A stretch of DNA of 26,037 nt from the IMG/VR virus record IMGVR_UViG_3300031772_002313, positions 1 through 26,037 of that record. The stretch is one strand, 5' to 3'. Both the position numbers and the translations under genes were made by a program. Source of the DNA: a virus. Numbering within the stretch: position 1 is the stretch's first letter; each line of letters opens with the position of its first letter. The notes under the pieces are model-generated. The model had not been told where the DNA came from. It saw only the letters and a list, made by a program, of their open reading frames with translations, and searched no databases. This document shows, one piece after another, positions 1-26,037 of this stretch.

Positions 1-1587
1 TACTGTTCTTGTTTCAGTTATCGAAACAGAGTCAGTTCTAGCAGGAACTATTATGTCTCCGACTACAAGAGTTCTAGTTTCAGCTATCGAAACAGAGTCA
101 GTTCTAGCAGGAACTATTATGTCTCCGACTACAAGAGTTCTAGTTTCAGCTATCGTTACCGTATCAGTTCTAGTTATCGATAAATCATCAAAAGCTATTG
201 TTCTTGTTTCGTCAATGTGTACAGAATCAGTTCTAACAGGAACTATTATGTCTCCGACTACAAGAGTTCTAGTTTCAGCTATCGAAACAGAGTCAGTCCT
301 AGAAAGAACAATATCAGATAGAACAAGCGTTCTCGCTTCTGCTATCGTTGCTGTTTCTGCAACACTTATGGAGAGGTCTGTTAAAACATCTACCCCTGCT
401 CGCATACAAATGCGTGTACCGTCACTTCCATCCGGACTACCGGGGGATGCTGGTAACGCCCCATACGTCGTCGCATTGTAGTACTGGTTTGCTGGTGATG
501 TGTTTACATAGGCTGAAATTGTCAGGTCGTTGTTAAACGCCAACCAGTAGTATTCGTTTAGGGTTACGGCTAGAGACAATCCTGACTTTGTATTCCATGA
601 GGTTGATACAGCCGGGTCAATTTCTCCGGCGTCAAGCAATAGTGACCCCGGCTGAGTCGATGAGCCAGTGTCCGCATATACCCCAAGGCGAACCGCCGCC
701 CCACCAGCGTCTCTAATGTTTATGCCCAACTCGGTCAGCGTCCCGGTTCCAGCCGTGTTCTGACACCGTATCATCTGAAGGTAGTTTGGTCCCATATCCT
801 CAAATGAGTCCCCGCCGTTGTTCTCCCCGAAATATGTGATACCCTCTACCGTAACGGTGCGGGACTCCCCTACAGTCACTCCGTCAGACCTAGCAGGAAC
901 TATTATGTCTCCGACCACAAGAGTTCTTGCTTCAGCTATCGTTACTAAATCAGCTTTGTTTACGGATAAATCATCAACGGATAAATCATCAAAAGCTACT
1001 GTTCTAGTTTCTGTAATTGAAACAGAATCAGTCCTAGCAAGAATGATAACGTCCGAGAGAACGAGAGTTCTTGTTTCAGCTACTGTTATTAAATCAGAAA
1101 CGCTTTTAGTCAGGTTGGGAACCGTCCAGTAAACAGTAACCCGAACATGGTCCACATAGCGAATGTAGCCCGTTGTCCCGGCTGGCTGAAGCAAAACACC
1201 GAAAGTAGAAGCGTTGATTTGGGCCGGGGTCCATGTCGTCCCCCACATAGACCCATCTGCACCCCAAACAAGATATGCACCCTCGGACGAACCAAGGTCT
1301 GTCTGCGCTCCTGTATCACCCGCTTTGTTAGAACCGTCCTTAGTTGGAGACGGCGAAAGACCTCGTCTAGCCGCACTAGTCCCGGCCCCATAACCCTCAA
1401 TCTCAATCTTTATGCCCGTAACAGTTCCGTCCGAGTTGACAGAAAATCCGAATCCCGTAGCCGCCATAATAGCGGTAGTGGCGGACGCACTTGCTCGATT
1501 ATCTTCCGAAGCGTATACGTTAGCCGGAGTCGTCCACCCCGCTACAATAGAAGCGGAAGCTGACGGATTACGCAGACTAGAGGCCAA
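1..1587 (-). CDS. Repeat-rich tail fibre/surface protein, N-terminal part
   Basis: The frame is open from a TTG at 1587 to the left edge (529 codons, no stop), so the C-terminus is outside the window. The TTG is chosen because AGGAG lies 8 nt upstream, overlapping the stop of the preceding gene. Residues 1-150 resemble a beta-sandwich domain common in phage fibres, with the pattern MWGTTWTPAQIN...FGV and a closing YVDHVRVTVYW. Then come Ser/Thr/Val-rich repeats of about 22 residues (SVSIAETRTLVVGDIIVPAR type). A second sandwich domain of about 150 residues follows, containing LGVYADTG...GSLLLDAG and YYWLAF. The repeats then resume up to the edge. The role is inferred as a trimeric fibre or virion decoration that contacts the host. 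Its repeats resemble the N-terminus of the tail hub at 13203-15740. The family is not identified; that it is coding and structural is well supported. Confidence 0.8.
   Translation of the reverse strand, partial: MASSLRNPSASASIVAGWTTPANVYASEDNRASASATTAIMAATGFGFSVNSDGTVTGIKIEIEGYGAGTSAARRGLSPSPTKDGSNKAGDTGAQTDLGSSEGAYLVWGADGSMWGTTWTPAQINASTFGVLLQPAGTTGYIRYVDHVRVTVYWTVPNLTKSVSDLITVAETRTLVLSDVIILARTDSVSITETRTVAFDDLSVDDLSVNKADLVTIAEARTLVVGDIIVPARSDGVTVGESRTVTVEGITYFGENNGGDSFEDMGPNYLQMIRCQNTAGTGTLTELGINIRDAGGAAVRLGVYADTGSSTQPGSLLLDAGEIDPAVSTSWNTKSGLSLAVTLNEYYWLAFNNDLTISAYVNTSPANQYYNATTYGALPASPGSPDGSDGTRICMRAGVDVLTDLSISVAETATIAEARTLVLSDIVLSRTDSVSIAETRTLVVGDIIVPVRTDSVHIDETRTIAFDDLSITRTDTVTIAETRTLVVGDIIVPARTDSVSIAETRTLVVGDIIVPARTDSVSITETRTV
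35..358. repeat. Tandem 66-bp coding repeats, first cluster
   Basis: A 66-bp unit lies at 35-100, 101-166 and 230-295. The copies at 35 and 230 differ by about one base; the copy at 101 differs only near its end. Diverged units of 63 bp fill 167-229 and 296-358. Each unit encodes one 21-22 residue beta-repeat of the minus-strand fibre protein. The near-identical DNA suggests recent duplication or gene conversion, since the protein-level pattern alone would tolerate synonymous change. The array probably continues beyond the left edge. Confidence 0.85.
884..1107. repeat. Second cluster of the fibre coding repeats
   Basis: This block encodes further copies of the same repeats, between the two sandwich domains of the fibre protein. 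The unit at about 884-949 is nearly identical to the 66-bp unit near 35. At 965-993 a 15-bp unit (gataaatcatcaacg and its neighbour) is duplicated in frame, giving DDLSV twice. The remaining units are diverged. Confidence 0.75.
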
Positions 1588-1598
1588 AGTTCACTCTC

Positions 1599-2501
1599 CT
1601 AAGCGGTTTTTTGTTCCTCAAAGAATCCAATCCACTCTGCCTGAATTCTGTTCGTCAACTTCTTTCTGTCGTTAAGATAAGCGGTGATTATCCATCCGCC
1701 GACATGAGCTGCAAGAGACTGCCGAACCATGAAAGGAGTTTGGGATTGAAAACAGCCTGTTTCTAAGCAAGCCACATTACGGTATTGGGGCATATACACA
1801 GCTTTGTGATAATGACCGATAGCGAGTAGGTCCGGCTTTTGCCCTCCCGACATGGCCTCGACAATCTTCTGCGCGTGGTAGCTAACTGCATAGGCTGTTC
1901 CACCACCGGGATGAAGAAGCCGGACCCTAAACGCCTGACCATTTTCCGTTTGCAGGGTAACATCCCCGACATCCTGCCCGACGAACTTCCAGTCGGGGCG
2001 GGCCTGAGACAGTTCGTCCCCGACTACCAACCCAACCAGATTTTTGAATGAAGCGTCATGGTTTCCGGTTATGAAGATAGTTTTCATTCCGGTAATCTTT
2101 GGCATCTCGTTTACAAACAACGCTTTCTGCTCAGGCCACGATTTACCGTCTGGACGAAGTTCAAATTCTTGCCCCTTGTAGACCTTCCATCCATCAAGAA
2201 CGTCCCCGGTATGAAGAACTTCCTTTACCCCCTCCTCCGCACACCGCGTGTAAAAAGCGGTGACTGCATCCTTCTGCTGATAGAGACTGCCAATTTGAGT
2301 GTCCCCAATGAGACCGAATAAGATTCTATTTCCGTCCGACTTGACAGGTACTTCATACGGCTTCTGCCGCTTGTACATGAGCATGAGGGTCTGTTGAAGC
2401 CTAGAAATAGCTTCGGCTTGTTTCTCCTGTTTCTCTTTCCCGTGCGGACCCTTGGCTATAAGGTCTGCTAGGCTTCCCAAGTCAATTTCTTTTGTTTTCA
2501 T
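1599..2501 (-). CDS. Calcineurin-like metallophosphoesterase
   Basis: This 300-residue protein has the ordered metal-binding motifs of the metallophosphoesterase fold: GDTQIG at 66-71, GDVLDG at 99-104, GNHD at 146-149, LLHPGGG near 195 and GHYHK at 229-233. The family uses two metal ions to hydrolyse phosphoesters, and members include nucleases of the Mre11/SbcD type, small phosphodiesterases and phosphatases. The first motif has Gln where GDxH usually has His, so metal binding or substrate may differ. The N-terminal 50 residues are charged and helical, outside the fold. The ATG has AAGGAG 7 nt upstream. It follows the putative DNA-binding protein by 11 nt and precedes the fibre gene. A DNA-processing role is an inference; the fold is secure and the substrate unknown. 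Confidence 0.88.
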   Translation of the reverse strand: MKTKEIDLGSLADLIAKGPHGKEKQEKQAEAISRLQQTLMLMYKRQKPYEVPVKSDGNRILFGLIGDTQIGSLYQQKDAVTAFYTRCAEEGVKEVLHTGDVLDGWKVYKGQEFELRPDGKSWPEQKALFVNEMPKITGMKTIFITGNHDASFKNLVGLVVGDELSQARPDWKFVGQDVGDVTLQTENGQAFRVRLLHPGGGTAYAVSYHAQKIVEAMSGGQKPDLLAIGHYHKAVYMPQYRNVACLETGCFQSQTPFMVRQSLAAHVGGWIITAYLNDRKKLTNRIQAEWIGFFEEQKTA

Positions 2502-2512
2502 AAATAAACTCC

Positions 2513-2989
2513 TTACTCGTCACGAAGACGAATTGCTTCTTTAACGTCCCCTGCAGAACCCCACCACCATTGACCGTCTGAGGCTTCTTGGTCCAATTTA
2601 AGTTTTACCCGGTTGTTCTTGAATTCCTCTATGTTATTTTCAACCGTCCTCCTAAATCTGGCATTATCTTTTCCCGCCGACCTGAAACAAAGCTCCCTTT
2701 CAGGTATGATTTTTCCGAAAGGTATCTTTTTCAACTCTCTCCTAATAGAGGCAAGGGTGTCGTACCTCAGACGAACAACGTCCAATGAGATAATTCCCGA
2801 CACGGATTGTTTCTCTTCCTTGGTAACATCCCCTTCCTTCTCTTCCTGTTCCTGAATGGGTACACCCGCACGAACATTATGAACAGAGGTTAAAGTAGCT
2901 CCTCTTATGGAGCCAGAAACCCGTCTGTCAGTCCACTCTGGATGTTTTTCCATACACGCTCGGATTCTTTCAGTCAAAGTTGAAATCAC
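2513..2989 (-). CDS. Putative DNA-binding protein, unknown family
   Basis: This is a 158-residue hydrophilic protein. The start is GTG at 2989, chosen because GGAG of an AAAGGAG run lies 7 nt upstream. Residues 18-42 (EWTDRRVSGSIRGATLTSVH region) have the spacing of a helix-turn-helix, with small residues at the turn. A charged Glu/Lys-rich linker follows, then a basic C-terminal half ending in an unusual QWWWGSAGD stretch. It sits 11 nt before the metallophosphoesterase, so the two are probably co-translated, and DNA targeting for that enzyme is a possible role. I do not recognise the family, and the helix-turn-helix call is by eye only. Confidence 0.7.
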   Translation of the reverse strand: MISTLTERIRACMEKHPEWTDRRVSGSIRGATLTSVHNVRAGVPIQEQEEKEGDVTKEEKQSVSGIISLDVVRLRYDTLASIRRELKKIPFGKIIPERELCFRSAGKDNARFRRTVENNIEEFKNNRVKLKLDQEASDGQWWWGSAGDVKEAIRLRDE

Positions 2990-3016
2990 TTAATAACTCC
3001 TTTTACATAAGTACAT
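2990..3016 (-). other. Eight-codon mini-ORF abutting the next start
   Basis: ATG at 3016 has AGGAG 6 nt upstream and encodes eight residues (MYLCKRSY). Its TAA at 2992-2990 directly touches the GTG start of the 158-residue gene. Its frame differs from the 116-residue ORF that ends at 3003. It could be a leader for translational coupling, or chance; no homology can be judged at this length. Confidence 0.35.
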
Positions 3017-3353
3017 ATTTTTCTCCTAAAATAAAAAAAGCCGGAGGGCTTTTCAGCACCCCGGCTTGTTTAGTGAAAACACAAGATTCTGCATCAATGA
3101 AAGACGAGTGGTAGTGAATCGTAGAAATAACTCCCTTGATAGAGGAAGCTAAATCGTTCTTGGAAACGAACCTGTTAATGAACTTTACGAACATACCTGA
3201 TAAGAACCTAATGACAATACTGAACTTTATAGGCTCTGTAACAGATACTATTTCATTAGTGGATACGCCAAGAAGCGTATCTGCAGAACAGAGACTCCCA
3301 CGGACGAGAACATCCTCATTCGCTAAGATATGCAAAGCTCTGCATCCTTTCAT
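3003..3353 (-). CDS. Hypothetical protein, 116 residues
   Basis: ATG at 3353 has GGAG 5 nt upstream and follows the CmcI-like gene after one base. The protein is rich in Val, Ser, Ile and Phe with no clear membrane segment or motif; the centre (KFSIVIRFLSGMFVKFINRF) could form an amphipathic or buried helix. Its last third is encoded by the terminator hairpin at 3031-3067, and its stop lies just before the ribosome site of the next gene. I do not recognise it. Start signal, spacing and strand favour a real gene. The overlap with the terminator leaves open that only part is conserved. Confidence 0.55.
   Translation of the reverse strand: MKGCRALHILANEDVLVRGSLCSADTLLGVSTNEIVSVTEPIKFSIVIRFLSGMFVKFINRFVSKNDLASSIKGVISTIHYHSSFIDAESCVFTKQAGVLKSPPAFFILGEKYVLM
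3031..3067 (-). terminator. Rho-independent terminator
   Basis: On the minus strand AAGCCGG (3067-3061) pairs with CCGGCTT (3044-3038) around a 16-nt loop that can add two more G-C pairs. A run of seven T, then ATTTT, follows. It lies inside the 3' end of the 116-residue ORF, before the genes for the 158-residue protein, the phosphoesterase and the left-edge fibre. Those genes therefore need read-through or an unseen promoter. Confidence 0.75.
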
Positions 3354-3354
3354 T

Positions 3355-4002
3355 TTATCTCCGTCTTAAATAGCCCCCCGGATTAAAGGACAAGTAGAAC
3401 TTATCGAACCCTTCTTCCGGATAGAAGTCTGGATTTTCCTTAATGAACTCCTCCACCGCCTCTCTCGGTCCTTCGGTATTTGTGTCATTCACTATTAAGT
3501 ATCCTCCAGACTTTACCAGAGGAGAATAAAGCTCTAACTCCTTTAGCACATGAACCTTGTCGTGGGCAGAGTCTAGAACCACCAAGACCTCTTTACATTC
3601 CTTTGCGTGTTCCATAATAATCGCAGCTATATCTGGGGAACTTGAATCCCCGTTCAAAGGACAAATCCTTGAATGGCTTGGGCGAGAATCCCAGACGATA
3701 AAATCAACCGTTATGACCTTTCCCTTTCCAAGTAGGTCAAGTAGGTTGGCAAAGTACAATGTAAGCCCGCTTTCGCTTGTACCCGTCTCCAAAATCATAT
3801 CTGGTTTTCTATCCCAAATAATTTCTTGATAAAGCCACAGGTCGGCTACACTTTGGTTGACGGGTCTGCCCATCCATTTTGTGTTCGCCCAAGTCCGGTG
3901 GGGGTGTGAATAGAAAAGATAATTGAACTCTCTGGAAAGTTCTTCCTCCCCCATCTGCTTCGCCCCAATAGCAGCGACTATCTTTTCTCCGTCAGTTTCC
4001 AT
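3355..4002 (-). CDS. CmcI-like (cephalosporin hydroxylase family) SAM-dependent enzyme
   Basis: This 215-residue protein matches the CmcI/rhamnosyl O-methyltransferase type of class I methyltransferase. It has the SAM-binding glycine loop ETGTSESG at 72-79, VITVD at 96-100, GDSSS at 118-122, the family signature LDSAHDKVHVLKEL at 143-156 and GGYLIVNDT at 166-174. Despite the name cephalosporin hydroxylase, most members are thought to be O-methyltransferases acting on sugars or other small molecules. The length is normal for the family. Its ATG overlaps the glycosyltransferase stop as TAATG, so the two are translationally coupled. Joint action on a glycan is the natural inference, but acceptor and product are not visible in the sequence. 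Confidence 0.85.
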   Translation of the reverse strand: METDGEKIVAAIGAKQMGEEELSREFNYLFYSHPHRTWANTKWMGRPVNQSVADLWLYQEIIWDRKPDMILETGTSESGLTLYFANLLDLLGKGKVITVDFIVWDSRPSHSRICPLNGDSSSPDIAAIIMEHAKECKEVLVVLDSAHDKVHVLKELELYSPLVKSGGYLIVNDTNTEGPREAVEEFIKENPDFYPEEGFDKFYLSFNPGGYLRRR

Positions 4003-4838
4003 TACTTTTTGGCCTTTCTAGCATACTCATAATGCTCTTTTCGTGCGGGATATTTCATGCCATTGGGGTCAATGTGCCAGCAGAAAAGACGGGTATCAAT
4101 CAGGAAGGGGAAAGGCATCCTCTTTTGAATCTCGGGCCATCCTGCCTTAGTAAAGATTCCCCGTTTCATAATCTGTGAGCAGAACTCCAAGTCTTCCGTT
4201 CCCGTCTGCGTATTGAATGTATGAGTTTCTGGGTCGTAAAAGACACGGGAAGGGGTTTCAAATACCATCTTTATTTTTCTTCCTGCCACAACGTAATCTT
4301 TAGACTCGTCCGAGAGAGCCTGTAGGATTGTTTTGTGAATAAGGGTACAGCCCATGGGAAGCCCGTCCACCCAAACCTTGTCTCCCATCTTCCATTTGTT
4401 GTAATACCCAGTTCCCCGTCCACGATAAACAAGAGGTTCAGCCGGAATCGACTTGGTAAAATACAAACCAGAAACGACAGGGACTTTTTCCTTCAGCATG
4501 TAGTCGTTAATGGATATTAGAAATGCCGGAGGAAGACAGACATCCGAATCAATGAACAAAAGCCAATCTGCTCCGTATTCCAAAAAATGGTCCACAGCAA
4601 GATTTCTTGCATCATGAACCAAGAACCTCAAAGGAGAATACTGGTCAATCCAACTGATGTGGTCGGTCTGACTCCAGTTACAAGGAATGATTTGCCCGTA
4701 ACGAGCCATCATCCACTCAGACCTTACAGACCCCGTCATGGGAATTGAGACCATGAGCCTCTTTTGCGGTTCTGAGTCCTTCCCGATTATGACCGAACCA
4801 CTTCCGAATCTCTCTACCATTACCTTATCTTTTTTCAT
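4002..4838 (-). CDS. GT-A fold glycosyltransferase
   Basis: This 278-residue protein has GT-A features in order: an N-terminal nucleotide-binding strand (RLMVSIPMTGSV, 27-38), the metal/nucleotide DxD in DWLLFIDSDV (D97, D99), the acceptor-side TEDLEFC at 214-220 in the position of the catalytic ED motif, and a late metal-ligand-like CWHID at 253-257. It probably transfers a sugar from a nucleotide donor, in the cytoplasm. Donor and acceptor cannot be read from the sequence. It overlaps the preceding 74-residue gene (ATGA) and the following CmcI-like gene (TAATG), which places it in one operon with other sugar enzymes. Likely targets are virion proteins, host surface glycan or modified DNA. 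Confidence 0.88.
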   Translation of the reverse strand: MKKDKVMVERFGSGSVIIGKDSEPQKRLMVSIPMTGSVRSEWMMARYGQIIPCNWSQTDHISWIDQYSPLRFLVHDARNLAVDHFLEYGADWLLFIDSDVCLPPAFLISINDYMLKEKVPVVSGLYFTKSIPAEPLVYRGRGTGYYNKWKMGDKVWVDGLPMGCTLIHKTILQALSDESKDYVVAGRKIKMVFETPSRVFYDPETHTFNTQTGTEDLEFCSQIMKRGIFTKAGWPEIQKRMPFPFLIDTRLFCWHIDPNGMKYPARKEHYEYARKAKK

Positions 4839-5059
4839 TTTGGACCCTCAATTTTTAGTTCAACCTTGCGCACTTCTCCGGGACGAACAGTCACCATACT
4901 TCTGTCCGCATTCATAAAATGAACTCCAAGAACTTCAAGTTTTCCGTCTTCGTGCGCCCTAACAACAGCTACGGCATTGAACGAGACAATCTCTTTGGAT
5001 TTTCCTATTGCCTCTTTCATGCCTACCTTTTCTGCTACGTTGATGCCGAGGTCTTCCAT
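4835..5059 (-). CDS. Small hypothetical protein, 74 residues
   Basis: ATG at 5059 follows the methyltransferase stop directly and has GAGGAG 6 nt upstream. The sequence reads as a small beta-rich domain: SFNAVAVVRAHEDGKLEVLGVHFMN, then TVRPGEVRKVELKIEG. There are no Cys residues, membrane segment or catalytic motif. It overlaps the glycosyltransferase start by 4 nt (ATGA), so it is coupled to the sugar-modification genes. I do not recognise the family, though a strong ribosome site and overlap on both sides make it a real gene. Confidence 0.75.
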   Translation of the reverse strand: MEDLGINVAEKVGMKEAIGKSKEIVSFNAVAVVRAHEDGKLEVLGVHFMNADRSMVTVRPGEVRKVELKIEGPK

Positions 5060-5608
5060 TTACTTCTCCTCAGTATCATATACACGTTCTTTTTCGTACA
5101 TACGTTTCCCTTCCGCTTCAGAGACTTTTGTAAAAAAGACCTCCATACAACCTGATTGCTGCCAAATAGGAAATCCCTTTTCGATTTTCCACGGCTTTGT
5201 CTTGTAAACTTGATAAAGCGGATAGCGGGGGTCAAAATACTGCCAAGTGGCGGCGTTGCAGGGGTTGCAGTGCGTGGGGTCTTGAACAAAAAGTTCGTTG
5301 ACTCCATAGGGGTGTGCTAAGACAAGCTGGCAACCCACGTTTGCAATCCTCCACAGTTCGTCCATGAACTTGAGCATGAGCCAAGGCTTGATATGCTCAA
5401 CCAAATGACTTCCGACGATGACCAGACAGCTTTCGTTGGGAAGAGGATACGGAAACTGCTCAAGGTCGTGAACGATGTCAACCTCGGGCAGTTTCCGCAA
5501 ATCAATTCCTACGAAACCTTTCTGTTTGTTCTCGCCGCAACCAAGGTCGAGTCTTATCCCGCCCTTGGCTTTCAAAACATCCGAAACAGACTTTTTCACC
5601 TTTACCAT
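5060..5608 (-). CDS. Class I SAM-dependent methyltransferase
   Basis: This 182-residue protein belongs to the Methyltransf_11 type. Residues 18-28 (IRLDLGCGENK) form the SAM-binding motif I, GIDL at 34-37 the motif II acid, HDLEQFPYPLP at 47-57 the motif III region and VGSHLVEHI at 65-73 the post-motif. Residues 110-125 (DPTHCNPCNAATWQYF) match a segment often seen in phage and polysaccharide-locus members. The ATG at 5608 has AGGAGG 8 nt upstream. It lies between the HNH gene and the small protein in the glycan cluster, so a sugar or other small acceptor is more likely than DNA; no DNA-recognition domain is visible. The acceptor is unknown. Confidence 0.87.
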   Translation of the reverse strand: MVKVKKSVSDVLKAKGGIRLDLGCGENKQKGFVGIDLRKLPEVDIVHDLEQFPYPLPNESCLVIVGSHLVEHIKPWLMLKFMDELWRIANVGCQLVLAHPYGVNELFVQDPTHCNPCNAATWQYFDPRYPLYQVYKTKPWKIEKGFPIWQQSGCMEVFFTKVSEAEGKRMYEKERVYDTEEK

Positions 5609-5624
5609 ACCTTATACCTCCTAG

Positions 5625-6170
5625 TTAGTAAGGAATTTTACGCTTGTCTAGAATAGCCTTTAAACGAGCGACTTCTTTGGTTGCGTCAAAGTGGAGTTGG
5701 ACATGCTGGCTACGAGACAGAACTTCAATATTTTCTTCTTTATTATTCTCTTTGTTCCCATCTATGTGATGAGTCACTTCTTCATTAGTTAATTGTCTAC
5801 CAATATTTTTCTCAGCAATGAGCGTATGTTCCATCACATATCCTTGACAATCAGAACTTGGATGTTCTGGCATTAAAATCTGTTTGTAACCACTTCCTGT
5901 TTTTCTTTTACCGCCCTTCCAATTTGCCGCCAAAGAACCGAATCTTCCATTGGGCCACATTCTAGCGTAAGCGGCCTTACAAGATTCGGATTTTGTTAGA
6001 CTCTTTCTATAGTTTGTTCTTGTAGGGACATTAATTTCAAACTTTTTAAGAGAAACAATAACGGCAGAGTAGGAACAACCTATCTCCGCCGCTATCTCTC
6101 TTAACCTAAAAGTTTGCACTTTTGCCGCCAACCATTCCCGGTCTGCAAGTTGTAGATATTTTTGTTTCAT
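5625..6170 (-). CDS. HNH homing-type endonuclease
   Basis: This 181-residue protein has an N-terminal helix-turn-helix (LREIAAEIGCSYSAVIVSLKKF, about 23-44) and a C-terminal HNH nuclease domain: VMEHTLIAEK at 112-121, VTHHIDGNKENN at 132-143 with the paired His and the Asn, and EVLSRSQHVQLH at 149-160. This is the common free-standing phage HNH type that nicks or cuts DNA at a recognition site and can spread by homing. The start has only a weak AGG close to the ATG, unlike its neighbours. The gene is AT-rich and sits between the fibre-like gene and the methyltransferase, with 82 nt of AT-rich spacer before it. Recent independent entry is plausible. I see no intron signature. Confidence 0.9.
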   Translation of the reverse strand: MKQKYLQLADREWLAAKVQTFRLREIAAEIGCSYSAVIVSLKKFEINVPTRTNYRKSLTKSESCKAAYARMWPNGRFGSLAANWKGGKRKTGSGYKQILMPEHPSSDCQGYVMEHTLIAEKNIGRQLTNEEVTHHIDGNKENNKEENIEVLSRSQHVQLHFDATKEVARLKAILDKRKIPY

Positions 6171-6252
6171 ACCTACATACTAGCATAAACTAATCAAAAA
6201 GTAAAGGAAAAATCACTAATTAAATTCCTACCCTACCTATACTAATCACAAC

Positions 6253-6753
6253 CTAAGAAAATTGAATATCATATGTGACGTTAACATTCTGGTTAGAGTC
6301 ACAGGTCGAAGTCGGATACGTCGAGCCAGCGAACAACGTACCATTGGTGGCGTTGTTGTCGTACAGGCCGATATTCTGGAGCGTGGACTGACCCGCGAGA
6401 AAACTGTCGCTGGAGCCAAAAGTCGCAGTAAACCGGACGGTCTTGGAATTAGAGACGCTGACCGTGACTGCCTTCCGCTTGGTCGAACCACCGAGTTCTC
6501 CGTTCAGAGTCGCATGGGTCGCATTGGGGGCAGTACCCGTGCCAAGAGCAATGAAACCAATCTGCTTGGACGAAGCCTGTGCCGCAATAAGGCGGCAAAG
6601 ATAATCGTCAAAGCCCTCGTTAGTCAGAGAGTTCTCTCTCCAGCCGGAGTCCCCGACAATCTTTTGGGGCTTGCCCGCCCTGTCCTCTGTGATTTGCAGC
6701 CTGAAAAAGCCCTTAATCTTGACGGCTTTCTCATCTGTGCTTATGTTCTTCAT
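6253..6753 (-). CDS. Small tail fibre-like structural protein
   Basis: This 166-residue protein has a pattern seen in short phage tail proteins: an early NSLTNEGFDDYLCRL helix, then IGFIALGTGTA, a KTVRFTATF strand, LQNIGLYD, and a closing LFAGSTYP...NQNVNVTYDIQFS strand. The whole suggests a beta-rich tail-tip or fibre-accessory protein. The ATG at 6753 has GAGGAGG 6 nt upstream, and a good promoter lies about 40 nt before it, so it is probably the first gene of a transcription unit running left. There is no signal peptide or membrane segment. Exact placement in the virion is unknown. Confidence 0.7.
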   Translation of the reverse strand: MKNISTDEKAVKIKGFFRLQITEDRAGKPQKIVGDSGWRENSLTNEGFDDYLCRLIAAQASSKQIGFIALGTGTAPNATHATLNGELGGSTKRKAVTVSVSNSKTVRFTATFGSSDSFLAGQSTLQNIGLYDNNATNGTLFAGSTYPTSTCDSNQNVNVTYDIQFS

Positions 6754-6792
6754 TAAGTCCTCCTCACGTTTACAGATTTAAAGACAACTAAA

Positions 6793-6820
6793 ATTCTACA
6801 TAGTACCCATAACATGTCAA
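6793..6820 (-). promoter_or_regulatory. Sigma70-type promoter
   Basis: A perfect TTGACA (6820-6815) and TAGAAT (6798-6793, five of six consensus bases) are separated by 16 nt, in the 85-nt gap before the 6253-6753 gene. Transcription would start near 6786, leaving a leader of about 33 nt containing the GAGGAGG ribosome site. This is the best promoter I found. Confidence 0.72.
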
Positions 6821-6838
6821 TACCAATTCCTACCTTAT

Positions 6839-7828
6839 TCAGAGCAGCCAATTTGGATTTTCAATCGTCCATTTTACGATTCTACGGAGGGTCTCACCCA
6901 GAGGGAATGGATGTTTCCAACCGAAGTCTCGTAGTGCCGTCCCGTCCAGAGCATACCGTCTATCGTGACCCGGTCTGACACTGTGAAAATCCTCAAACCT
7001 ATAATTAGCCGTCTTACCCATTATTTCAGCAACCCGCCTTGCCAACTCCAAGTTTGAAACCTCTTCTTGCCCCACAACATTGTAACGACTCGGCCTCTGC
7101 GCGTCCGGACCGTCTTGGTAGACCCGAGGGGATAGATTTTCCATCAAAAACAGCCATGCATCGGCAAGGTTTTTGGCATCAAGATACATACGAGAACCAA
7201 TCCTATCTGGAGTGCCATGAACAACAATCTCTTCCCCGCGATAAATCGCCCTGATAATTTTAGGGAGATACTTTGATACCTCTTGTCGTTCTCCAATCAT
7301 ATTCATAGTATTCGTAATGACAATAGGGACACCATAAGTTCTCCAATAAGAAATACACAGGGCTTCCTGCGCAGCTTTAGAAGCAGAGTAGGGATTAGAG
7401 GGGATAGCCGTTTCCCATTCTGTGTGATAATGACCGTCTGGAGCAGGTCCGAAGACCTCATCCGTCGAACACTGAATGAACATCTCGATGTCTCTCCCTC
7501 GCACAAACTCAAGGATGTTTCCAATGAGTTTTGTATTGTTTTCCCAGACATGGAGTGGTTCTTTCATAGACAGGTCAACATCAGAACAGCTTGCGAGGTT
7601 TAAGACGTAGTCGATTTTCCCAAACTCAGCTGCCAGACGGGTACTTATAGGAGCGTTCAAGTCGTGGCAGTAAACCTTGTATCTTTGGTCTTTTTGAACG
7701 CGTAGGCTGTCTCCGGCGTGGCGGAAAGAATCCAGCCCTATAAGTTCCCAGTCTGTTTTCTCCAGATACCACTCCACTACATGATGACCTACAAAACCAC
7801 CAGAACCAGTAATTAGGAGTCGATTCAT
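6839..7828 (-). CDS. NAD-dependent sugar-nucleotide dehydratase/epimerase (RmlB-like SDR)
   Basis: This 329-residue extended short-chain dehydrogenase has the Rossmann glycine motif GSGGFVG at 8-14, an NAD-selecting Asp in GLD near 31-33, LNLAS at 76-80, and the active site STDEVFG at 121-127 with Y147 and K151 in YSASK. The Thr-Asp-Glu triplet after Ser is diagnostic of dTDP-glucose 4,6-dehydratase-like enzymes rather than simple 4-epimerases. The nucleotide-binding RMYLDAKNLADA segment is also present. The length is normal for the family. It would make a 4-keto-6-deoxy or related nucleotide sugar in the cytoplasm. With the glycosyltransferase and two methyltransferase-type genes downstream, it fits a phage-encoded route to an unusual sugar. 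The exact substrate cannot be fixed. Confidence 0.9.
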   Translation of the reverse strand: MNRLLITGSGGFVGHHVVEWYLEKTDWELIGLDSFRHAGDSLRVQKDQRYKVYCHDLNAPISTRLAAEFGKIDYVLNLASCSDVDLSMKEPLHVWENNTKLIGNILEFVRGRDIEMFIQCSTDEVFGPAPDGHYHTEWETAIPSNPYSASKAAQEALCISYWRTYGVPIVITNTMNMIGERQEVSKYLPKIIRAIYRGEEIVVHGTPDRIGSRMYLDAKNLADAWLFLMENLSPRVYQDGPDAQRPSRYNVVGQEEVSNLELARRVAEIMGKTANYRFEDFHSVRPGHDRRYALDGTALRDFGWKHPFPLGETLRRIVKWTIENPNWLL

Positions 7829-7848
7829 ATTACTTTTTACCCTTTCTT

Positions 7849-7882
7849 AAAATAAAAAATGAGAGTGCGGAGGTCACGCTCT
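7849..7882 (-). terminator. Terminator-like hairpin after small gene
   Basis: On the minus strand AGAGCGTG (7882-7875) can pair with CGCACTCT (7869-7862) with one mismatch and one G-T pair, around a 5-nt loop. CATTTTTTATTTT follows. It begins at the stop codon of the small gene and precedes the dehydratase. Its 3' arm also belongs to the 15-nt inverted repeat, so an alternative long-range stem competes with it. Confidence 0.5.
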
Positions 7883-8237
7883 TACTCGGCGGGGGTGTTT
7901 GCAACAACGGCGGCAGCTAACTTAGCCGAGGTCGCATCAAGCGTATTGGCAAGAGCCAGAATCTTAGCGGGGTCATCCTTAATCGCAACCAACTGCGCGG
8001 CAATACCCTCAATCAGGGCGATTGCAGAGTCAACTGCAACGGTATTCTCTTCTACCTCAGTGGTCAACGTGTCGAGTTCAATGGTCATATGTATCTCCTT
8101 TTTTAAAATTTCCTTCGTAAGATGAAGGAGTTTGTCGAGTTTTTCGTTTACGTCCAGATACTCCATCGTGTGATGGTAAATGTCAAATCGCATTGCTGCA
8201 CCTCCCACAAAAAAAGTATAAAACCTCCGCACTCTCA
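7860..8237. repeat. 15-nt perfect inverted repeat bracketing one gene
   Basis: TGAGAGTGCGGAGGT at 7860-7874 is the exact reverse complement of ACCTCCGCACTCTCA at 8223-8237. The arms flank the gene at 7882-8193. One lies upstream of its ribosome site; the other overlaps the terminator-like hairpin after its stop. Confidence 0.85.
7882..8193 (-). CDS. Small helical tail-region protein with two in-frame starts
   Basis: The longest reading (start 8244) has no ribosome site. ATG at 8193 has GGAGG 7 nt upstream and gives 103 residues. A second in-frame ATG at 8088 has AAGGAG 6 nt upstream and gives 68 residues. Both sites are strong, so a long and a short product are likely. Residues 1-35 of the long form contain an amphipathic, coiled-coil-like helix (YLDVNEKLDKLLHLTKEILKKEI). 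The short form is Ala/Leu/Val-rich and helical (VAVDSAIALIEGIAAQLVAI, then DPAKILALANTLDATSAKLAAAVVANTP), a pattern common in small proteins near phage tail genes. The function is unknown. The gene is bracketed by the 15-nt inverted repeat and followed by a terminator-like hairpin. Confidence 0.75.
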   Translation of the reverse strand: MRFDIYHHTMEYLDVNEKLDKLLHLTKEILKKEIHMTIELDTLTTEVEENTVAVDSAIALIEGIAAQLVAIKDDPAKILALANTLDATSAKLAAAVVANTPAE

Positions 8238-8244
8238 CCTCCAT

Positions 8245-8271
8245 ATTGTAGGATATTCATTAACTTTTCAA
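8245..8271 (-). promoter_or_regulatory. Possible promoter for the small helical gene
   Basis: TTGAAA (8271-8266) and TACAAT (8250-8245) are each five of six consensus bases, but the spacer is only 15 nt. It lies in the gap between 8281 and 8193. The transcript would carry the upstream inverted-repeat arm in its leader. Confidence 0.35.
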
Positions 8272-8280
8272 GTCCTTTGT

Positions 8281-8475
8281 CTATAACCATACAGCTTCGT
8301 CCTTCGTATAAGGAGTGCTGGCGACCCAAACCCCACCCGTATGTACCCAGACGGTTGTTGTAAGAGTCCAAACCCCTCCGACTTTAACATAAACAGTTCC
8401 CCTATCTTCAACGCTAACTACAAAGCCTTCTTCGACATCTACTTCTTCTAAACTATTAATGAAAAGGTCAGCCAT
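8281..8475 (-). CDS. Small hypothetical tail-associated protein
   Basis: This 64-residue protein starts with ATG at 8475; AGGAG lies 6 nt upstream and overlaps the stop of the preceding mini-gene. The first 20 residues are acidic (LEEVDVEEGF). The rest is Val/Trp-rich with a repeated strand pattern: YVKVGGVWTLTTTVWVHTGGVWVAS. This GGVW pattern resembles short modules found in phage fibres and adhesins. There is no membrane segment. It lies just after the large fibre gene, so a small tail-tip or fibre accessory role is likely; I cannot name the family. Confidence 0.72.
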   Translation of the reverse strand: MADLFINSLEEVDVEEGFVVSVEDRGTVYVKVGGVWTLTTTVWVHTGGVWVASTPYTKDEAVWL

Positions 8476-8484
8476 AGTAATCTC

Positions 8485-8604
8485 CTATATCTTGAACACC
8501 CTACGACCCTTAAATACAACTTCTTGGTGTGCCAAGCAAATGAGAACTATATGCCACGAAAGCCAGAGTATGAATCCAAAACAACAATAAATTCTTTCAA
8601 TCAT
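8485..8604 (-). CDS. 39-residue single-span membrane mini-protein
   Basis: ATG at 8604 opens a 39-codon ORF just after the fibre stop. The sequence is MIERIYCC, then a hydrophobic segment (FGFILWLSWHIVLICLA, about residues 9-25), then a basic tail ending KGRRVFKI. This is an Nin/C-basic single-span layout. Its TAG overlaps the AGGAG of the next gene, the packing seen at other junctions here, which supports a real gene. The weak point is the start: only GGT, no good AGGAG. A holin- or lysis-associated role is possible, but there is no endolysin in the window, so I assign no function. Confidence 0.5.
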   Translation of the reverse strand: MIERIYCCFGFILWLSWHIVLICLAHQEVVFKGRRVFKI

Positions 8605-8606
8605 TA

Positions 8607-11051
8607 TTATACCGGATTCTTATATCTGAATTGAACTAATCCGGCCCCTCCCGGTGCGTTTGTGTAATGAAGTTTAGCAGACCCGCCTCCCCCTCCTCCC
8701 GGTGCTCCTCCTGCTACTCCTTCGTGCGATGTACCTCCTCCGCCACCACCCCCATAGGCAGGAGTAAATCCGTATAATGGCGGAAGATTATTAACACTTG
8801 GGTCTCTAGAATTAGTTCCATCTATAAACTTTCCTGCGGAAGACCCCCCATCCAAACCAACAGTTCCCCCATTTCTATAACCATTTCCTCCTGAGTAAGC
8901 CACATCAGCATTGACACAACTTCCCGCCGCTCCGCCAACTCCTGCCGCAGAAGGAGAGCCGTCCGTACCCGGAGCCGCAGATAAAATAAGTGTTGGGTCT
9001 ATTTCTTCTATGCGTACATCGTCGATATATAGATTTACAACACCAATTATTGTTTGTGGATGCCACATATCAAATATTATCTTGTAATCTGTATAATCTG
9101 GATGGGCGTAAAATAATATAGTTGTTTTTACCCACACATCTTCGTCTGGTAGGCCGTTCTCTATTGTATAAAAGTCCGTAGTCCATCCTTGACTCCAAAT
9201 ACCGTCGCCTTCGGTCCACTGAACAGATACAGTTTCACTTGTATCACAAAGATGTACGCCTATAGGCCAATCATTTACTGAGTTTTTCTGTCTAGTCCAA
9301 TAAGATAGTCTATACAAAGAGTTAGGAGTTAAATTAAAACTTTCATCCGAAAAAGCCCCAGTCTTTGAGTCTTCTGTAAGGTCTACCCTAATACACCTTA
9401 ATCCTTCGTGGATTATTGAACTCTCTTCATTTATAGTTTCCTCGCCATAACTTATAAGATTCCAATTCGTAGGAGTATGCTCATCTGTCCAATTCTCAAA
9501 TCCTCCATCTTCAATTTTTTGATTGGAGACATCTCCTTTGAACACCTCCGTGTGTTCTCCACTGCCCTCATTAAGAACACTATAGTAGTAGTCCCCCGGT
9601 GATACTGTTATTGTTCTCTGAGCAAATGCTCCCCCGCCCCCGCCTCCGCCGCCATAAGTAGAACCTCCAGCCCCGCCTTTTCCACCATGTCCCCAAGCCT
9701 CAACGATTAGTTCTGTTACTCCCGCAGGAACTGTTATTTCATATAGAACGGTTGTCCAAGATATTTTGGGTGCAACCATAGCAAACATATATGAATTAGA
9801 GTAATAATATTCTTCCCCCTCAATGGTAGAATCAGCATCGTATTCCGCTTCAAGTACCAATGTCAAAGCATTATATTTTCTAACGTGAGTAACATCACTA
9901 TCAGCACTATGAACTATAAGAAAGTATAATGAACCGTTATAGTAAACAAGTCCATATACTCCTACTACTTCATTCGCTCCGCCAAGATTCAATCTGGTAA
10001 CATAGGATAAATCCGAACATCTATGAACTTTTAATTGACATCCTAAATCGAACCCACCATCCAACATATAAAGATAAGTATTATCAGTAACTATAGCCAT
10101 AGGCCATATAAACTGATTATCCCCCAAACCGTGGCCTATAACTCTACTAACTAAACTGAGGTCGCTGCAAAGATATTTGCTCAAGGACTGCGAGTCATTA
10201 TCGTCATTTGATGTGACATAAAGATGAGTCCCATCAGTGCAAATTCCGTCTGGGTGTATCCAATCAATTCCTTCTCCCTCGGTCCAAACAAGTGTTTGAG
10301 CAACATAGGATAAATCGGACATTGCATACTTAACTATTCTAGAATTAGACCAATCGGCAACATAAACATATGTTCCGTCCGAGCAAATCTGCTGTGTTAC
10401 CCAAAGAGGCCACGTAATGTCTTCGGGATTTTCGGGGTTTGGAATATAAGCATTACTCTCCGCTATAATCTCACCAGTTTCAGCATCTATCTTTGAAACA
10501 GAGTCCTTATACCCGACAAACCCATTGTTACTCCCCCACCCAACTGCATAAATGTAACCTTCGTAGTAACAGACTCCAGTAAACCAAACTGGAGAGTCCC
10601 ATTCACCGTACCAGAAAGGACTTACCATCATGTAACCTTCTGGAGCAACAGTATCTAAATTATGCCAACGCCACGCAAAATCATTGTATGCACCATTAGA
10701 GACCATAAGAAACAAATCTTCTATGGGCGTTTGAAACCATATATCACCGTCCTCACCTCCGGAAGGACTATCACTACTTATGGTAATTTTATGTTTCCAT
10801 TCAGGGAGGTCGTTGTCCAACGTAAGTATTTCTCCATTTCTATCTCGCGCAAGACGTTCCCATTTATCTCCTACAGAACCTCTAACAATATCTCCTTTTG
10901 CAACAGTATCATTATCGGTATCGGGATGAACGGTTCCGTCTAGAAGATTATGGATTCCTACGGGTCCAATACTTCCGGCGTTCTTTATCAACTTCTTAAG
11001 ATTTATAATTGCTCGCGCATACTCGGAAATTTTTACATATCTTTCAGCCAT
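8607..11051 (-). CDS. Tail fibre with beta-propeller, Gly-rich and carbohydrate-binding-like domains
   Basis: The ATG at 11051 is chosen over the longer reading (11126) because AAAGGAG lies 7 nt upstream; this gives 814 residues. Residues 1-100 match the N-terminal module of many fibres: HNLLDGTVHPDTDNDTVAKG, VRGSVGDKWERLA. About 150-400 form NHL/propeller-like repeats, with recurring ICSDGTYVYVADWSNSRIVKY and SDLSYVAQ/SDLSYVTR elements. About 445-475 is a Gly-rich segment with eight Gly in a row. About 510-685 resembles a carbohydrate-binding module (GGFENW...NW start, VNLYIDDVRI end). About 695-810 is a second Gly-rich segment. It probably binds a host-surface glycan or protein. The start overlaps the DUF483-like gene by 8 nt. 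A fibre role is well supported by domain content; the ligand is unknown. Confidence 0.85.
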   Translation of the reverse strand: MAERYVKISEYARAIINLKKLIKNAGSIGPVGIHNLLDGTVHPDTDNDTVAKGDIVRGSVGDKWERLARDRNGEILTLDNDLPEWKHKITISSDSPSGGEDGDIWFQTPIEDLFLMVSNGAYNDFAWRWHNLDTVAPEGYMMVSPFWYGEWDSPVWFTGVCYYEGYIYAVGWGSNNGFVGYKDSVSKIDAETGEIIAESNAYIPNPENPEDITWPLWVTQQICSDGTYVYVADWSNSRIVKYAMSDLSYVAQTLVWTEGEGIDWIHPDGICTDGTHLYVTSNDDNDSQSLSKYLCSDLSLVSRVIGHGLGDNQFIWPMAIVTDNTYLYMLDGGFDLGCQLKVHRCSDLSYVTRLNLGGANEVVGVYGLVYYNGSLYFLIVHSADSDVTHVRKYNALTLVLEAEYDADSTIEGEEYYYSNSYMFAMVAPKISWTTVLYEITVPAGVTELIVEAWGHGGKGGAGGSTYGGGGGGGGAFAQRTITVSPGDYYYSVLNEGSGEHTEVFKGDVSNQKIEDGGFENWTDEHTPTNWNLISYGEETINEESSIIHEGLRCIRVDLTEDSKTGAFSDESFNLTPNSLYRLSYWTRQKNSVNDWPIGVHLCDTSETVSVQWTEGDGIWSQGWTTDFYTIENGLPDEDVWVKTTILFYAHPDYTDYKIIFDMWHPQTIIGVVNLYIDDVRIEEIDPTLILSAAPGTDGSPSAAGVGGAAGSCVNADVAYSGGNGYRNGGTVGLDGGSSAGKFIDGTNSRDPSVNNLPPLYGFTPAYGGGGGGGTSHEGVAGGAPGGGGGGSAKLHYTNAPGGAGLVQFRYKNPV

Positions 11052-11883
11052 GGCACGACTCCTTTGGTATAAAAGTTCCGTCTGTCCTAACAACGAATCT
11101 TTCAAGAGTAGGGACAGACTGAACAACGATGTAGAATATAGGTGTTTTCACCATCCCTATCCCATGAAGACTACTCCATTCCATAGGCATCTGTAAAAGA
11201 GAATCTAAAATCATAGACAAGTCCTTATTCTTAATACGGGCTAGATTCATTCGCTCTGTAGACAAAGCGATAGTTTCACCACAGTTAAAAGAACAAGGGA
11301 TGTGAAATCCTATCCTTACTCCAATATAGCGAAGAAGAGGATTTGAGTACGGATGAGATTTTACCAGAATGAGATTTTCATTTTCTTCTATCGCGGGGGA
11401 GGCTTGCGCCGCTTGCCACATCGGGTCAAAGAACCCTCCAGACCACGACTCGTCAAAAAATTTGCAGCAGCACTTTGGAAATCCTAACATAACACCCTGA
11501 CGATAGTTGTCTCCGTTTATAAAGGCATCCTTAAAATCCAAACAATCCTTAATAGTCCTTGCTACAACCAAACAAACAGACGCGGGTTGTCCACTCCGAG
11601 GTTCTTCGTGTTTGTGAGAAAATCCACCAAACGAAACCACTCTTTTCAGCGGAAGAGAAACAAGTCCGTGTTCTGCCCATCTTGCAGAAGATTCTGGAAC
11701 TGACTCTTCGCCAATAGTCTGCCACGCGCACAATCTATGCTCGGCAACAACACTATCTACTTCAAGTTCATGAACCAAAGCAGAAATTTTATCCAGAGGG
11801 TCTTTCCATGTATCCTTAGCCTTTTGAGAAAGCCATATCATTCTTGAAAATGACCCTGTATTAAAGTTCTCTATAAGGTTCAT
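11044..11883 (-). CDS. Cys-rich DUF483-like partner of the radical SAM enzyme
   Basis: This 279-residue protein contains LGFPKCCCKFF at 133-143 (C138, C139, C140), resembling the GYP-x-CC motif of DUF483-type proteins. A second motif, FHIPCSFNC at 193-201, follows SNPLLRYIGVRI. These Cys and the nearby His could bind a metal, an Fe-S cluster or a thiol-linked intermediate; that is inference. No membrane segment or signal peptide is visible. Its ATG overlaps the stop of the radical SAM gene as TAATG, a strong sign that the two proteins are made together. The family has no function I can state. A partner, accessory or second maturation enzyme for the hub protein is the best guess; the DUF483 assignment is from memory of the motif. 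Confidence 0.65.
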   Translation of the reverse strand: MNLIENFNTGSFSRMIWLSQKAKDTWKDPLDKISALVHELEVDSVVAEHRLCAWQTIGEESVPESSARWAEHGLVSLPLKRVVSFGGFSHKHEEPRSGQPASVCLVVARTIKDCLDFKDAFINGDNYRQGVMLGFPKCCCKFFDESWSGGFFDPMWQAAQASPAIEENENLILVKSHPYSNPLLRYIGVRIGFHIPCSFNCGETIALSTERMNLARIKNKDLSMILDSLLQMPMEWSSLHGIGMVKTPIFYIVVQSVPTLERFVVRTDGTFIPKESCHG

Positions 11884-13193
11884 TAAACTCCTGCCTTTAC
11901 TCTGTCAGTATGGTCCCCATGAGGACAATCTTTGTAAGGAGAAAGAGTAGAATTTAATGATTTTCCATCCTTAATTGTCTTCAGTTGATTTTCAGTCAAC
12001 CTTCTATCGGACCTCCAACTACTTCCTCCGGGCATTAAATTTGCCACAGCTACAGCAGGAGAAGGAAACAGTTTATTACCAGACAAGGTTAGCATATTAG
12101 GAAACAAGCCTATAATTTTATTCTCTATATGACTGAACAGAGTTTTCCAAGCCAGACAAAAACGAGTTTTGTTTCTCCAGTCATCATCAATTGCCTCTCC
12201 CGGACACCCCCCTTTGCATATCATCCAAAACTTACAGTCTTTACATCCTCCAAAAGCTTGAGGAGTTTGAGCAAGGGCCAGATAACGCTCGCTGGCGTAA
12301 GAATCAGCTGCCAGTACCTGAATACCGTCAATCGCCCCTCCACCCTTTAAACAATTACCTAGATTACCTTCCTCATCGATTGTTGTTTCTGAAGATGTTT
12401 TCCATATATCACATTCAGTAAAAACACAGGTTTGTTGCATATGCCCCAGCATTAGGTCAACAACATCCCGATAAGGCTGCCAATCAAGGGCGGGGTCAGA
12501 AAAGCAAGTATCAGAAAGAACAGAAAAAGAATATCCAAGGGAGCCGGAATCAAGTTCTTCGTATGGAAATTTTTTCTTGTCGTAGACAACCCCCTCATTT
12601 GTTCTAACGCTGGTGCAATTAAATTCATTCTTCAGCCGGAGAAGAAACTTTATGAATTCCGGTAAGGATTCTTTTGAGGCATTATACTGCCGCAGAACCG
12701 ATATTACACTAATAGACAGTCCAGCATCCGAGCATTTTTTCATATTCTGAAGAACAAGCTTTGTTCCTTCCTCTATTTCATTAACCGGAACAAATCGGCT
12801 ATTCCACCTACCAAAGTTAAGTTTAGATGTATCTCCATCTAGGCTAAACCCTATATGTGTTTGAAACTGTTTAAAAATATCAATGTGCTTCTCGGTTAAA
12901 AGAAGTCCATTTGTCTGTATCGTAGTTCTTCCCCACAACTCATATGTTGTTTCTAAAATTTTATTAAAATCTTCTATTGGAACTAACATAGGTTCCCCGC
13001 CATGAAAACAAGGGGTTGCCCTCTTTTTTCTGTCGTTCCTGTCGTCCTTTGATACTTTATTACTTTCTTCTCTGAGTCTTTTAAGTATTTTATCAATGTC
13101 GTACTTTTTAAATCCTACTCTATCTCGTATTTTTGTTTCGTAACACGAACCGCAAAGACCATTACAATTAAGGATTTTTATATTGTATCCCAT
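11883..13193 (-). CDS. Radical SAM/SPASM peptide or protein maturase
   Basis: This 436-residue protein starts almost at its cluster motif. C10, C14 and C17 (CNGLCGSC) form the CX3CX2C site for the SAM-cleaving 4Fe-4S cluster. GGEPM at 65-69 binds SAM, and TIQTNGLLL and IGFSLDGD follow as core strands. The SPASM region is complete: C256 and C261, G276 then C281, and C317-X2-C320-X5-C326-X3-C330, then C346, ligands for auxiliary clusters. Such enzymes modify peptides or proteins by radical chemistry, for example thioether or C-C crosslinks. Residues 365-436 form an extra tail ending CPHGDHTDRV, which copies the hub protein's HxD motif. It lies 9 nt after the hub gene and overlaps the DUF483-like gene, so the hub is the likely substrate. 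The chemistry is unknown. Confidence 0.9.
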   Translation of the reverse strand: MGYNIKILNCNGLCGSCYETKIRDRVGFKKYDIDKILKRLREESNKVSKDDRNDRKKRATPCFHGGEPMLVPIEDFNKILETTYELWGRTTIQTNGLLLTEKHIDIFKQFQTHIGFSLDGDTSKLNFGRWNSRFVPVNEIEEGTKLVLQNMKKCSDAGLSISVISVLRQYNASKESLPEFIKFLLRLKNEFNCTSVRTNEGVVYDKKKFPYEELDSGSLGYSFSVLSDTCFSDPALDWQPYRDVVDLMLGHMQQTCVFTECDIWKTSSETTIDEEGNLGNCLKGGGAIDGIQVLAADSYASERYLALAQTPQAFGGCKDCKFWMICKGGCPGEAIDDDWRNKTRFCLAWKTLFSHIENKIIGLFPNMLTLSGNKLFPSPAVAVANLMPGGSSWRSDRRLTENQLKTIKDGKSLNSTLSPYKDCPHGDHTDRVKAGV

Positions 13194-13202
13194 ATTGCTA
13201 CC

Positions 13203-15740
13203 CTAGAACTGAGAATCTGCGTGAGACATATCAGTATGAACGTCTGCGTAAGAATCCCCATGTGCGCAGTCAATATGAGGAGTATCCAAGTGACCAACAA
13301 TAACCTCCATAATATTTTGGTGTTCCACAAAAATACGAGTTGCTTCATCAGAATAACCACTTGCATCATCCCACAGATACCAAATTCCAGTATCTCCATA
13401 ATCATACCAATTAATAAACGGAGGTTCCGGTGGTCCCATCCAAGTACTAACTTTTTCACCATCCAAATAATCATAATGGTCAGGGTGCATAGTATAATCT
13501 ACATGTTCCAAATGCGCCCAATGCCCTAAATCCGTATGATAATCTGAATAATTATCTGTGTAAGCGTCTCCGTGGTCCACATCTGCATGGGCAACATCTC
13601 CGTGGTCAGCATCAGCATGCTCAACAGAGGATATGTCTGTGTAAACGGCTTCGTGTGAATCTTGGTAGGCAGTATCGGCATGGTAATTTCCATAAGACTG
13701 AGAGTCGTCTACTCCCGAGAAACCAGTACTGGCTGGGGCTAAGTTCTTCTGAAACTCAAGAACGCGATAAACTGCATCAGCAAGAACGGTTATGTCATTT
13801 CCATTAGAGTCCTTTATAGTCTTGGAAATAATAATCTTATCGGATGGAAGAAGATTGAATCCGTCCATCCCCATAATACCTTCAACGGATTTTGGAGGGA
13901 CTTTTACCATCGCCAGATAAAAAGTAGCCAAAAGAGTAGCTTCTGTCGGGTCGTAAAGGGCTGTTTCTACCGTAAGAACACCCTTTTCCTTATATCGATA
14001 TTTTACCTTGTCATCAAAAACAGTAACTTTCTTTAGCTCCCCAGTTCCGCAGTTTTTATCATAATTTAATATGACAGTATGATATGTTCCATCAGTAGAA
14101 TACTTTAGGCCAAGTTTTTCTAAATCCTCTTTATAAACTCTGACAGCCCCCTCCATGGCAGAGGTATAGTATTTAAACGTCCAAACGCCATCCATTCTCG
14201 GAATACAATGGAAAACAGCCGATTGCTGGAAGATTCGTATAAGGTCCAAAGCTGGCATCGAAGAATCTAGATAGAACCCCATCTTTGCTGTCCGAGCCGC
14301 ATTAAGTGCCAGCAAAGACGAAATATCTATATTTTCATATGGTATTGAGTTAAGAGTATTAAGAATAAAAAAAACACCATCCCCAAATAGCTCCGACCAC
14401 GTTCCAGAACTAGAACACTTTACTCCCTTGACATCGCAGGTAACAACAAGGTCGTTGATGTTATTGACTAAAGTTATTGTTGCGTCAGTAAGATTTACAG
14501 AGTAATCCGAAGGAGTTAATAAAACTCCGCCACGGTAAACATTTGTCACTTCCTCTATTGGGTAAGCAGAAATTTTATATTTGTATATAGACTGGTTGGA
14601 TTGTACTGCAATTATTCCTTTGCATGTACCAAACGGAATTGGAATAGGAGAGCCATAACTACTTTCCTCAGTATATTGATATTCGGGAAGTAGAGGGTCA
14701 AATGTCGTCAGGGGTATGTCCCTAAGTTCATTGACCCTACTATCAGTGACTTCAAACTCCGCTTGCTCATCATTGATAGTAGGATTTCTTACAATCCCTA
14801 TAAATAAGGTCTCAAAATCGGAATAAGGGGAGCCTTCTTCTGCAACTTTAACGTAGACTGAAGCATTGTGCCATATTATTGATTCAAATGCCCAGTACAA
14901 CCAACCATCATTAACAAAAGTCAAAGAGCCAAATTGTATCTGCAAGTCTCCAATATAGTAATCTCCAACTCCTTGAGTTATTGTCGGAAATGATTCATCG
15001 TTCAGATAAGGAAGATAATAAACTTCATGCAATGATAATGTAGGATTGGCTACGGATTTAGGACTATAAATAACCCTATTATCTTTGGGTTGTCTGTTTG
15101 TAAAACAAACATTAAATCTTGCTATAATACAATAATCATAAATTCCTCCGGTTTGGGTTGCCGGACTGTTATTTCCAGACGTATGAATATAAAGAGTTTG
15201 ATTATTAAAATCAAAGTAGAATGACGAAGCGGTACTTTGACAAGCTCCGATACTAGCAGTCGGAGTGTAGGATATCAAGGCATATACACCACCCTTAACT
15301 GCTCCTTCTTCAACAGCATCTACTTCTCCGTATGTAAATGAACTGAATGGAATTGACCAAGCCCCCGAAGAATCAACCCAAGATTCTCCTTCTATTTCCC
15401 TGCCCGCATGAACTTCAACAATAAATACTCTCCCTATATCGGGTTCCGCCGCCAAGAGCTGAAAAGATGAGAGTAATCCGGAAGTAAACCCTTTCTCTGA
15501 TACAATAATGTTGCTTTCTGCAACAGAAAGAAAGTATTCAGGAAGAAGAGTTGAATTTACATCTTGTACCACTATTGTGGCAATACGAGTTGGAATAACG
15601 ATAGTTCCACTACTCAAATTTTTTGATTCAGATATGGTTACTGTGCTAGAAAGCACCGGAACAATAATATCAGAGAGAACAAGTGTGCTAGTCTGAGAAA
15701 CTGATATTATATCAACTACAGATATGTCAATGTCGGGCAT
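13203..15740 (-). CDS. Tail hub/tip protein with His/Tyr-x-Asp repeat C-terminus
   Basis: This 845-residue protein sits where siphoviruses encode the central tail hub. Residues 1-85 are beta-repeats related to those of the left-edge fibre (TLVLSDIIVPVLSSTVTISE). About 90-660 form the hub body: LFIGIVRNPTINDEQAEFEVTD, the PIPIPFGTCKGI segment typical of phage tip proteins, then a region ending VYRVLEFQKN. From about 684 the protein changes to dense [H/Y]-x-D motifs spaced 4-5 residues apart, broken by a Trp/Pro/Gly-rich section at about 765-800 and resuming at 816-845. The start has GAGGT about 5 nt upstream. The hub role comes from position and segment resemblance. That the tail is a substrate of the adjacent radical SAM enzyme is inference. 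Confidence 0.82.
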   Translation of the reverse strand: MPDIDISVVDIISVSQTSTLVLSDIIVPVLSSTVTISESKNLSSGTIVIPTRIATIVVQDVNSTLLPEYFLSVAESNIIVSEKGFTSGLLSSFQLLAAEPDIGRVFIVEVHAGREIEGESWVDSSGAWSIPFSSFTYGEVDAVEEGAVKGGVYALISYTPTASIGACQSTASSFYFDFNNQTLYIHTSGNNSPATQTGGIYDYCIIARFNVCFTNRQPKDNRVIYSPKSVANPTLSLHEVYYLPYLNDESFPTITQGVGDYYIGDLQIQFGSLTFVNDGWLYWAFESIIWHNASVYVKVAEEGSPYSDFETLFIGIVRNPTINDEQAEFEVTDSRVNELRDIPLTTFDPLLPEYQYTEESSYGSPIPIPFGTCKGIIAVQSNQSIYKYKISAYPIEEVTNVYRGGVLLTPSDYSVNLTDATITLVNNINDLVVTCDVKGVKCSSSGTWSELFGDGVFFILNTLNSIPYENIDISSLLALNAARTAKMGFYLDSSMPALDLIRIFQQSAVFHCIPRMDGVWTFKYYTSAMEGAVRVYKEDLEKLGLKYSTDGTYHTVILNYDKNCGTGELKKVTVFDDKVKYRYKEKGVLTVETALYDPTEATLLATFYLAMVKVPPKSVEGIMGMDGFNLLPSDKIIISKTIKDSNGNDITVLADAVYRVLEFQKNLAPASTGFSGVDDSQSYGNYHADTAYQDSHEAVYTDISSVEHADADHGDVAHADVDHGDAYTDNYSDYHTDLGHWAHLEHVDYTMHPDHYDYLDGEKVSTWMGPPEPPFINWYDYGDTGIWYLWDDASGYSDEATRIFVEHQNIMEVIVGHLDTPHIDCAHGDSYADVHTDMSHADSQF
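13206..13690 (-). repeat. [His/Tyr]-x-Asp repeat region of the hub protein
   Basis: About twenty HxD or YxD motifs are encoded here. The first block (13690 to about 13430) reads YHAD, YQD, YTD, EHAD, DHGD, AHAD, DHGD, YTD, YSD, YHTD, EHVD, HPD, HYD. The last block (13295-13206) reads GHLD, PHID, CAHGD, YAD, VHTD, SHAD. The period is 4-5 residues, and codons vary between copies, so the pattern is held at protein level and not by DNA duplication. Confidence 0.85.
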
Positions 15741-15742
15741 TC

Positions 15743-16504
15743 TTACCTCATTTTTTCAAGGCCGACATCAAGAGTCCAGTTGTTCCAGTTCACATAGGTC
15801 CAATCAAATTTAAAAAATCTTACATAATTAGTAGTGACATACGGGTCTAAGGTATCTTCTGTAAAGAAAAACCCCTTATGAGTTCCTGCCGAATCAAAAA
15901 CAAGCTGAAAGTATGGTTTCTCTAGTGGAGTGACGTTGGAGAATTTAAACGATTTAGTCCAATACTTATCTTTAACTACAGACGATAATTGTCCGCCCTC
16001 GCTGGCCCGGATAGAACTAGGGTCAAGCTGAGGAAGTTGCTCTCCATAATCATAGTTTCTAGTCGGTTCAAAGTACGGACCAAGATAATTCAGACCAACC
16101 TCAATATAGCTATCAGTATTAGAATCGTCGTCTATAAAATGTCTCCAGTATTGATAATAATAATCAGCCCCTAGAAACTGTATCATAACATCGTTGTTAA
16201 TTACGGGAAATGTATAATCATAAGAGGGTCCACCCCAAGAATTCGATGCGTTCCCCTGAATCTTTACAACCGCAGTTGGACTAAAATTATTGAACTTCGT
16301 TATAAAAACCATCACGTTATTGGACGGAAGCGGAGTACCCCTATCACAAATTAAATATTGGTCGCTAACTTGTCCTGTTTCTGACCTCCAAGTTCTTGTG
16401 AACCAACGGTGCTGAGAATTCGATACAGGAAAATTGGGGTCAGCCGAAGAACCAGTAACCACACTAGGAACCCACTGATTATTGTACATAAATCGGCATT
16501 TCAT
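15743..16504 (-). CDS. Distal tail-like protein with galactose-binding-type fold
   Basis: This 253-residue protein lies directly between the tape measure and the hub, the usual place of a distal tail (Dit) protein. Residues 20-150 read like a discoidin/galactose-binding jelly roll: NFPVSNSQHRWFTRTWRS, then strands with ICDRGTPLPSNNVMVFI, then YYYQYWRHFIDDDSNTDSYIEVGLNYLGPYF. The C-terminal part (KYWTKSFKFSNVTP...FFKFDWTYVNWNNWTLDVGLEKM) is a second beta domain. ATG at 16504 follows the tape measure stop directly, with GGGGT shortly upstream inside that gene. The position strongly suggests a tail-tip component; the fold call is by pattern only. Confidence 0.65.
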   Translation of the reverse strand: MKCRFMYNNQWVPSVVTGSSADPNFPVSNSQHRWFTRTWRSETGQVSDQYLICDRGTPLPSNNVMVFITKFNNFSPTAVVKIQGNASNSWGGPSYDYTFPVINNDVMIQFLGADYYYQYWRHFIDDDSNTDSYIEVGLNYLGPYFEPTRNYDYGEQLPQLDPSSIRASEGGQLSSVVKDKYWTKSFKFSNVTPLEKPYFQLVFDSAGTHKGFFFTEDTLDPYVTTNYVRFFKFDWTYVNWNNWTLDVGLEKMR

Positions 16505-19500
16505 TTAGTACCCCCGAACACTCTTTGGATGAGTCAGGAATGTTTCTCTTTTCGACATAGCCTCAAGCTGAGGGACGATTTTCTTTCTAATAACAGCGTC
16601 AAAAGAATCTGCATCTATGGTAGAGACATTGAACTCATTATTAACCTCGACCTTAGACGACCCTGCCCGGATAGCTATCACAAGGTCGCTGAGGATTTTC
16701 CTAATTTCCCCCGTGTCATCCCCTCGGGCGGCAACCTTAACGACTTCTCCGGGATGCATCCGGAAGAGCTGTGACTTACTACCCATCTGCCAAGTACCCC
16801 CCTCCTTTGCCTGTATGACATCCTCTCCATTTGCCGAAACATTGACTTCTGCAGAAGGAGTTGGCAAGTCGTTAATACTCTTCCCAAGGGTATTCATGGC
16901 TTCTGTCGCCGTCACAACTCTCGCAATCATATCGTCAATCGGATTTGTAATAGCCGACATCTTGATAATAGTATCTTCAACTGCAGCCTGCGTACTAGAA
17001 GAAACTTCTGCCATTGCTTCTTTTGTGGTCATGCCAGCCTGTAGTAAAACCTCATATAAATCATCTGTTTTTATAACGGGGGTAATATTAATAGGAGTTT
17101 CAGGAGGAGTAGTTTTTTTCAGGGCATCCGCAGCTTCTTGCACCGCAGCTAATGAAACATCTCTAGCTTGCTCCTTAGCAGCCGAGGCAGCCTCTTCTCC
17201 AAACTCCTTGACCCGCTTCATAGACTCTCTAAACGCCTCAGGAACAGCCCCGCCAAGGGCGCGGATTATCTCTCCGAACCCAGCCATCATGATATCGTTA
17301 GTCTGAAGCTGCTTCTTAGACATGAGTCCCTGTTCTTCGGCCTGCTCAATCAAATGTTTAGTAGTATCGTCAATCTGATACCCATATTCCTCTTCCATGA
17401 ACCTCAACCGCTCAAGGGTTGGGGCGATTTGGGAAAGCGACTGCTTTTGCGTAAGACCAGCCTCCATCATCTTCTGGTAATAATCAAGCATCGCCCCTTC
17501 GGAGTCAGAGAAAATTTCCTGCGTCATTGACCCTGTATTAAGAAGGGCATTCATAACAGCTAGATTTCCCTCTACCGCAGCGAACAACTCCTCGTTGGCT
17601 TTCTGGACGTTACGGATTTTAAGTAGTTCAGTAATTGCAGAACTTGCCGTTGTTCCCATTAACTTGTGTTTTTCAACTATTGCATCAAGCACGGGCGCAA
17701 GAGAGTTCAGAGCATCAATAAACGAGACCCCGTTCTTTGTCATGGCATTGAAGGTTGCCATAGCCTGCCGTTCTATCCGCGCAAGAGCAGGAACGACATC
17801 CCCTGCCATACCTGCCATCTTATCCTTTATGGCCTTCAACTTATCCTCAATACGAATCCTTTCCCACGGCTTGAGAGCATTATCTGCCAACTTCTCCATC
17901 AGGGCCGTCTGCTCTTCTGCCAACTTTGTCAGTCCCGGACCAGCTGCGGCAATCATCATTTGTAATCCCTGAACGGCAGAAAGTGTGCCTCTTTGTGTCA
18001 CTCCAAGCATCCCGTAGACATAATCTGTAATTTCCTTGACCTTTAGTCCAGACTGCATGACCGTAGTGATAAAGGTTGTCATAGACTTGGAACCAAGAGT
18101 TCCCATTCTTTCAGCCCCCGCCAAAAGAAGGTCAAAGGATTTTCCTAAACTCTCGGCGGCCTCCTCCGCTTTAAGCGTTCCTTTGTTGTATTCGGTAAGA
18201 GCAGCAATAGACTTACCCCAGAGGGCATTAATATTACCAATATTAACTCCCATAGCCTCAATCATAATTGAAAACTTGTACGCTTCCGCAGCCGCCTTCC
18301 CCATTTCTTTATACAGACTTGTTACTTGTGCCGCCGTTTCTCTTGTTATTTTTCCATAGCTGCTCATTTTTGCAACTAGAGCGTCTGTATATTTTTCAAG
18401 TTCTTCGGCATCTTTTTCGGCTTGTGTTTTTGATTTTTTGAAAAGCCCTCCAAGAATACCGCCAAGAAGGGATGCAACAGCAGTAACGGCGGCTACAACA
18501 GCCACACCAACACCACCAATAATTACCAAAGCTATACCAGCTACCAGCCCACCAACAGCAGAACCCTCAGCCGCATATGTTCTTCTTCCAGCCGCTGCTC
18601 CCATAGCATTTCCAATAGAAGTTCCAAGAGCAGCCGCAAGCTCGGGGCCAATCGCTACCAGCATATCAGTTACTGTAGCTTTTATTTTTACTGTGGATTT
18701 TTTATTATTCTCTGCTATCTCTGCAAATTTAGCAGAAATCCTTCCCCCAATCTGTCCAATTCCAACGGCAACCTGACCCCAAGATGATAACACTGCTGCC
18801 TTTGTTTGTATTGTCTGCTTTTGAAGATAAGTCATATCGTCCGTAATATTTTCCACCATTCGGGAAGCGGAATCAGCCATTGACTGCCCAACCGTACCGA
18901 AAATTCCCCCAGCGACAGAGAATACGGCAGACCAAATAAAGTTAATATCTGTAGCCGTAGCCTCATGAAGTTTTTTTATCTCGTCCATCTCTTCTGCAGT
19001 AGCCCCAACACCCTTTTTTCTGAGTTCTTTGAGCCTAGCATACATTTCTTTATTTGTAACTATTTCTTTATCTTTGAGTCTAACAATATTTTTAATAATA
19101 GGGTCCATCCACTGAGTTTTCCAGACGAGCAATCTCGCTTGGTCCGCCCCCTTAGCGGAGGCCAGAGAACTTTCGTAAGCGGCCCCTATCGTTGCTGCTT
19201 GTGTTTTAAACGCGGCGAGTAAGTCCGCTTGTTTTTTTGGGTCACTCTCGGCTGCTAAATCCCTGCGAAATTGAGCATTAGCTAAATCCAACTCGGCATC
19301 CTTCATGCGCAACTGCAAGCTTAAATCAAGCTTTATTTTTTCATTTTTATAGTAGTCTTCTATAAGCCTAGCCTTTTCAGCATACAGTTCGTTCCACTTG
19401 AGTTCTTCTGCGGTAAGAGCTGCCATGACTGAGGCATGACGAGCCTCCTCCAATTTTATCGCTCCCTGATAAGCTGCAGTTTTAGCCGTAACTGGTTTTT

Positions 19501-22246
19501 TAGATACGGGCTTATCATAACTAGCAAGTTCAGTCTCTATATCCAGCAAAGCCTTTCCACTTTCCTTTGCCGCCGACACCGCTCCAGTTACCCAAGACTT
19601 GAACTGGTCCTTGCCCCAGTCAGCCCACTCCCTTTGCTTTTCTTTAAGATTATCAAAAACAGTTATAATCTGTTGTGCATACTCATCAATATTTTTGAAA
19701 GACCTTTCAAATGGAGTTAATGTAGTTTGAATCAGGTTTTTAAATTCATCGGTTCCTTTACCCGCAGCTCCTCCAAGAGCCTTAAGGGAAGCAACATACT
19801 TATTAACATTTCCTGTGCGCGAAAATTCAGCATTAATTGAGTCAAGGGCTATTTGTAACTTGACTGTTTCTGTTTTTTGCTCTTCCACAGTTGTAATACC
19901 GTAAGAAGCAGTTATAGCTCCTTTCTGGCTTGCAGATAGGGATTTTCCTTGCTCTATAGCTAGAAGGGCTTGCTGAAGAGTTAATTTTTTAGTTTGCTCG
20001 GTATATGTCTGTAAAGATATCTTTCCACGAACATATTCACCATGTACACCCTTCAGTTGTTTTTCTATAAGGGTATACGCTTTTTCTTGTTTTTCTTTAT
20101 CTTTAAGTCCCTCTTCTACAAGAAGAGAATATGCTTCCTCTATCGTATAAGCTTGTCCAAGAGCCATTTTTCCTTTTGTAATAGAAACTACGAGTGCATT
20201 TGTCATATCAACTGTAAGCAAGCCCGCCTTACTAAGTCTTTCTAAATTTTCTATATTCAAATCTAGAGTATCATTTAAATCTTTTATTGTTTTTACACCG
20301 AGATTACTAAGGTCATCATCTAATTGTTTTATTCTCTTTTTCAATTCATCCGTTTTAACGGCGGAAAGAAAATCAGGTTGAAACTGCTCTAAATAACTTA
20401 AAACAGATATATTATTTTTTGCCCCGCTTGCCACAGCAAGAAAAAATTTATTTACTCCATCTTCTCCCTTACCAAATTCTTTTTCTATTCCTTCCAGAGT
20501 CGTACCCGATAATTTTAAAGCGTATTGAAATGCCTTAACTGATAATATTCTGGCAGCTCTTGCCTTTTTTTCTTCTTCTGAATAAACCCCAAACCAACTA
20601 TTTACAGCTTTAGTTCCTGCATCTCCGATACGCATAAAAAATTGTGATGCATCTATAACCGCATTTTCAATCCATTTAATTCCTCCCTCAGTAGTATCAA
20701 GTATATTATTAGCAAAAGTATCTATTCCGTCTGTTATATCATTTCCAACATCTACAATTTTTGAAATTACGTTTTTACTATTGGCAGATTTAGTAGAATT
20801 TGGCTCTTCTTTGACGGGCTTGAACATATTATCTTCGTCACCAAACTCTTTAAGTTTTTTTCTGGCAGCTCTAAGTTCTTTATCAACATTTTCTCCCCAT
20901 TCTTTAAGAGGATTCCCATGCATCTTGTACTCATTAACTTTTGTAAGATAATCATACAGAGTTACCAATCCACCAATAACGAGCGTAATAATTCCAGCCC
21001 AGCCAATAAAAGCAGCTGCTTTATTCATAGCCAATGTAGACAATCTTGCCGCTTCCGATGCATCTTTTACACCCTTAAGATTAACTATATACCTAGCCAA
21101 AACTTGAGTGGCATTATTTACCGTACTCATAAGAGTACCAAAAATGGCTATCAATGGAGATACAGCCGTCATAAGCAAAACAGCCTTTACTCCGGTAGAA
21201 GCGATGGCTCCGGCAGCCTCTTTATGTTTTCCTATCCAGCCATTCATACTCTTAACAACCTCAACTATCCAACTCACATATGATTTTAAGGTAGGAAGCA
21301 TCTCATCAAGTAGTTGATAATAAACACCTTTAAGACCAAGTTTCATCTCCTCCATTTTTCCACTAAAGTCTTCTGCGGCCCTAGCGGTCTTCTCACTAAT
21401 AACCGCTCCAAGTTCTTCCGCCGCTTTCATAGCTTCTTTTAATCCTTCCGGACCAAGATTCAAAAATGGAATCAATGCTCTTCCATACCTACCCATTAAT
21501 ATTTGTGAAACTTGTAACTTCTTTCCTACATCGTCCATTTCAGCAAGTGTTTTTGAAACATCCATAAGAACGTCTTTAATATTTCTTTTCTGCTTTGTTG
21601 CAACATCCACAAGTTCAATACCGTACTTTTTAAATGTCTTTGCCATCAAAGATGTTTGTTTTTCTGCCATCGCCATATTTCTACCAAGTTGTTGCATACC
21701 ATATCCAACATACTGTAAAGAAACCCCAGACTTTGCCGCAGCCAGTTGCAAAGCAGACAAGTCTTCTACAGAAACACCAGTCCGTTGATGCATATACCAA
21801 AGACTTTCAGCATAAGCCAACGCCTGTTTTGTTGCCATAACCGCACCCGCAGTAATAAGCGTAAATATGGCAGTAAGTTTCATTCCTATTTGTTGTATAG
21901 CTTGACCACTCTGTGTAAATGAATTTATAAATCCACCAAATTTCTGGTTCACACCAGCCATTACTTCACTAAGTCCCCCCATAAAGCCCTTCGCTACATC
22001 TATAGCAAAACCAAATTTTCCAGCAAATCCCTGAGCCTCTTGAAACCCCTTTGCCGTTGCTGAAAGAGCTTGGCGCAAACTCATCGTAGTCTGTTCCATC
22101 CCCCCAACAGCCGCCCCTACCCCCTCGGTAGCCACCTTCATCTTGTCTGTGGCATTAACGTAATCGTCTCCAAAATTAATTATAGAGACAGACCCTTGAT
22201 TATCGAGTGTGATTACAAAAGGAAGTTCTAACTGTTCATTCGCCAT
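16505..22246 (-). CDS. Tail tape measure protein
   Basis: At 1913 residues this is the longest gene, placed directly after the tail chaperone frameshift gene as in most siphoviruses. It is mostly alpha-helical and Ala/Lys/Glu-rich. The first 300 residues have typical tape measure features (AVMATKQALAYAESLWYMHQRTGVSVEDLSALQLAAAKSG region). Hydrophobic segments lie near 125-140, 352-372, 405-430 and 1229-1270, the last Gly/Val/Ala-rich; such segments may insert in the host membrane during DNA entry. The C-terminus contains FRMHPGEVVKV, common in tape measures. It sets tail length and is ejected ahead of the DNA. The start overlaps the chaperone extension by 11 nt. No lysozyme or peptidase domain is obvious. 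Confidence 0.95.
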   Translation of the reverse strand: MANEQLELPFVITLDNQGSVSIINFGDDYVNATDKMKVATEGVGAAVGGMEQTTMSLRQALSATAKGFQEAQGFAGKFGFAIDVAKGFMGGLSEVMAGVNQKFGGFINSFTQSGQAIQQIGMKLTAIFTLITAGAVMATKQALAYAESLWYMHQRTGVSVEDLSALQLAAAKSGVSLQYVGYGMQQLGRNMAMAEKQTSLMAKTFKKYGIELVDVATKQKRNIKDVLMDVSKTLAEMDDVGKKLQVSQILMGRYGRALIPFLNLGPEGLKEAMKAAEELGAVISEKTARAAEDFSGKMEEMKLGLKGVYYQLLDEMLPTLKSYVSWIVEVVKSMNGWIGKHKEAAGAIASTGVKAVLLMTAVSPLIAIFGTLMSTVNNATQVLARYIVNLKGVKDASEAARLSTLAMNKAAAFIGWAGIITLVIGGLVTLYDYLTKVNEYKMHGNPLKEWGENVDKELRAARKKLKEFGDEDNMFKPVKEEPNSTKSANSKNVISKIVDVGNDITDGIDTFANNILDTTEGGIKWIENAVIDASQFFMRIGDAGTKAVNSWFGVYSEEEKKARAARILSVKAFQYALKLSGTTLEGIEKEFGKGEDGVNKFFLAVASGAKNNISVLSYLEQFQPDFLSAVKTDELKKRIKQLDDDLSNLGVKTIKDLNDTLDLNIENLERLSKAGLLTVDMTNALVVSITKGKMALGQAYTIEEAYSLLVEEGLKDKEKQEKAYTLIEKQLKGVHGEYVRGKISLQTYTEQTKKLTLQQALLAIEQGKSLSASQKGAITASYGITTVEEQKTETVKLQIALDSINAEFSRTGNVNKYVASLKALGGAAGKGTDEFKNLIQTTLTPFERSFKNIDEYAQQIITVFDNLKEKQREWADWGKDQFKSWVTGAVSAAKESGKALLDIETELASYDKPVSKKPVTAKTAAYQGAIKLEEARHASVMAALTAEELKWNELYAEKARLIEDYYKNEKIKLDLSLQLRMKDAELDLANAQFRRDLAAESDPKKQADLLAAFKTQAATIGAAYESSLASAKGADQARLLVWKTQWMDPIIKNIVRLKDKEIVTNKEMYARLKELRKKGVGATAEEMDEIKKLHEATATDINFIWSAVFSVAGGIFGTVGQSMADSASRMVENITDDMTYLQKQTIQTKAAVLSSWGQVAVGIGQIGGRISAKFAEIAENNKKSTVKIKATVTDMLVAIGPELAAALGTSIGNAMGAAAGRRTYAAEGSAVGGLVAGIALVIIGGVGVAVVAAVTAVASLLGGILGGLFKKSKTQAEKDAEELEKYTDALVAKMSSYGKITRETAAQVTSLYKEMGKAAAEAYKFSIMIEAMGVNIGNINALWGKSIAALTEYNKGTLKAEEAAESLGKSFDLLLAGAERMGTLGSKSMTTFITTVMQSGLKVKEITDYVYGMLGVTQRGTLSAVQGLQMMIAAAGPGLTKLAEEQTALMEKLADNALKPWERIRIEDKLKAIKDKMAGMAGDVVPALARIERQAMATFNAMTKNGVSFIDALNSLAPVLDAIVEKHKLMGTTASSAITELLKIRNVQKANEELFAAVEGNLAVMNALLNTGSMTQEIFSDSEGAMLDYYQKMMEAGLTQKQSLSQIAPTLERLRFMEEEYGYQIDDTTKHLIEQAEEQGLMSKKQLQTNDIMMAGFGEIIRALGGAVPEAFRESMKRVKEFGEEAASAAKEQARDVSLAAVQEAADALKKTTPPETPINITPVIKTDDLYEVLLQAGMTTKEAMAEVSSSTQAAVEDTIIKMSAITNPIDDMIARVVTATEAMNTLGKSINDLPTPSAEVNVSANGEDVIQAKEGGTWQMGSKSQLFRMHPGEVVKVAARGDDTGEIRKILSDLVIAIRAGSSKVEVNNEFNVSTIDADSFDAVIRKKIVPQLEAMSKRETFLTHPKSVRGY

Positions 22247-22631
22247 CGGCTCGGCCTTTCATATCGTCAGAAGGACGATTTTCCTTCTTTGCCAACCGCT
22301 TCTCATTGGCAACATCAATCATGTACAGAAGCTTACCGGACAGCCTGATAGCCGCTGACTCACCGACTTCTAACAAGTCGCATAATGACCTGACCAACTG
22401 AGGGTCAAATTTTAAGATACCGACATTGGTATCGACAGATTGCGTGAGTAGAATCCCGAAGATGAACCATGCGTCCGAATTCGCCTGCAAGAGCGAAGGA
22501 ACGCCTTTGGGACACAGGCCATCTTCGTCCAGCTTCTCGCAATTCGGTCTAAGATTCTTCGGAAGCTGGTCAAATACCCTTTTACAATCCTTGCAGTTCT
22601 TGGCATTTGGAGTTTCTACCCACGCAACTAT
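22236..22631 (-). CDS. Tail assembly chaperone C-terminal extension (frameshift product)
   Basis: This frame is -1 relative to the preceding chaperone gene and is open from a TGA at 22679-22677 to 22236. It has no ATG until deep inside, so it is read as a fusion after -1 frameshifting, giving a protein of about 284 residues. The extension (131 residues) has Cys pairs in NCKDCKRVF and again in NCEKLDEDGLC, a possible zinc-binding unit, then NSDAWFIFGILLTQ, LVRSLCDLLEVGES and a charged end. This matches the lambda G/GT arrangement: the long form recruits tape measure and tail tube proteins during assembly. A weak TTG start at 22490 cannot be excluded. Confidence 0.8.
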   Translation of the reverse strand: MVAWVETPNAKNCKDCKRVFDQLPKNLRPNCEKLDEDGLCPKGVPSLLQANSDAWFIFGILLTQSVDTNVGILKFDPQLVRSLCDLLEVGESAAIRLSGKLLYMIDVANEKRLAKKENRPSDDMKGRADGE

Positions 22632-22637
22632 TTTTCC
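22628..22637 (-). promoter_or_regulatory. Probable -1 frameshift site
   Basis: At the end of the chaperone frame the sequence is G GAA AAA TAG. A slip by tRNA-Lys on the A5 run (22635-22631) just before the stop moves translation into the open -1 frame. Another candidate in the 48-nt overlap is CAAAAAG at 22670-22664. Neither is a perfect lambda-type heptamer, so the exact site is uncertain. Confidence 0.55.
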
Positions 22638-23089
22638 AGATTCGTCATCTCCTTCTCGGCCTTCTTTTTGTCTTCTTCAAACTGTTCCGGAGTCGTGGCA
22701 ATGGAAAGTACCCAGTTCTCAAAGTCCGAACTGTTCCAGAGCAGGGAAATGCGATTTTCCAAATTGGACTCGATTTCCATATCATCGCTAACGCCGGAGT
22801 CAAGTTTGACGGGCCAGAGCCTCTTGAACTTGGCTACCGTCAATCCCTTCCATCCCTTGACCACGCTTTCGGCCCAGACCTTGGCAACACGCCTGCGGTC
22901 CACTTCCTGCTCCTGCTTCCGGGTTTCAGCATTCCACTTTCTAATAGTGGATTCGTCATAAATCCGAAGCATCTCCTGCTTCCCGACAAATGCTATTTCA
23001 ACCTGAAACCCAGAAATACTGGGATACTCCATCCAGACAGTAACGCCTTTCATCTGCGTACTGTCAATTAACCGTTGAAGGTCTACCAT
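22628..23089 (-). CDS. Tail assembly chaperone (G-type short form)
   Basis: This 153-residue hydrophilic protein lies between tail tube and tape measure, the standard place for a tail assembly chaperone. ATG at 23089 has AGGAGG 8 nt upstream. The N-terminal part (VDLQRLIDSTQMKGVTVWMEYPSISGFQVEIAFVG) is beta-rich. The middle has a helical, Trp-containing segment (RRVAKVWAESVVKGWKGLTV). The C-terminus is Lys/Glu-rich (EEDKKKAEKEMTNLEK) and encoded by A-rich codons that form the slip region. Family members bind nascent tape measure and tail tube protein and are not in the finished virion. Assignment rests on position, size and the -1 frame extension rather than on a residue motif. Confidence 0.82.
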   Translation of the reverse strand: MVDLQRLIDSTQMKGVTVWMEYPSISGFQVEIAFVGKQEMLRIYDESTIRKWNAETRKQEQEVDRRRVAKVWAESVVKGWKGLTVAKFKRLWPVKLDSGVSDDMEIESNLENRISLLWNSSDFENWVLSIATTPEQFEEDKKKAEKEMTNLEK

Positions 23090-23104
23090 TAATCCTACCT
23101 CCTA

Positions 23105-23120
23105 TAAGTAAATTTACTTA
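23105..23120. repeat. 16-bp perfect palindrome at tail tube stop
   Basis: TAAGTAAATTTACTTA is fully self-complementary and contains the tail tube stop codon. It lies just before the AGGAGG of the chaperone gene. It is AT-rich, so an RNA hairpin would be weak; a protein-binding site is equally possible, or chance. Confidence 0.5.
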
Positions 23121-24268
23121 AACGTCACTTTTATTTCATCGTCTCCGGCTGCCCCACCAACGGCTGTGAACGGAAGTTCAATCATGATTTCCTCGTCCCC
23201 AGAAATGACCGGAGTCTTGTACTCAATCTTCGGGCAGGAAATCTCCATGATTTTTCCCGCAACGCTGCCAGCAGGAACGATAAGCGCGTCCTGAATCTGG
23301 TAGTCGGAACGATAGAAATAAGTCGGCATGTTCTTGTAGAAGTAAAGTCTCAGTGTCCCCGACACATCCCGGAATCCCGGTGCGCCGTAAATCGTGGGGA
23401 CAACAAGCCCGTTCTTCAGGTCTGTATAGTACTTGATGTTGTTGTTAATCGTAATCGTAGCCGACAGAACAATAGCCGTATTCGTATCAATGGTCAGATA
23501 GCCGAGCTTTCCGTGTACGGGCGCACCCACTTCAACTCCATTGGCAGGGAACCACGCCTCAACAGCGGACCCGGAATTAACAACTGCTCCAACAGCCGGA
23601 CTAATAGCCAAAGTATTTGTAGTGTAGTTTACGCCAGTGACAAGAAACCCCAATCCGGTATTAGTAGCAGACCCAATCGTAACCCTAGAAAGTTCTGTGT
23701 AACGAGTGGCATCATCAACATGAATATGGTCATCGGGGGCAGCTGTAGTCGTAGCCAAAATAGAATGACCCGCCCGATACCACTTCATGAACTGCCCGCT
23801 CCACGCAACAGAAGCTATGTCGGCTCCCGAGACGTTGACTTCTCCCTGATTGACCGTGCATCCTGCCATGTAAAAGACCGTATGACCGACCTTTCTAAGA
23901 AGAGAAAAAGACGGCAGGTTCGTAGTGCTGTCAAGCGTGTAGTCAATTTTGACATTTGGAGTAGGCGTGTTATCGCCCATAAGACATTCCCAAAGAACGT
24001 CCGTCTCAGGCTTGGTCCCGGCAACACCGGAGGGCTTCACATAGGTATTGAAGCTCCAAGAACCGGGATTCGTCCGGGCCTTGATAGGGGTAGAACGACT
24101 GCGCCGCGCCCTGACCTGAGCGTCATCAAGAAATTCGATTTCCTGATTCGTAGTAGCCGCACCAACCGCAAGGACCATATCCGTTGCAGTCGGGTAAACC
24201 AGAGTACCTTCGACTTGCTCCTTCTTGACAAACAGTTGCTCTTCGTTTGCAAGAGAAAATTTCTTCAT
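23114..24268 (-). CDS. Major tail tube protein
   Basis: This 384-residue protein is the tube subunit by position (before chaperone and tape measure) and by pattern. The first half has a typical N-terminus (QVEGTLVYPTATDMVLAVG), then VLWECLMGD, and strands around FYMAGCTVNQGEVNVSGADIASVAWSGQ. The C-terminal half has the closing beta strands (YLTIDTNTAIVLSATITINNNIKYY, DVSGTLRLYF, EEIMIELPFTAVG). Between them, about 168-245, is a separate beta segment (HVDDATRYTELSRVTIGSATNTGLGFLV...) that looks like an inserted domain exposed on the tail surface. ATG at 24268 has GGAGG 7 nt upstream. Subunits stack in rings around the tape measure. The role is confident, the insertion a reading by eye. Confidence 0.88.
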   Translation of the reverse strand: MKKFSLANEEQLFVKKEQVEGTLVYPTATDMVLAVGAATTNQEIEFLDDAQVRARRSRSTPIKARTNPGSWSFNTYVKPSGVAGTKPETDVLWECLMGDNTPTPNVKIDYTLDSTTNLPSFSLLRKVGHTVFYMAGCTVNQGEVNVSGADIASVAWSGQFMKWYRAGHSILATTTAAPDDHIHVDDATRYTELSRVTIGSATNTGLGFLVTGVNYTTNTLAISPAVGAVVNSGSAVEAWFPANGVEVGAPVHGKLGYLTIDTNTAIVLSATITINNNIKYYTDLKNGLVVPTIYGAPGFRDVSGTLRLYFYKNMPTYFYRSDYQIQDALIVPAGSVAGKIMEISCPKIEYKTPVISGDEEIMIELPFTAVGGAAGDDEIKVTFK

Positions 24269-24528
24269 TTGTTATCCTCCAATTTGATAAGTTCCGTCTT
24301 TACCTCCCATCCCACGGCTTTTCCATACATCAAAACAGAAGTCTTAATGCTGTTAAAGACTCGTTCAGGGACTTCTACCCAAACCCCCATAGGTGCTTCT
24401 CCGAACCCAGAGATTTTCCTATTGGCATTGCTAGACTTAACATAGTATTTAGAAATTGTGAATGTCTTCGGTTTTTGTATGGGCGGTTCCACTTGTTTTT
24501 GTTTCTTTGGTTGATAGTAATTAGGCAT
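24265..24528 (-). CDS. Small hypothetical protein before the tail tube gene
   Basis: The ATG at 24528 is preferred over 24546 because GAGG lies 7 nt upstream, while the longer reading has no ribosome site. This gives 87 residues. The N-terminus is Gln/Lys/Pro-rich and probably disordered (YYQPKKQKQVEPPIQKPK). The rest is a small basic domain (FTISKYYVKSSNANRKISGFG, then WVEVPERVFNSIKTSVLMYG). It overlaps the preceding gene by 8 nt and the tail tube gene by 4 nt. No family is recognised; the tight packing supports a real gene, possibly a minor tail or neck factor. Confidence 0.7.
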   Translation of the reverse strand: MPNYYQPKKQKQVEPPIQKPKTFTISKYYVKSSNANRKISGFGEAPMGVWVEVPERVFNSIKTSVLMYGKAVGWEVKTELIKLEDNK

Positions 24529-24943
24529 CTGATATCCTCTTTTCATACTTCATTTCTATCGTGGCAATAACCTTCCACATGGGGAATTCCCCTGAATTTC
24601 TAATATCCGAAACCGATACAGAAGCGCAGGTCTCGTTCAATGTAGGGTCTCCTCCAAGTGCATCTTTTACCTCCTTGAACAGGGCTTCACCCTGCTCCCA
24701 GTCTGTATTAACACCCAAATAGTAACAAGTCAACACAACCCGGTTTCTCCACAAGGCATGCCTGCCTGTTAAATACGGCATAGGAATCTCAGAACTCGGT
24801 ACTATTTCTATCAAAGGGTATTCTGCGGCGGAATACTCATCAGTGTCTATTGGTCCAGATGAAACAACTACTGTTTTCATACTTGTAGTCATAAGTATTG
24901 TAGCCAATCTGTCCAGTTGCAAGTGACGAGTAGAGTCTGCCAT
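24521..24943 (-). CDS. Tail terminator-like protein
   Basis: This 140-residue protein has the layout of small tail terminator/completion proteins: an N-terminal helix (RHLQLDRLATILMTTSM), a mid strand YPLIEIVPSSEIPMPY, a strand RNRVVLTCYYLGVN, then helix GEALFKEVKDALG and a final strand MWKVIATIEMKYEKR. Such proteins (lambda gpU type) cap the tube at its head-proximal end and stop polymerisation. The neighbour at 24954-25370 has a similar layout, so which is the terminator and which a connector stays open. AGGA lies about 8 nt before the ATG. Confidence 0.6.
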   Translation of the reverse strand: MADSTRHLQLDRLATILMTTSMKTVVVSSGPIDTDEYSAAEYPLIEIVPSSEIPMPYLTGRHALWRNRVVLTCYYLGVNTDWEQGEALFKEVKDALGGDPTLNETCASVSVSDIRNSGEFPMWKVIATIEMKYEKRISDA

Positions 24944-24953
24944 GATGATTTTC

Positions 24954-25370
24954 CTAAACCTGCCCTAGATATGAGACGTTGACCATAAAGATAGCCGCAC
25001 AGTGTGGCTCCATAAACCCTTGGTCCGTACTAATTGAGGCTACTTCTACCCCATAGGCCACGCCACCCGCAGAACCATCGGAAGTAAGCGCAGTAAGACC
25101 CTGCGTAATAAGAGTGTTCAAAAGAGTGGACATATTACCATCTTCGCTTTTACTAAAAATTACAACCGTGTAAGATGCAGTTATTAAAAGGACATCCGAG
25201 CAAACATATTTTCTACTCTCCCGAAGTTCGTTCAAAAAGGCGGACGGGTATTCATAGTTCTCAAAATTCTCCATGTGCTGTCTGTCTACCCGCTTCATTC
25301 CAGAGATTCCCAGCAGGGCAGACTCAAGCCATGCAGCTATTGCTTCCCTTGTTCCAAAATAAATTCCCAT
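24954..25370 (-). CDS. Neck or tail completion protein
   Basis: This is a 138-residue protein whose ATG overlaps the stop of the HK97 gp10-like gene as TAATG, with CGGAG 8 nt upstream. It has a helix REAIAAWLESALLGISGM, then YPSAFLNELRE, a strand VLLITASYTVVIFSKSED, a helix STLLNTLITQGLTALTSD and a closing VEVASISTDQG...CAAIFMVNVSYLG. The alpha/beta order resembles tail terminator or tail completion proteins found next to gp10 homologues. No catalytic motif is present. Its position between gp10-like and the second terminator-like gene supports a head-tail joining role; the family assignment is tentative. Confidence 0.6.
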   Translation of the reverse strand: MGIYFGTREAIAAWLESALLGISGMKRVDRQHMENFENYEYPSAFLNELRESRKYVCSDVLLITASYTVVIFSKSEDGNMSTLLNTLITQGLTALTSDGSAGGVAYGVEVASISTDQGFMEPHCAAIFMVNVSYLGQV

Positions 25371-25939
25371 TATTGCGGCTCCGCTTCTTTACTTGCTTCT
25401 TGCATTTTTACTCTTATACTGTACTGTACAATATCCGAAATTGCTTTATTGACTTCGGTAAGTTGATTGAACAAAGCTCTTTTTGTTTGCCGGACCATGC
25501 CATAAGGAGTTGTTCCGGGATGCCAAACTAAAGAGGCAAAAATCTCAGTTCCATCAGAAATAGTAAAGTGAAGTGGTTTTCCGGGTACGACAACCGGGGT
25601 AGTTCCACCACGGATAAAATGCGGCCTCGTTCCGTATTCAAGGAATCGCAAAAGAGGATACGCATTCGGACTCGTATTATGGATGATTATTTTATCAATA
25701 AACCCTTCGTTATCTAACTCAGCATCTCTCGTCCAATAATTACCAACGTGGTCGGGGGCGTTATGCATCTGTGGGGTAAGACGTTTCAGCATAGCCAAAG
25801 TCCCCTCTTGCCCATCTATGGTAGTAACCTCGTCTGCGGTAAGGCTCCAAACAACATCTCCGGCATACTTCTTAAAGTTTTTCATCTCCCCTATAGCGGC
25901 GGCGAAGACGGCATCTGGAGTCTGTAACTTGAATTTCAT
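25370..25939 (-). CDS. HK97 gp10-like neck/tail protein
   Basis: This 189-residue protein shows the HK97 gp10 pattern: PNAYPLLRFLEYGTRPHFI (the EYGT...H segment), LHFTISDGTEIFASLVWHPGTTPYGM (the HPGT..P.M segment), then a C-terminal helix rich in Ala/Lys/Gln. Members act in the neck, joining or completing the tail at the head end. ATG at 25939 overlaps the upstream gene's stop (ATGA), with AAGGAAG about 11 nt upstream. Length is at the upper side of the family, with an extra Glu/Lys/Ala-rich end. Confidence 0.8.
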   Translation of the reverse strand: MKFKLQTPDAVFAAAIGEMKNFKKYAGDVVWSLTADEVTTIDGQEGTLAMLKRLTPQMHNAPDHVGNYWTRDAELDNEGFIDKIIIHNTSPNAYPLLRFLEYGTRPHFIRGGTTPVVVPGKPLHFTISDGTEIFASLVWHPGTTPYGMVRQTKRALFNQLTEVNKAISDIVQYSIRVKMQEASKEAEPQ

Positions 25940-26037
25940 GGGAACATATTCTTCCTTGATTCAACGCTAAGATACTCATTGAATCTTTGACGTAATTTCT
26001 GAGCGTCCTGAAGAGTTGGGTCCGCCTGAGACCACGG
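25936..26037 (-). CDS. C-terminal end of an upstream neck gene (partial)
   Basis: The frame from the right edge to TGA at 25938-25936 encodes 33 residues (PWSQADPTLQDAQKLRQRFNEYL, then SVESRKNMFP). The stop overlaps the next start as ATGA, matching the gene packing of the operon. By position it would be a head-tail connector or similar neck protein, but too little is visible to identify it. Confidence 0.6.
   Translation of the reverse strand, partial: PWSQADPTLQDAQKLRQRFNEYLSVESRKNMFP

Follow-up and report, generated by a model that had tools for sequence, protein, structure and literature searches.

A phage tail hub with a C-terminal aromatic-x-Asp array, and the radical SAM/SPASM enzyme and DUF483 partner proposed to mature it

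The tail-hub cassette in the window

The window, the whole 26,037 nt stretch of viral DNA analysed here, includes adjoining genes for a tail hub protein, a radical SAM/SPASM enzyme and a DUF483-family protein. The features are:

8607–11126, minus strand: probable tail fibre downstream of the cassette, with glycine-rich and perhaps carbohydrate-binding domains (PF21722 above cut-off, PF02018 below cut-off)
11044–11883, minus strand: DUF483-family partner with invariant CC...C, its role presumed (Pfam DUF483 E = 0.014, below cut-off)
11883–13193, minus strand: radical SAM/SPASM enzyme, proposed triplet-crosslinking maturase (Pfam Radical_SAM above cut-off)
11904–11936, minus strand: the enzyme's C-terminal substrate-like tail, YKDCPHGDHTD (similar tails in the family)
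12156–12428, minus strand: SPASM region C256–C346, predicted ligands of two auxiliary clusters (eight invariant Cys)
13143–13166, minus strand: CX3CX2C motif (C10, C14, C17), invariant in 38/38 homologues
13203–15740, minus strand: tail hub protein (T5 pb3/lambda J type) with C-terminal triplet array, proposed substrate (Foldseek and VIA-align)
13215–13682, minus strand: array of 22 [HY]xD triplets, hub residues 687–842, beginning at the end of the hub fold (count and shuffle)
15743–16504, minus strand: small protein in the distal-tail position between tape measure and hub (phrog_8610, unknown function; role from gene order only)
16505–22246, minus strand: tape measure protein (several PHROG tape-measure families, best such 2.5e-26)

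The hub ORF encodes 845 aa and contains 25 [HY]xD motifs, with three in residues 1–680 and 22 in the last 165 residues, where a preliminary description of this DNA had counted about twenty. None of 10,000 shuffles of the 165-residue tail reached 22 (mean 5.4, maximum 14). When the hub was used in a tblastn search of 50,697 phage records no match was returned, and an hmmsearch of PDB sequences with the hub alignment gave one unrelated match only (E = 0.11), so a fold search was needed to identify it. The predicted structure is of low confidence overall (pLDDT 42.7), with values of about 50–87 over residues 340–680 and about 21–29 in the array, where the fold is modelled without confidence. The best Foldseek match of this low-confidence model was 7zqp_b from the T5 tail tip (E = 1.3e-12), and all 44 matches at ≤0.001 are tail, baseplate or injection-system (VgrG-type) proteins by title. 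The best VIA-align match was 9occ_E from the Sf11 tail (Z 11.8, rmsd 5.2, 239 aligned, residues 356–683), one of 30 structure chains matching at Z ≥8. The predicted fold is thus of the pb3/J/gp27 type, in agreement with the earlier 'hub-position' label. Lambda-like hubs run on C-terminally into FNIII/central fibre. The window hub shares a fold with T5 pb3 and lambda J over residues of about 300–685, but differs from them in its C-terminal extension, which is the triplet array in place of FNIII/central fibre.

The hub stop codon, TAG, is followed after 9 nt by the ATG of the radical SAM gene, which in turn overlaps the DUF483 gene at TAATG, both as first described. In an alignment of 38 enzyme homologues, 11 cysteines are invariant (C10, 14, 17, 256, 261, 281, 317, 320, 326, 330 and 346), and CX14GX4C and CX2CX5CX3C are complete relative to what we take to be the SPASM consensus spacing; two auxiliary clusters are assigned to C256–C346 on the assumption that this is the SPASM number. 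The report of an intact CX3CX2C and full SPASM cysteines therefore stands. The enzyme scores above the cut-off of PF04055 (Radical_SAM), and its weak PADLOC matches to viperin are accounted for by the radical SAM core that the two share. The best NCBIfam models for the window enzyme were DynA, sulfatase maturase and YhhB, all below their cut-offs. At 1e-5, the DynA, YhhB, AmcB, OscB and FxsB cyclophane models match all 38 enzymes scanned and the HxsB model matches 21. The best solved relative is anSME (E = 4e-28), the next being the cyclophane synthase ChlB (E = 8e-20). The C-terminus of the window enzyme itself has array-like triplets (YKD..HGDHTD), a feature absent from the preliminary description, and 48 of 52 family members, counted without the true anSME L009, have two or more [HYW]x[DN] among their final 70 residues.

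The third gene product carries KCCCK and PCSFNC, matching the CCC and PCSFNC motifs noted previously, and C138, C139 and C201 are invariant in 26 homologues. Its score against Pfam DUF483 (PF04467) is below the gathering score (15.8 of 25 bits, E = 0.014), while 16 of the 26 homologues match DUF483 at 0.001 and at least nine have a methyltransferase domain. It is 37% identical to Cumys_11, an annotated DUF483 protein, with which it shares LG[YF]PxCC and a downstream Cys. Judged from these alignments, it is a divergent DUF483 protein, which the preliminary description had missed. Its model (pLDDT 93) returned no Foldseek match at 0.001; the nearest fold was the functionally uncharacterised protein 2guk (Z 7.0, rmsd 3.2, 102 aligned) and the second NleE (Z 4.8, rmsd 2.6, 99 aligned), neither of which points to a function.

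Arrays beside the enzyme in other viruses

Relatives of the enzyme were reduced to 53 clusters by grouping near copies at 90% identity, with the window or near-identical records (L001–L005) excluded, and arrays were counted in ORFs on the enzyme's strand only, except in L006. A dense [H,Y,W,F]-x-[D,N] array lies nearby in 49 of the 53, usually just upstream, and a DUF483 gene is present in 51. The maturase is thus not generally found beside unrelated genes, a check proposed with the preliminary description. Of the four array-less clusters, three lie on short contigs or beside a contig end, and the fourth, L009, is a true sulfatase maturase that adjoins a sulfatase and has neither DUF483 nor array. 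No array was present in the sequence stretch examined for L013, L070 and L076, and none turned up within about 8 kb of the enzyme and DUF483-like gene of L293. An array by the narrower [HY]xD motif was found in 46 clusters; it is upstream on the same strand in 44, within 100 nt in 33 of these and with a 1- or 4-nt overlap in 15. In phiLo, three arrays begin on the opposite strand, at 4.4–8.2 kb from the enzyme.

Among 71 control loci, which are from cellular genomes rather than phage tail modules, none reached five [HY]xD per 60 aa, and two had [HYWF]x[DN] at seven per 60. One of these, L146, belongs to an OscB-type triceptide system whose neighbouring enzyme, at 398.5 bits, exceeds the 310-bit cut-off of the GrrM/OscB cyclophane model; the other, L141, is a weak match with eight in one stretch, probably by chance. 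A scan for the HxD pattern that took no account of the enzyme addressed the converse check. Most of its 120 loci were discarded as wrong-frame tandem repeats, and the array of L264 resembles an alternative frame within a longer ORF. An ORF with at least 20 motifs was found in 19 loci; 16 have the enzyme in the stretch examined, two are fragments without it and one was judged a wrong-frame artefact, so HxD arrays do not occur mostly without the maturase.

Of the 49 loci, 44 have an array ORF longer than 200 aa; it is 183–195 aa in the other five, including that of L029, which starts at a contig end. Four of ten array proteins compared with PHROGs and Pfam were matched and six were not. PHROGs gave 'tail protein and host specificity' for L033 and a methyltransferase for L074 among ten upstream neighbours, the other eight having no match or unknown function. 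Against NCBIfam, the arrays tested and the L146 peptide gave nothing beyond spurious weak hits of FxN repeats. Arrays are not confined to hubs, and in some loci a lectin-domain protein carries one. The HxD-tailed hub proposed as substrate is therefore retained for the window, but the class is wider, taking in W-x-D/N and F-x-N arrays and non-hub proteins.

The system is widespread in viruses of bacteria and archaea, occurring in very different phages and one haloarchaeal provirus. In bacterial genomes the enzyme was rare: at E 1e-50 it was found in three of 398 sampled from the phylum of G011 (Bacillota), including the starting genome, and in none of 398 from the phylum of G012, in a search without a positive control. 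The cultured phages Cumys, phiMa and phiLo of the harmless host Thermus thermophilus HB8 encode the system, and direct testing is therefore possible; the array protein is Cumys_13, with 59 [HY]xD, in Cumys and phiMa_29 in phiMa.

The triplet and its likely modification

Spacing statistics were obtained from 56 array regions chosen for at least seven [HY]xD per 60 aa, and for that reason the F-rich or mixed arrays of L063, L081 and L086 are absent from them. The residue at +2 of 2037 His is Asp in 1781, Asn in 164, Glu in 20 and Ser in three. A spacing of 2 is 3.9-fold above shuffles, with spacings of 1, 3 and 4 depleted, and D/N peaks at +2 for each of His, Tyr, Trp and Phe (z 76, 10, 10 and 5, respectively). 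In L298, 17 of 18 Trp are within WxD/N, and L063 and L081 have FxN arrays, which also match Pfam pentapeptide repeats. Pro makes up 0.1% of x positions versus 9.6% of linkers, and just 21 of 2210 successive triplets overlap. Between homologues (nine pairs, four sharing members), H and D are 95% and 93% identical and x and linkers 44% and 50%, figures biased by an aligner that anchors on H and D; the pooled values exclude Cumys–phiMa, whose sequences ahead of the array are 99% identical. The triplet is, on these alignments, the conserved unit, with H and D kept while x and linkers diverge. Shuffles, control loci and the constrained H and D rule out chance or low complexity as the origin of the arrays. 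Array type tracks enzyme phylogeny weakly (three changes of the F-rich label, as few in 33 of 500 shuffles), and the data do not support a strict match between array letter and enzyme clade.

We consider it likely that the window cassette is a phage-encoded maturation system for a virion structural protein, in which the radical SAM/SPASM enzyme closes array triplets into three-residue cyclophanes. The substrate would be the disordered-looking C-terminal aromatic-x-Asp/Asn array, fused to the hub where lambda-like hubs extend into the central fibre. The enzyme would travel along the array and probably staples each triplet in turn into a small ring, joining an aromatic ring carbon (mostly His C2, sometimes Tyr, Trp or Phe) to the C-beta of Asp/Asn with loss of two hydrogens per triplet, as with triceptide (3-CyFE) enzymes. 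The DUF483 protein, whose homologues are joined to a methyltransferase in many relatives, may be a dedicated partner, acting in recognition or delivery or adding a second tailoring reaction. Stapling would leave the tail tip with a stiff extension that resists proteases. The comparative evidence strongly supports the central proposal of the preliminary description, that the maturase acts on the tail protein. Against cyclophane formation, the window enzyme passes no cyclophane-family cut-off (YhhB 67/445 bits, FxsB 45/370, OscB 39/310) and is closer to anSME than to ChlB, and the phiLo arrays are distant and on the other strand. The weak tracking of enzyme phylogeny, the pentapeptide-repeat matches of the FxN arrays and the array-less loci L013, L070, L076 and L293 count against it too.

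The triplets could instead carry a different modification: Asp/Asn might be hydroxylated at C-beta or epimerised, the imidazole might form a C-N or ether link, or His might be modified in another manner. SPASM enzymes catalyse many reactions, methyltransferase domains in the partners suggest at least one further step, and the literature searched held no characterised His-x-Asp precedent. The best NCBIfam match is also the dynobactin maturase, and of the two crosslinks in dynobactin one is C-C and the other C-N, according to passages of PMC11002830. We nevertheless regard such chemistry as unlikely, since both residues of the pair are constrained at exactly +2, with D/N yet hardly E and with H, Y, W or F as the aromatic, and a ring-to-C-beta bond fits this better than a change to one residue. 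An unmodified metal-binding or charged tail, with the enzyme serving another substrate or only tuning metal ligands, would be in keeping with HxD as a good metal-binding pair and with known phage spike tips that hold iron through His. However, WxD and FxN arrays exist although Trp and Phe side chains cannot bind metal and Asn is a poor ligand, Glu is nearly absent at +2, and the enzyme and DUF483 partner are near-constantly present. As the aromatic-x-D/N triplet is the motif of three-residue-cyclophane enzymes, plain metal binding was rejected and this reading as a whole is very unlikely. Of the crosslinks, altered residues or metal sites offered in the preliminary description, three-residue-cyclophane crosslinks are thus favoured and metal sites disfavoured.

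Two further readings give the enzyme a task away from the array. Although anSME is the best solved relative and TIGR03942 matches 38/38 enzymes scanned, it is extremely improbable that the enzyme makes formylglycine beside an array that is a coincidental neighbour. The window enzyme falls far short of the anSME cut-off, with 70 bits against 349; the aspartate that follows a SPASM Cys of anSME, which we take to be its catalytic base, is Gly or Leu in the aligned enzymes; and the true anSME in the set has the surroundings of L009 described above; a role in sulfatase maturation was rejected. Modification of phage DNA by the radical SAM/DUF483 pair has been suggested for Cumys and phiMa, and homologues lie beside deazapurine genes in some cyanobacteria (passages of PMC11437467). 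This we hold to be highly improbable here, as the near-constant neighbour is an array protein, whose triplets the enzyme's own tail mimics; the word 'histidine' is absent from the main text of PMC11437467.

Relation to known systems

Radical SAM peptide crosslinking is familiar from small peptides and cofactors, and to our knowledge no radical-SAM-matured virion protein was known before. If cyclophane formation on the arrays is correct, this would be the first. It would also introduce a cyclophane polymer without known precedent, of His-x-Asp and mixed H/Y/W/F type, assign this DUF483 family its first role and amount to a new way of building virus particles. A natural enzyme placing tens of staples per chain would be of use for stiff peptide materials. 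On balance we lean towards a broader view, of an old system common to tailed viruses of bacteria and archaea that forms cyclophane arrays on virion proteins, with up to about 110–130 triplets per chain. On this view the stapled chains would make up a tail-tip material that resembles no known protein fold, and the enzyme would also staple the HGDHxD tail at its own C-terminus, for use as a tether or switch.

His-Xaa-Ser systems (HxsA-D) likewise pair a radical SAM enzyme with a His-x-polar repeat substrate, and the HxsB matches are in keeping with this likeness; the arrays here differ in having D/N rather than S as third residue (Ser at +2 of 3/2037 His) and in their phage setting. anSME, which acts on a whole protein, has the same kind of SPASM Cys pattern, whereas the window enzyme lacks its aspartate and scores 70/349 bits. 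Among the open-licence PMC papers in the matches listed, no characterised His-x-Asp cyclophane was found, and a link between radical SAM enzymes or cyclophanes and phage tail proteins only in PMC11437467 (Viruses 2024), under another reading. The module of Cumys and phiMa has the same three genes, with Cumys_12 (radical SAM) and Cumys_11 (DUF483) homologous to the window genes; in the passages of PMC11437467 that describe it, the third protein is called unknown, DNA modification is suggested and no triplet array or tail role is reported.

The closest parallel is with the triceptide/3-CyFE systems (XncB, OscB/GrrM, MscB, YxdB, HaaB, YhhB and ChlB), in which a radical SAM enzyme with SPASM also adjoins an aromatic-x-N/D(/S) substrate. 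According to passages of PMC11002830, W, F, Y and H can all serve as the aromatic, with bonds C3(Tyr)-Cb(Asp) for YxdB, C2(His)-Cb(Ala) for HaaB, Trp-Cb(Asn/Asp) for OscB and Phe-Cb(Ser) for MscB. The enzymes described here have the radical SAM core and SPASM and, in 49/53 clusters, a neighbouring substrate candidate with [H,Y,W,F]-x-[D,N] triplets, within the aromatic-x-N/D/S/R type of the triceptide systems. They form a clade of their own, however, whose window member is below every family cut-off, including those of the named cyclophane models, and the array ORFs, at 183 aa or longer, are not small precursor peptides. The proposed substrate is instead a large protein that bears from tens to >100 triplets, tail hubs and lectin-domain proteins being among the examples, and it is accompanied by a DUF483 partner and an enzyme with a substrate-like tail.

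Gene order and the array-bearing tail hub

The window, a virus record from IMG/VR, is 26,037 bases long and carries the following minus-strand genes, in the order tape measure, small protein, hub, radical SAM, Cys-rich and glycine-rich tail-fibre-like.

16505-22246, minus strand, tape measure protein
15743-16504, minus strand, small protein between the tape measure and hub genes
13203-15740, minus strand, array-bearing tail hub protein, with the array as its last part
11883-13193, minus strand, radical SAM gene, second cassette gene
11904-11936, minus strand, substrate-like C-terminal triplets of the enzyme
11044-11883, minus strand, Cys-rich gene (DUF483-family partner), third cassette gene
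8607-11126, minus strand, glycine-rich tail-fibre-like protein, after the cassette

The cassette and motifs reported in the preliminary description were confirmed. Both junctions are exact, with 9 nt between the hub and radical SAM genes and TAATG joining the radical SAM and Cys-rich genes, and the approximately twenty [His/Tyr]-x-Asp motifs claimed correspond to 22 [HY]xD within the last 165 residues of the hub. When the same letters were shuffled 10,000 times, the mean was 5.4 and the maximum 14. At spacings of 1 through 7 residues, [HY] was followed by D 2, 22, 3, 5, 4, 7 and 7 times, respectively.

By sequence, the sole match to the hub was a PHROG without a name. An AlphaFold model with seven family members as input was poor overall (pLDDT 42.7) and better across residues about 340-680. 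Tail hubs that it matches include T5 pb3, lambda J, T1, JBD30 and GTA (best Foldseek E 1.3e-12; best VIA-align Z 11.8, rmsd 5.2, 239 aligned), in keeping with the claimed hub position, and the modelled fold identifies the array protein of the window as a tail hub. The hub fold stops near residue 682-688 and the array starts at 687.

Elsewhere in the window, a nucleotide-sugar dehydratase/epimerase gene (6839-7828; phrog_540, E 4e-77) hints at sugar or glycan modification by this phage. Over residues 221-272, the protein encoded at 1599-2501 gave an odd partial match (E 4e-15) to models of the DNA polymerase II small subunit, at a score far below their cut-off.

Spread of the cassette and co-occurrence of array and enzyme

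When the enzyme was used in a tblastn search of phage records, four matched: the Thermus phages phiLo, Cumys and phiMa, whose homologues are 29-31% identical to the window enzyme, and a 5-kb record, L009. The latter turned out to encode a sulfatase maturase over its cut-off that adjoins an arylsulfatase, without DUF483. The gene product immediately preceding the enzyme contains 59 [HY]xD in Cumys and 60 in phiMa, and the gene following the enzyme in Cumys is annotated DUF483. In phiLo, three adjacent array proteins (62, 108 and 77 motifs) have arrays that start 4.4 to 8.2 kb from the enzyme, on the opposite strand. An rSAM/DUF483/unknown module has been described in Cumys, phiMa and prophages, with DNA modification suggested (PMC11437467, in excerpt). 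Among the matches listed in searches of open-licence PMC papers, no report of triplet arrays was found.

Profile scans of IMG/VR returned 30 loci with the enzyme as query and 52 with the DUF483 protein. A genome profile scan returned at least 72 loci and, among the matches listed, one was close (L091, Chengkuizengella). The enzyme-bearing loci, window included, numbered 87 and formed 53 clusters at 90% identity. A DUF483 gene lies near the enzyme, within the stretch examined, in 51 clusters, the exceptions being L009 and, at a contig end, L030. All three cassette genes are present in two Bacillota phylum genomes (L297, L298) and, beside a baseplate J gene, in a haloarchaeal plasmid (L294). A second haloarchaeal plasmid, from Halorussus (L293, 8001-10206), carries the enzyme and a DUF483-like gene, and over some 8 kb no ORF passed the array threshold.

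In 46/53 enzyme clusters, an ORF packs 7 or more [HY]xD into 60 residues, and none of 71 control loci, drawn from cellular genomes and representing different radical SAM families, reached even 5. When the motif was generalised to [HYWF]x[DN], the clusters with an array rose to 49. The remaining four are the sulfatase maturase L009 and three in which no array was found in the stretch examined: L013 and L070, whose contigs measure about 8 kb in full, and L076, where ~800 bases separate the enzyme from one end of its 55-kb contig. At 7 per 60, the general motif also detected two control loci. One, L141, has 8 motifs in one stretch, probably by chance. The other, L146, pairs a GrrM/OscB-family cyclophane enzyme with an adjoining small WKDWKN-repeat peptide and serves as an unplanned positive control. 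This Oligoflexaceae peptide (116 aa; the pair lie at 925-1275 and 1355-2509) had no NCBIfam match and is likely an unannotated triceptide precursor.

Conversely, a scan of IMG/VR that made no use of the enzyme looked for runs of four HxDx units. Most of the at least 120 loci returned were tandem DNA repeats or unrelated frames, and 19 had an ORF that contained 20 or more motifs and had 60% or more of its His in HxD/N. The enzyme was within the stretch examined in 16 of these 19, nine already in the enzyme scans and seven new. It was absent from the records of L248, where the contig end cuts the array, and L267, a 19-kb viral fragment encoding a 276-aa protein with 39 motifs (2011-2841). The candidate in L264, a 40-kb record without the enzyme, lies within a longer ORF, in an overlapping frame, and was judged an artefact. 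Hence, the maturase is not generally found beside unrelated genes, nor, among the loci listed, are HxD arrays mostly without it. The proposal that the hub array is the maturase's substrate is strongly supported by the arrays near the enzyme in 49 of 53 clusters, and on these sequence comparisons we consider it very probable.

Array carriers and triplet grammar

The 49 loci contain 66 array ORFs, and in 58 of them the array ends no more than 15 residues from the C-terminus. A GSxW-type motif is found within the first 180 residues of 29 array ORFs (28 loci). Stand-alone array proteins (L007, L091, L198, L294, L297, L063 and L081) often have a common N-terminal repeat of the GSxW[IV]E...YxD..G..R type, and no confident Pfam domain was seen in the N-termini of those scanned. 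Ten further array proteins were scanned for known families and four matched: a J-type hub (L012; phrog_31 E 4e-47, PF13550 over cut-off), two proteins with LamG lectin domains, in L039 and L085, and, in L042, a glycine-rich protein in which the hub family of the window also occurs. The other six had no known-family match. As such unlike carriers share a single array grammar and a single family of enzyme, an explanation other than enzyme and substrate would be hard to find.

Across 56 array regions totalling 11,867 residues, the residue at +2 from His is Asp in 1781/2037 cases, Asn in 164 and Glu in 20. Distance 2 occurs at 3.9 times the shuffled value, and distances 1, 3 and 4 at 0.26-0.37 times. 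Tyr, Trp and Phe also peak at +2 (z 10, 10 and 5). Successive triplets mostly start 3-7 residues apart, never at an interval of 2, and overlap in 21/2210 cases. Proline makes up 0.1% of x vs 9.6% of linkers. Among homologous arrays (nine pairs pooled), identity is 95% for His, 93% for Asp, 44% for x and 50% for linkers, a contrast that is an upper estimate as the aligner favours H and D and some pairs share members. In the L298 array, 17/18 Trp, 32/32 His and 18/26 Tyr precede D/N; L086 is mixed, and L063 and L081 are mostly Phe-x-Asn, to be read with caution as both also match Pfam pentapeptide repeats. The alignments and spacing point to the triplet as the conserved unit, with letters that vary and a grammar that is constant.

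The enzyme, its partner and known systems

Both the radical SAM motif and the complete set of SPASM cysteines are present in the enzyme. At 1e-5, each of the 38 members scanned matches the models for DynA, YhhB, AmcB, OscB and FxsB, and likewise the one for sulfatase maturase. As the window enzyme scores far short of the curated cut-off of each of these models, we treat the group as a family of its own. In a 60-row tree, the 52 enzymes group as a single clade (99/99) that excludes L009 and the outgroups, with exact rooting unsure due to long outgroup branches. The last 70 residues contain at least two triplets, often HGDHxD, in 48/52 members, and may be a self-substrate or docking tail. In L198, the enzyme (10403-12073) has a tandem run of triplets and is followed by a second enzyme gene.

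The partner is 33-37% identical to its phiLo and Cumys homologues, and ten positions, including E41, LG-P-CC, D153, G188 and C201, are invariant across 26 homologues, at least nine of which have a methyltransferase domain. Several partners are about 440-500 aa (L014 1900-3363, L022 7019-8539, L063 3966-5435 and others). The window partner was modelled with confidence (pLDDT 93), and the protein that it matches best by fold has no known function; as a guess, the partner may act in recognition or carry out a second tailoring step.

The arrays could be plain metal chelators, but this is unlikely because Trp and Phe occur in their triplets. Closure of each triplet as a three-residue cyclophane is likely, and stiffening of the tail tip is a plausible, putative role. 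The enzyme's solved relatives are anSME (4e-28) and ChlB (8e-20). In anSME an Asp follows a SPASM Cys where three aligned cassette enzymes have Gly or Leu. Cyclophane enzymes pair Trp/Phe with Asn/Asp/Ser/Arg, Tyr with Asp or Arg, and His with Ala or Arg (PMC11002830, in excerpt), and the array triplets are the same motif as the targets of these enzymes.
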